Origin: Mesaphorura yosii
Lineage: Eukaryota > Arthropoda > Collembola > Poduromorpha > Tullbergiidae
Length of the DNA stretch: 64,000 nt
Direction: 5' to 3'
Assembly: GCA_009869945.1 (NCBI GenBank)
Contig: WIXG01000264.1
Span: forward strand, 1 to 64,000
Part shown: piece by piece, positions 1-64,000 of the stretch
How positions within the stretch are numbered: position 1 is the first letter of the stretch
How the letters are laid out: each line of letters starts with the position of its first letter
Translations under genes and position numbers: made by a program
The notes under the pieces: model-generated
Seen by the model: the letters and a program-made list of their open reading frames with translations, nothing else
What the model was told of the DNA's origin: nothing
Database searches by the model: none

Positions 1-1
1 T

Positions 2-136
2 AACCGCATATCTGAGCTTCAGCTTGAAGAGGATCCTGACGAGATAGAAAATAATGAGTTGATTATTGACGCAGACTCTGAAGAGGAAACTAATATTGAA
101 TTTACTGATTATGCCTCCGATAATGACAATGCATGA
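2..136 (+). CDS. Partial acidic C-terminus of an unidentified protein
   Basis: An open frame enters from the left edge and ends at TGA 134-136. It encodes about 44 residues, very rich in Asp, Glu and Asn (for example DADSEEETNIEFTDYASDND). An AATAAA lies shortly after the stop (about 162). Family is not recognisable from this tail. Acidic ends like this occur in many nuclear proteins and in some transposase-derived genes. The GC-rich block that follows (about 184-240) could be the end of a mobile element, but no terminal repeat pair is visible in the window. Confidence 0.4.
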   Translation, partial: NRISELQLEEDPDEIENNELIIDADSEEETNIEFTDYASDNDNA

Positions 137-995
137 TTCATAATTTGCGAAAGTGTGAATAAAAGTCAAGCTGGCTCAAATTATGCGCGGGTCACCGAGC
201 TCCCGATTTGGGTAGTGCGCGGGACGTACTAACTGCGCCATTACGGTATGCCTCGCTCGTAGTCGTAATTATCCTGATGCAGTTTCTTGCTCTCTCTGCT
301 GCTTGCTGTCTGATGTAATTCGATTGGATTGCATAATCGCATTACAGGCATGCAGCGTGATCAAAACACAGGAGTCCAAAAGAAGAAGAATCGCAGCAGA
401 TCGCCAGTCTATCCAGCTTGCTTCGGCTAGAATCGGCATGGAGTCACGTAGGCACGTCATTTAATATTCAACAGATTCTCTCTTTCGTCGGGCTCCAGCT
501 GCGACTCGGGCAATTCAGGCATAAAAGAATAAAAACTCCATTGCTGCATTCGGATTTGCCCTTTTCAAAAATTAACAAATCTCAGGTTCAGGGCTTATAT
601 GAAATGTGATGCTTTATCAAATATTGAAGATTCTTGGTTAGTAAACCATGTCCAGGAAATCGTTGCACAATTTTTTTATGACACAATGCACGAAAAAGTG
701 CAAAGATTTCCCGGACATGCTTTAATTCTATAAATAATGCTTAGACACTGCTGACCGAAAAGCGTGAATAATAGGCAACACGCCTAGAATTTTCGGTTAG
801 ATTCCATGAACACGCACTCTGCATGATGACGGGATGAATATTTTATGAATTAGTTGTTTAATCCAGAGTAGAAAATCGTGCTCGCCGATTTTTCATTTTC
901 CAAAGACCAAAAAGTCTTCACGTAAGAAAGTGCTTCTTTAATTTAGCCAGATAACTCACCCGGCGCGTCGTGGAAAGAACATCGGACAAGGAACA
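137..995. other. Intergenic stretch before the first receptor gene
   Basis: No gene is supported. The stretch holds a poly(A) signal near 162, a GC-rich block at 184-240 in which TGCGCGGG occurs twice, and the inverted repeat listed separately at 647-719. Short open frames here lack conserved features. Confidence 0.5.
647..719. repeat. Inverted repeat able to form a 73-base hairpin
   Basis: The left arm is 647-668 and the right arm 698-719. The reverse complement of the right arm matches the left at 20 of 22 positions. The 29-base loop starts with a T run (671-677) and ends with an A run (693-697), so the stem can extend inward to a small terminal loop. The length and two internal mismatches resemble a microRNA precursor. 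I do not recognise either arm as a known microRNA. A short foldback element is the alternative. Confidence 0.5.
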
Positions 996-2192
996 ATGCT
1001 GAGCAAACGTGCTCTGAAGCGCCTGAAGTTCGCGTATACTCTCATGACTTTCTTCTGCCTGATTCCTTGCGACTGGGATTCCAACAAGCTTCGTTTAGTC
1101 CCAACCAAGTTCAAGGCCAGACTCTTCTTCAACTTCTTAATCAAGTTTGGCCTTCAAGCAATCGTCGTCTACTTTGGCATCGCGCTCGCCATCGACTTGT
1201 ACCTGAACCGGCTTGCTCTCCATTATGCATTCGTGTTGGGAATGTACTTCAGTGGGCTGCTCTTCGCAGTCTCGATTTCAAACGTCGTGAATAATCACAC
1301 GAACGACCTCGTGCACATAGTGAACGGCACGTTTTTCATTGACTCGTACTTTAAGGGGCTTCACCTGCCCCGGGCCGCCGTCGAGGCTGAAGAAGCAGAG
1401 CAGCGTCACATCATCGTCCCCTTCAGCAACTTGATGGAGCCAATAGCGATAATTCACACCGTACTGATCGTGTCCCTGTTCTCCGAGCCGTACGACCCCT
1501 TCCGTCGGTATTTTTATAACGTTGTCGTGTACGTCGTGCCCCAACTCGATTGCACACTCTCCGAAGTGGCCACGGTCATCTTGTACGCTGGTTTTATCCG
1601 TCTTATGTACGGCTTCTTCGTCCTGTACGCCTTCGTCGGAGCTCAATATATAGAGTCCTACAATTTCTGGGCCAGCGTGCTGCTCAAATGTAAATGCGAC
1701 CAAGGCAAAGAAGGGCAAGTGCGGTTTCCAACCGCCGCCGAAAGATCCCTCATGCGTACTTTCATTATGCTTGGGAAGGGCTACAACGAATCGGCGATTA
1801 ACAATACCCTCGTGCCCCAAACTGGCTTCCTTCTGATGGTGCCTCTGACGATCAGCATCTACGCTTCGATCAAGCTGTTTGGGGAGCTCAACTGGAGTAC
1901 TTACTTCCTTTTCCCGACGGGAGCCGGCGGAATCCTCGTCATTGCGCAGCGAGCCTGGACGGAAATCGCCAACGCAAATGTCATCATGGAGGAAGTCCTC
2001 AAGCTGTGGCAGGGAATGGTGACGGCAGACCCATCGCGTAAGATGCGGGAGTTCAAGATGCGACTCAAGTACTTGAATGCAGAATTCTACCGGCCAAAAA
2101 TCGGCGCGTACTGCTGCTTCAACCATGAAACTTTTCTCTTATTTTGTCAGCAGGTTGTCGACCAAAGCATTTCATTGTTGCTGAACTTTTAA
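996..2192 (+). CDS. Gustatory-receptor-like seven-helix chemoreceptor (copy 1, intronless)
   Basis: A single exon of 398 residues. The protein is hydrophobic throughout, with about seven predicted membrane helices, the usual length and layout of arthropod GR proteins (ligand-gated cation channels of taste neurons). The start at 996 is chosen because it aligns with the start of the neighbouring copy: both begin M-x-x-K-x-A-L-x-R-L-K-F and share FCLxPCDW. The two proteins are clearly paralogous along their length (for example SEPYDPFRR and YFLFPTG). Unlike copy 2, this gene has no intron at the PFRR-YFYN junction. A poly(A) signal AATAAA lies at 2421-2426. The ligand cannot be inferred. Confidence 0.8.
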   Translation: MLSKRALKRLKFAYTLMTFFCLIPCDWDSNKLRLVPTKFKARLFFNFLIKFGLQAIVVYFGIALAIDLYLNRLALHYAFVLGMYFSGLLFAVSISNVVNNHTNDLVHIVNGTFFIDSYFKGLHLPRAAVEAEEAEQRHIIVPFSNLMEPIAIIHTVLIVSLFSEPYDPFRRYFYNVVVYVVPQLDCTLSEVATVILYAGFIRLMYGFFVLYAFVGAQYIESYNFWASVLLKCKCDQGKEGQVRFPTAAERSLMRTFIMLGKGYNESAINNTLVPQTGFLLMVPLTISIYASIKLFGELNWSTYFLFPTGAGGILVIAQRAWTEIANANVIMEEVLKLWQGMVTADPSRKMREFKMRLKYLNAEFYRPKIGAYCCFNHETFLLFCQQVVDQSISLLLNF

Positions 2193-2634
2193 TTCCCAGG
2201 CCAGTTTTTCATGCCTTCATCTTAAAACTAGCTGTAACCTTCGAATATTAGGCGAAAGACGACTGAAAATTAAATTGGCAATTGCACAATGAATTGTTTA
2301 TTCACTTTTTGAGTTCCAACTTGCGACTTGCGATCGATATCGCTCGATTAAATATTGAAAAGTGAAATGCAGCAATGAAAAACTCGGCAAACGAATTCAA
2401 GTCATTAGCAATGTGAAACCAATAAATATGTACCTTTTATTTGCAAAGACTGCAACCAGAATTTGTAAGCGACTTATTTTCCACGAAGGTTGAGAAAGAC
2501 GATAAGTTTGCAATTAAAATAGAAACTCCTCTAAAAAGGAAGCACTTAAATTAGAAAATGGCCTATGCGGCAGTTTGCAGGCATGGTCAGTCGAAATTCA
2601 AGCCTGGAGCCAGTCAGACAGTCAAACACTCAAA
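2193..2634. other. Spacer between the tandem receptors
   Basis: This is AT-rich sequence of 442 bases. It holds the likely 3' end of copy 1 (AATAAA at 2421-2426) and the upstream region of copy 2. No TATA box or other clear element is seen. Confidence 0.5.
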
Positions 2635-3904
2635 ATGGTGACGAAGTCCGCATTGACACGCCTGAAATTTGTGTACACACTCATGGCCTTCTTCTGCCTC
2701 GTCCCGTGCGACTGGTACTCGGACAAGCTGCAAATGGTACGTACAAGAAACAAGGTCAAACTTTTCTTCAATTGGCTCATCTCACGGGGCTTGACCGTCA
2801 TCGTCATCTACATCAGCTTCGCATTCGCAATCGACCTGCGCCAAGGCAATTTGGACCTCCATCACGCATTCGTGCTTGGCATGTACCTCAGCGGGTTGTT
2901 CCTCGGAAATGCGATCGCGTCCTTCACCAGACAACATCCGGACGAGTTTATGTTCCTGCTCAACAACATGTTTTTCGTTGACAAGCATTTCCAAAGCCTG
3001 CGGCTGCCCCAGGCGGCCCTGGCCGCACAGCTTCGTGTGTACCGTCATTTCATTGTCCCCTTCAGCAATTTCCTGGAGCCAATCTCGATCGTGCATACGA
3101 TTCTGATTGCTTCACTCTTCTCAGAGCCGTACGATCCTTTTCGGAGGTAGCAGCTTTCCTTGCTGTGCTGATGCGAACAGTTATCGAGTTATCCTTGTTT
3201 CTTCGCACGAGTTTAATTTCTTGTGATTGCGTTTCAGATACTTTTACAATATTCTCGTGTTTTGCGTGCCGGCACTGGACACCCTGGAGTTCAGAATTCT
3301 TGCCGTCCTCGTTTACATGAGTTTTATACGACTCCTGTACGGATTCTTCCTGCTCGTCGCGTTCTGTGGCGCCATGTACGTCGAGGTCGCTCACTTTTGG
3401 GCGAGTGTGCTCCTGAAGTGTGACGACGAAGGTCGTTTTCCATCCGTCGCCGAGAAGCAGATTGTGGTCGCCTTCTTCGTCCTTGGCAAATCCTTCAACG
3501 AAACGAATATAAGCACGGTCCTCCTACCGCAGCTTTTTGTTTTCTTGGGACTGCCTTTCATTTTCGGTGTGTACGTCTCCATTAAACTATTTGGAAGGAT
3601 CAACTGGGGCACGTACTTCTTGTTTCCTACTGGCAGCATTTTAATCTTCCTCTTGACCCAGCGGGTCTGGATCGAAGTGGCGGATATGAACACGATCGGC
3701 TACGAGATAGTGGCCCGGTGGAAAAAGAAGTGCACCGAAGACAGATCGCTGAAGATGCTCGAGTACAAGGCGAACCTCAGGTATTTGGCCGCAGACTTCT
3801 GGCGCCCGTCCATCGGGCAGTACTGCAAATTGGACCGGGAGAGCCTTGCTCTATTTTTTCAACAAGTTCTAGAACTAACGATTTCATTACTGCTAGACTT
3901 CTAG
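2635..3904 (+). CDS. Gustatory-receptor-like seven-helix chemoreceptor (copy 2)
   Basis: Two exons: 2635-3146 and 3238-3904, separated by a 91-base GT-AG intron (phase 2, splitting an Arg codon). The joined protein is about 392 residues and parallels copy 1 from end to end. An in-frame ATG 60 bases upstream (2575) would add 20 residues, but 2635 matches the start of copy 1. The frame hits a stop just inside the intron, and similarity to copy 1 resumes exactly at the acceptor, so the splice is well supported. Seven hydrophobic segments are visible. Its downstream neighbour runs in the opposite direction, so the two 3' ends converge near 3950. Confidence 0.8.
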
Positions 3905-4290
3905 TAAGTAATGAGGCATGAGGCATAGACACAAAATGTAACACAGAAATGAAACACTTTTATTTTCTAATGTGTTGTGTTCACATTCAAATTCAATACC
4001 ACCATTTTGGGCGGAGGCGCTTGAGCGACTTGGGTCTCTTCATACGCACGTGCACTCGAAATCGGTCTTCCGATCTAGAGACTTCTCGATCTGGCTGTGT
4101 CCTCGGCTTCTGAGGCAAATTCGCTTCAGGCCACACTTTTGGCCCTGAGTGTGCCAATCCAGTAGCAGCCGGAAGCTGGGGCTGGGCTTTTTCCTCCTGT
4201 TTTGGTTTGCTCGACGTCCGTCTGGTCTGTGTCTTTAAATGTTGTGCTGGTTTCTGATGCTGCTCTTTCAGATCTTCGGCATTCGAAAAG

Positions 4291-6674
4291 TCAATAAACT
4301 CCCTCCGCCCAAGCACCAGCTCTTGCTCCGTTCTCGCGATTTGATGTATGTTGTCGTGTCCCTGCGACCTTCGCAGTTGGGGCACGAGTTCGGCGTTCTT
4401 TGGCCTGCGTCCGAGCACAAGCCGTCGCCGCAGACGTGGACGGGGACGCGGCTGACTTAATCTCGAAATGTGGGTGGGATGTGGAAGGCGAAGGCAGTTT
4501 TGAGTCGCCAGTCTCGCCTTCAGACGGTGCTTGCGCGGACCCATGTGCTGGAGGAAATAAGTCAGATTTCTTTATCATCGTGGCGCTACGTTTTATTAAG
4601 ACTTGTCGAGGCTGCCTAACTCTCTTCATAGCCGTCAGCTGTGGTGGCTGCCGCTGCGCCTGCGGCTGTACTTTTAGCAGTGGTACGGCTGGAGATGCAA
4701 CAGTCTGCGGTGCCACCGGTGCCTTCATAGAGTTCATTGGCCCTGGCGCTAGTTCTCGCGTTCTTGTTTTGATTTCGGGTTGAGCTCCCTTCGCAATCGA
4801 CTCGCCCGTATTTTGCTTCCTCACTATTTGAAACAGTTTGAGAAACTCCTTGGTCGCTGCCTGGAACTTCATGCGAGTGAAGGAATGTTGAATTCGTTTG
4901 CTTTCAGACTCTGTACGGGGCTCAGCCGCAGCCGCCGTTGGCTGTTCTCGCTTGCGAACTTTCTGCACCTCATATTCCTGTAGCAAATCTTGGCGCTCAG
5001 CAGGCGTGAGTTCTTTGTGAGTTTCCAGGTACCGGTCAAATTCGGCTGGAGTCACAACCCAAAGAAGTTTGAAGTCTGTTACGCCGGTGTCGGGATCCTG
5101 GATTCCAGTCACGCGGGTGCCATGGGGTAGCGCATCCAGGTGGTGATAGCCTTCTGTGAATTCTCCATCTTCACCTCCCTTTTTGCCTGCAGCCTCATCT
5201 TCTGACGACTCTTCGAGCGCAGCTGCGGTTACGGCCTCGAAATCCGAGGGCAACTCCAGTTCTGGTGCATTGGCCCCGTACACCATGATAAAGTGCCTGA
5301 TTTTGGAGAGGCCCACCAGAATCACTTGCATGAGGAGTGTTCCAAACAGGAAAAACCCGATCATGGCGCCCGCGTGTGCTGGGGCGTTAATCCAGTCCAG
5401 TGTCTTGTACGTGGGAATGCCGGTGACCATATTTATGAAGATGGAGGCGCTGCTGTACACGAGAATGTAGACCCACGAGTAGATGATGTGTCCGATCCGG
5501 AGCGGGAAGGCGGTGGCCATGACGTCCATTATGACGTAGAGCATCGTGAACGAGTTGTACAGGGAATCAACCTGGCTCTTCCTCAACCCCGTCCCGACTG
5601 TGATCCAGTCGATGAGTACCACGCCAAGAACGGCTGTGTACTGCAGATTGCCGAGGAGCCACAGGATTTTGTTGATGCGACACAGTTCGTTGAGCCTGAA
5701 CACGGGAGCCCCTGGCTCATTCGACACGGGAGTAGATTTGGGCTCAGGATTGTTGAACAGCTCTCCAAGCGTCTTGTAGTACTCTTCGCCTCTGTCCGCG
5801 GCCTGTGTGACCTTCTGCCGTGATTCGTCCAGCACATAAATCTTGTATGCGTAGATCGTCGAGTACAGCATGTGGGGAACTTGGCTCCAAAACCCGATTC
5901 CGATTGTGGGAAGCCGGCGGCGAGACGCAAAGTACACGAAGAAGACGACCGAAGTGAACAACTCCAGCATTCGGTAGACGAGATAGTCGAGACCACGAGT
6001 GAGCGGTCCAGAATTCTTCTCCATCACCTCCCACTAGAATCAGGCAATCAGGGCATGAATAAAAAGTGTGCATTTGAGGTATTGATTGATTGACACTTAA
6101 TTCATGGTTATTTTACCGATGCAAATGCGAACAAGTAATTTTCTACATCACCAAAGCTCACGTTGAACAGAGTCCTCCGTGCCCAGGTCGAGAAACGCTC
6201 ACACCATGTCCGTCGAGGTCTTACGTTCCGGTTTTGGTACAGCGTGTCGATGGACTCTTTTGGCACATTACTGGCGACCAGGACCTGTTTCAGCTGGAAA
6301 TCGACAGCAGTGGAAGAGCGCCGCCGAGTCAGCGTTGGTTTCCTCCACGCATTCTCTTCTTTCTCGTATTCGGGTTCAATGCTGATTATGGTGGCATGAG
6401 AGCTGTATCGTTGCGCGTCTTCTACGCCGATTTTGTGCCCATCGTCGGCTTTGTCGGGGCCTGGAGACGTGGAGTTGGAGTATTTCTTTTTCTTCGTTAC
6501 CCGCGTCTTGGTCCCTGGTGTTGGCCCGACTTTGTTCTTTTTCCCGAAGCGGGGAGCACTCTTCCGAGGTTCAGATTTCTTAACGATGTCATTTTCGATC
6601 TCTTCGGGCGCTGTGGAGGCTGATGGCAGTGGGGAGACGTTTTCGGTGCTACCCTTTGGGCCCGCTGGATCCAT
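4291..6674 (-). CDS. Rolling-stone-like multipass membrane protein with long N- and C-terminal extensions
   Basis: Read leftward: exon 1 6674-6117, an 83-base intron (6116-6034), exon 2 6033-4291; about 766 residues. The splice joins LFAFAS to WEVMEKN, matching the region where the second rolling-stone-like protein in this window (near 58 kb) has SEWEIKP. The central 270 residues have several membrane helices and family landmarks such as a Trp-Glu entry motif and AFPLRIGH, as in insect Rolling stone, which is needed for myoblast fusion in Drosophila. Family members are usually near 275 residues. This one adds about 170 basic, Ser-rich residues in front and about 330 low-complexity charged residues behind. 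The C-terminal end is uncertain: another minus frame stays open to 3993, and an AATAAA on this strand lies at 3963-3958. Confidence 0.65.
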
Positions 6675-8880
6675 CTTCAGTCATTTAAGCAATGACTGAA
6701 GAACATTCCTATTATAGCGACCCCAAGCGAAATGGGATAAACTGTACGTCAATCGAAAGATCTCGATGAGTACGTAACGAAACAAGTCGAATTTTGTTTG
6801 GGAAGCGCTTCCAAAGTTCAATAATTAGTATGAATTCTATGATTTGTCAACGACCAATCTCCTGGCCAGCTAAAGCTCCGCTTGGTGCTATGCTCCGGCT
6901 ACGCCGGTCCCACGAAGCAGGTCCGTTTACGGCTGCCCGATTTCGTGTGATCGCCTCTCACGCTCGCTTCGCACCGAGGCAAACCTTACCTAACTGATAA
7001 TGAATGAAACCTCAAAAGATATCAAGCCACCTTTAACGGTTTCAAACAAGTGGTGATGTGCGTAGTAACGAATCAGGAATCAGTGTTAAGCAACCATTAA
7101 ACCAGTCGCAGCCATAATTTTCGATTTACTTAGCTTTTGTTGGGGCCGCTATAAAAGGAATAAAGCCAATTAAGCAAAGAAGACGTTAGAACTTAAAAAA
7201 CAGCTCACACAAGAAGGGAATAAATCTGTAATAAGCAAAGCACTCCGGAGCCTAGTAAACAACAGCCTGCACCTGCTAATAAATTAGACAAATCAGCTTC
7301 ACAATGACCGTGACTAAAAAAAAAATGGTGCTGTACCTGTACTGCAATAGTTACAACAGCAAACGTGAGTCCATGGCCCTCCTGGCAACTGGAAATCTCT
7401 TTTCAACCTGAAAACTGAGCGAGCTGGAGTGCATGTGTCTCTTTTTTTTAGGAAAAATTGCACAATTTCATGACGTCCATCCATCCGTTCGCCAGTCTTC
7501 GTCGTGTTGTGGGATCTTCCATTTCCATTACATCATTCAGTTTCATCTTCGCTTTCATTCATGTACGCTTCGTTGAGTTCATTCAGTTAAGGATATTGAC
7601 AATGGCAATGGCAATGGCAATGACTCATCGACCGACAGAAACTTGAACTGTTTAATTTCATACAAAGTTTCGTTAACGAACTATAACAAAGACAAATTCA
7701 TGTTTACCGAAGCCACGCACATCACAGCCAGTATTCAGAAATAAAAAGTGTCAACTCATTCATTCATTCTTCGTTGCTAATTAACACGCCACGACAGGGA
7801 CAGGAAAAATCCTAGAAATTGGATTACAATAACCCAAACTATTTGGCTTAGCTCATCAATCAGCCGGAGGAGCCGGAATCCTGCTGAGTTGTGCTGTACT
7901 GTCATTTCATTATGATCGTGATCTCATAATTAATCTGCTACGTCGAGCGTCGCGTGTGGGATTTGGCTTTGGGATTTGCGAATTGCAAATTGCGAACTGT
8001 ACTGGTAGTGATCATGTCATCGTTCTTACTAACAATAACAACGTAAGCAAATTCGCCAGTACAGTAATTTGATACGGAACACCCTGTCTTGTCTGATAGC
8101 TTAGACAGTAAAGAGTGTCGCTGTTAGTGCGAAACACGACACGTGTTACGGCAGTTAGGTTACGAGTAACAAGGATCCAATATCCAAAACCAGTTTAACC
8201 ACTTTGTAAACTGTCAACTTCGGCGATGCATGCCAGGAAGAGCGCCCACGGTTTCCGCGACACACGACACGGCACGAGCTGAATTCCAAGATACAGCTTC
8301 TACGTAGATTCCATGCCAGATTGCCAGGTTCCAACGAACTCAACCAAAAACCTAACCGGCCAAGCTAGCGCAAGTATGAAGCATGTGAAATCAAAGTCAA
8401 GAACCGCGTCCACCGACCGACCAATTCCACAATCCACGACATCCTACTGCTTATGTAATCTATGACCACCACCACGCCGAGGCGGAATGGAATAATACAG
8501 AATTTACAGAATTGGCATACGCATCTGTTGAATGAATGAATCATACGAGTCATTCATGATTATGATTACTGGTCATCAGCTTTACTTCACTTGTCCACTT
8601 AAGTGCAGCGCAGCAGGTGCTAAAGTACACAGTGACAGTCTTTATGGACTCGTTGAATTGAGTACTCAACGCACTGCACCACCCCGACAGCCACAATGAA
8701 ATATTCCACAGGTGATGTCATACCCATATTTAAGATTTAAGTCAATAGCCAGCCGAGCCAAGTCATGACGTGTACCAAATACTGCTATTTACATTAATGG
8801 TTATGGTTCGCTGGTAACGGACGACGACAACGGTCGCGTAATGCGTGAGGCGTGATTCACACGAATTGGTCAATTGTTGA
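6675..8880. other. Gene-free stretch between rolling-stone-like gene and secreted-peptide gene
   Basis: No coding gene is supported in 2.2 kb. It holds a short AATGGC tandem run at 7601-7622, and a GC-rich patch at 6880-6980 that includes the palindromic core TGCTCCGGCTACGCCGG (6891-6907). The rest is AT-rich and unstructured by eye. No tRNA-like B box was found. Confidence 0.5.
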
Positions 8881-8888
8881 TATAAATA
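8881..8888 (+). promoter_or_regulatory. TATA box of the secreted-peptide gene
   Basis: TATAAATA lies 170 bases before a clean 5'-UTR splice donor (9055) and 291 bases before the start codon. The spacing suits transcription starting near 8910-8930, where CAGT-type initiator sequence is present. Confidence 0.5.
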
Positions 8889-9171
8889 TGGGGACCGGCT
8901 TTCATTTCCTTGTCATTTACAAGGCAGTGTCAAGATTCACAATTGTCGAGCCTACTTTCTCGCCGAGTTCACCGAATTCACATAAAATCTCATTCCATTT
9001 CCACTCCTCGCCATTGACAAAGTCTGAACACGCTCACAGAATACCAAGTCAATTGTAAGTTATCCATCATTGTGGAGTGGTTTATTTGTGAAAGTTTGAT
9101 TCATGTCGGAAGTTTAATTAAAGGTTTAATTGTTAATTTCAGATTCAACCTCAGAACCAGACCTCTCAGAC

Positions 9172-9579
9172 ATGACTACTTCAGTACGCCTCGGCGGCTC
9201 AAAGCCCTTCGCGAAGCTCACTATCGCCCTGCTCGTTCTCATCGCCATTGCGGCGTGGGCGCCCTCCAGCACAGAGGCTTCACCCGCTCGGCGGCGCCCG
9301 TACTATAGAGGAGGCAAGGAACGAACGTACTGCCCGTCGGGCTACAAGAGGACGATGAGCGGCCGTTGTGTCAAGCGAGGTCAGATTGTTAAGAGAGAAG
9401 CGGGAGACATGGGCGTCAGCGTCAGCATGGAAGAAAGCAATGAAGAGTTGCCCGTAGCTCAATTTCGTGGCTCAGCGAGCTCAAGTTGGCATCGGACCCT
9501 GACACCAAATTCAAAAGCAGCGGCCCGTCTCTTTCCAAAGTATGGGCGGATGGAGCCGGTAGACTCAAATCATGTTTAA
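9172..9579 (+). CDS. Small secreted two-cysteine peptide precursor
   Basis: 135 residues. The start ATG at 9172 follows a 5'-UTR intron (9055-9142, GTAAGT to TTTCAG). Residues 15-36 form a hydrophobic signal segment (LTIALLVLIAIAAW) with a likely cut after STEA. The mature part has only two cysteines, in the pattern C-P-S-G-Y-K-R-x4-G-R-C. Lys-Arg pairs after the second Cys (CVKRGQIVKRE) could be prohormone-convertase sites. Short secreted proteins with a C-P-x-G-Y-x(6)-G-x-C loop are common in arthropods, but I cannot name this one. A poly(A) signal is at 9879-9884. A peptide hormone or a cuticle or immune peptide are all possible. Confidence 0.65.
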   Translation: MTTSVRLGGSKPFAKLTIALLVLIAIAAWAPSSTEASPARRRPYYRGGKERTYCPSGYKRTMSGRCVKRGQIVKREAGDMGVSVSMEESNEELPVAQFRGSASSSWHRTLTPNSKAAARLFPKYGRMEPVDSNHV

Positions 9580-10498
9580 TCAGGAGCAGACGGTCGACGG
9601 TCTCAGACACAAAAAACCACATGCAAAAGCAGTCAGTCACAGTCTCAGTATTGTTATCAGTCTATTTTTATTATCAGCCATGTCGCAGAATCTCAGCTTT
9701 TTAGCTTAGCAAGGTTAACTTTTTGACCGTTTCACCTTTTATACGTAAGTGCCATTAATTTATTTTAGCCTTATGGCATAGTTGATCCAAGATTCTTGTA
9801 ATGGCGTTAATTGCGTTAATGCATTATTAATAATAATGAAATTTTGTACTCAATTGACTTAATGCAATTCATCGAGTGAATAAATATTTGCACAACTCAC
9901 AAGTCACAAACTCATCGCATGTGTTATCATTGCTTGTATCGCATTTATTTCAGAATCAGTATCTCTTCTTTCAGTAAGTAAGTGCCAACACGTGCAAGTA
10001 CAAGTTCGCTGACTGACGCTGACTAAATGTACAACAGTTGCAGGTTGCAGTAGCTTTAATTTTCTACGGTCGGGAACTAAAAAACTATCAAAATAAATGA
10101 TAATGAGTATAAAACTGGTCTGGAGAACAGAAAAGTCGTACTAAAATACTGTGGGAGTAAAAACAGAACAGCAAAAGCAATGGCGTAATAATACAGTTAC
10201 GGCGGAGAAAAGGGAATTAACTACTGTGTTTAGCTATATTGGGCCGGACGTGGCACCTTTTGGGGTAGGGTCACTAAATACTAATTATATAATCTAAGTC
10301 TAAGTAATTAAAAATATATCTGAGGTAAACATACCAACGACGACCCGCACTGAGTCTAACTTAGCTAAGCCAAGCCACCACGGTCAGGCTAATTAACTAT
10401 TACGAAAGTAGGAGTAAAAGCTGACTAGAGGAAAACACTTTCACAATTCGGGCTCGGGCGCTGAGGCCGATGCTGTTGCCGCGCCGTTGGCGCTTATT
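9580..10498. other. Convergent intergenic stretch
   Basis: This lies between the 3' ends of the secreted-peptide gene (plus) and IMP-L2 (minus). It is AT-rich and contains AATAAA at 9879-9884 on the plus strand and a TTTATT near 9665 that could serve the minus strand. Nothing else is recognised. Confidence 0.5.
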
Positions 10499-12018
10499 TT
10501 ACCGCTGCTGCTGCTGAACTTGCGCGGGCTGCGCGTGAGCGTGGACAGGCTGTGATTGTGATTCCTCTGCGTCGTTCTGGCGGAGCAGAAATAGAAAAGT
10601 GAGGATAGGAATTAATGAGACCTGGCCCGAGTGGGCTCGAAGACGAGAAAGGTGATCAAGTACCGAACAACCACGCAGTACTTACCAGGAGTGGGTACAG
10701 GAACGTGGACGCTACTTCGTACCCGAATTGGTTCTCGACCAGACACGAGTACTCACCCATCTCACTCCAGCTCAGGTTCTTGATTATCAGGTCGCCTTTC
10801 GTGCTAAGCTGGAATTTCTTCCCTGGCACAACTTGTTGACCGTCGGCACCGGTCCATGAAATGCGGGGTTTTGGCTTGCCACCTCCTAAAGACAAAGCAC
10901 ATAAATTACATTTGAGTGGGTTGAGTCTGGCGTGGCGTGGTAATGGCTTAACCACAATCCGCAACTTACCTCGACATGGCAGAATGATATCCTTGCCAAT
11001 GGCCTCCATGTGGAGTGACTCCGACACGTGAACGTATGCCTTGGTGCCTTTGCGAGTAGGTTTCTTTGTAAGCACGTACGAGGAAGGAAGGCGGAATTCA
11101 CACTCAGGGCGCCAGGTCTCACTTGTGTCGTCCTCTGCAAGAAAAAAAATAGTTTAATAAAAAGCTGTGACCGTGATGTCAAACTCACACGCACGGATAA
11201 ATTAAATTATATGCTACTCATGTACCTTCAATCGCAACGACAGCTTTGGCTTTGACTTGACGTCCAAAGTTATCGGCCACGCATGTGTACTCGCCCTCTT
11301 CTTCCGGCCGTATGCAACGGAGCGGGAGCTTGGACTTGATTTTGGACATTGCGAAGCTGGATGGAACAAAGTTTCCGTGCGAACGGCGCTCCAGGAGCGT
11401 GTCACGCGTGTCCAGATCGTTGGTCATTTCTTCCGAGTCAAGAGTGGCAACGTTGTTCAAAGGAACGCCATCCTTCAGCCAGTAAATGAGTGGTGGTGGA
11501 GAGCCAACAGCTTCGCACTCGAGCACTACTTCACCGTGAAGGCGGGCGGAGATGTATGGCGGCGGCACGAGTTCGAGTTCAAGCCACTGCTGCTGTGGAG
11601 TTCCGCTGTCTGAGTCGCCTGAGTTGGCTGCCGCGACGGGAGGCGGAGGAATTCCAATCACCGGCATGGCACTGACGCCATCGGCTCGGGTATTTCTGGA
11701 CATGGTAGAGATTGGGAAAGAGTTTGGTCGTGGAACCGCCTTGTTTCGTCGCCAGGCGCGTCGTCCTTTGGTTGTACGTCCACCGGCGCCATTTGAAGCC
11801 AAGGGGCTCGAGTGGGTTTGGGGCTTGTACAGCTGCTGGAGTTCGACTTCGTCCGAGTTGATGGCTTCCATAACGGCTTCAGGGACAAAAGAATCCAGAG
11901 CGAGACCGCCTCCACCACCGCTGAGGTTATTCATACGCCGAGCCGAGGCCAGGTCGACGCTGCTGGTGGCCCACAGGGCGAGGACCGCCAGGAGGGCGAG
12001 GGTGTACGAACTCTTCAT
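10499..12018 (-). CDS. ImpL2: IMP-L2-like secreted protein with two Ig domains (insulin-like peptide binding)
   Basis: Exons, read leftward: 12018-11226, 11134-10970, 10885-10686 and 10576-10499; introns 91, 84 and 109 bases; 411 residues. All junctions keep phase and use GT-AG. A signal peptide (YTLALLAVLALWATSSVDLA) opens the protein. Ig domain 1 has CEAVGSPPPLIYWLKDG and the EEGEYTC motif. Ig domain 2 has IILPCRG..., KPRISW, GDLIIKNLSWSEMGEYSC and YPLLNDAEE. This second domain follows Drosophila IMP-L2 closely, including the YPVLN-type end, where the last short exon supplies NDAEE. Known role: IMP-L2 binds insulin-like peptides outside the cell and restrains growth. The protein is longer than the fly one (267 residues), mainly through a low-complexity linker after the signal peptide and a Gln/Ala-rich tail. 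A splice acceptor at 12044 implies an upstream untranslated exon. Confidence 0.85.
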
Positions 12019-15000
12019 TTTACGTTGCAAGCTTCTTCACTTACTGCAAAAGAATAAGAATGAATAGACTAATTAGCTGGGCGCGTAGCAAGCAAATGAG
12101 AGCGTACTCCGAACGGCGCGGCACGAGTGTCAGAGGAAGAATGGCGATAACGAGGCGACAAGCTGTCTGAGTCGTCTGGTTTGAATTCGAGCCAAAGCAC
12201 AAGAATGACTGCTGTACTGGCTGTGCGATCGAGTCGACGTGCTCTCACTCATGCCCAGACCAAGCCATCACGCTTTACCACAGAGCCCAGTTAAGCGTAG
12301 GCGGCCGACCCGTCCGCCCGTCAGTGAGTATTATTTATGGAATAATTTAAAAGGGGTCAAATTTTTTCCAACTGTCAAATCCTTGGCAGATAACCCACAT
12401 ACGGACATATGTATTAGTAATTAATTAAGTTTGTGATTTGATTTGTGACATGGTGGTAGTGGAGTGGTGGACTGGACGGACGTGGAATTTTACCGTACGG
12501 AAATGCCCGAGATGATTTGATTGAAGTGGTCAAAAACCACCACGCAGCAGGCAGGCAGCCACGCCATGCAAGATGACCTGACCGCAATCAGTCCAGCTGC
12601 CTAATTCTGAATCATCATTCATTCTAATTCTGGTCTTTGATTTGGAGTTTGGATTATCGCGTTCGCCAGTCGTAGTCGTCAACGGCCACGTGTGCCACGA
12701 CCCCACGGCCACGACGTACGTACAACAAGTAGCAATGTCACATGTGCCAGTTCTTGTTTGTGTTTACTGTTTACTATTTGTATTTACACAGTTGGATCAC
12801 TGATAAGCTGATTGCTGACGCACGGACCCAAGCGTCTGCACCCGCGCATTTGGCCGACTGTCGCTGTCACCTGTATGTGGGCTGACGACTGCGCCGTAGC
12901 CGTACGGTAAGTAGGAGCTGACCGCCTAGCACTTGTGGGGTACTCGTACTCGCATTAGGCTCCGCTGCTAAATTCCAATTACGTAATTAACGTCGTACTG
13001 TGAAATTCCAGAACCACTGACCTTATCACCGTCGAATGAAAGAAGACCTTGTCGCCTTCTATCTTTTATCTTCGATCTGATGCCTTTCTTCAGCTCAGTG
13101 AGGAATTACACAATAGCAGATGAGTCGGAGCCAACTGACTACTGTGAGTGCCAGCGCTCCTGATAAGCGTGTAGAACCATGCGTAAGTAAGTAAACCAGC
13201 TGAACACACGTATGGAAAGAAGATGATGAAATCGTGTGCATTTATTTCTATTCTACTTCTTAGTTCGGATTCTCTTCGTCCTGTTCCCCATGAACATGAA
13301 CTCATAATTGTAAGTCGTAAAATAGTCACCGTGCATGAGAAGGCGTCAAGTTTACCCTGCTGAATGGAATTCGCACTTGCAGGTCGCCTGAATGTCAATT
13401 GGCGGCTTCGACTTGTAAGGTGACTTCCCGATTCAAAAGTGCAAAATGCCATGTCAAATGCGAAAAATGAAGGCGCCAGCAGCCAAAGCCAAGCCATGTA
13501 TGGAGCCTGGGAATGGGAAATCATGTCGAATATCGAAATTCATGCGGTGAGAAGTACGCTGGCTCTGGCAGCTCACACTCACAGGGTCATGCTGAGGTCA
13601 AGAACTGCTCAAGACTGAACTTACATGAACTTCTATATTTGGACACGTAATCATAATATTTATATACATAGCGATGGCATGTCGTGTCGTGTCGTCGAGA
13701 AAATGCGAATTTAGCTTTTAGCATAAGAGTACCGAAGCCGGAGCACGTAGATAAGAGCGAATAAATCATGTCAAGTCTGGTTTAATTCAATCGACCGAAG
13801 TTTCTAGTTCAAATTCCAATCCCAGCCGTCGGCAGAATACAAGAATCAAGAGCAAATCAGCAAATCGCCAGTCGCCAGTCGGTGTTATCGCGCAATATGG
13901 CTGGATGTATGAAGTGTTAAGCGCTCGCATTAATTCGGTAATCTGTCGTTGTCCTTGCGTAGTTGCGCAAAAAGACTTCTTCTTATCGGATTCTCCTGAT
14001 CAGCAAGCTTGATAAAGGCGGTCATCCGCCAATCAAAATTAGCAAGCGTTAAGCTTAGCGAGTATAAGTATAGCGGCCAGTGAAGGGGGGTTTCAAGTCT
14101 CAAGTGGCCCCGCACGCGTTATTACAATCCCATCTCAAATCTCCCCAACGCTTGCAATTGCTGGAATTCCAGCCTGGAATGAGCCTGCACTACATTATTT
14201 TAGAATATGCAAGAATTTCGACTTTGACACGCCGGACCAAAAAGCTTGACTGTGAACCGCGAAAATCATGACGATCTCTGCTTTTGACCGTGCCGAGTGC
14301 AAAATAATTAAGTCTCAACAAAAGCCGGCGAACTTTACATAAAATGATGCAAGAATGCAAGAATCGACGGCGCGAGGTGTGAAATGAGTGCCGGCACCAT
14401 CAAAATCCTCAAAATACAAAAGCGATGAAGTGCACGTGGAGCAGCAAATCGAAAAAACTCTACGACGAGGAGGCAGGGGCAGGCATGGCCTTCTAAATTT
14501 CAGATTTACGACCAATTAGCCAATGAATGCCTCATGCATCGTGGACCGTTGATCAATCGTCAATTACGCGCGACACGCGTCATAAAATCACGCGGCAGAC
14601 ATTAAAGAGTTAGTAAAAATCGACTTACGTCCAAGGTTCTTGTCCTGTGCTGTACTGCTGTGACGCAATTCACAATTCTGTCATGAACGTGATAATTAAT
14701 TGGCAATTGGAGTTTGTAAATATTTTGCACTTTTACGCGTCTGGCGTCTAATTAGTCTGCCCACTGATTGAGTTTGCCTGTCGCACGCTCAACAAATTGA
14801 ATTAATGGCTAATGGCAATTATCACTGCTTGCTTCTGCTGCGTGAGTGGGAAACTTGATCTGTCAACGCCAACGCTGAATGAAGGACTGGTAGACTCAGC
14901 AAAGACACTCTACCGCTTTTATACTTCTACGACACGCTCACACACGCCAAACCACGCCACGCCGAAATTAATTCTGTATTCCGTATTCTAATTTCCTTCT

Positions 15001-17515
15001 TGGAAATGTTTCGCTAGATTCGTTGTGTCGCTATTCGCTTCGCTGTCGCTGGTCGCTTGAAGTCTCAAAAGTGTAATGAAACGCGGGTTTGTGCTGGTTC
15101 ACTCTTTTTCCCAGTTGTAGGCGTCTCAGCACTTTTCTTAGATTTGATTCAATATTCGTCGTATGTATTTCTTGTCCTTTATCTTGGCTCGCATGACCAT
15201 TCATTTATCTACAAAAAAAGTACGCAGCAATGACTTGTGACTTGCTTGCCGTGGTCGTGGTCGTGGTCAGAGTCACATGAACAGGACGCTCATTCATAAT
15301 TCATGTATCATGTGTATAGGTACAAAGGAATCTTTGTAGTTTGAACTTTACTAGAAACTATAAACTATACTCGCTCCGATACGCGATACGCAGACTGTGG
15401 GGATGATGAAACATTTCTAGAAATGATGATCCAGCAACGACAGTCGAGAAGCCAACCTAAAGATGCTTATCAGCAGCGTTCATTCGCTCGTACGTCAGCA
15501 GCGCCACAGCGAGTGAGCGTTGCTGCTGCTGGTGACCCCCTGCACAAAATATTTACTTGCGTATGAAGCGTAGCCACGCGTGATGTCACCGAGGCTCAAG
15601 ATTCGTCAGCGTGACCTTCTCCTTGGGCGTTTCGCTGCCCTCTCGACGAATTTCCATTGTACTCGCGATCCGAGTCGCTGATAAGGCAGGCAGCCGAGGC
15701 AGCATTATCGCATTTCTGCATGCATTTGCATAAGAATTGCGATTTGCAATTCCGAGTTCACGTTCGCTTCGCTAGAATTCAATACTCGCTCGCGGCACGG
15801 CAAGAAGATGACTGATAAGGCTGCTCCTCGTGTGCCTATTTGTCATTTGTGCATTATGCATAATTCATGTGGCGAGAATCGTACGATCGTCCGACCCGAC
15901 CAGGCCAACGGCATTTCCATTTTGCCGTGCGTACATTTTTAGGAGGGTTAACAATTTCCAAACTAGCATACTACGATACTGCCTTGCATTTCGTCACCAC
16001 CGTGATTCGTGGCCTGTGACATCAATGCTGCTAGTGACCTGCTAGCGCTCCGCCAACGGCGACACATAAAATCCCAGATCTTCTGCTTTGCTGATGCCGA
16101 CACGTACTTTCATTGTGACACGTATCGAAATTCGGCGCAATTTTGGCGACTTGCCCCACATTTCACAAGGTTTCCCACGAATCCATGAATGAATCATGAG
16201 AAAACCCGACATTCGCAATTCGCGATTCGCGCCAACAGTGATTTACATGCGTGCGTCTTGGCTGCTGGGTACTGGCTCAGATTTTACAAGATTTTAATCG
16301 TAGTGTGACTGCGACGTATCAAATTCGACCCGACAAGATTCTAATTCTCATTAGGACTATGCAGAATAGAATATAGAAACCTTACGCTTCCAATTCCAAC
16401 CGCGTGGCGTATCGTGAAATGTAATTTAAGTGAAGCGTAGCAAAGGCGAGTTGCCGGTTTCAAGTTTCTGATTCCTGAGTTTCTCAGCCTTGGCTACTTG
16501 GTTTTGCGTTTTGCGTAATTTCCTAATTTTCTCCGCCGCGATCGCGGAAACCGACAACGGCAACGGTGCGTCAAACTGTTTTTATTTATAGCGCATGCAA
16601 AATCGTCGTACCCACAATTCATCATCATCGTGTGCGATTCCCACAAGAATTCCGCATAATTTATCAATCTTCCGTTCCATCGCAGCAATTTCGACTTCTT
16701 ATAGTCAGGAACGGGAAAGCATCATCAAAAATTTCGCTTGCATGCCACTTTTTTGGCTTGAATCTTGAATTGTCTTCTGAGAAGCGTTTTTGTGGTGCGG
16801 TGGTGTGATCGAGTTTGGCAGCGGCTGCGGCTTGCACGTGTGCACATTTTTGATGCTTGAGATAATTAATACGTATACGACGAGTACCACAGAATCGCAG
16901 AAATTCGAGGAGGATCAAATTTCCGATGATAAGCAGAAACACAGGAAATTTATTCGCATTCGCGTTGCTTCTTGTGAAATTAATTTCCCATTCATGGTTA
17001 AAATGCCAGCAAATATGTCAACAGTCAACACCTTTTTCAGCATGGGAATTTGATAAGGCAAAAGCAAATGAAACTAAAGAGAATCCCAGCTGGCCTTTCC
17101 AGTTCCAGCAGCTGTGAGGTTTTCCAGTAATTCTAGACAAAAAATCGCAAAAGTGGAACAATTCGCCATTTGCGTCTTGCTTGGATCTCGAAAGAAGAAG
17201 AAACCTTGGAAGTTTTCCAGTTCAAGGAACTCACCCACTCCACGGCACGCCAAAGACAGCAAAGGAAATTACAATGACACTTTCATAATTTGCAATTCGC
17301 AACTCACAATTATCGATTTGATTTCGCCGTCCCTTTTATTTTCGCAACTAATCAAAGGTCATATCAGAAAAGAAAAGAAAAATGAAACTTTTCCCACAAA
17401 CGAAAAAGCAAACTTCATTCCAGACAGACGCAGGTGGCAAATACAAACAAAAACCAAACCAAGTTTCAAGACATTTTGCACTTCGAAGGCTTCAGTTCTC
17501 AGCTTCGCTTCAGCT
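12019..17515. other. Long gene-free region upstream of IMP-L2
   Basis: About 5.5 kb without a supportable coding gene. An acceptor (TTTTGCAG, ending 12045) shows that IMP-L2 has at least one untranslated exon somewhere upstream, so part of this is probably its first intron and control region. The near end of IFT81 supplies a minus-strand AATAAA (17339-17334). A GTGGTC tandem run lies at 15251-15268. Many short AT-rich words (ATTCGCAATT-like) recur but show no long order. Confidence 0.5.
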
Positions 17516-19585
17516 TTAACCTCGTCCATCGCTCGAGTACAGCGAACTCGATCGACCGCGGTTCATTCGGTCCGCCGCCACGCCCGTACTCGCGCCGGCA
17601 GTCGCCCTGCGCCTGGCCAGTGCGCATTTGCACTCAAGCAGTTTCTGGACGTCCGACCACATTTGCGTCTGCTGCACTCTGTCCAACTGAAGATGCCCCA
17701 GCGATCGCTCTTCGTCCTTGAACTGCATGCTCAGCCGCTCCTGCTCAGTGATTTTCCCCAGAATCTGGTCCTTGTACGATTTCACTCCCGCCACAACACC
17801 TGCGCCCGCGTTCGCATTGCGCGTCGTCGCCGCCGCGTACAGCTTCAGTTCGCTCCGCGCCCGATCGAGTTCCACGGTGTATTTGTCGATGCCCACGTTC
17901 AGCTTGCACAGACGAAGCTGATCCTGCTCGTACTTCCTCCGCTGGGCCTCGACTTCCTTCGTGAGGCGCCCGAGGCCCGACTCGGCGCTGCTCGCGACGC
18001 CTTCGTACTTCTTGCGCAGACTTTCGTACTCGTGCGTGAGGACCTGCACCTGCTGCCGCTTCGCGTTGAGCGTCTTGACGATGGGCCCCAGCTCGTTCTT
18101 CTTGCTCGCCAGCTTCGCGTGCAGTTCTTCGACGGTCGCCGCCATCTCCTGCAGGTTCTTTGTCTTGTGCTCTTCCAGCTGTGACTTTTCCTCCACGACT
18201 TTCTCGAGCGTGTGCTGTGCCTGGGTGAAACCTTGCACGCCGAGCCGTGACTCCATCGCCTTCAGGCTAGTTTCGCCGTTCTTCGCGTCGACGGTCAGGA
18301 TTTCGGCTGTCCGGCTCAGCACTCCGATCTCCGCCGTGAGCGTGTCCAGCTGCGTCCTGAGCTGTTTGTACCGCGTGCTCTTCACGCGCAGCACCCGCAC
18401 ATACTCTTTGAATTGGTCTTCGTTCATATTTACGTCCCCAGTGAGTTTCGTCAGCACTTCCTGCTTAGCGACGATCTCCGACTTGAGGCTCCCCATCTCG
18501 GCTCGCATCTCCTCCAGTCTAGAGATGAGCCCCAGCTTCTTGTTGGCGACGATTGTCGTCTGCTGCCTGAACAGGACGAGATTGTCGTCCTCCGTCTTCA
18601 TCATCTTGCGCTTGACGAGCTCGTTCACGTGCGACTTGAGCGCTTCGACCTCGACGCGCCGATCTTCGAGGTCGTGCTCATCCGCGTTGTCGTACATGAT
18701 TTTGCTGTACGCGTCCACCTGCTTTTTCACTGCAGCGATTTCCTTCGGCAGCTTCTCCTTCACGATAAACCGCGTCAGCTCCTTGTCTTGCTCTAGCCGC
18801 TGAAGCGTGCCTTCGGGTGTCGCTCCGATGCTAGCGTTCTTCACTTCCTTCAGCTGCCGCTGGAGCCGCACGACTTTTTGCTCCGCGAGCTGCTGCGCCT
18901 GCGACTGGCTCACGCTCTGCGTCCCGAGCTCCCGCCCGTGCTCTCGCTCCTTCCGGAACCCCCGAATGACTTCGAGCAACTCCTCCCGATTTTGCACCTG
19001 ATCCGTGTTCCGCTTCAGCTTCTCAATCTTCCGCGTCACGGACTCCTGTTCCGCCTCCATCGCCTCGATGTCCTTCCTAATCTCGGACGTGGTGAAGCCC
19101 TGCGCTCTCATTGTCTCCAGCTGCTTGTGCGTGCCCTTAAACTGCTCGATCATTCCTTCGTACTGCTGGTAGAGCCCTTCCACTTCGAGCTCAGAGCGGA
19201 ATTCGGGCGGGATGTCGACTTTGACGAGGAAGGTGGCGAGGTACGCTCGAGTCCGCAATTCGCCGACGCGAGGGAGCAGCCACTCCAGCATCGGGTGAAT
19301 GATTTCCTTGTCGCCGGCCGCCAGCCCTGTGCGGAGCACTGTCGGGTCGTTGTTGCTTGGTTTGTACTTGAGCACACGCAGCATGTTGAACATCCGCACG
19401 ACGGTGTCCTCCACAGCCTCCTCCCGAATGTCCATCTTGTTCGAAGGCTCGATCTCGGCCAGCACATCGTTCAGGATCTGCAGAAGAGTCTCGGGGTTAA
19501 GCGAGTCGAAGGAGATGACCGTGAATTTCTTACGAAACGGCTCTTTGGCCAGTTCGTTAATGATGAACTTGATTGTCTCCGTCAT
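17516..19585 (-). CDS. IFT81: Intraflagellar transport protein 81
   Basis: A single exon of 689 residues, close to the usual length (human 676). The N-terminal part (IKFIINELAKEPFRKKF, FDSLNPETLLQILNDVLAEI, DIREE, LKYKPS, RAYLATFLVK) matches the calponin-homology-like tubulin-binding module of IFT81. From about residue 125 on it is nearly continuous coiled coil, with family landmarks FTTSEIRKDIEAME and KMWxD-like QMWSDVQKLLECK near the end. Known role: a core IFT-B subunit that with IFT74 carries tubulin into growing cilia. The lack of introns is notable for such a long gene. It sits head to head with CFAP300, another ciliary gene. A poly(A) signal on this strand is at 17339-17334. Confidence 0.92.
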   Translation of the reverse strand: MTETIKFIINELAKEPFRKKFTVISFDSLNPETLLQILNDVLAEIEPSNKMDIREEAVEDTVVRMFNMLRVLKYKPSNNDPTVLRTGLAAGDKEIIHPMLEWLLPRVGELRTRAYLATFLVKVDIPPEFRSELEVEGLYQQYEGMIEQFKGTHKQLETMRAQGFTTSEIRKDIEAMEAEQESVTRKIEKLKRNTDQVQNREELLEVIRGFRKEREHGRELGTQSVSQSQAQQLAEQKVVRLQRQLKEVKNASIGATPEGTLQRLEQDKELTRFIVKEKLPKEIAAVKKQVDAYSKIMYDNADEHDLEDRRVEVEALKSHVNELVKRKMMKTEDDNLVLFRQQTTIVANKKLGLISRLEEMRAEMGSLKSEIVAKQEVLTKLTGDVNMNEDQFKEYVRVLRVKSTRYKQLRTQLDTLTAEIGVLSRTAEILTVDAKNGETSLKAMESRLGVQGFTQAQHTLEKVVEEKSQLEEHKTKNLQEMAATVEELHAKLASKKNELGPIVKTLNAKRQQVQVLTHEYESLRKKYEGVASSAESGLGRLTKEVEAQRRKYEQDQLRLCKLNVGIDKYTVELDRARSELKLYAAATTRNANAGAGVVAGVKSYKDQILGKITEQERLSMQFKDEERSLGHLQLDRVQQTQMWSDVQKLLECKCALARRRATAGASTGVAADRMNRGRSSSLYSSDGRG

Positions 19586-20451
19586 TTTGACAGGAAATTA
19601 AATGCTGGACGACTGGACGTACAGAATTAATTAGCAATCCCAATCCATTTAGATTTCACGTCAAATTACTGAAACTACTACAGTGTAGTGGAATATTGTA
19701 CCTGTACGCAGCAAGCACAGCCTGTGCGCGTGCATTTTCCCAGTCTGCACTGCGTTCGTTCGTTGCTCAGCGATGACGACGGTGGCGATGCCACAACAAT
19801 TCCTATCGCAAATCCGAATTTGAAGGAGACTCACTGAGTCATCAAAAGCAAAAATCGACCGAGCAGTCGCAAGCCCATGCCATGTTCGCGTATTCTCCTA
19901 CTTTTACTAGTAGATTTGAGATAATTTGGAGAAGCATTACTAATTAAAACAACTGTCTGACCGGTCTCAACTGCTGACATACTATACTGCAATGGATAAA
20001 TTACTAAACTAAACAGGGAAGTTATAAGTAATAGATAAGTCTTATAATGTATCAATTGCAAGCAAAGTTGCAAGGTTTGACAGACTCCAAAATCCGAAAA
20101 ATTGGAAAAATCGATCAGAGTAAACACCCATGACTCAACCTTAGATTGAAGGACCTTGAATTCTTCCAAGAAATGAAATTACTATAGGACGTAGGGTAAT
20201 AAAATTAAGTGCTTGAATAAATATTGAAGTTATTGAAGTCCATGCTGATGTTGATGGTATGATGGTTTGATCGCTGTTTGGTCAATACGCTTTTTTGGCA
20301 TTTGGCCTCACGTCGTTTGAACTTCGAAACTCATTCATCTTAACAAGCTCTATATTGTTCAGATTTGATAAAACTTGACCAACTAAAACTTGAAACGAGG
20401 CACGTTGACCGCTGAAAGAAGAATCTTAATTCTCATACTTCGCACTTTATA
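19586..20451. promoter_or_regulatory. Shared upstream region of two ciliary genes
   Basis: These 866 bases separate the start codons of IFT81 (minus) and CFAP300 (plus), so it probably holds both promoters. A near-perfect palindrome GTGGCGATGCCAC (19782-19794) and GTTGCTCAGCGATGAC (19762-19777) weakly resemble the RFX X-box (GTNRCC-n-RGYAAC), each with several mismatches. No TATA box is evident. The RFX reading is speculative. Confidence 0.35.
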
Positions 20452-21464
20452 ATGGCGGCTCCTGGCAGCGCCTCATCCGCATTCGTACCAGCAGTTTCGG
20501 CTGAATACAAGTTTTATCAGCTGCAGAACCTCAAATTCGTTGGATTATCAAAGAAATCGACGATTGACAGTCTGAAGAAGTGGTAAGTCTTTCAATTTGC
20601 GAATTTACTCGAATCAGGTTCCAGTTTCCAGAATCACTTCTTGAATGGTCCGACTTCAGGGGACTCCACGATGGCCTCCGTGTGCAAGGCTACTCTTTCG
20701 ACGCTCCGTACCGCCGATATCTTCAGCAGCAATTTGTGCAAGATTTCTTCAATGATCCACGCGTACGCTCGACGTTTGGTCGACGAATTCCGAGTGAAAG
20801 CTCCGAAGAAGTTGGCGCTCCAGCCTCAGTCTCATTTTCTTCTCCGTCATTCACCGTCCACGAGGTAGTCTGCAAAGCGACGTCGATGTCTCTGTTTGAC
20901 AAACTGCTTGCAGACCGTTCCATTTTGTACGACGGACAAGCCGCAGCCGCGCCCATCAAGCAATGCCCCGAAGTAAATTTCCAACCACCAAACGCCCACG
21001 GCGGTGACGTGCTTATACTCGAGAATGAACTGAAGAAAATGATCGTACGAGCTCGTGGAGACGGGCTGGGTGAAGATGATTACGATTACGATTACAATGA
21101 AGATCAAGACCGAGAAGACCACAAAGGCAAGCCTGATTACGATTACGCTGAAGAATACTCCGAATTCATTTTTCGACTTTTTGGCCATCTCGTACTTGGC
21201 GGATCACTCTGCCAGTCAGAAGACACCGCTCGGCCTTACTTGGACGTGACTAAGCTGCTGTACAAGGATTTGATTTCAGTATCTTCTGCGTGCGGCCGCG
21301 AACTGCATGGCACAAGCGACGGTGAACTCGTCGTGCACTCCATCGTCCTTCAACTCGACGCTGATTTTCTGTTTCGTAAGCCGCAGTACAACAATTTCAT
21401 GTATCTCATCATTGACACACGTAAAAATGTTTGCTACACGCTGTATAATCAAATTATTGACTAA
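20452..21464 (+). CDS. CFAP300: Cilia- and flagella-associated protein 300
   Basis: Exon 1 20452-20582 and exon 2 20660-21464 with a 77-base intron; 311 residues. The acceptor at 20660 is chosen because it gives LKKWGLHDGLRVQGYSFD, which aligns without gaps to the vertebrate family pattern (L-x-K-W, then 14 residues to the A-F-S-F-D site). An earlier acceptor at 20618 is in frame but would leave a 35-base intron and insert 14 residues. Family marks: FFNDPRV, TSMSLFDKL, CPEVNF, FRLFGHLVLGGSLCQSEDTA, YLDVTKLLYKDLISV and a final MYLIIDTRKNVCYTLY. Known role: cytoplasmic assembly of dynein arms in motile cilia. An Asp/Tyr-rich insert (EDDYDYDYNEDQD) in the middle makes it longer than human (267). 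Confidence 0.85.
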
Positions 21465-21607
21465 AATTGCGGGAATAAGAAATTATTTTATTTTGTTTGA
21501 TTTTCGTAATGCTTATTAAATGGGAAATAGGAATGCGTATCCTAAAATTCGTCTCGTGCAGCCAGATTAATTTTAATTAAGATTATTTAGGTTATGGAAT
21601 ACTAGCG

Positions 21608-22768
21608 TTAATCAACTTCCATGTGTTCATCATCCTCGCTATCGCTCTCATCTCCGCCTTTAGGCGCAGGCGTATCAGACTTGTAGTGTCGATATTCTGG
21701 CTTCAGCTCCCACATGTTCTTATGTGGGTTCTTCATGCAATAGTTGCAGACTTCTTTCAGCAACTCTTTCAGGTACCCCACAGGCTGATTGGTGATCGTG
21801 ACCAAATCTTTAAGGTTGTAGTACTGATGCTTCTCAAACGCAGCGAAGAGCATCTCCATCACCTTGTCTTTATCGTCACGCGATTTCTTGCCCTCTGCCT
21901 TACGCCTCTCTTCGAATTCAATGTTGTGCTTGTGATCGGAGACCGGCTTGTACGTATTGACGACGTGCTCCAGCACCTTCACCTGCCGCAAGGGTTGCTG
22001 CGTCTTTTTTATTTCGGCCATCTTCAGCTTGAGGTAATTGTTATCGGCCACTGGGCGGCAATCGAGCCGCTGGTCGATCACGCCTTCGACAGCCACTTTC
22101 TCCAGTATGAGCGTCTCAGTCTTGTCGTCGCCCATGGGCTCATCGTCGCCTTCATCTGGCACTGCGGGCACTTCGACGTGCTCTTCCTCTGCTGTGAAGA
22201 CGCCCAGTGTCTGTGCGGCCAAAGACTGAAAGACGAGATCGTGCTCCTTGGGAACGTCAGCCTCGTCGGGTTGCTTGAGGCAGAGTGCGGCTTCTGATAA
22301 GCTCAACGTAACCTTGGGGCGAGGGTTGCGAGGATCCTTGATGATTCGCATCTTGGCAGCCTCTACGTCTCCGGGAATTCGGTTCCAACGGGTTTCAATG
22401 TACTTTGGAACCTAACATCGAAACAAAAAAAAAGCCCATGTTATAATTTACGGCGGAAATCAGCAGTTGCCAGATTTACGACTTACTTTTACGAGCCAGA
22501 TGCGATGGCCCACGTTGGTGATATTGACTTGGGTTGTGTGTTGCGACAGGACTGACGCTGCTGAGCCAGCGACATTTGCGGCCCCATTGCGCCCTCGCTG
22601 CGAATTGGACCCTTCTCCTACCGACGAATAGTAGTCATCACCTTCATTATCATCCGATCCTGAGCCTCCATCGCCGGGTCCTCCGAAATCATTGTCGTCA
22701 TCGCTCGATCTGGCCGCGATTCGCTCTCGTTCTTGCTTGAAGTATGGCTCACTCTGCGGCAAACTCAT
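21608..22768 (-). CDS. GTF2F2: Transcription initiation factor IIF subunit beta (RAP30)
   Basis: Read leftward: exon 1 22768-22487, a 75-base intron, exon 2 22411-21608; 361 residues. The splice joins WLVK to VPKYIETRWN, reproducing the conserved RAP30 N-terminus. The C-terminal half carries the winged-helix hallmark EKHQYYNLKDLVTITNQPVG and the ending MWELKPEYRHY. Known role: with TFIIF-alpha it recruits RNA polymerase II to promoters. Human RAP30 has 249 residues. This one has an extra acidic Ser/Gly-rich N-terminus (SSDDDNDFGGPGDGGSGSDD) and a longer acidic tail ending SDSEDDEHMEVD. A minus-strand AATAAA lies near 21490. The 3' end converges with CFAP300. Confidence 0.93.
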
Positions 22769-23812
22769 GCTGGAATGCCAAATTATGCGGTTACGAAATT
22801 GAAATATTAAAATCGGAGATTTACTGATTAAACTGGAAATCACGCAGTCAAGTTCGAATTCGAAGGGTTCAACTACCAACTAGACTGTCGATTGTCGATT
22901 ATAAAGGTCTGCCTACTTTCAAAAGCTGCGGTCCGCATTCGCTTCCTTGCAGTCGGAATGCGCTGGCGTTGGCGAACAAAAGCATTTCGTTTTCGTGGGT
23001 TTTACATGAATCGTAATCGCCGTCATTCACTGCAAGAAATACACAGGCACAGACACGACGAGTCTCAACGAGCTTAGCGCTTTCCACACAAGTATTGCGA
23101 CTGCGATTGCAAGGACATGCTTAGCGCTTACTACGCGATTGCATGAATATGAAATAGGAAGTCTTCTTTAATGAAAGTTAGTGAAGTGAATTAGCGAACT
23201 TCAGTTAAATTCGCAAAAGACAAAAGGCAAAATTAACTGGTTAATTAATTCGAGTTATTTCCATACTTTGTCATTTTTGTACGTGTTTTTAAGCTTGAAT
23301 TCTGTTTTCACGTCTCTTCTTGGATGGTTTTCCGTTTGTGGTCTTTAATTTGAGGTAAGTTGGCGCGGAGTGGACAATTAGCTTATTAACTATAAACTCT
23401 GGAGTCTATATTCGGTAGATTGATGTGTCTTTGATCTGGTTTACAGGAAGAAATTCGCTTCTTGCTTCACAATTCCTTGATTGGACTGATTTCATACTAA
23501 CGTACAGTTTATCATTGCTTAATTATCGTTGTGTATTGGGCATTGGAGCTGCGGACAGAAACTAGAAGATAACTACAATTAAAGTGTGTGCCAGTACCTT
23601 CAATGCCTGAAATAGAGTTCCAATGGAAAATCATTCAGTGAAGAACTTAGTACTGACTGTTTCCGCTTCCCTGTGACAAACTACAAGATAACGTGCTGGT
23701 CAGATACGGAAATCTTGCGCTTCGGTCCCTGATCCTTTGAGTTCACAGATCAACGTTCCAATTCAGATGTGCATCATAGCCTTGCGGAAAACGAGCAACA
23801 TTAGCAGAACAA
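22769..23812. other. Divergent intergenic region, GTF2F2 and SUMO protease
   Basis: No coding gene is supported. A strong donor (GAG|GTAAGT, intron start 23355) and acceptor (GTTTACAG, ending 23446) frame a likely 92-base 5'-UTR intron of the protease gene. The rest is AT-rich. Confidence 0.45.
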
Positions 23813-26800
23813 ATGACGGGCATACTAAAAGCAGCTCTTACCGCGGTTAAGAACTTCATTAGCCCCTTGGATTCTGCATCTCCAGCGGAAGGAGCCCATT
23901 ACCCGCCACACCAAGATCGTCCATCCTCATACTTTGGTGCTACGCCTCTGTACGCGAATAACAACTACACAAATTCATCAGTGCATCGAAATCACGCACC
24001 ATCAACGCTTCAGTCCTCATATTACAACAGCAACAACCACTGGCCGCCAATTCCAAAGACAGTATCTACCAATTCCAACTCGTACTCGCACCCAATTGCT
24101 GGCAAAATAACTGGACTGTCAAGTGTCCTGGAGAATAACAATTGCCGGAAACGAAGTGCTGACAAGAATTGTTACCAAAATCACACCACTTCGAATTCAT
24201 TCGCATCAAAACGTGGTTCTGATCTTGTGCTGCATTTAACTGATGACGAGGACGAAGATATTGCCGAGTAAGACATATTTGGACAATGAAATATTGGAAT
24301 TGATCGGTTTTCTTTTCTATACGAGTATGTTTATGTATTTTCAGACCGTCTGCAAAAAGATTCCTGCCGTCCTTTTCAAAAACAAGCAATTTTTACTCTG
24401 TCAACAATTCTCGCGCGAACAACTACAACAACAAAGGGCCGACTGGTAAAAGTGTACTCAATCATACCGGCTTCAATCACCTGAATAATTCGTCATCGTC
24501 AGCATTTAGTCTTGGGCTCGGCTTACCGTTCCCTTCGTACTCAGCGTCGACGGCGGCATCAACGTCAACCAATATGAGTCGTCCACTTACCAGATTCTCG
24601 ACTGCTCCCAAGTATCAGAAAAAAATTCCCAAGAAGGAGGAGCCGGAGTGCATCACGATCAGCAGCGATGATGATGAAATTGACACCGAGTATGTTCAGG
24701 ACTCGCGTCCGCAACGAACCATGCCGCTGCGTAGTCAAAGTCAACGTCAAAGCTCGCAGTCATATTCAACGCCAAAACCCGCAGCAGCGACAGCAGCCGC
24801 AACTCCGCGACAGACGCCCTCCATGTCAACACGACTGTCAAGTGCGAAAGAGCCGGCACGAGTCCCTCATTTGTACTCGACGCAAACACGAGTTTCAACA
24901 CCACCGTTGTACCAGAAGAGGACGTCGATTGCTGGAAGCACCGCTGCAAGCGCAAGCAGCAGCCATGGAATAAGTACCAGATCAAATTATTTTCCTTTCG
25001 TGAAAGTGACTCCGCCGCAGCAGCAAAGGCAAGCTCCACTTCCTGGAACTAATTCTATCAACCATAAGGGTGTCAACGCAAACGCCAACGTGAGAGTCAG
25101 ACATTCGACTGGCGGCGTGGGCCTGGGCGTACCACGAAGTCAACCGAGAGCCATTGTGATTGGGGATACGGACGATGAAGTGGATGAAGATAAATCAGAG
25201 ACAGCGTCGGAATCCACGAATGCGGACGTCATGAAGGTGGACAAAGCGTGTGGACCCGACGGCGCAGAAGATCCGTTGAAAACCAGAACTGAACTCTTAT
25301 TCGGAAGAACTCCGGTGACAATTCCCCTTCGCCGAACTTCAGAATGGGGGGATAAACTGAAGCTGAGATCGAAACCACGCCTGGAACAAGGACCGCTGTG
25401 CAAATCACTTTTTAATGGCAGTAGCCCCACTCACCAGAATGGAGACATTTTCGCACATGGCGCACTCTCACTGACGAGGTCGCGATCGTCAAGTATGGTC
25501 AGCACAGGAAGTAACGACAACGGTGATAGCACAAAGGCGGTCGGGAGCCGAGGTAGCAGTAGCAGCTTCAGCATTAGCAGCACCACGGGCACAGAAGGCC
25601 GACAGGGTTCAGGATTCTCCACGCCCAAGTCCCCGATTTCAATGAGCACGGAGAACGACCCTAAGTTCTTCCAGGATGTTCAGATTTTGTGCGAAAAAAT
25701 TGTGTCTCCTCCTCAGCGACGTGACTGGCACGCTGTCAACAGCCTGGAGCTGGAAATAAGTCAAGTCCAAGCCAGGAACAAAGGATGGCTGGTGCAATTG
25801 TAAGTTTCTTCAATTCAAGCAAATATTAAAATGCTTAAAAGTGCATTACTGATGATTTTGCGTTTGTTTTCCTTTAGGGTCCAAGAATATCAAGACAAGA
25901 CATCTCGGAATCAAGCTGAGATCGACTTTGAGTACAGGAAACTGGACATTCTAAGGCAGGAGTCGACATTGAATGCAGATATTGCTGAGAAGATCCGCAG
26001 ACAGCTTAAAATCACTGATATCATTACACTTGAGCCGGTGCCAGCTGTTTTACCGGAAATTACTGAGGAAATGGAGAAAGTGATCAATAATGCTGTAAGT
26101 AGTTTGTCGCCAACTTTTGACACTTTTGATGGTCTTCGCTGCTGCTGATCAGTTGAGTTTACTAATTTATACGTTGACGGTTAACTTGCAGCTTCGAATG
26201 CGAAACGATGCGGAAGTGCTCGCAACTGCCTTTAATATTCAGATAACACGTGGCGACCTGAAAACCCTGAAACCTTGTCAGTGGCTGAATGACAATGTAA
26301 TCCTCAATTCCAGATTCCTTCGGTTCACACAGAAAAGTGTTTCCTTTCGGGTGAAAAGTTTATAATTTATTCTATACCAGGTTATCAACACTTACATGGA
26401 CATGATCGCCGAACGAGCTCGCAAGACGCCCAGCCTGCCATCAGTGCACGTGTTCACAACATTTTTCTTCCCGAAATTCCAAAAGGAAGGCTATTCCAAT
26501 ATGATTAAGCGGTGGACACGCAAAGTTGATATTTTCAGCTTCGACCTTCTCATCTTCCCCATCCACTTGGGCGTGCACTGGTGCTGTGCCACGGCCGATT
26601 TTCGTAAAAAGGAAATAAAGTTCTTCGACTCGCTGCTGGGCGGAAACATGAACAATATCAAAGTAAGCTGGACCAGTGTGTTGGTGTGCGGTTTTTTGTT
26701 TCTCAAAAGAGAATACGTTGACTTATTTTGTATTTATGCATTTGATTCCAGGCTCTCCTGCAGTACCTCGCCTGTGAAATGCAGGAGCGGAAGAAGGAGT

Positions 26801-27003
26801 CGCTGAACACGAGCGAATGGAGTCTGGACGTGCCAAAGAACATCCCCACGCAAGAGAACGGGTCTGACTGCGGCGTGTTCAGCTGTAAATTCGCCGAGTA
26901 CGCGAGCCGCGATGCCCCGTTTACGTTTAAGCAAGAGAATATGAACTACTACCGGTCTCGGATGGTGTACGAGATTATCAAGCAGGATTTGATGTATCCA
27001 TGA
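23813..27003 (+). CDS. SUMO-specific protease of the SENP/Ulp1 family
   Basis: Six exons: 23813-24267, 24345-25799, 25878-26094, 26192-26296, 26381-26662, 26752-27003; all GT-AG and phase-consistent; 921 residues. The first 640 residues are Ser/Asn/Thr-rich and disordered. They include two acidic patches, LTDDEDED and ITISSDDDEIDTEY, which look like SUMO-interaction motifs (hydrophobic plus acid). The C-terminal 220 residues form the C48 cysteine protease domain: LKTLKPCQWLND-N|VINTYMDMI across the exon 4-5 junction, His810 in GVHWCC, Asp827 in KFFDS, Gln872 and Cys878 in TQENGSDCGVF. The catalytic set is intact. Known role: SUMO maturation and removal from nuclear proteins; closest in style to SENP1/2. 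Poly(A) signals are at 27014-27019 and 27112-27117. Confidence 0.88.
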
Positions 27004-28006
27004 ACCATAAACCAATAAACCATGAGAAACTACAACTACGCGAGTTTAATGTACAGCAAAGGCAAAGCCACACTGCAAATGTCTTACTCTTACTTGAATT
27101 TACTGGAATCAAATAAAAACGTATTTTTATACGTGATACGCTACGAGACAAATACAGGAATGCGATGTTGATGCTGACAGCAAGCAGGAGTCCATTTTTA
27201 CTATCGTATCGAGTAAATCGAAATTCGAGTTATATAACAAGCAGTAAGACAAAAATACATTTACATTTTTACCATTTTACGTCCAGTCCGCTAAAAACTT
27301 GTTTTGTTCATTGAGATTTGACGAAGCTGTGTTGCTGTGTAGTGAATGAGGCTTTTCTTGTCTGTCGTTTGCTATGAAACCAGTCATTACGATATAATAC
27401 GAGTATTTACATACATCTGGCACGATGAACTACCAACTACGTAGTTTAAATGCGTACTCTACTGGCTATGGCTCTTGGTTCTGGTTCTTGGTCGCACATT
27501 TTCATACTATACGTAAAGAGTATGCCGAAGTTAAACAGTTAAAAACACGAGCACGAGACGAAAACGGTCAAGAGCCACAGCACCAGCACGGCACAGGCGT
27601 GGAGGAAGGAAAGATCGTACGTAAGAAGAAGGTTCGATCGTCGGCATTGGCATTTGGAATTAGCCCGAGTTAAGTTTGAATTCTTCAGTCCGGCAGGCAG
27701 TGATTCAGTGAGTACAGTCCCATAAATACCAAATACGTCTTCGTTTTCTGCATCCAAATCGGTGCTAGTCACTTTGAGAAGTCTGAGCCTGAGCCCAAAA
27801 TTAACCATTGCCATAAGTGTAGCGAAGCTTTTTAGCGTGGAAAGTAGAAACGCAATTTCGGTGTGCTTCCGTTGAGCCTTGTGCGTGTGAGAGAAGTCCA
27901 GCCAAGCAAAGCCTGCCGGAGGTCAAGAATCTAACCTGATCAAGTCTCCAGTCCGAGTCTTCCTCGTTCTCATTGGCAATTGGCATTTAAATTGGATTCT
28001 TAGAAA
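27004..28006. other. Intergenic stretch upstream of glycogenin
   Basis: Two poly(A) signals of the protease gene lie at the left end. The remainder should contain the glycogenin promoter. No TATA box close to 28007 stands out, and no other gene is supported. Confidence 0.45.
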
Positions 28007-31000
28007 ATGGCGGAAGGTAGACAAAAGTTAATTATATTGGTCATTGATCAGTTGACTCAAGCATGACTCACTAAATCACGGATCGAGTAGATTATTTCTT
28101 ATCCCTGCCCTGCCGATAAGATTAGTTTTTGGTTTGGGTTTTCGGTGTTACGTGACGCCAACGCCGGCGCGTGCCTTTCTGCTTTTCCATTCTATTTCTC
28201 GCCTCCCCTTCTTTACTGGAGGCTTAATGCTGTTGATTGTGCAGTTGTAAAAGGCAGGCAAGCAGTAACGGTTAATGGACTGATAACAATGACATCGTAA
28301 ACCATCGTTGAGCACACGTACATTTGCAGGCAGCTGCCGGCTGCTTGAACCCATTCTTCATGTCGGTCGGCCGTAATCAGGACGTGCGCATGCGCACGGA
28401 ATTCTTCTGCACCATGATGTGTATTATGTTTTAGTTTTCCTTACTCGAAGTCGTCGTCGTTCGTAGTAAGTCCAAATCCAAGTCAAGTCGAAACGCAGTA
28501 CAAGAATTCTTGATTCTTGATCAACCCCCACAAAATCTAAAAATAGAACGAGAGATTTAGAAACAAGACAGTAAACCCAAGCAAAACATAACACAGCAGC
28601 ACGATGGCACGTTAATGAGTTTACCGCAGCAGCAGTGCCTGCAATACACGACGGTTGTGGAAAGATTTTCATTGCATTCCCACTTTGTCTTCTGTATCCT
28701 GAGTTTGAGTCATCATCTTAACAGCTATACAGCGAAGTCGAAGATCCGCATCGCACCGCGCCCGGATTCCAACTCTGACTTCACAACGCACTCGAGTTGA
28801 TGAATGAGTGAGATTTGTTGTCTTGTGTCTTGCATCCGAATTCCTTACCATTTGCCTTTGCCATTTGCTGCTATTTGCGTCACAATCACAATCGCGATCT
28901 TGGCTGGCGAGAGTTTCCAACTGGGTCTTCGGTCTTGATGTCTTGATTTGATGCGAACACCGGACACCGGGATTAGAGTCTCATGTTGATTTTTGTTGGC
29001 GATGATAGATGACGACGGATTTTATGGTGACAACGGCGACTTTCGACATCCGGTACTTGACTTGCCTTGATTTTGTCTTGAAAGTCGCGATTAATTTGAT
29101 AACGAGTCGACTACAAATTTTCACCCAAACTCTTTGTCATGTTTCGTTTTAGGCTTTTCATTCCTGCTCTTTAAACGGCATCCTTTCTTCTTCATCCTAT
29201 CCTTCACGACCGCTGATAGTAGAGTTGGCCACTTCGTCTTGGCCTGGCGCTGTCGATCCTCGATCTCGGACGGCTTGAACCTGAAAATAGGCAAATTAAT
29301 AATTAATCAATCACTCATACGTAAATCATAGTCAAATTATCGAGTGTTGTCGATTGTTGAAGTTGAATTGGCAGAATTTGTCAAATAGGAATTGGAAAAC
29401 GAGTCCGGTGGTTTCGGTTTCGGCCATTGCTTTGCTCTGCTTTTGATCTGGTGGTCTTCATGCCGAGTTCAGTGGGGCATGCCCTTTTGCGAAAAGGTCA
29501 CCCAAGTGTAAGTGCGGAAAGCGGATTGTAGCATCATATCGTGTCTTGTCTGTCGTTCAGCAACACAGCAACGCATCTCGCATCGGGATTATAGGTGCTA
29601 TTATCAAGTCATTAGCGTTCCAGATTTTAAAACTTCCAGGCACAGGCACTCAAGGTTGTTTAGTCCATTAACTTAATCTCTGCATGTAAATGTGTGCGTA
29701 TCGTATTGCGTGTGATTGTTTATGTAACGTAACATGTGACTGACTGGAACTCCTTCGTTTTCTGATTCCGCAGGAGGCAACGAAGCTTGGGTCACACTGG
29801 CCACCAACGACTCGTACGCGCTGGGCGCCCTCGTCCTCGCCCAGTCGCTCCGTCGCGTCGGCACCACCCGCGCCCTCGCCGTGATGGTCACTTCCGACGT
29901 GTCGTCGTCCATGCGCGCGACGCTCTCGCAGCTCTTCGACGCGGTCATCGACGTGAACGTCCTCGACTCGCAGGACTCTGTCAATCTGGCCCTACTCTCG
30001 CGTCCAGATCTCGGCGTGACATTCACAAAGCTGCACTGCTGGCGCCTGATGCAGTACTCCAAGTGCGTGTTTCTCGATGCGGACACTCTTGTCATACAAA
30101 ATTCGGACGAACTCTTTGACCGCGAAGAATTCTCCGCAGCACCCGACTCGGGTTGGCCTGACTGCTTCAATTCAGGCGTGTTTGTGTACCGGCCGAATAT
30201 GGACACGTACGCGAGGCTGCTGAATTTTGCGCTGGAGATCGGCTCCTTCGACGGAGGCGATCAGGGACTGCTGAATCTCTTCTTCAAGGACTGGGCCACG
30301 TCCGACATCGCCAAACACCTGCCATTCGTGTACAACATGATTGCGAGTGCAATCTATTCTTATGCGCCAGCGTACAAACAGTAAGTCAAGTCAACTTTGG
30401 GCTCGGCTCCCGTGATTCATAATCGTTGATTCAAAATTCATGCTTTCCCGCGCTCGCCTTACAGATTTGCACAGAACGTTAAGATTGCGCACTTTATCGG
30501 AGCAGTCAAACCGTGGCTTCAGCACTTTGATGGAACCACGGGCCAAGTCCGTCCACAGTCGGGGCAAGAGCACCAGACTGACCTCCTGCAGGCGTGGTGG
30601 GATATTTTCAGGAGCGAAGTACATCATAGACTCACTCCGGAAATGGTAAGAACAAAGAAGCTTGACACTTGACCCTTCAACCAAATGCTATAGCGTAACT
30701 GTGACCGTAACCCTCTGTAACCTTCCTGTAGTAACGTTTATACATTTTGTAGTTTTGTTCTTCTAACGCAACGGTGTGGTTTCTTGTTTCTTCAAGCGTA
30801 CGGCAAGCGCCACACTTCCCTGTGTATTGTAGTTACTAGTTAACAATTGTATTTGCTCTGACCTTTTTAACACTTTGTTTTGCCATCAACCATCGGTCGC
30901 GTTTGTCCTGGACGTGGACGCCACTCTACTACCTTAAATAGACATATGGCCATGAAGCCAGTGTCACTGAGCTGGAACAACAAGGCTACTTCGACCCCGA

Positions 31001-32987
31001 ATCCACAGCCACTGCCACTGCCAGCCAAGGAACTTCCTACCAGCCTCAGCCTCCATCTTACCCAAATCCCGAGCCTCAGAGTTACACTGCCTCACATTCT
31101 CATTCTCATTCAGATTCCGGCCCGCCGCCAAATCCCGAGGCTCCAAAGCCTCCTCCGCTCCTTGTAGCCATTTATAGACACACACCAGATTATGTTCTTA
31201 ACCCGCGACCTCCGCCACCGCCTCCCGAGCCCGAATCTAATCCTTCCCCCCACAACCAGCAACATTCTCAATCGCACACTTCGAATCTACCTTTCAATTC
31301 TAATCCATCCTGTGAGCACGGCGTGGGCGTGGGCGGTTCCGCCAGCCGTCAACCGGAATCCGAGCCAGGAGCAGTAAGTTTGTCAAGAGGCAAACATGAA
31401 TTGGGGATTTTAAGGCTGCCGATCGAACAAGCAATGTGCTGCCAACTGCAAATGCTTGCTTTCGTGCTTTGCTATCCGATTTTAATTCGCAACTTTTGAA
31501 GCTTCTGTTGTACTAACCTGGAATAGAATCCCTTTTAATTCGAATTTGAAGTAGTAGACCGTGGACTCCCTTTAATTCAAGCTTTGCGAACCGAATTGCA
31601 GAAAGGCATCGCTGGCATTTACTCCAAGCTCACGTTCGATGCCGCTTCCGCAGCCGCCCGATCACCCGAGCAAGTCGCGTATGAAGAGGAAATGCGACGC
31701 GTCGCCTGGGAACAGGGAACGATGGACTACATGGGGAAGGATTCGTTCGACAATATTCTCAAGAAGATTCAAGCATCCATGGTGCAGCAGACACGTGGCA
31801 AGAGCCCGTCGCCTCCAAAGACTGAGAAAGCGCCGGAACCTGCACCTGCAGCACCGGCTCCGACTCCAGTGCCCGAGTCTACACCAGTTCAGCAACAGCC
31901 CGAAGCGCCTGTGCCAGTATTAGAATCTGCTCCGGCTCAGCCTGGGCCCGAAGCAGCAGCAGCTCCCTCTCCTCAGAGTGAACCGACTCCAGCTCAAGAA
32001 GCGCCAGCTGCAGCTCCACAGCCACAGCCCGAGCAAGCCGCTGTGCCTGCGCCAGAGGGTAACAATTCCTATTTCTGGCTGCACGTACCAAATCCTGGTG
32101 AATGTTAGCGTGTGAATCTTTTTTCCAGGGCCACAAGCAGCCGCTCCTCCAGCGCCAGAGGCCGCTCCCGTCGCTACTGCTCCACCGACTGCTGGAGATG
32201 CACCTGGAAAGACCGCGGAGGAGATTGAAGAAGAGCTGCGTGCCGCCGAACGCCAAGCGATAGAGAAGAAACTTGCGGAGCAAATGAGAATTGCGGAGCA
32301 GAAACTGCAGGAAGAACGCGCCAAGGCTGAAGCTGCTGCGGTGGCGGCTCCTCCACAACCTTCTGAAGTCGCAGTCACTAGAGATCCGGCAGCTCCCGTT
32401 CCGGAGCCACAGCCACCGACTGCTGCTGCACCGCCACCACAGCCACAGACGGCGCCAGCAGAACAACCTCCACAAGCGCCAGAAGGAGCCGCTGCCGCTG
32501 CTTCGAAGCCAAGCGCTCCACCACAGCAGCCAAAGGCTCCTCCACGAAAGCAGACATCGAAGGACAAAGGTAAAAAGTAAATGGCCAAGTCCGGCCTATC
32601 AAAGAATCGATCAAAAATACTCAAACCATGTCAAAGAGCAAATATATGCAACTTAATTGATGTTAAGTGTGCCAAACTCTAATTTTGGTATTAATTAGTA
32701 CTCTACTTAATACTTAAGTGAATTCTTATTACACTAGGTCCTAAACACGTGTGTTTTCTTTCATTGTGGTTTTGCATGCTTCCTAAACCAATTAACTTGC
32801 TTGGATTTGCTTTCGACGTTTCATCTGGTGTGCTTTCGATGACAATAATTCTACTTACCTGCGATTTACTAAATTAGCTTCTACTTCCACTTGGATGCTG
32901 GCTGGGGTCGTCGGTGCGGGTGTCGGGCTGGTTGCGGTCGCTCTCTACGCCTACTTCTACAACGGTGCTTCAACGCCTTATCAATAA
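28007..32987 (+). CDS. GYG: Glycogenin with long Pro/Ala-rich tail and C-terminal membrane anchor
   Basis: Proposed exons: 28007-28016, 29774-30380, 30465-30645, 30942-31373, 31602-32058, 32129-32569, 32878-32987; 745 residues. The tiny first exon (MAE plus one base) is inferred: it is the only upstream ATG I found with a donor of the right phase. The GT8 glucosyltransferase domain is unmistakable: [40 protein letters not shown], the Mn-binding DAD (Asp105, Asp107), [31 protein letters not shown], and Tyr198 at the autoglucosylation site. [18 protein letters not shown] is the glycogen-synthase-binding motif that normally ends the protein. Here about 250 more residues follow, Pro/Ala/Gln-rich with a charged helix. 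Reading through the last donor instead gives a stop at 32580 (712 residues, ending KDKGKK). Splicing to 32878 adds [18 protein letters not shown], a tail-anchor-like helix, and leads to AATAAA near 33313. Confidence 0.82.
28017..29773 (+). other. First intron of glycogenin
   Basis: A 1757-base intron follows from the inferred tiny first exon; the donor is GTAGAC and the acceptor TTCCGCAG. No gene or clear element is seen inside it. If the true first exon lies elsewhere, part of this stretch is promoter. Confidence 0.4.
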
Positions 32988-33655
32988 TTCAAGCTGAAAT
33001 AACGTCGTATGCTGAGTTGCCGAGTTTCGCCTTGAATTTAGTCTGGCTGCTGAGTTTTAATTTTATTGTGTGTTGTGTTTGTGTTGTGAATTCTGATCCA
33101 AATAACCCGGCATCGGGTCAAAGGTCAAATCGAGGCTGGGCTTGCGTGCAATAATCCTACAGAATTATCAAGTCAATCTAAATCCAATAGTCTGTTTATC
33201 GTCTAGTAGCAAGTTAGTACGAAACTGATGTCTTTAGTTTAATTGCTAAATTGCTAATTGTGTAATTTAGCATATTTAGAAATTAGCAACCATTTTATTG
33301 TTACTAAAAATTGAATAAATGAGAGCTTACTATGAAAGGGTCCAGCACAACGCGACATACTGTTTACTAAATTCTGCACTGACTAAACTCGACTGCAAAT
33401 CCTCTAAAAAAAATGCTGATAAGTACGATGCGTGATAATGATGAGTACCATATTCCACTATACACCCGAGTTCGCATTAAATTGCGTATTTAGTTCGAAT
33501 TCGAATACTTTGTGGATTGCATCTATTCTCGGCCACTGTATCAGAATATTTGATTTGACCCACCGTGAATTAGTTGATTTAATAATTGCGAATTAACTGC
33601 AAGAGTGAATTCAGTGCATTCGTAAGCAACGCAAGCTAAGCAAAGCACTGTCAGA
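32988..33655. other. 3' region of glycogenin and spacer
   Basis: An AATAAA lies near 33313, about 325 bases after the stop in the terminal anchor exon. The rest is AT-rich with no recognised element. Confidence 0.5.
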
Positions 33656-34233
33656 ATGGCAACTGAAATTGAAATCGAGCGTAAGCTGCAGGAGTTGTTT
33701 GACTCCACTATTCTCGGTGGCTACAACTTCGAAGCCAGGAAGCAGGCAATGGAAGCCAAATTCCAGGAGCAGGTCAAACTCTACCACAATAAGGCGAAGA
33801 TTGACGAACGAAAGCGCATAGGTGAGATACGCATATACCAATAAATCCCACTGTGCTCCGGCTGCGCCGGACGAGCGCAATAAAACAGCGGTGTGATTAT
33901 TACTCATTAATTTGGATAGAGGCGACCATCTTTGACGCACAGAAGAAGGTCTTGTATCAGGTCGCATGCAAGGTGGAGGACCTTAAGGAAGACGTCGAAG
34001 ACTTCGGAGGCGCTCACTTCAACCTCAGATACCGTCAGCTGAGGGGAAAGTGTCCTGACCTGCAGTTGGAACTGGATGCACTCAAATTCGATCCAGCAAC
34101 AGAGGCATCCCAGGTGAAGGACAAGAAGAAGCTGCTCAAGTTAATTGAAAATATTGAGATTACTTTGGTGAACAAAGTACAGAAGATGGCTGGAGCGGGT
34201 CACAACCCAAAAGGCTGTCCCGGCTGCCAGTAA
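33656..34233 (+). CDS. Unrecognised 159-residue helical protein with a C-terminal CPGC
   Basis: Exon 1 33656-33820 and exon 2 33921-34233, joined in phase 1 (AAGCGCATAG|GTGAGA to TTTGGATAG|AGGCG). The protein starts MATEIEIERKLQELFDSTIL, is charged and mostly helical, and ends HNPKGCPGCQ. No signal peptide or membrane helix is present, so it is probably cytosolic or nuclear. Codon choice is regular, and a poly(A) signal (34300-34305) follows closely. I do not recognise the family. The terminal C-x-x-C could bind metal or form a disulfide. The intron carries a palindromic GC core (33854-33870) also seen at 6891-6907. Confidence 0.6.
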
Positions 34234-34559
34234 GTTCCTTTTCTCAGCACTTTACATTCAACATGCATATATTCATCAGTTCATGAAATGTACCAATCTA
34301 ATAAATTCAATTCAATCATTCAGTCTTTATTTCCAATATAATATAAAAAATGTAGAACTTCAAAATTAAAAATGCGCACCGACAATAAAATTACATTGAT
34401 ATGCACATGTTAGTTACAAAATATAAAAGTTTCAATCTTGTACCCACCCATCATCGACTTACACTGGAGTTATAATGGGGATTGGATGCTTGTCTTATCT
34501 GTACTTGAGATTTTCCACACACTTCGTCAGATTAGTATCTCCTTTAGAATATCGTGATA

Positions 34560-35751
34560 CAGTTTCATGTATCCATAATTGACTCGTCTTTCTTCATACC
34601 TTATCTCATTCACCAACATCAGAGTGTCTTCAGTTTACCGAATTGACAATATCAAGTGTTTTCTAATCAAAGGTCCGTGGAAGCACAAATACTGGCGCAG
34701 GCGCTTGTATTTTTTCACTAGACTCTCGTATCCAACCAGCTCCTGTTCTTCTTTGGAAGGGCAGCCATCGAATCGGGATTGAGCTTTTTCAAACCCAGTT
34801 CCTCTCCAATTTGTTCAGAAAGAACTAAGTCTCGATCAAACTGCTTGAAAAGTACAGGCAGATCCTTCCATGATATCTTGAACACTTGTCGCCTCGCTGT
34901 AATAAAAGTCCTTCAGTACTTCTATCGTAACTGGGTTCCACACAGCCACAAGCATCTCGTTGAAACTCGGAAAGCTTGTATATTTAGTTTGGCGAAGGCA
35001 AACTGTGCCCCGTTGAATCGGATGCAAATTCAAAACCCTTCTGAGCCAGCGCTATTCGCTTTTCTGACATGCTGCGAATCATCGCGCCAAACTGTTAACA
35101 AACAAAAGAAAATAGGTAATTGAAGTTGATTTAGGTTAAAATCAATTGTTCATTAACCGAACTCACCTCTCTCTTCAGTCTCACCAGCCTGATTTCATTG
35201 TCTTGTAACTTCCACTTCTGCACTGGCGATGAAATTGGAGGGCCCACCAGGAATGTGGTCCATTCTCTCATGCTGAAGGCATTGGACCTTCAATCCAACT
35301 ATTCGCTCCTGAATCGGGAGTAGTCCATCTCGGAGTCCGACATGAATTGGATCCGCAGTGCGAATGAGCTCCAGTTTTTCGGCCACCTACTTTGTTTCCA
35401 GTGCTAGTTCAAAGTGAGTTAGGATTACATCGCTAATAGTGGCAGTGACTTCACCAAAGTCCGGACCGACGACGTAAAAACACGAGTTCATGGCAGAGGA
35501 GACATCCCACACGGTGAAGAGAACAATGTTCAGCCGTACGACCCATTTGACCGCAATGGCGGCAATTCAAATGATGCGTCCAAGCCATAAAGCACAAGCA
35601 CGGGGAGTTGGCTAACCGCGTACCAGTAGTATGGCGTTGCGTCGGTTTCCGTTAGTTCTGGTGTTAGCGTTTCTTCTCCTAATTGGCATACTGTCGAAAT
35701 TTCGAAGGTCCCATTGCACACTGGAGACTGGTATGAATATGAATGTCATAA
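34560..35751 (-). pseudogene. Multiply frameshifted gene remnant, chemoreceptor-like at its 5' part
   Basis: Read leftward, convincing protein-like segments appear one after another in different frames: SPVCNGTFEIS...YYWYAVSQLPVLVLYGLD (35751-35530), then NIVLFTVWDVSSAMNSCFYV ending in an in-frame TAG (about 35390), VAEKLELIRTADPIHVG (to about 35290), MREWTTFLVGPPISSPVQKW (from about 35272) ending at a good donor (35168), then further segments such as FNEMLVAVWNPVTIEVLKDF and EELVGYESLVKKYKRL-type helices down to about 34620. At least three frame shifts and one stop break it. The hydrophobic first part suggests a receptor. The later part is unrecognised. Confidence 0.4.
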
Positions 35752-36192
35752 GCAATCAGCGTTAATGAGTCACATCAAAATCAGACACAAGATCCAGTAT
35801 AAATGAAAATAATGAATGATCAAATGCCTTCATGGCGTAATCATAGTCGCGTCATCAACTAGACTTTAAAGCTGTACTGTGAATGTATGCTTACTATTAG
35901 AATGGATGATCTCATCTATGCATGCCCTCCACATATCCACATGTTACGTGATGCCCATGCCTACTTGCTGCAGTCTGCTGTGATGTTTTTTGCACAATCT
36001 TCGCACAACCTTCATGAAGAAAGAGACAAAATTGGTACTTGTTTTGCCTTAAGAATGAGCAAGATTCAGTTTTCATTTGGCATTTCAGTCTTCACTTCGC
36101 TTTGCACAAGCGCACGACTCAAATTCTACTTGTGGTTCGTGGTTTGTGATCTCTTGTCAATTTTACTCTGATAAGTTTAAAGTTCCAGTGCC

Positions 36193-37188
36193 ATGGATCG
36201 AAGTGACATCGAATTACTGATCGCCAGCGAAGTGGCTGTACTTTCCAAGCTGCTTGAGATCAACTCGGCCATCGAGGCCCACCACAAGCACTGCAACATA
36301 GCCAAGACGACGGGTGCAGGAGTGTCGGCCGCAGGAGTCGTGTCCACAATCGCTGGTGTGGTCCTTGCGCCGACGACAGGTGGCATGTCCCTGGCGCTGA
36401 CAGCTGGCGGAATCGGAGCCGGGATCGCAGGTGGTGCAACAAGCATTGGGACAGATATCGTGAGTCACTTCAAGTACAAAAAGTATGCGGCTGAACTAGA
36501 ACAGGCGCTGCAGCAACGGCTGGAGGGCTACCACGCAATCGGAGTGAAGATCGAGCAGGCTCTGGGGCAAGTGAACCCGAGTGTGGGTGAAGATGAGAAT
36601 GCAAATTGCCAAAATGAAAGCACGGCCATTGCCGTCCCGAATCCGGAAATCAAGTCCAAAGAAAAGAAGTCCAGGTCCAAGAAGGACGGCCAAGTCTTCA
36701 GTGTTCCAGCGACGCCGCCTGCCATTGTCGTCCTCGCCGGTACAAAATGTGCCACCGCCCCGACCTCAGGCGCTCTATGCGTCACTGGACTCAAGGCATT
36801 TCAGTCTGGCATGGACAGCGTCTCCAAAATCTACGACACGTCGAAAATCATTCAGTTTCTGTACCTGAACCGTGAAATCTACTCCATCGCCAACCTCAGT
36901 GCCTCACTTCTCGCCCAGAATCAGCTTTCTGGACTCGTCCTGGGCACCATCCGCCAGTCACTCAACAAGGGCCTCGTGAAGCTCGGAGCTCGCATTGGAC
37001 TGAATGGGCTCAAAGTCGGTGCGCGGACGCTGCTGATTGGATTGGGTGTCGTGGGCATCGCGTGGGACGCGTACGGCCTGGTCAAAACATGGTCCAGCAA
37101 GCCAGAGATGTGGAAGGAAGTGCAGGATATAGTGTTGGCCATCCAGGAGAAGATTAATCAGCTTGAGCTGTTTATGAAAAACTGTTGA
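36193..37188 (+). CDS. Apolipoprotein-L-like protein
   Basis: A single exon of 331 residues. Residues about 38-90 form a Gly/Ala-rich hydrophobic hairpin (NIAKTTGAGVSAAGVVSTIA, VLAPTTGGMSLALTAGGIGA, then a TSIGTDIV segment). This is the signature of the ApoL superfamily, where vertebrate members have ST-x-x-G-x-x-L-x-I-x-G-L-A-L-A-P-x-T followed by the same helices. A Lys/Ser-rich linker near 150-165 separates it from a second hydrophobic half ending in an amphipathic helix (QEKINQLELFMKNC). Vertebrate ApoLs insert into membranes as pH-gated channels and bind lipid. The function here is inference. No signal peptide is seen, so it is probably intracellular. A poly(A) signal is at 37235-37240. 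Confidence 0.7.
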   Translation: MDRSDIELLIASEVAVLSKLLEINSAIEAHHKHCNIAKTTGAGVSAAGVVSTIAGVVLAPTTGGMSLALTAGGIGAGIAGGATSIGTDIVSHFKYKKYAAELEQALQQRLEGYHAIGVKIEQALGQVNPSVGEDENANCQNESTAIAVPNPEIKSKEKKSRSKKDGQVFSVPATPPAIVVLAGTKCATAPTSGALCVTGLKAFQSGMDSVSKIYDTSKIIQFLYLNREIYSIANLSASLLAQNQLSGLVLGTIRQSLNKGLVKLGARIGLNGLKVGARTLLIGLGVVGIAWDAYGLVKTWSSKPEMWKEVQDIVLAIQEKINQLELFMKNC

Positions 37189-37617
37189 TACTCTTAATTT
37201 TAGCTCTAATATATTTTATTATCACTTTGTCAAGAATAAAACATTGAAACGAAATCCAATTATGTTCTTGCTGATTTCATCTGGTGTTTATTTCAATTCT
37301 GCAATTGTGCTACATCATCTTTAATCATCTTGTGTATAATTCAATTCGTTTTATGTGTCAGTATTGTATGACCTCTTGATTGTACAAGTCTCATGACCTC
37401 AGTCGTAATTAAATCGTGATTCGGTCTCATTCATATCAATTCCCGTACTACCAAGAAATTATCTACACCCACAAATATTGTTCACAACTACCGGTCGAGT
37501 CTCACTCCAAAGTCAGTTGGAAAGTGCAAGCGGGAGGAGCACACGAATTCACGAATCTCCTTGTTCATAAGTAAAAATTTTAGTTTTGGACGTGTCCACC
37601 CCCAAGCGGGTGCAGTT
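37189..37617. other. Spacer after the ApoL-like gene
   Basis: Contains the ApoL-like poly(A) signal (37235-37240) and otherwise AT-rich sequence with no clear element. Confidence 0.5.
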
Positions 37618-38902
37618 ATGATGGATCCGTCTCGAGTCGATCTCCTGCAATTCTGTGAGTTATACTTCTTTGATTTGATTGAATACACGACCCCAAGATT
37701 CGTTAGTCGTCCCTGTATTAACGGAATGTATTAATCTTGTGCCTTGGTCACAATCAAAGAGATTAACCACGTCTAAAGTCTAAATTGTACTTTGACATTT
37801 TATTTGACACTGTGCACGTATTTTAACCGTTTTACAATTGTTGATAGTTAACAATGAATCTGCCGACTTTAGTAAATCGCGCACTGAACGTCCTCATCGG
37901 ACTCTTTTCCTTACTTTATTTATGTTCGCCGCCTCTTCAGTTACAGCTGCATTGTCAGAAATTTTGTTGACACGAGCACCTGGTTAGTGGGTGTTCTATG
38001 TCTAACTGCGGTCTCGGGACTGGCCGCTTGGTACACGCAATCTTACGATTATAGCTGGCAATTGTTCAGGCTATGCTGCTTTGTGCGTTTCGTTGTTCTG
38101 ACAGTGATTGCGATCGGGACGGACACGTGAGTTGTAATACTTGTCATGCTAAGGAAATAGAGATTCAATTTTCCTAATTGTTCTTTTAGGACATGGAAAT
38201 TCATCATCACCAATCCGGGTCAGATCAATAGAACGCTGCAGCCTTACCTCACTCGAGTGGGCGGACCTGGGATCGAAATTCCTGATAACGGGTGAATGCC
38301 TACATATTTCGTAGTCTCAGAAAGTAAATTGGGTATTGAGGTAAACGGGGTGGTTGTTTCAGAATCTCAAATGCCGTGCTGCTGTACGGGACAAGTCTCC
38401 CGACTCGGTTGGCCACGCCTCACTCCTCCTCATCAATCATGCGTTTATAACTGGATGGCCGATGTTCAGTGAAAATGTAACCGAAGGAGCGAGGCTGATC
38501 AAGTCAGCCGAGCGTGGCCTGAACCGCACTCTGCTGGACGACATTCAGGACGAGGAACGTGACCCCGACAACATAATTCTGCTACCTCCCGATCTGCAAT
38601 TAAACTACAGTGCGATGGTAGAGGAGTGGGAGGAGATTCAGGCTACCCGATACAAGTTGGCCAGGAATAACTGCGCCCAAACTGTGTGGCTTTTGTCGGA
38701 GGCAGGAAACCCTCGTCTCAGGCGCGTGGGTGGGGACTTTGCAAGACTACAGTTGTTTTACTACGGTCCCGGTGCCCTCGCGGACTACATTGAGATCGTG
38801 ATTCAGGCCAAGAGCAGTGTGGCTGGGTGGGCTGGTCACTTGTTTTCAATTACTGCCACTATTACGGACAGTCTCAGCCACCAATTCTGCCAAAACGAGT
38901 AG
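37618..38902 (+). pseudogene. Membrane protein with a papain-like (NlpC/P60-type) domain, frame disrupted
   Basis: Likely exons: 37618-37654 (MMDPSRVDLLQF), 37941-38126, 38190-38291, 38363-38902. Exon 2 encodes two membrane helices (TWLVGVLCLTAVSGLAAW and FVRFVVLTVIAIG). Exon 4 encodes a domain with G-H-A-S-L, an I-T-G-W-P motif, then YKLARNNCAQTVWLLSEAG. This His...Trp-Pro...Asn-Cys order matches permuted papain-fold amidases or peptidases common in bacteria. Two problems show: the canonical donor of exon 1 leaves phase 1 while exon 2 needs phase 2, and exon 4 begins in one frame (ISNAVLLYGTSLP) and continues in another (DSVGHASLLLIN) near 38400. It is either a decaying gene or carries two sequence errors. 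The stop lies inside the antisense receptor gene. Confidence 0.5.
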
Positions 38903-40710
38903 CCCACTTCCAGCACAAAAACGAGGAGGCCGAGCGCCAGGAGGCCGCCGCAAATGGGAAATATGTGCATGACCTTGAAATCTATGCCCAGAGGCCGCGG
39001 GGCCGTGGCCGTACCACCCCCAAACTGCTGCTCTCCGTGTTGCTGCTGGAAGCCAAGCTCTCTTCCATCTGATTCGACCCAAATCTCCGTCACGTACCGT
39101 TCGACGCGTTCCCACCAGAAGAAGATGCCCGACTCGAGCAGCGTCTGCATGAGCCCGACCATTTCGTCTCGCATGAGGCCATTGAAGTAACTCGAACGGA
39201 GTGAAGCCCCGAGTGGCTGTGCAACGACGTGGCACATCGCCTTCGGCGTGTGGTACTGGCTCAGGCGCTGCAACAGCTGAGAGCGGTCTTGTTGGCACAC
39301 ACTGACGTGGCCCTGTTTTAAACGTAGAGACATAAAGTCCTCGAAATTGATGGACACGATGCTCGCGTTGGGCTGCCGGATCCCAAGTCGGGCGAAGTCT
39401 TCCGCAAAGGCCTCGTCTGCAGAAATTACGCGCTCCTTGGATGTTTTGTTAAACGGATTGTAGTACCGGATCTTGTGCCCACTCGCGAGCAAGTCGGCGA
39501 CCGTGTTGTAGAAGAGCGGTGGATTCGGTTTCATTGTCACGCTCGCCACGTAGTTTTCGTAGAAACACAAAAAGACTGACGCCCCCACGGCAATTGTCAG
39601 CTGGAACGCAGACCGTGCGTTTTCTTCACTCTGAAGCAGACGCAGAAAGCCGAAGGGATTGAGCCTCATTGTGAGTCCAGCCTCGATCCGAATTCCATCC
39701 AAGAAGCCGCCCAGCACGGCGGCGGCGAGCAGCAGGAGCCACGTTGGCTGGTCGAAGACGCCCAGCCAGTTGACGTCATTTCGAATACGACGCTCGTCGT
39801 ACTCACAGTAGAGCAGTGAAGCACCGCGCTTATCCAAAAGGAAATTTGAAATCTGCTCACCTACCCGGACGGGAAGGTAGATCGCGAGATTGTAAATCGC
39901 GGCCCACTCACCGGATGGGATTATGTTTGTGTGCTCCACAGATCCATTGAGAATTCCGCTGATGAACAAGCCCGTAGTTACTACCGCAGTACACCTTCCG
40001 AACTGGAGATGACGCTGCCACTTTGTGTTTTCCCGACTCTTTCCCAGGCAGGCACGGAGTATTTCAGAGCTGAGAACAGAGTGAACAATTTGAACCGGCC
40101 GCCCTTGTAGGTTCTTGCACTGGCCGGCGACGGTGGCAGCTAAAACACCGGCCGCTGGAACCAGGAACCATTCCTCCAACGGCTCGCAATAGTAAAAGGT
40201 CCCGACCAGCACGCCGTTCTCCATTTGGAATTGAAGGATGGGAAAACCGTACCTCCGCGTTTGCCAAGGCAGTGCGAGCTCCATACGTGCAACGCTGCTG
40301 CCCTGAGTCAGCAAAATGAACCACACGTTCTTGGAACGGACGGAGAGCAGGTTGGCGTACTCCTCAAAGTTGACACGGGAGTAGTCTGGCTGTGCGAGCA
40401 GATGCACGTTGCAGGTGGGAGACTCGCGAATATTTAGACTGACACGCTCCACTCTGATTGAGTCGGGAGCCAGGAGAAGAGGCGGTGGCCGTGCTGGTCG
40501 TCGGCTGACGTTGAAAACGGTCCATGCTTGGCCGTACTGCTGGTTTGAGTGAAGCACGGACTCGGAGAAGTCGACGTCGTAGAAGTGGACGAGATGGAAT
40601 GCACAGCTCGAGAGTGACTCCAGATTGAGGGACACAGAGACAACCGGCGGGGGTGCCAAGAGCGCTACGAGGAAGAGGAGCGTGGCCACAACCGCATTGA
40701 AGGAGCCCAT
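38836..40710 (-). CDS. Divergent ionotropic receptor
   Basis: A single exon of 624 residues. A signal peptide (VVATLLFLVALLAPPPVVSV) is followed by a poorly conserved ectodomain. The core has the ionotropic-receptor order: helix 321-340 (WLLLLAAAVLGGFLDGI), a pore-side loop, helix 368-391 (FQLTIAVGASVFLCFYENYV), a second ligand lobe starting PNPPLFYNTVADLLASGHKI, and a last helix near 583-606. The step from the second helix into P-x-P-x-F-x-x-x-x-D-L-L is typical of arthropod IRs, variant glutamate-receptor channels for smell, taste or humidity. Conserved glutamate-binding residues are not evident, as expected for divergent IRs. Its last 67 coding bases overlap, antisense, the end of the papain-like gene. 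Confidence 0.75.
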   Translation of the reverse strand: MGSFNAVVATLLFLVALLAPPPVVSVSLNLESLSSCAFHLVHFYDVDFSESVLHSNQQYGQAWTVFNVSRRPARPPPLLLAPDSIRVERVSLNIRESPTCNVHLLAQPDYSRVNFEEYANLLSVRSKNVWFILLTQGSSVARMELALPWQTRRYGFPILQFQMENGVLVGTFYYCEPLEEWFLVPAAGVLAATVAGQCKNLQGRPVQIVHSVLSSEILRACLGKSRENTKWQRHLQFGRCTAVVTTGLFISGILNGSVEHTNIIPSGEWAAIYNLAIYLPVRVGEQISNFLLDKRGASLLYCEYDERRIRNDVNWLGVFDQPTWLLLLAAAVLGGFLDGIRIEAGLTMRLNPFGFLRLLQSEENARSAFQLTIAVGASVFLCFYENYVASVTMKPNPPLFYNTVADLLASGHKIRYYNPFNKTSKERVISADEAFAEDFARLGIRQPNASIVSINFEDFMSLRLKQGHVSVCQQDRSQLLQRLSQYHTPKAMCHVVAQPLGASLRSSYFNGLMRDEMVGLMQTLLESGIFFWWERVERYVTEIWVESDGRELGFQQQHGEQQFGGGTATAPRPLGIDFKVMHIFPICGGLLALGLLVFVLEVGYSFWQNWWLRLSVIVAVIENK

Positions 40711-41391
40711 TTTGCTTGCGATTTCCGCTCGTAAAGCAATGAAAACGACAGTCGAATAAATCTATGCGCCACCAGCGAGCTCCTTTTTGGGATTGAAGGC
40801 TGAGCGTTACCGGGTCGGACACGATAAGGAGGAATCATCGCGTTAACATGCTATTTGACCTCAAGCGACAATGACAGTGAAGGTGGCATTTTAAGAGGCA
40901 TTGAAGTGACAAGTGGCACCATTCGCCAGAACAGATTATACTCGAAGAGCCCCGCCCCTCCTGCCTTGTCTCTAGGCCGAGCTGGCCGAGTATTTGGCAT
41001 ACTTTGCACAGTGTCGGAACATTTATTTGATTAATTTTGAAGAACTCTGAAATACATTTGAACCACTTTTATTCTATGACAAGTTCTATGACACTCTTAG
41101 AGGAGTGCCGGCGCGAGTGGGCCATCAACAACTCGGCCGGCCCACCAATCCGTGGGGCTAGCCGAGGGATTCGCCGCTCTGGTTCACCAGGTCGAGTGGG
41201 TGGCGGGTTGCCCTCCGATTAGCAGCCCCCCTCGACTGCAGCTGTGTTGCTGTTGCCGGGGGATCTGCTCGCGAGTGGGGGTGCACCGAGCCCAGAGGGG
41301 GATTAGAATCGGGATGCGGTCAACTTCTTTATTCCAAAATAAGTACCCAGCCCCCCCCCCCACCACCACCACTTCTTCCCACTAGTGCAAA
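40711..41391. other. GC-rich intergenic patch
   Basis: Bases 41100-41330 are unusually GC-rich with clustered CCGG and CCCC words, unlike the flanks. An 11-base C run (41351-41361) passes into an ACC repeat. No coding frame is convincing. It adjoins the gene-fragment cluster and may belong to the same inserted block. Confidence 0.4.
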
Positions 41392-41660
41392 CTACAGCTG
41401 AACCCTCAGCTCCTCCATCTCTTCCTCCTGCTTCTTCATGAACCCGTCCCTAATTGCCACCTCCCTCCGCGTCCTTCCGCGCCTGCCCCAGCGCCCCAAA
41501 GAGGTCCAACTTGAGTTTAGTCTCCGCGTTGAGGCTTTGCTCCAGCCGGGCCCGCTCCTACTCCAGATTCTTGACGAGGCTGCGGAGGGCTTTGCTCGTG
41601 TAGCAGAGTTGACTTGACGTTGGCGAGCTCCCTCTCATCCATCCACATCTCATCAACATC
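41392..41660 (-). pseudogene. Macoilin C-terminal fragment, broken
   Basis: Read leftward, coiled-coil segments match the end of macoilin (TMEM57): ERARLEQSLNAETKLKLDLF then GALGQARKDAE, where the family has L-x-A-E-T-R-I-K-L-D-L-F-S-A-L-G-D-A-K. A frame shift follows, then GFMKKQEEEMEELRVQL and a stop (41394-41392). An in-frame TAG interrupts KNLE-ERARL, and another shift separates DERELANVKSTLL from SKALRSL. No other part of macoilin is present, so this is a dead fragment. Macoilin itself is a neuronal ER membrane protein. Confidence 0.6.
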
Positions 41661-41698
41661 TAATCTTGTAAAGAACATCCAAATCTGAGTACTTATAG

Positions 41699-42387
41699 AT
41701 GGCCTACTCGGAGGAGACTGCGGCAGGGGTACCTGCTGGAGGAGACAAACCGACGGCGGCTACGGGGCCGGCGAAGGAAGTGATTAGTTCGTTGACATGG
41801 GAGCCCCCGCCGACTCCATAAACACTCCATAAATTAAATCAAAACATTTTATTTTCCAACAGCCACCAAGGTCACGGTGACAGTGGCCAAGTGGGCCAAC
41901 GTGAAATCAGGCTACGGGTTCATCAACCGGTACGTAAACCCCCGTGCCCCCCTTAATCCTTAATCCCGCCTCTTAAAAAAACAGCTCTGACACGAAGGAG
42001 GACGTCTTTGTCCACCAATCGGCCATAGTGAGGAACAACCCCCGCAAATTAGTCCACTCCGTCGGGGATGGCGAGGAGGTGGAGTTTGACGTGGTGGTGG
42101 GGGAGAAGGGGAAAGTGGTGGCTACTGTTACTGGGCGAGCCGAATTTACCAGGCCGAACTATGGCGAGTGTGCAGTTTATGGCAGCATGCTTTTGGCCAA
42201 GCCGTACAAGGAGCGCAACTCAAGGACATTGCGGCGGGAAAAATTGGAATTCCGTCGCGTTGAAGCGTCCATATACCGACTATACTGTGCCAATCTTTGG
42301 AAGAAATGTAAACATGGAGATTACAAGCACTTTGCATGTAAGAATAGCGTGGTCGGACGAACAACTACAAGTTTCTCTTGCAAATGA
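41699..42387 (+). pseudogene. Truncated Y-box (cold-shock domain) protein with an unrelated tail
   Basis: Exons 41699-41786, 41863-41929, 41985-42387 join in phase. They encode a short acidic start, then a nearly complete cold-shock domain: [66 protein letters not shown] and VVATVTG. This matches YBX1-type proteins, including introns inside the domain, so it is not a processed retrocopy. WFNVK has become WANVK, losing an RNA-stacking aromatic. After VTG the usual Arg-rich tail is absent and unrelated residues follow to a stop. The first donor (GTTCGT) is weak. Either a chimeric gene or a truncated duplicate. The cluster of broken neighbours favours the second. Confidence 0.5.
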
Positions 42388-42610
42388 AGAATTAAGTTCG
42401 TTTTGGAACTTTCATCGCCCACATTCAGCACCCCCGAGAATTTTTGACTGCTCGTTCGAATTATGTAGTGAAATGCCACGTTCGCACCAATTGCAATGGC
42501 ATTATGGACGTGGCAGCGGAGTTATGTGAGAAGGGCGTAAGTAACCGTATTCGCGTTGAGCGCATAGACGACCTCAACCTGAACTCCGAAGAATCCAAGA
42601 ACAAATGAAC
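42240..42610 (+). pseudogene. Unidentified coding remnant
   Basis: Two protein-like runs lie in different frames: [20 protein letters not shown] continuing to [14 protein letters not shown], then FSTPENFLTARSNYVVKCHV continuing through DVAAELCEKGVSNRIRVERI to a stop at 42606-42608. A frame shift near 42400 is needed to link them. The family is not recognised. It overlaps the foreign tail of the Y-box copy in another frame. Confidence 0.25.
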
Positions 42611-42775
42611 ACGATTCATGCAGGAGGAAATCCAATTTCGTGGGACACAGGAGAGAGAAGTGCTGGACAAAGCAAAAGCAAATTCATTAATGAAATGCGC
42701 GCAGATTTAATTTATGCTTTATGCTACGCAAAAACCGCTGAAGAAGGAAAATCGTTGCCAGTCCAGCCCGGCATT

Positions 42776-44767
42776 TCAAGTTGAAAAGAAAATCTGCGGG
42801 ATTTGTCCACGACCCAAAGAGAATCCGGAGATTCCCTTCGCATTCATGAACTCCCAGGTGATCTTGCCGTCCCGAACTTCGACCTCGTACTTCTTGGCTC
42901 CACTGGTGCCGTATGGCTTGACCTGACCCTAATATTCAATAGTCAAATAGTCAATGAATTTCCCAGTTTCCTTGATTTAAGTATTGAGTACTCTTACCAT
43001 TGTCACATGGATGGTGTGCCATTCTCCTGCAACAATCTGAATAGGCTTCTCAAATCGAAATTCAAAGATGCCACCTGGTTTTGCTGGGAACACCAATTCA
43101 GTCTTCGCACTTCTCATGCTTGTCATGCTTTCATCGTAGCTTGTGATAGACACGTGAACCTTTTCTGGAGTCTCGACTCCGACGACCTCTGATGAACCAT
43201 ACAGCCCAAGTCCGAGAATTGCAATCGCCCTGTTCACTTTGAAGCTGGAAAAGTGGCAACGACAGCGTAATAAAATCAGAAACGATCGAACGATAAGTCG
43301 ATCCCAGTGCAAATAATACCTTATTCTATCGGTTCCAGTTTCTTCACGCCAGAATTCATCTGCAATTGGTCCTCTATATCTGGTCAGTGTGTATGAATCA
43401 CTTAAAGTGTTAGCCAGAATAGTAGTTGGAGCAAAGGAGATAGCAGCGCGCGGGTCGGCCACTCTGGCAGTAGTCGGTGGATTGGGTGGCCCATCTTTCC
43501 TGAAAGAAGTACAGAAATTCCAGCCTCAGTATCAACGAAGCACTTAAATTCTATTCGTTGCCAAAATGAACCATGCCTCAGAGTAAGCTCCGTCAAAATC
43601 ATTGTAGTCTCTTTATATGAAAGGATTTTCGATGGAACAACGTAAAGGGCAAACTCCAAGTTGGAGAATTTCTTGAAATCAATGTGGCCAATGATTGGTC
43701 TCAAAATGTTTTGCAAATCTTTTGTGACGTGTTCTGAGGCCCAGTCTGGGTCGGGTATCTTCATCTGAACTCCCATCGTCTCGTCGAGGTCTCCGAAATG
43801 GTCGCGGCGATATTGTGCTTTCGCCCATCTTCAGAATAAAGAATTGCTCAGATCATCGACGTCTGATTAACTAAGAATACTAAGAAAAATCACGTTTACC
43901 TCAAAATAGCTTGGAAGCCCTGAACTTCATTCATCCTCTTTGCCGGGGACTCGAGTACAGCTCCGATGCTATCACTGGTCAATTGCAGAATTCCGTCGGT
44001 CTCGAAAACTTGCGCAGCATGACTGCAAGTGAATAAATATGACTCTCCTCCTGCCTAAGTTCCCATTTCAGGGTAAGAACGTACGACGATCGCTTACTTG
44101 ATAATGAAGCCTTTCGCCTGCTGTTCCAGCTTAGTGCAGTCAAAATCGTGGGCCTTCTGATAGACAAAGGCAGCATTTCCAACGCTGATGTCCTTCATAA
44201 TTTTCTCCTCACAAATTCGAATCAGTTTCCCAACCTCAAAGTAGTGGGAGATGATGAGGATCCAAAGCGCGTCTTCGATGTCCACGTTGATCGTCTCGGT
44301 GTACAAATATTTGAGGAAGTGCTGAAAGGGCTCCGGCTCAATCCAATCGAATTCGGTTTTGCAGTCACCCACCGGAAACTTTTCTGCAAACTTACGTGAT
44401 TGCAAGTTGAAAATGAGCGAATGAGTCTTGATTGCTTCTCGACGCTTGCCAATGTAAAATACGAGGTCAGTGAAAAGGCCGTGTTCGAGTGCGTACTCCC
44501 ATTTCTGGCGAATGGAGTACTTGTCCTCGCGCCAGTTGTTCCGAACAAGATCGTTGCTTTCGCCTCCCCCACCAGCAAGGACGTTCTGTTGCTGCAAATT
44601 GACGTACGGTTCCACCCGACTGTGATCTGGTGGGTCGTCCGAGATGGACATAGTGGACAGATTGTTCAGTGACTGCATTAATTATGAAACTTACAAAATC
44701 TTGTATCACGAACTTAACCAACCAATTGGCCACGTAATTAATGTAACCTTTTACTTACATGCGACAT
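42776..44767 (-). CDS. BTB-BACK-PHR domain protein (BTBD1/2/3/6-like)
   Basis: Exons, read leftward: 44767-44759 (MSH), 44672-44098, 44022-43900, 43828-43544, 43499-43320, 43244-42998, 42928-42776. An alternative start is ATG 44678 with no first intron; either way about 522 residues. The BTB domain runs from KWEYALEHGLFTDLVFYIG through HSLIFNLQSRKFAEKF. The BACK domain includes ALWILIISHYFEVGKLIRIC, KIMKDISVGNAAFVYQKAHD and QAILRWAKAQ. The C-terminal PHR domain has AIAILGLGLYGS, EWHTIHVTM, WEFMNAKGISGFSLGRGQIP and ends IPQIFFST. Known relatives serve as Cullin-3 adaptors. The domain is divergent from typical BTBD6, and the 44-base intron (43543-43500) is very short, though needed to keep the frame. 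Confidence 0.78.
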
Positions 44768-45868
44768 GGTTGAGTCTGGAAGTCCTCTGTCACCCATTGC
44801 GAAATCTTTTGAAGTTAGCAGCTAGCACGTTATGTTTATGGTTGGGTTTAGTCTTTACTCGTTTGGAGCCGACGATAAAGACACAGTCGCCGTCACCAGT
44901 AACTCTGCCAGTATCTCCCTCTGAAGTTGGAACTGGGATAAATAAATTGAATTGCAAAAGTTTGTGAAGCGAAACGATGGCTAATCACGCAAGGTATAAG
45001 TAAAAGCTAGTGATTGGACAAAAAACGCGCAGTACCAGCGTGAGCTGCGCTGTGAGTCACCGGGTCACAATATACCACCAAACAGAGCCCGGAGCCAAGA
45101 GCCTTGTAAAAAAGCCAAGCTAAAATACTACAGTCACTGGCTACACATACGCAGTGCCATTATACAAAGCAGGGCTGCAAACACAAAAGGTTGCTGATAT
45201 GCACTGATAACAGCGCTAAGTTACAGAAACTCAGAAACTGCAACAGAAGGAGAGCAGAGTAGCAGAACTATCAGGAATCACTGAATCACAGGCGTCAGCA
45301 AACTTTTGAACTGAAGTACATTCCACAATCCACTGAACATAAAGCTGTTGAATAAAAAGTTACTGATAAGAAGGCAACAAGCCCACTGCTGCGAAACATA
45401 AGCAATGCAAAAGTGCAATGAATTTAGGCAACTGCTTACCGAAATTGCTGTAATGATATTGGACCCGGCAAGCAAGACGCTTTCGGCAATAATTCTTCAG
45501 TCCGGATAGGATTTCAAAGGCACGGCCATCAAATCAGAAACTTGGAGCTCCAATGCAATGCCTTCAATTCATGTGAACATCAACTCGAGCAAGTTGTTTT
45601 GCATATCAATGCTATTTTTTGTCACGGCGGCATCACCGCCACGAGCATACAGAAAATCTCAAGCAGAAAAAACCGGATACCGGAAGATTGAAGTCACAGA
45701 TTTGGAAAGGCGGCGAACGATTCTTCTTGAAAAATTGCTGTGAATGAATACTCCTGAATTTATTGCTTCTAGGTTGTGTGTGCAAGCTTCAGTTGTGAAC
45801 ATTTTTGCTTGAGCTGCAGCAAAAGTTTATGATTATGAAGGTACTATGATTTTGAATTAAGCGTGTTC
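44768..45868. other. Divergent spacer upstream of the BTB gene
   Basis: Upstream region of the BTB-BACK-PHR gene and 3' end of the third GR (minus-strand AATAAA at 45764-45759). A 61-codon frame with a signal-like start lies at 45558-45743 and is listed separately. Nothing else is recognised. Confidence 0.4.
45558..45743 (+). CDS. Possible small secreted peptide
   Basis: A 61-residue frame with an ATG start. Residues 12-25 are hydrophobic (LFCISMLFFVTAAS) and could be a signal sequence, followed by a basic stretch (AYRKSQAEKTGYRKIEVTDL). It stands alone between two minus-strand genes, with no TATA box or splice sites. It may be a chance open frame. Confidence 0.2.
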   Translation: MPSIHVNINSSKLFCISMLFFVTAASPPRAYRKSQAEKTGYRKIEVTDLERRRTILLEKLL

Positions 45869-47201
45869 TTATGAAAATGTGCCCACTGTCGCCAGCAGTA
45901 CTTGAATGAAGACACTGGTTAGCAGCGCCATGTAGTTAAGCTTGATGTCTTTCTCCACGAAGAACGATGCTGTGACCCGGCACGCCAATGGGCGACAAGC
46001 TAGAACACTACGCTGCAGGTCCTCCATCCCTCCTGGTGCCACTGCCACAGTCGCTGTCGCCGACGAGCCTTGTTTCTGTTTCCAGCTCCCGTTGTAGTGT
46101 CTACGAAATTGCAGTGACTTCTCGCGTACGTCCGCCATGTACTCCATCGTCCCGATGCATTCCCCAAAGCAAAACACGCTCCCGGCTACGAAGAATGTAG
46201 ACACGAACAAGCTGACGGTCTGATGGAATCGAAGTGCAGCGTACAGACAGAATATGCCACCCATTTCAATGGCCGTCTTCAAGATTGGGATCAGCACGGC
46301 TCCGCTCCCGTTGTTGTGCATCGTGTTCAAAATTGTGAGGCTCCTGTAAATATCCAGGGCCACTTTCTGAGGCTGTACTTCGGTTTCGGTTTCGGTCTCA
46401 TGAAGACTCACACGACTCCAAGTTGAACTGTGGTGTGGCAAAATCAAAGTCGAAAAGGGAGATTGAAGATTCCTTCGATTGCTTCGATCTATAAATAAAT
46501 TAATTGCCTTACCAAATTTTGTCTATCCAGAAATTATTAGTCAATATGTACGCGTAGCCGATGTAAAGCACGAAAACGTGCAGCAACACAATTTTCGCCC
46601 AGCCAAAAGCTTCCAGCAACGCCGCCACTGCAAATGTTTGCCATGTTTGCCATTCCTCTGGCAACGCAGCATAGATCGTGAATTTATTGTCTGGAACAAC
46701 GAGGCACAGTCCAGGAATCAGGACTCCGCCAAGGACAAGCGTGTACGCAACCAGACCACAGATGATCTTTTCTCGGATATTTGGTAGGGCAAATTCGACT
46801 CGCTTCTCCGAGTACAGCCTTCCGTAAGCCCTGTTGAAGTGTAGAACCTGATTTCCCAGGACGGCCAACTCGTGTTTCTTGTACCGGGCCCCTAGCTGAA
46901 TGGCCAGCGTAGTGGCGTAGCAGAGGACCATGATCCCGTTGATGAGAACCGCGTGGTGCCACGTCCGAACCTGCTCCACAGTGTACCCGAAGCCAGGAAT
47001 TAACCTTATGATAAGGTAAATCAGTTCGGAGAAATACCAACCAACGCTGAGGACGCCTGCCGCCCTTTGCCAAACAGTTCGTTTTGTGCTCACTCGCTCA
47101 AAGGCGGCTGCATTCTTGTTCCAAGCGAATGGGAATGTTTGAATGCATGAATTTATCGAGAACGAAGCTTCCAGCAATTTGTTCTCCAGTTTTGTCAGCA
47201 T
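45869..47201 (-). CDS. Gustatory-receptor-like chemoreceptor (third, divergent)
   Basis: Exon 1 47201-46513 and exon 2 46427-45869, read leftward, with an 85-base intron and phase-2 join (AAAATTTG|GTAAGG to CCACACCACAG|TTC); 415 residues. ATG 47201 is the first in frame. The membrane-helix pattern (VLINGIMVLCYATTLAIQLG, IICGLVAYTLVLGGVLIPGL, LLHVFVLYIGYAYI, FHQTVSLFVSTFFVAGSVFC) and length fit a GR. It is only distantly related to the tandem pair at 1-4 kb. A Glu/Thr-rich hydrophilic loop (HETETETEVQ) lies just after the intron. A minus-strand poly(A) signal is at 45764-45759. Confidence 0.7.
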
Positions 47202-48521
47202 TTTCGCTGGAAGTGATCGAATGATGCTTTGAACTGAACCCAAAATCAGCGGATAGAAACGAGACGAGTGCCATAATATATTCTTTGGCCGCGGTGTTTA
47301 GCTCAAATGTCTCGGTAATCGATAAGATAATAGATAGGTATTAACATGTAATTAAGGCCAAATGCCAAAGGCATTTGTCTAGCAGTTAGTAACAACAACA
47401 CAGCCTTACCTTATCCACAGCTTCAAATTACCACTATAATAACGATCAAATGATGATCGCTTTTTCTCGCAGACGCGGTCGAGACTACAGACAATAAATA
47501 TAGAAAGTCGAGATTGTGGATTGATAAAGAGAAATTAAATAAATTAATTAAATAGAAATAACAATGATTAAGCATACTTTTGGATCGTAACCCATAATCG
47601 AATTGCTAGCAGATTGCTATTACGTAATGCCAAAATTCGACCAACGGATAGTTTGTTAATTACTATCGTCTTCACATAATCGTCATTAAATATGTCAATA
47701 TCGGAATTCAAAATGTTCACGGCATGGCAATAAAAGGCAAGGCATAGGTAGAAAATTCTGAAATTGACAGGCATGGTCATAATACGTTTAATGAAGCGTT
47801 TTGCTTGAATCCCTGACTGAAACTTCCAATAAGGCCAGACTGACTCGTCTGAATTTCTCTCGGACGCGACTCGAGTCGTTTTACTTTGTTGTTCAGCGCA
47901 AGCCAAGCAGAAAATTATAAACAGAAATGACCTTGAATGACTTGTGTTAAGGTTTTACTTTGAATTTGACAGCTGTGAGTCATACTAAAAGCTATTTGCT
48001 GTCCTGTTTTTGCTGTAAGTCGTCGAGGCACTACTCTACTAAGCTTCTAAACTTACGCTTTATGTGTCTGTGCTGCTAAACGAAAGTTACATAGGAAAAT
48101 TAATTTGGTTCTCATAGTTCTCAAAACGTTCTGTTGTTGTTGCCGGCCTGTATAAAAGCAGCCGATGCTAAATACGATTTTTTTAGTTGCAATTGGTTTG
48201 TTCGTTGGTTGATTCAATTCAGTCATTCAATTCAATTCTCGTATCGCTTCCTGTCAGACTGATAGTGCAGTGACGCAGATACCGTATAGACTGATTCGCA
48301 GCTCTTCACTACAACCTCGCACATTGCATTGCAATATCAATTCGCAAATCGTCATACGTAATTGGGTTTGGCCCTCTATTGGCACACCTTAATTTCAGTT
48401 CCACATATTTAAATCGGTAAGTTTTAATTATTTCGATTAATTTCTACCTCGTTCTTGATTTGCACTGATCACGCTGGTTTCATTTGTGTACAGATTCACT
48501 GATTAGCTATTAACGATCAGC
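47202..48521. other. Divergent upstream region, third GR and rvt gene
   Basis: Contains the rvt TATA box (48153-48160) and a 77-base 5'-UTR intron (48417-48493: ATCG|GTAAG to TGTACAG|ATT). The rest is AT-rich, without a supported gene. Confidence 0.5.
48153..48160 (+). promoter_or_regulatory. TATA box of the rvt gene
   Basis: TATAAAAG sits about 30 bases before an initiator-like TTAGTT (48183-48188), 256 bases before the 5'-UTR intron and 362 bases before the start codon. This points to an ordinary polymerase II promoter with its own leader exon. Confidence 0.55.
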
Positions 48522-51377
48522 ATGCCGTCGTCCGCTTTTGGCACTTCTTCCCTCTTCAACAACATCCTGCTCCAGGTCACCAATGAAAAGCTGAATGAGC
48601 TCAAGACCCAGCAAAATCTGGTGTCGGCCCACTTTCAACCGGTGCTCGACTCAGTCAAATTCAAAGACGCACAACCTCATGCGCCGAAGCCGAAGGCTGC
48701 CCTCGTACATCTATATGAAGCTGTACGTGACTCGCCGATCAAGAACCTAATTCGAGAGGAGTCCACGCTTCTCGACACGCTCCGTTACTTCATCGCCGGT
48801 ATGGAACGAGATCCTTCGATCAGCGAGCAAATCGTGTGTGTTTGGGTCGAAAAATTAAAGGAGGAGATCGAGTTTGCCATTCGTAAGTGCGAATACTCGT
48901 ACTTGTACGGGAGTCTGCTTTCGGAATGGTTGGACATGGAAAATAAGCAGGCCCAGCAAGGGCAAAGCCCGGCAACAGAATCGACAGCAGCGCCGACGCC
49001 GACACCTGCAGTGGGTCCAACGAAAGAGAAGGCACTCGAAGACCTGCAGGCACTCATGTTTACTGCGCCCGCGACTCCATTCGACAAGGAACAATTCCTG
49101 GCCTACCTGAGGGACCAAGTCTTCAACGTCATAGATAACGCCGCACATCAGCAGCTGCTGGAATCCATTAGGCACGAAATTAAGCACAATTTCGATGTGT
49201 CCCAACATCACGTTCAAGCGCATGAACTCCGATCTTGCATCGACGGTCTCTGCTCGGAAGATTACGTGGCCCAAGACAAGAAAACTGCGTTACGACAGCT
49301 TCAAGACAATTCCGAGGTGCTCTCCGAAGTCGCGACGCTCCTGACAAACAAAATCCGCCACCTTCACCTTTGGGACTGGTCTGCACCCAATGTGAACGTG
49401 AATCTGGAGCTGAGTCGAGGGCTGGCCGGGTACTGGCGTGGTGCCTTGAGCGAAGACGTCATCACGATGCTGCTACTGCGGTACATTGGCGTCCAATGGG
49501 GCGCCACATTCAAGAGCGCTTTCCTCCGCCTGTACGACCAAATGTGGAAGAGACCCGGAGCACCGTCGGACGGGGTGGGCGTCTACCGCCCGCACTACAT
49601 GTCCATCAACAGCTTTCGTGAGACAAACTTCCGTTCCAGTCTTCTGTCGGAGCTGCCCGACTCAATGCATTCGCAGTTGGCGAAGAACCCGAACGAGTAC
49701 GTGCAAGTTGCTTCCGACTCGAGTGCACTTGACATGATCCTGGAGTACGAAGATGAAGGAAATTGTGGCAGCCTGGCTAGCAATGGCATACCGCAGGGGA
49801 TGGTAAGGGAGAACCAACAATTTAGCTGCGTGTTCGGAGCTCCTGCTCCACAATTTGCTGCAAAAATGAGTAAAAGAGCCGCGCCAGTCGTACCACAACC
49901 TCAGACGCCTCAGATCGACATGCGCCAATCGTTCCTCCACGTCCTGTCCACAGAAATCAAGCTGAGCCACGCCATTCGCCCCTCCTCGCCCTTCGTCGTG
50001 GTACAGTCCAACTACGAGCAGTTCGCTGCCTCTTTGCGTCACGAACCTCTGCTGGCCATTCTGGAGTTTTTCCACATGCCGCGCATTTGGCTCGACTTCT
50101 TCGCCAAGTTTCTGCGCACTCCTTTCGAGAGCCGCGTCCGTGTTCGTGGAATCCCCGACTCGCATGTGCTCGGCGCGTTCTTTGGGGAGCTGGCCCTCTT
50201 CGTCCTTGATTTCCACATCAATAGAGGGACCAGCATCAATTTGTACCGGGTTCTCGACCAATTCTGGCTTTGGGGCAACGACCTTGAGAAAGTGACTGCG
50301 GCGTGGCGCATTGTGGAGGAATTTGGCGCTACCCTTGGACTTCGGGTGGATGCGAAGAAAAGCGGATCAATCATCACGTACGGCGAAATCAAATTGACAG
50401 AATTCTGCACGGCAAAGGGGCTCGCGGCCGATGGACAAGCACGCTTGCGAATCGCACCGCCTGCACCGTTGCCGTCCGGCTCCGTTCGGTGGGCCTACTT
50501 GGAGCTGGCTACAAATGGCCGGTTTACAATCGACCAGCAGGCGCTCACGTCGTTCACTGAAGAAATGAAGGGGCTTCTGGACAAGGCGGGCTGCACTCTG
50601 CAATTCATCAACGTCTACAACAAATACATGGAGTTCTTCGTGAGGAATTTCGGCCGCAATGCGCTCGTGTTTGGAGACCAGCACGTGGAGCAGATTGTCG
50701 ACGCCCTGCGACAGATCCACGAGCAGCTTTTCGGGGCACCGGGGAACGTCGTGCAGGGACTCAAGTCCAAGACGAAATTCGGGCAGCTCCTGACGGGCGG
50801 TGCAGAGATCGTGGACGTTTGGGTTTACTGGCCACTCGAACGCGGGGGTCTTGGACTCGTGAATCCTTTCTTGGAGATCATGGCGCTGCACGCGACGTAC
50901 AAGAAGACTTATCCGGACACCGGTGCCCGTGACCGTGAGCTCGAATTCACGCCGCTGCTGCTGCAGGACAAAAACAACTACGACGCGCACATCAAGGCGA
51001 TTGAGGAACGCAACAAACGGCGGGCAGACAACTTTGGCGATGCTAGAGGGCTGGAGAAAGTGCCCACGTTCGACGAGTACTGCGAGGATCGTGAGTCGGG
51101 GGCGGGATTCGGGCACTGGTTCTCTCGCTACGTGAAGCTGCTTGAGCGTCCGTCGTGCCTCGACCCGCCGACCATCGCCAACGGAGGCTCAGCAGCTGAT
51201 GCGTTTTACGCCGTGGCGCTGCACGACAACCAGACCGCCAACAAGCACATGCAGTGGGTGTACTCGTACTACGAGCCCCAACTCCTTCGCCATTTTGGAA
51301 GTATCCAGTTCATCAACACGGAGCTGCTCCCAATGAGCATGATTGGCAACATTCGCAAGAGTAAAGTCAAACACTAA
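48522..51377 (+). CDS. rvt: Reverse-transcriptase-related cellular gene (rvt family)
   Basis: 951 residues in one coding exon, preceded by a 5'-UTR intron. The N-terminal part has helical, coiled-coil-prone sequence (LKEEIEFAIRKCEYSYLYGS) and a Pro/Thr-rich linker near 150-165. The core resembles the RT palm: IWLDFFAKFL (residues 522-531), the template-grip motif VRGIPDSHVLGAFFGE (about 541-556), and LYRVLDQFWLWG (574-585) at the place of the YxDD box. Asp579 is kept while the second acidic residue is Gln580. Downstream come VRWAYLEL, NVYNKYMEFFVRNFG and VYWPLERGGLGLVNPFLEI. This layout fits the rvt genes described from fungi and scattered eukaryotes: single-copy, host-encoded RT relatives that are not retrotransposons. 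The family assignment is from memory of motifs. No endonuclease, RNase H or gag-like region is visible. A poly(A) signal is at 51507-51512. Confidence 0.6.
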   Translation: MPSSAFGTSSLFNNILLQVTNEKLNELKTQQNLVSAHFQPVLDSVKFKDAQPHAPKPKAALVHLYEAVRDSPIKNLIREESTLLDTLRYFIAGMERDPSISEQIVCVWVEKLKEEIEFAIRKCEYSYLYGSLLSEWLDMENKQAQQGQSPATESTAAPTPTPAVGPTKEKALEDLQALMFTAPATPFDKEQFLAYLRDQVFNVIDNAAHQQLLESIRHEIKHNFDVSQHHVQAHELRSCIDGLCSEDYVAQDKKTALRQLQDNSEVLSEVATLLTNKIRHLHLWDWSAPNVNVNLELSRGLAGYWRGALSEDVITMLLLRYIGVQWGATFKSAFLRLYDQMWKRPGAPSDGVGVYRPHYMSINSFRETNFRSSLLSELPDSMHSQLAKNPNEYVQVASDSSALDMILEYEDEGNCGSLASNGIPQGMVRENQQFSCVFGAPAPQFAAKMSKRAAPVVPQPQTPQIDMRQSFLHVLSTEIKLSHAIRPSSPFVVVQSNYEQFAASLRHEPLLAILEFFHMPRIWLDFFAKFLRTPFESRVRVRGIPDSHVLGAFFGELALFVLDFHINRGTSINLYRVLDQFWLWGNDLEKVTAAWRIVEEFGATLGLRVDAKKSGSIITYGEIKLTEFCTAKGLAADGQARLRIAPPAPLPSGSVRWAYLELATNGRFTIDQQALTSFTEEMKGLLDKAGCTLQFINVYNKYMEFFVRNFGRNALVFGDQHVEQIVDALRQIHEQLFGAPGNVVQGLKSKTKFGQLLTGGAEIVDVWVYWPLERGGLGLVNPFLEIMALHATYKKTYPDTGARDRELEFTPLLLQDKNNYDAHIKAIEERNKRRADNFGDARGLEKVPTFDEYCEDRESGAGFGHWFSRYVKLLERPSCLDPPTIANGGSAADAFYAVALHDNQTANKHMQWVYSYYEPQLLRHFGSIQFINTELLPMSMIGNIRKSKVKH

Positions 51378-51901
51378 ATTGCGAATTTCCGGCTTCATCG
51401 TCAAATGAAAGTATTGGCAAATAATCATTGTGGCTTTAACTTAATTTTAACTGTGATTAACGAATTGTGGCATTGTCTTAAATTTTGTTGACTAATGACT
51501 AACTTGAATAAACTTCAATTTATTGAATCCATCGCCAGTTCTTTTCTTACTGTCAATTCTGTTGAGATCGATCCTTGCAGAGCAGTGCTTGAAACTCGAG
51601 TCGAGTTGAGTTGCTGAGACCGGCAAAAGCTGTAAACTTCAACTTTAATAGAGGTCATATTTCTTGGATACTCGTACTCGTGTAGTAGTTGTATTATCTG
51701 GTCGCATTACATAACTTACATCATAAATCGATAAGCTAAAGACCGTACCCACAAAAAGAGCTGATCTGAAGTCCAAATCAAACGTGAGTGAACTAATCTA
51801 GTTGTCCAGTAAAGTGCAAACCAGCAAAGTGCCAGTAAAAGTTTACCGATTTGTGTTTATTCAGCGCTTCTAATTTGTAGTTTTCCTAATTGAATCCGAA
51901 C
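51378..51901. other. Spacer between rvt and GST genes
   Basis: Contains the rvt poly(A) signal (51507-51512) and the GST upstream region. No TATA box is evident. Confidence 0.5.
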
Positions 51902-52763
51902 ATGGCGCTCTCTCTGTACCTGGACAAAATGTCACAACCAAGTCGGGCCTTGCTAATGTTTCTCCGTCTGAATTCGGTCCCGCATAAAGAGGTGCCCGTG
52001 GCATTAAGGAAAGGTACGTCAGACTGGAAGAAATAATTCATATCTCCTGTGTATTTACTTTGATCCGATTTTCGCCACAGGTGAGCATCTGACCGAGGAC
52101 TTTGAGAAGTTGAACCCCTTCAAACGAGTGCCATTCGCCAACCACAATGGACAACTTTTGGTTGAAAGGTAATCGCAAATCGCCAGTTGATTCCAAAATC
52201 AACAGACCAAGAGGGACAGTCATAGGAGGACGACAGACTCGGTATTCGATGCTTATCATCATTATTGCTTTTATTCCAGTGTTGCCATCATGCACTACGT
52301 GATCCGCACATTTCCGGACCTCATCGCTCCCAACTGGTACCCAACCGAGAGCAAACGGCGGCAGCAAGTCGACGAATATACGAACTGGCAGCACTTGGGG
52401 CTACGGGCTCCGGCCTCAATGTACTTCCAACAGAAGCTGATCGTTCCCCGACTCACCGGCAAGCCCGTGAACGAGGCCGAGGTCAAGCGATGGGAAAAGG
52501 GCCTGCAGCGGTCGCTGCAGGAGCTGCAAAACATTTGGCTGAAGGGGCAGCCGTACGTTGCCGGGCCACAGATTTCCATCGCCGATCTTCTCGCTGTGAC
52601 TGAGCTCGAGCAGCCCGTCATGGTTGGGTATGACATCGCGGGTGGATACCCGAAAGTGGGCGAGTACATGGAGCGAGTCAAGAAGGAGACACAGCCGCAC
52701 TACGACTACGCCCATGAGTTTGTGTACAAGGCACGGGAGAAGTTTGCGGCTGGGAAACTTTAG
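51902..52763 (+). CDS. Theta-class glutathione S-transferase
   Basis: Exons 51902-52013, 52081-52168, 52280-52763; introns 67 and 111 bases; 227 residues. The N-terminal thioredoxin-like domain has LYLDKMSQPSRALLMFL (catalytic Ser in SQPSRA, as in theta GSTs), GEHLTEDFEKLNPFKRVPFA and the glutathione-binding ESVAI-type turn, here RSVAIMHYV or ESVAI with one change at the splice. The helical C-terminal domain has VDEYTNWQHLGLR and YVAGPQISIADLLAVTELEQ. Known role: conjugation of glutathione to electrophiles in the cytosol. A poly(A) signal is near 52946. Length is normal for the class. Confidence 0.9.
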
Positions 52764-54058
52764 TCTTCGCATCCGCCTTACTTCGGGCAGATTCCAATTT
52801 CCGGCCTGCTGCGCCGCTGGCATCTTTATCGATTCATTAAATAATGGATAATGGAGGTCAGAGTTCAGAGTTTTGTGAGTTATGTATTTTTCTAGTTATC
52901 GAGAAATGCTTCGATTTAGGGTGCTTTCAAACAACAGCAACTGCTGAATAAATCATTTCATGAAGAGATTCATCAGTTGATCTTCGTTCTTGTTTACCAC
53001 CAGTTTCCATTCACTTCGATCATCTGTTCACCGAATCTTCAAGTAGACAAATACGAAAAACAAAATGCAGCATACCGTCTTAGGATAAACGATAAAGAAC
53101 ATCAATTAGCGCATCGTCTTGCTCCTGCCCCATGGTCTATGGTCAAGTCATCAACAGCCTTGTGCCTGTGCCTTGTGTTGCACGTGCACGAGACAATCAA
53201 GAGGATAAAAGAGCCGTGAGCGAAGCCAGGAGCTTGTTGACCTTACCAACGAGTAAAGTAAATGTCTAAATGTAAAAGTACGAGTACGGCGATGCTGTAC
53301 GGTCTTGTGCTCCTTGAGCGAGCAGTGTAAAATCTCGTTCACCTTCAACTTACTTCACTTGACGTAGTGAGCACAATTAGCGTAAGCGGTAAGCCGAAGC
53401 CGAAGCCCAGCCAAGCTTTAAAGTGGTTTTGGACGGGACGGACGAAAGATTCGATTCACGACTCACCTTCAACACCGGTTTTCCGTGCACCTTCTCAGTT
53501 CTCAACTGCTGCAACCAGAAAAGGCTTCGTGTGTCACTACAATTCGCCTGAATCAAGGATTTTGTAAGCTTTTCGCCGTAAATTCGACAATTAGCGAGTG
53601 CCATTGCGAGTGATTTTCTAGTGATTAGTGTTAATTTAGTCATTAACTTGAGCAGCGCAAGAGTACTTGTGTTCTTAATAGAAGCTAATTAGAGTAGATT
53701 CAGTGAATTGCTTTTGCGTAAACAGAAGAACCGTGTGTAGAGATCGAAGGCCAGTAAATCTCAGCGGCCTTTCCTTGCAGTTGCAAATAAACATAATGCC
53801 AAATTAGTAAAGTAAAGTAAATTTGACTGAGGCTGAGGTGATGACATTGAGTCGCGTGAGAATGAGCACGATCACAAGACGCGGATAAGCAAATACGTTG
53901 CAATACGTTATCTAAATAGCAAACGAATCAGGCGAGACAGGCGTGTGAATGGCGAGTGAGTCAAGAATCCTCGTCACAGTCTTTCCGCTGGCGTGATGCC
54001 GTGAAGTAAAATACTAAAGTAACGCGAAGTGCAATGAAGTGAGGCTTTGAATTGTGAA
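52764..54058. other. Intergenic stretch upstream of the WSD-type acyltransferase
   Basis: About 1.3 kb. The GST poly(A) signal (near 52946) lies at the left. Short open frames carry no domain features. No TATA box was found close to 54059. Confidence 0.5.
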
Positions 54059-56239
54059 ATGGCAATGGAGTCTCCCGATTCGCCATCACCGTCGCCGTCC
54101 AAGCCTGACGGCGCGGGTGCGGAGTTTTTGACGACCCGCATGCAGTATTTCGAGCAGGAGCTCATCCAATCCATCACCGACCTCGTCAAGAACGTCAGCG
54201 AGTACTTCCAGCTCGCGAAGGCGAACGGGGCCTCAACGAGCAGTTACAGTCACAATGCTAGCGCCAGCGCCAATGCCAGTGGCGGCAGTGTTCTCCGCTT
54301 CATTCCTAATTCGTATTTCATCTGGCCCGCAGCAAATGGCACGAGTATGAGTGAACAGGAAACGACGCCAGCGCCAGCCTCAGCTGACGTCAGCCCCGGT
54401 TTTGGTTTTGGTCGTCTTGACTCGCTGCTCAGGACGTATCTCTCGTGGGACGACGTCTTCGCTCAACTTCTGCTCCTTCTCAGCCTCGCATTCGTACTCT
54501 GGCTCGTGAATCGCCGATTCCTTCGCTGGACGGCACTTGCGACAGTCACCGAAGTCCTGCTCAGCTGGGCCGTGACCCTCGTCGTCTCTCCACTCGCCCT
54601 TCTCGTGTTGGGGCCCATCCTCATCGCACGCGCATGCATCAGCACCTACCTGCGCCTGTCCGCGAGCGCGTCTCGCGTCTTCCTGGCCAACCCATTCGAG
54701 TCAGTCTGGAGCTTCGAGGCCCCGAACTCGCCTTCTTCCTGCGTCTCTCTCCTGCTCATCGAGGGCGAGTGCGACATGCAACAGATTCGCTCCGTCGTTC
54801 TCCGTCGTCTCGTACTGCGTCAAGTCGACGGCGTGTACGTGAACGACTGCTTTCGTCGGAGACTCCGCACTATCGCGGGATTCGTCGCTTGGGAGCGCGT
54901 GGAGCACTTTGACATCACGAATCACGTGCGGACTGCCGCCGAGCCCGACCGCGTGTGGACAGAGGACGGTGTCTTTCAGGAGCTCGCCGCTCTACATGAA
55001 GCGAGCCTCTGCGACCTGCACACTCAGCTCGGGCTGCCGGAGCGAATCCCGCCGTGGGAATTTCTGGTCTTCCCCAAAATTGTGCAAGGCGACCGGCAAT
55101 GCTACGGCCTGGCTACTCGCGTCCACCACTCAATGATGGACGGAATCTCGATGGGGAACCTCCTCCGGGACTGCCTCGCCGATCGCCCCTTCAAGTTTTC
55201 CGTCGACCCCTGCGCTGCTCCTCTCCGCGTCCCTTTCCTCAAACTCTGCGTGGGCCACGTCCTCTCCATCGTCGCACTGCCACGAATCACGTTCGGAAAC
55301 CTGTTCTTCTTCGAGAAGAACGCCTTCCATGGGCGCACGTTGACTGGCCCGAAACACTACGCGTGGTCGAGGCCGCTGCGGATGGAGACCCTCAAGCAGC
55401 TGAAGAATATCACGCACACATCCGTGTTTGCTGTGCTCCTGGCGTGCATCGGCGGCTCCCTGCAGAGACTGTACACGAAGAGGGTGCCCGGCAAAGTGCC
55501 AAAACTCATGCATGCGTGTCCTCCAGTTGGTAAATGAAACCACCAGTCGCAGGTGTATAAATGGAGACTTTAACTGACAAGCTCGTGACTTTTTCGTTTT
55601 CAGCTATACTTCCTTATCCTGATCGCTACCCACGTAACCGTTTCTCGATCGTCCTCTACCCCGTCCTGCTGGGAGGTGCCAAGACGGCGCTGCACCGCCT
55701 GACGCAAGTCTTCGCCGATTCCAAGTCGCTTGCCACGTCACCGGACGTTCTCAGCAACTACTACATCGTGTACATGCTCGGTCTGCTCCCGGCCCCGCTC
55801 CTGAACGTGCTGGCGCCGCTCGCGCACGCGACATTCACCTTCAGTAAGTTTCTGCTGCTGTTGTTGCTGTTTACCAAGCGCCGAATTTAATAATTCAAAT
55901 CGTGGATTCATTTGAATTCGTATAAATCTTTCGTCTTTTAGTAAAACAAGTGTGTAATAACTTGCAGGCAACATTCCAGGCCCCGCCGAGCCCGTCGAAG
56001 TCTTTGGCGGTCATCGCCTGCTAGACATTGGCGCCTGGCTCCCGATCAAGAACCGTATTGGCATCGGCACGGCGCTGTTCAGCTACCAAGACCGGTTGCG
56101 TGTTTCCTTCATCGCGGACAAGGCGGCACTCGCCAATGCTGACGACGTGGCGCTCCTGCGCGACGGTTTCGAGGACGAAATGAGCGACCTGACTCTGAGC
56201 TTGCAGCTTAAATGTGATAAACTGTTCATGGATGAGTGA
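54059..56239 (+). CDS. Wax ester synthase/diacylglycerol acyltransferase-like enzyme (WSD family)
   Basis: Exons 54059-55529, 55604-55843, 55968-56239; introns 74 and 124 bases; 660 residues. ATG 54059 is the first in frame. The N-terminal 110 residues are Ser/Ala-rich. Two membrane segments follow (DVFAQLLLLLSLAFVLWLVN and LLSWAVTLVVSPLALLVLGP). The acyltransferase domain carries the catalytic HHxxxDG motif as VHHSMMDGIS (His356, His357, Asp361, Gly362). Its C-terminal lobe has SNIPGPAEPVEVFGG and a beta-rich IGIGTALFSYQDRLRVSFIA segment, both standard for WSD proteins. Known role: making wax esters or triacylglycerol at the ER. Cuticle lipid is a plausible use in a small arthropod. The long N-terminus is unusual. 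Confidence 0.85.
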
Positions 56240-56363
56240 ACGGTGAACGTGAACTTGCATTGCAATTCGCAACAACAGACGAACTTTAATATTGTGCTCA
56301 AATGTTGCTGATTGATATTGAATTAACTAGTTAACAATGAATAACATGAGGTGTTTATACGTA

Positions 56364-57168
56364 TTAGAAGGTCGCGTGTCGAAGGTTTCTTGTCTTGGTC
56401 ACCATGAAGCTGCGAGATTCTGGCGATGCTGCTTCGTTTTCGTTGACCGTCCTTGTATTCTCAATTTTAGCGTTGGCGTTCTCGCTTTCGGCCCCTGACA
56501 CCGCCACGGCTGCGGGTACTTCGACGGCGCCGCCGTCAGTGCCAGATTTCTGCCCGAGACCAAGGAACCTGTTCACATTCTGCTGCAGGCTGTTGATCCC
56601 CTGCACGGGGTTGACAACAAACTTTCCGACGTTCTGAATCTGGTGCGTGAGATTAAAAAGTGAGTCGTTTCGGTTCCCGACAACGGCGAGCAGCACGTCA
56701 GCCGCAACCCGAACAATGGATGGACTGCGCACTGGCCCGACGAGGTCCTCTTCGTCTCCGTCCTCCTGCCGGCGAGCCAGACGGATTTGGGCAGCCTTCG
56801 CTTGCTGCTTCTTGTCATATTCTTCGGTCCATTCTTGAATTGCCTGAAGCAGATAGCCAAGTCAAAGAATTATTAGCCGTTAACGAGAGTTCAGTTGACG
56901 CTGACGGACACGTGCGTGCCTGTGCTAAACTTACGTGCACAAAGATCGGATTGATCCTGACTGGCAGATTCGGGAGCGTCGTGTAGTCCTGCGTGTAAGC
57001 CTGGATTCGACCGATCCAGTTCTTGGCCTTCTCCAGCAGCATCTCCGAAGTTTCCTCCGCAGTCTTGCCGTTCCCCAACTCACGTCCAGCTCGTGACCGC
57101 TGCGACTGAGAAGCCGTTAATGCGAAAGAGGTGAAAAGAAAGGCTAGGACGAGAATCTGTTGCCTCAT
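56364..57168 (-). CDS. Secreted protein of unknown function
   Basis: Exon 1 57168-56935 and exon 2 56834-56364, read leftward, 100-base intron; 234 residues. The acceptor at 56834 is the one that keeps phase 0; a nearby AG at 56845 would run into a stop. A clear signal peptide (MRQQILVLAFLFTSFALTAS) is followed by a charged helical region (EETSEMLLEKAKNWIGRIQA), a Lys/Gln-rich stretch and a hydrophobic helix (SIVRVAADVLLAVVGN). The C-terminal part is low-complexity (SGAESENANAKIENTR). The family is not recognised. A TATA box lies on this strand at 57317-57310. Confidence 0.6.
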
Positions 57169-57309
57169 TTTGAAATCTTATCTTGCTCTTTTGAGTACCG
57201 CTCCAATGACAATATTATAATTAATGGAATACCGCTGTTCGCTGAATGAATGCTTGTAATTCAGAAACGAACGACGATGTAACTGTGGGAGGATTTTCGG
57301 TGTGATGGC

Positions 57310-57317
57310 TTTTTATA
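57310..57317 (-). promoter_or_regulatory. TATA box of the secreted-protein gene
   Basis: On the minus strand this reads TATAAAAA, about 145 bases before the start codon at 57168. The leader therefore appears to be short, without need for a 5'-UTR intron. Confidence 0.5.
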
Positions 57318-57639
57318 CAAATTCTAAACGACGCTTTCACTTTCGTCTATTGTCGATTACGAAACTCTCTCCAGACGCCAGTCACTCCAGTGCTGCTTTA
57401 TGAATATTCAGTACACGATTGAATAGATTCATCAGATACAGGCGCAGTGATTTGATTGTTTTTATTGTGATCGCAATTCAGTGAATAGTGAAATTATCTC
57501 TTGCCAAGTGGAAATGAGTGCATTCGAATTTCGATTACGTGTCACGTCAAAGTTGCCTTACGTGACGTACGTGAGGTTACTGGAAAGGAATCGAGTAATT
57601 TAATCAAGCAAATATCTAAAGCGTGAGTGTGAGTATGAT

Positions 57640-58782
57640 TTAGGCTGTTTCCCCGCAGCTTTTCGTATGGAGCCAGTGTCTGAGCTTGTACACACCCCAG
57701 TTCAGGCCAAGGTGCGCGATTGCGATGACGACCAGACCTAACGCGCATGTGCCGGCTGAGGAGCCCGGAGAATTCCTCCAGTCGAGCATCTTGTAAATGT
57801 ACTCTGACGTCCCAGAGTAGTCTCCGTTCCACGATTCGTACAGGATCCTGGCAAGTAGAAACATTGATCAATTTAACTGATAACTGTTAAGGGTGAAGCA
57901 ATCGAGCTTGAAATCGAATGCTCTGCAACTTACGAGTAAAGCATATACAAGAATCCGTAAAAGATGGGGAAAACCATGTGACTGATGCGGATTGGAATTG
58001 CAACGACCCACGCGTCCAGGAGAGCCACGACCGAGTTCAGGGCGTGGACAAAGTAATCGTGCACTTGGGCACAGGTTGGATTCTTCGAATCGATTTCTAA
58101 TATCAGTAGTTGATGAAAATTTACACGGTTCATGATTCATAACATAGCTCGAAAATTGCAAATTACCTGCATCGTAAAGAAACACCCAGTAAATAATCGT
58201 AACTCCGTACGGAATCACGTTTACCACATTAAAAAAAATCCAGATGCATTTTTCCAGCACTGACAGGCTTCCACCGACACGGATGTTTGTGTATGCGTTC
58301 TCGTCGGCACTGCCGATGCCTACATGCACGGCGGTTGTCGGTGTTTGTGAGCTGAAGTTTGAGTTTGGCTCCACGGGCACGGCACTTTTGTTCTTCTCGC
58401 TGTCGTTTTCCTTACCGGTTGGTCCTGAAGACCGGAAAAATTTGCTCCACACCACATTTACGTATTGGGCAACCGCATAAATCAGCTGCATCGCGTAAGT
58501 CCAGTTTGTGAGAAAGAGAAAATAGTAAGAGAGCCCCTCGGAGTCGGTGTTGGCCCCACAGATCATGTTTGAGATGGTCGATGACAGGAAGTATGACATA
58601 AACGCGAGTCGGTACGTGAAATAAGGCCAGGAGACGGACAAAGATAGTGAATTCGTGCCATTGCCAGCTGCGGGCTGTGGCCCAGGCTTTATTTCCCACT
58701 CCGAACGCAGGAAGTAAATGGGTGAGACGGAGCTGAGGCTGAAATCAGCCTTGATCCGCCTGAACACGGAGGAAATCTTCAT
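57640..58782 (-). CDS. Rolling-stone-like multipass membrane protein
   Basis: Exons, read leftward: 58782-58167, 58096-57934, 57847-57640; introns 70 and 86 bases; 328 residues. Family marks are the entry motif RSEWEIKP, helices SWPYFTYRLAFMSYFLSSTI, YFLFLTNWTYAMQLIYAVAQ, the segment VHDYFVHALNSVVALLDAWV, then PIRISHMVFPIFYGFLYMLY and DWRNSPGSSAG near the end. This is the full rolling-stone layout of about six or seven helices and is much closer to the insect proteins than the gene at 4-7 kb. A cytosolic Ser/Asn-rich loop (about residues 110-165) is longer than usual. Fly Rolling stone acts in myoblast fusion; the role here is inferred. Confidence 0.82.
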
Positions 58783-59904
58783 CCTGGTTAGGCGAGCGTG
58801 AATGCCGCAACGTGACTAACAAGCTTTCAATTAACTACGCAATGTGCATTTACAGGATGCGCTCTTATCATGACCCAATACTCTTTTATTGTAATGTTAT
58901 CAGTCGCTGATAACGCAAACTTGTGTATGTGTTCTAACAATTGGAAGCGTCGTACCTCATGCGTATGCCATAGAGTCGGTACAAAATTCAATACTGCACA
59001 TGTGTGAAGAAATAATGAAACATTATCATCTCGTCTGCTGAAGATGAGCTCACTATTGTCGTCATGCATGATTACTTTGGCAAATTAAGTCGAAATACAT
59101 TACTGCATCGCATCGAATGAATGATGATCTGACACAATTCAGGCCATTCGGTCGCCTTTGACTTTGGTCTTTCGATAAAACGCTTTAAATTGAATTGATT
59201 GATTGTTTCGGTAGAATTTTCGGCTGGACTCGGCTCGTCACGGCCTTCAATCCTACAATTAGTCCTCATTTTTGACACACCAATCAAAGAACGATGCTGA
59301 TCTTGCGTTCAAGATTGAGTGTCATGTCTGATTTGCCATACTTTCTTTAAAAGACAGCATCATGGTGTGAAAATGTAATGAAGATCACTGAGGCTACACC
59401 TCACAGCAGCTCGCTAATTTCCTGATGTCTCGAAGTAAACACGACACTTCGTGTCAGCAATTAGCAGCTCGTCACGTTGGTGTTGGTGGTCTTGTGAATC
59501 ATTGATAAGTGATAATTCGATAATTCATAATCACAAAAGCACTAAACATACAACTACGCAATTTGTAATGCAACTTTCAGTTCCACTTATCCGCTTCCAC
59601 GATCATGAACGCAAAGAAAACAAGTCCGTAGATCATTAACAATTAAGATGAATGAAGAATTATAATAATTCAAGCAAGAATTCCTTTCTTTATAAGCAGA
59701 ACAGCGTGATCGACGTGTGACCAGTTTGTTAAATGCTAATTTTCCATTTGCACTAGCGTGGTAAACTAATCCGTCTGCTTGCTTTATCCGTCTGTTATCA
59801 GTCTGCTAATTTCTAGCGTGGTCCACTCGAGTTCGATGTATTTAAATGCAGGTCGCTCTGGAACCGAGTTTTAGTCGCCCAACTGCGGCCGACACTTTTC
59901 CAAA
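58783..59904. other. Divergent upstream region, rolling-stone-like and otopetrin genes
   Basis: About 1.1 kb without a supported gene. A TATTTAAA sequence near 59837 lies about 68 bases before the otopetrin start and could act as a TATA box. The rest is AT-rich. Confidence 0.45.
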
Positions 59905-62621
59905 ATGAGTAACAAGATGCTCGACCAAATCGCCAGCATGCTGGCCGAAGGGAGGCGCAATTCAGCGACGCGGATCTTGACGCTCACCAAAATTCGATCC
60001 GGCTCCAATTGCTCCTTGCCTGGCTCGGGACCGCCCAGTTCTCCGTCGTTGAATCGAAGGGAGTTTAACAGAAGCTTCTCGCGGGTCGACGAGGAAGCGC
60101 CAGAGCCATCGCCAGACGATGACCCCACCGAACAGGGCGTCGGCGCCGGAGTGACAATGCTCGTGGCATCACCCGGCGCGGGCGCCGGCGTGTCAGACGT
60201 GGAGTGTCCACTTGCAGTGGCAGATTTCTGCTCGGCGATCGAAATCAAGCACGATAAAATCCGGGTGTACGATCCAGACCTCTGGCGATGGCAGGGCAAG
60301 TAAGTTTAGCCATCAGTTGGCTAAAAATTTAAGTAATTTTCTAACTGAAAACCTGCCCGCCAGTGCCAATGTTGGAAACACGGTCTCCGCCCTTTATGCC
60401 AAGGTGATTGTGATCATGGGCATGACGTTCCCGATGGCCGAGACGATTTCCACTCACATTCCACCTTCTTACTATGAAGTAAGTTGAACTCTGCATGAAT
60501 TCTGCAGTTAGTTAGCAATTAATTTACTAGCTAATTCGCTAATTAAGAATTTCTTCCATCACAATTACTAAACAACCATTAATAAATTCACAGGGTTTCT
60601 ACCTCTACTTGTACCTTGTGAGTATCTTCGTGATGGCCTACCTCTTTGGGCAAATGTTTCACTTCCACCGCAAACTGCATCAGCTGAGCCACAACTGCAG
60701 ATGCTGGACAAGGAAACTGAGACGCCTGCTGACGTGCAGCGCCAGCTCAAAGAACTCAGGCACGGACACAGATTGTCAACATCATCACAACCACGATCAC
60801 TATAGCAGTGACGACGATCATGATCACGACATGACCAGAAACGACCTGATTCCAACCATTTACGTGGAAGACACATCTGAACCGAACGACCCGGAAGCGG
60901 GCGAAAACGCAAACGTCAGGCACGAGGCCGAAGTCGACGCGGCCATCGACAATTTTCAGCTGCAGTTGCAGTGCATTCACAAAATTAACGGGCTCGTCCC
61001 GAGGAATGCTGCAGGCTGTCAACTGTGCGAGTATCTCGACAAGAATGATGCGAGAAGGCTAACTGCTATGCATCGCGGAGGCCCACGCACGAATTTCGGG
61101 AGTTTTTACCTGCGGGTAGGAGCAATCGGTACATGACTCGCGAAAACTTGCGGTTATCCTTGCTTACCTAATGCAAACCCGAAGTCATTGATCGTCCTTG
61201 GTTTTTGCTTTGCCCTTTCAGCGTTCGGACTTGGCAGCGTGATTTACAGCGCGCTGGAATTCGGTCAGTATTTTGAGTTGAAAGACGACTCACGCTGCTA
61301 CAATACCATGCAGGCGCTCACGCCCGCAGTGCGGATGGTCTTCACTTTCATGCAGATGTACTTCATTTTTCTCAACTCAAAAGTGGACGTGAGTCGCACG
61401 AGTCTGCTCACAGAATTCGGGATGATGCACATGATCGGCACGAACCTCGCTGTGTGGCTGAATGTGCTCGTACAGGAGACGAAGCACGAAATCCTGCATT
61501 TTTATGATCCGGCCACTGGCACGGTGATTCCGCATGGACACGACGGTTTTATGGACCACGCCCACCACGAGCGAACAAGACGAGGCCTGCAGGGCCCTTA
61601 CAACATGTACGAGTGCAGGCGATCAAATGTCATGGGCTCGCTCGTGGCCAACGCGTCTCCGTTCCTGTTTCCGTGCACGATCGAGTACTCGCTCATTTGC
61701 GCCGCCATCTGTTATGTGATGTGGAAAGAGATGGTCGAACGCCGCCTAGCAAGTATTGCCACTAAGCGACTCAGCCAGGCCCCACAGTTTCAACCCACGG
61801 TTACGGCAACGGCAGGGCAGCATTCGACGGCAGCAGCAGCAGCACAGAATCACGGCTCGGACCATTCACATTCTCATTGCCGCTCCCCAAACCAGTACAC
61901 GGTCGACTGTTCGGGCTCGAACAAAGGCCTCTTCATCGGCCTCCTCCTTCTCGTCTTCACTATTGTAAGCGTGCTCGTGAACTTCGTACTCCTCAAGCAT
62001 CGCGAGTACTCCAAGCTGGCCGCCGTCGAGATGCAGGTGACCGAACTCATTCTGTGCACCACGTCGACGGTCGCCGTCCTCCTGGGCATGTGGCAGATGC
62101 GCCGGTTCCGGTACGAGTCGGAGAAGAATCTGGAGCTCGACAACATTTTGCTGCTCGTGGCCCAGTCAGGCTCCGTGCTATTCGACGTCTTTTGCATCAT
62201 TGGCGAGCAACTTTTCGAGCCATCGGATGGAAGCGGTCGCGAACACGAAGGCGATCGAGATCCATTCCGCCTCGGACTTGCGATCCCGATCCTCTCCTTC
62301 TCGCAAGTCATTCTTCAAACTCTGTTCATTCTCGACGCTTCCAAGCGCGTGGTCGTGACAAAGAAGCAGGCGAGGAGGAAACCCGGCCGAGAAGTCGTCA
62401 CATTCCTGCTCGTCTCGAACCTGGCCATGTGGCTCATCAGCGCCTTTGCGAAGGGCAACAGCGCCTCGCACCCGCATCAGCTCGATTTCTACGGAGTCTG
62501 GGCCTGGACGATCATCGCCGACGTCTCCATGCCGCTGGCCATCTTTTACCGCTTTCATTCGTCAGTGTGCCTCTGCGAAATCTGGAAAAAGGCTCACAAG
62601 CTGAAGACGTACGCGATCTAA
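59905..62621 (+). CDS. Otopetrin family proton channel
   Basis: Exons 59905-60299, 60364-60478, 60594-61128, 61222-62621; introns 64, 115 and 93 bases; 814 residues. The join at exon 3-4 restores GSFYLRVGAI-AFGLGSVIYSALEFG, the hallmark of otopetrin domain 1. Further marks: LTPAVRMVFTFMQMYFIFLN, FGMMHMIGTNLAVWLNVLVQ, ETKHEILHF, NGLFIGLLLLVFTIVS-type helix and the closing FYRFHSSVCLCEIWKK. Twelve helices can be placed. The loop after the second or third helix is His/Asp-rich (HHHNHDHYSSDDDHDHD), and another His patch (HSHSHC) lies near residue 560. Known role: proton-selective channels for sour taste and balance in animals. The two His-rich loops may sense pH or bind zinc (inference). A poly(A) signal is at 62861-62866. 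Confidence 0.9.
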
Positions 62622-64000
62622 AATCGACCGAGAAGCACGCGCAAATGGCGATTGGCGCTCGGCAATTAAGTACTCTTGTAGATTTGTACACTTGGAAATA
62701 AGGGTCTACAGTCAGATACTCCATTTCTATTTGCTCCCGGCACCTTTTCTCCACGGTCATTTATTACACTGGGACGAATGCTCGAACACCTTTGCTCCAA
62801 AAGTATCCCGTTGTTCCAATGTTCAAGTTTTACAAGGAAAATAACGTCGCACAAATTTAAAATAAATAAATGTATTCAAAAGTTAAGAAATTCAGTCGTT
62901 AATATGCGAACATCTTTGAACAATTCTTAAACGTGCTATGTAGTCACGTTTTACATGAAGTCAATTTCTGCGGCAAAAAATCGTAAGTGTCTTGGCCTTG
63001 GTATTGTATATATATATTCCTTAACTCATACGCGATCACCTTCTCGCGATTCAGTAGTTGGTTAACGAGCGAGTTAAACCAGTAACCCACTTAACGTTTG
63101 TCGTGAATGACAGCAGCGTAATAATTGCGACGTGTGTATTACGTTCTAACGCATTTATCTGCTGTGTATACCAAACACACTCTCACTGGAGGAAGCCAAA
63201 ATAGATTGTGCGACTATGACTCATTGTGGTCAAGACTAAATTCTAGCATACGAAAGGGTTCTTCCAGGCACGCGTTATCTGTAAACCGCAAACATGATTC
63301 AAATTATAAGACACGACCCCAGACAAAGATGTCCATTCTGTTTCTGTGTTCCCTAGCCCAGTTGACAGTTGCAGACGTGCATACTATCAGAATCCAGATA
63401 CGCAATTCATGAATAACGACGTGCGGAGTCCCGTCGTGGTCATGGTAGATGACTGTGAATCATCTTCACAGGAAGTCTCGACCTACGTTATCACGTCGTC
63501 GTCGTCGTGCTGGTTTTGGTCGCTTATTTATTGATTGAGTGGAGGATTTTGTTCTCATTTTGTCAACTCAGCTTCCTGTCATGTCCTCGTCCGCCCTCAT
63601 CTGCTGCTGCTGCAAAACTGAAGGCAAAGTGTCAACTCGTGACCTTTTTTGCTCCGCTCCGGTTTGAGCTGTGAGGCAGCTGCGGGCTGTGGCTGTAAGA
63701 AATTGTCACCTTGTCAATGTCGAAACTTCACTTGCGCCGTGCGCTTACAAACACGGGCATTTGTCATACCACGGCACGACAGTCACGGTTACGACGGACA
63801 GACGAAACCACGAATTTCAGCACAAAAGGCAGGAGGAATATTGAATCGACCTTGAGTAACCTTAATAATGAAATGATGCGCGTACATACATAATGGAATA
63901 ATCAATCGAGAGACTCTATACAAACCATTCCTTACAAATGAAACATTCCATTTACGTATAACTGCTGGTATTACGTGCACTTGAATCATATGATCGCATC
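62622..64000. other. 3' region of otopetrin and gene-free right end
   Basis: AATAAA at 62861-62866 ends the otopetrin transcript. A TATATATATA run lies near 63010. No coding gene, RNA gene or element is recognised in the remaining 1.1 kb. Confidence 0.5.

Follow-up and report, generated by a model that had tools for sequence, protein, structure and literature searches.

The 951-residue protein P0001, encoded in the window (the whole 64,000-nucleotide stretch of contig WIXG01000264.1 of the collembolan Mesaphorura yosii analyzed here), is probably an arthropod member of the RVT class of reverse transcriptases (RTs), UG37 in bacteria, that has turned into a pseudo-polymerase, most simply before the gene was duplicated. 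The base for this reading is one species with three copies of the gene, of which P0001 alone is intact. The genome comprises 93.0 Mb in 1127 contigs and yielded 66 Chitin_bind_4 matches, which point to an arthropod host.

Coding frame and surroundings of P0001

A first-pass annotation had placed a 951-residue protein at positions 48522-51377, and an open reading frame check confirmed that this frame is open over 951 codons (956 when counted from the previous stop). At the local base composition, about 4e-16 frames of this length would be expected by chance in the window. The TATA box, 5'-UTR intron, single coding exon, and polyadenylation signal described previously were likewise located, as sequence consensus matches. 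The features of the gene are as follows.

48151 to 48158, forward strand: TATA-box-like TATAAAAG (consensus match only)
48417 to 48493, forward strand: putative 5'-UTR intron, GTAAGT...TACAG (GT-AG consensus)
48522 to 51377, forward strand: RVT/UG37-like coding sequence of P0001, 951 aa, single exon (open reading frame, profile and family alignments)
50010 to 50012, forward strand: motif A position, Asn497 (alignment; Asp in 12/12 bacterial homologues, Ser in both paralogues)
50145 to 50189, forward strand: family motif B, RGIPDSHVLGAFFGE (15-row alignment)
50256 to 50261, forward strand: motif C, Asp579 kept and followed by Gln580 (alignment; second position Asp in 12/12 bacterial homologues)
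51507 to 51512, forward strand: AATAAA polyadenylation signal (consensus)

The two stretches that had been noted as resembling RT palm motifs, RGIP...GE and LYRVLDQFWLWG, were borne out as family motif B and as motif C of P0001, respectively. Bacterial relatives carry G[IVL]P in the same place as the former, with GE in most rows.

Ten frames in the neighborhood were scanned against Pfam, and five were matched: IFT81, otopetrin, GST, a WS/DGAT acyltransferase, and, slightly under its cut-off, a 7tm_7 chemoreceptor. The acyltransferase gene, of the wax ester synthase/DGAT type, lies near the RVT gene at window positions 54047-55537, and the 7tm_7-like chemoreceptor lies at 46512-47297. Two further frames, at 942-2189 and 2518-3901 (region 942-3901), encode multi-pass proteins that are alike by eye and gave no Pfam match (0/2 frames). 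Together with the frame at 46512-47297, these are possibly gustatory receptors.

Membership in the UG37/RVT class

RT_UG37, from PADLOC, was the best profile for P0001 (E 1.8e-66, in four stretches), and it was matched by all three arthropod members of the family. P0001 scored 222.7 bits against RT_UG37 versus 18.9 bits against the next PADLOC profile, Drt9 (E 1.3e-4), and one paralogue also gave weak matches to RT_UG4, PDC-M38A, or RT_UG21 (best 1.4e-5). In the genome search, the UG37 stretches in P0001 were collinear, covering profile positions 9-155, 145-273, 361-522, 498-667, and 731-770 of 778. BLASTP of P0001 against the bacterial protein L087 gave E 4e-45 over 796 columns, and alignment of three arthropod with 12 bacterial rows by hhalign gave a probability of 100% and E 9.3e-48 over 766 columns, each of these E values being for one comparison. 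A HMMER profile built from the bacteria alone recovered P0001 with E 2.4e-75 in three collinear domains, with three sequences searched. Identity between P0001 and the bacterial UG37 rows is 19-24%. A search of PHROGs gave no match.

Herpetosiphon, which has an rvt gene, presumably belongs to the same phylum as the bacterial UG37 hosts. Because of this host phylum, and because a non-mobile, full-length RT class with bacterial and eukaryotic members fits the description of RVT, we infer that UG37 is the bacterial rvt. According to PMC5718144, RVT is the sole RT group with both bacterial and eukaryotic members, and its genes form a long branch and carry a large "loop 2a." This description and the UG37 homology in bacteria support the proposal of the first-pass annotation that P0001 is a cellular gene of rvt type carried by an arthropod, provided that UG37 is indeed the bacterial rvt. 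Between the conserved W305-R306 and motif A lie approximately 190 residues in P0001 and approximately 158 in the bacterial protein L079. This long segment ahead of motif A could correspond to loop 2a as described in PMC5718144. Among the matches listed in literature searches, no title pointed to an arthropod rvt when rvt was combined with arthropods, and nothing relevant was listed for UG37 or for DRT9 in eukaryotes.

Bacterial homologues

At a threshold of 1e-12, the UG37 profile matched 16 of 400 genomes in Chloroflexota, the phylum of the seed genome, a Caldilineaceae MAG (G001). Twelve full-length bacterial proteins (L079-L090) were used for alignment, six of which are mutually 82-96% identical. 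Four matching genomes were left out before alignment, as L091 is partial, L092/L095 and L093/L096 are fragments, and L094 covers profile positions 387-529 only. Elsewhere, mixed genomes gave 0/11 at 1e-10, the phylum of a Calothrix gave 0/386 at 1e-20, and the phylum of a Spirosoma MAG gave 3/395 at 1e-12, all weak matches to the core only. Fourteen control genomes gave no match at strict limits and 3/14 at E <= 1; weak UG37 matches are therefore regarded as non-specific.

Scans of viral contigs (no pattern match, then 0/23, 0/101, and 0/11 in succession) and of phages confirmed no relative, and none was confirmed in plasmids, where each scan gave one weak match to a generic RT (E 0.07 and E 4e-3). 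The first pattern scan of genome contigs confirmed 0 of 104 pattern matches. A DNA scan for codons of the [HN]DDFW[FIL]W type returned 66 loci, and the A1 profile matched none of their six-frame stretches at E <= 1.

Nine frames neighboring bacterial UG37 genes were scanned, and no partner gene was seen twice among them. The upstream neighbor in L087 (4005-5417) encodes a TIR domain and a beta-helix; the other frames matched HisG, an APH-type kinase, an LRR protein, dehydrogenases, a weak laminin-G, or nothing.

Loss of catalytic residues

In the 15-row alignment, all 12 bacterial rows have the Asp of motif A and the two of motif C, whereas the arthropod rows (P0001, L002, and L003, in that order) read N/S/S, D/D/D, and Q/Q/Q at these columns. 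With the profile built from bacteria alone, P0001 and L002 were aligned in this same register at high posterior. Where the bacteria have Lys in motif A, all three arthropod copies have Gln; at the Lys of motif D they read K/K/R. Neither L002 nor L003 has an acidic residue between V492 and L505; in P0001 the acid nearest the lost motif A Asp is E499, which is Lys in both paralogues. Of the three Asp that an active polymerase of this class requires, P0001 keeps D579 alone. As the codons confirm (D579 at 50256-50258 and Q580 at 50259-50261), it had been noted correctly that motif C retains its first Asp and has Gln second, and Asn497 in motif A had been overlooked, as had the two further loci.

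P0001 keeps 56 of the 120 columns that are invariant in bacteria and 15 of the 30 in the core (455-640), so that a change at any one invariant column is not rare. All three copies share the motif C Gln. A single ancestral loss at motif A would be the choice by parsimony only, the residue differing (N versus S) between copies.

In two-metal polymerase chemistry, the loss of two metal ligands predicts no nucleotide addition. The previous suggestion that the Gln change could alter metal use is accordingly revised: since the motif A Asp is also gone, loss of polymerase activity is the better inference. An AlphaFold model made on the single sequence had a pLDDT of 35, too low for use.

An RVT that stays active by unusual metal use, in which D579 with the help of amide or hydroxyl side chains, or of another acid, would sustain slow terminal transfer or NTP addition, seems unlikely. 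It would accord with the retained family motif B and the K/K/R at motif D, and with the terminal transferase activity in vitro that PMC3520738 reports for Neurospora crassa RVT. Asn, Ser, or Gln could, moreover, still bind metal weakly together with D579, a consideration that runs against the pseudo-polymerase reading. However, the motif A Asp, the second motif C Asp, and the motif A Lys have been replaced in every one of the three copies, and the nearest candidate acid, E499, is not shared by either paralogue.

Paralogues and selection

The genome search found three loci of the family in 93 Mb, counts that are lower bounds. With at least three loci, the family is not single-copy. The two additional loci, L002 on contig C540 and L003 on contig C1093, are approximately 61% identical to P0001 and 80% identical overall to each other. 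An in-frame TAG lies at 1888-1890 of L002, and L003 is interrupted by a contig end, leaving the window copy as the only one of three that is intact and complete in the assembly. Within the flanks examined, similarity among the copies is limited to coding sequence: the L002/L003 alignment stops at the stop codons, and the 873 bases immediately downstream of P0001 occur once in the genome. In the region 1387-1890, which ends in the TAG, L002 also begins with a hydrophobic stretch resembling a signal peptide, which P0001 does not have. The founding rvt paper, by Gladyshev and Arkhipova in 2011, is said to have found the class in single copy; this trait, a reported property and not a criterion of homology, does not hold for the three loci seen here.

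As far as about codon 450, L002 (2356-2800) and L003 (3411-2960) are near-identical, with a dS of 0.08, whereas beyond that point dS is 0.70; the pattern reflects either gene conversion or an artifact of assembly close to the end of contig C1093. Omega between the two was 0.232 (0.18-0.30) over 613 codons and 0.209 (95% 0.15-0.27) over the 478 codons after codon 450. Pairwise omega averages over branches, so some of this constraint may be older than the inactivation. For the 135 codons before codon 450, omega was 0.41; its bootstrap range, 0.16-1.33, is uninformative and does not separate it from 1. For P0001 against L002 and L003, pN/pS was 0.36 and 0.34 overall (613 codons) and 0.33 and 0.31 after codon 450, with pS at 0.74-0.76, near saturation. 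Amino acid changes after codon 450 are balanced, with 31 unique to L002 and 34 to L003 (p = 0.80), and the TAG-bearing L002 is therefore not evidently more relaxed. The omega of L002 against L003 indicates purifying selection after codon 450.

We consider it distinctly improbable that these genes are pseudogenes, a family in decay since it was acquired or since it lost its function. Such decay would explain the TAG in one of three copies, the lost catalytic residues, and the omega before codon 450. Set against this are the 951 open codons of P0001, which is approximately 61% identical to its paralogues and near saturation in pS against them, the pN/pS of 0.34-0.36 over 613 codons, the L002-L003 omega of 0.21 after codon 450, and the motif C Gln common to every copy.

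Retroelement and telomerase candidates

Pfam searches of P0001 found no endonuclease, gag, or RNase H domain, and blastn at E <= 0.01 showed no repeat in the 12 kb surrounding the gene, in keeping with the earlier statement that retrotransposon machinery is lacking. RVT_1 fell under the cut-off (E 0.016), and on these grounds together a LINE or LTR retrotransposon was rejected as a candidate. An RVT_1 search of the genome listed 19 places, 16 of them over the cut-off, and the P0001 locus was not among them. Telomerase was rejected because the Telomerase RNA-binding domain is absent among the three Pfam matches of P0001 at E <= 10. A Telomerase_RBD match (E 6.4e-14) was observed instead at G000:C94:194667-194990 (L102), in an 868-aa open frame, and the genome probably encodes its own TERT at this C94 locus.

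A domesticated or degenerate retrotransposon RT (LINE, LTR, or PLE) or a diverged telomerase is therefore highly improbable: the sub-threshold RVT_1 match and a group_II_RT_mat match at 0.039 are outweighed by the bit-score difference between RT_UG37 and the next PADLOC profile, the missing domains and repeats, the absence of P0001 from the listed RVT_1 places, and the telomerase RNA-binding domain on C94. Neither outcome that had been named in advance as contradicting a host gene, a best match to a retrotransposon RT or many dispersed copies, was seen, as UG37 was best and three loci were found. The full-length UG37 match, the three loci, and the similarity confined to coding sequence all favor a host-type RT-related gene.

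Comparison with known systems and a proposed role

P0001 shares with the bacterial UG37 RTs (L079-L090) full-length collinear homology, the N-terminal block, motif B (G[IVL]P...GE), motif D, and the C-terminal block. It differs from them in its N/S...DQ, shared across the arthropod copies, where the bacteria have D...DD in 12/12, and in extra segments near aa 203-229, 340-363, 622-645, and 819-865. Among solved structures, the arthropod profile matched only 9ioa and entries of the same sequence at E <= 1 (E 5.3e-8, approximately 100 palm residues). We take the 9ioa chain to be the defense RT DRT9, in line with the Drt9 profile match; the likeness is confined to the palm, and the chain retains DD at motif C. 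With RVT genes, including that of N. crassa, P0001 has in common that it is a non-mobile host gene in a class with bacterial and eukaryotic members. The N. crassa protein is reported in PMC3520738 to be active in vitro, whereas the arthropod copies have lost two catalytic Asp and occupy at least three loci.

In the pseudo-polymerase reading, an RVT/UG37 gene would have lost two of its three metal-holding carboxylates, in motif A and at the second position of motif C, most simply before duplication. Retained as hallmarks of the class are the N-terminal block, motif B, the first Asp of motif C, the Lys/Arg of motif D, and the C-terminal blocks. The protein would no longer polymerize nucleotides and may instead bind or scaffold RNA or a protein multimer, as Prp8 does in the spliceosome. 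Since two of three metal-binding acids are lost and signs of selection are nevertheless present, the arthropod copies probably have a non-enzymatic job.

Prp8 has a scaffolding role in the spliceosome. Its RT-like core, according to PMC4958936, is an inactivated RT central to that machine, so that an RT without activity has been kept in cellular machinery before, giving the pseudo-polymerase reading a precedent. The analogy is one of fate only, and no sequence relation is claimed. We lean, with reserve, toward an independent Prp8-like conversion of a eukaryotic RVT lineage, which would have given rise in arthropods to a family of non-catalytic RNA or multimer scaffolds that multiplied under selection.

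We know of no established function for RVT genes. If the polymerase residues are gone and the protein is yet constrained, part of the job of RVT would need no catalysis, which would provide a testable handle on that job. With P0001, moreover, this class, whose patchy distribution extends over bacteria and eukaryotes, gains an animal member.
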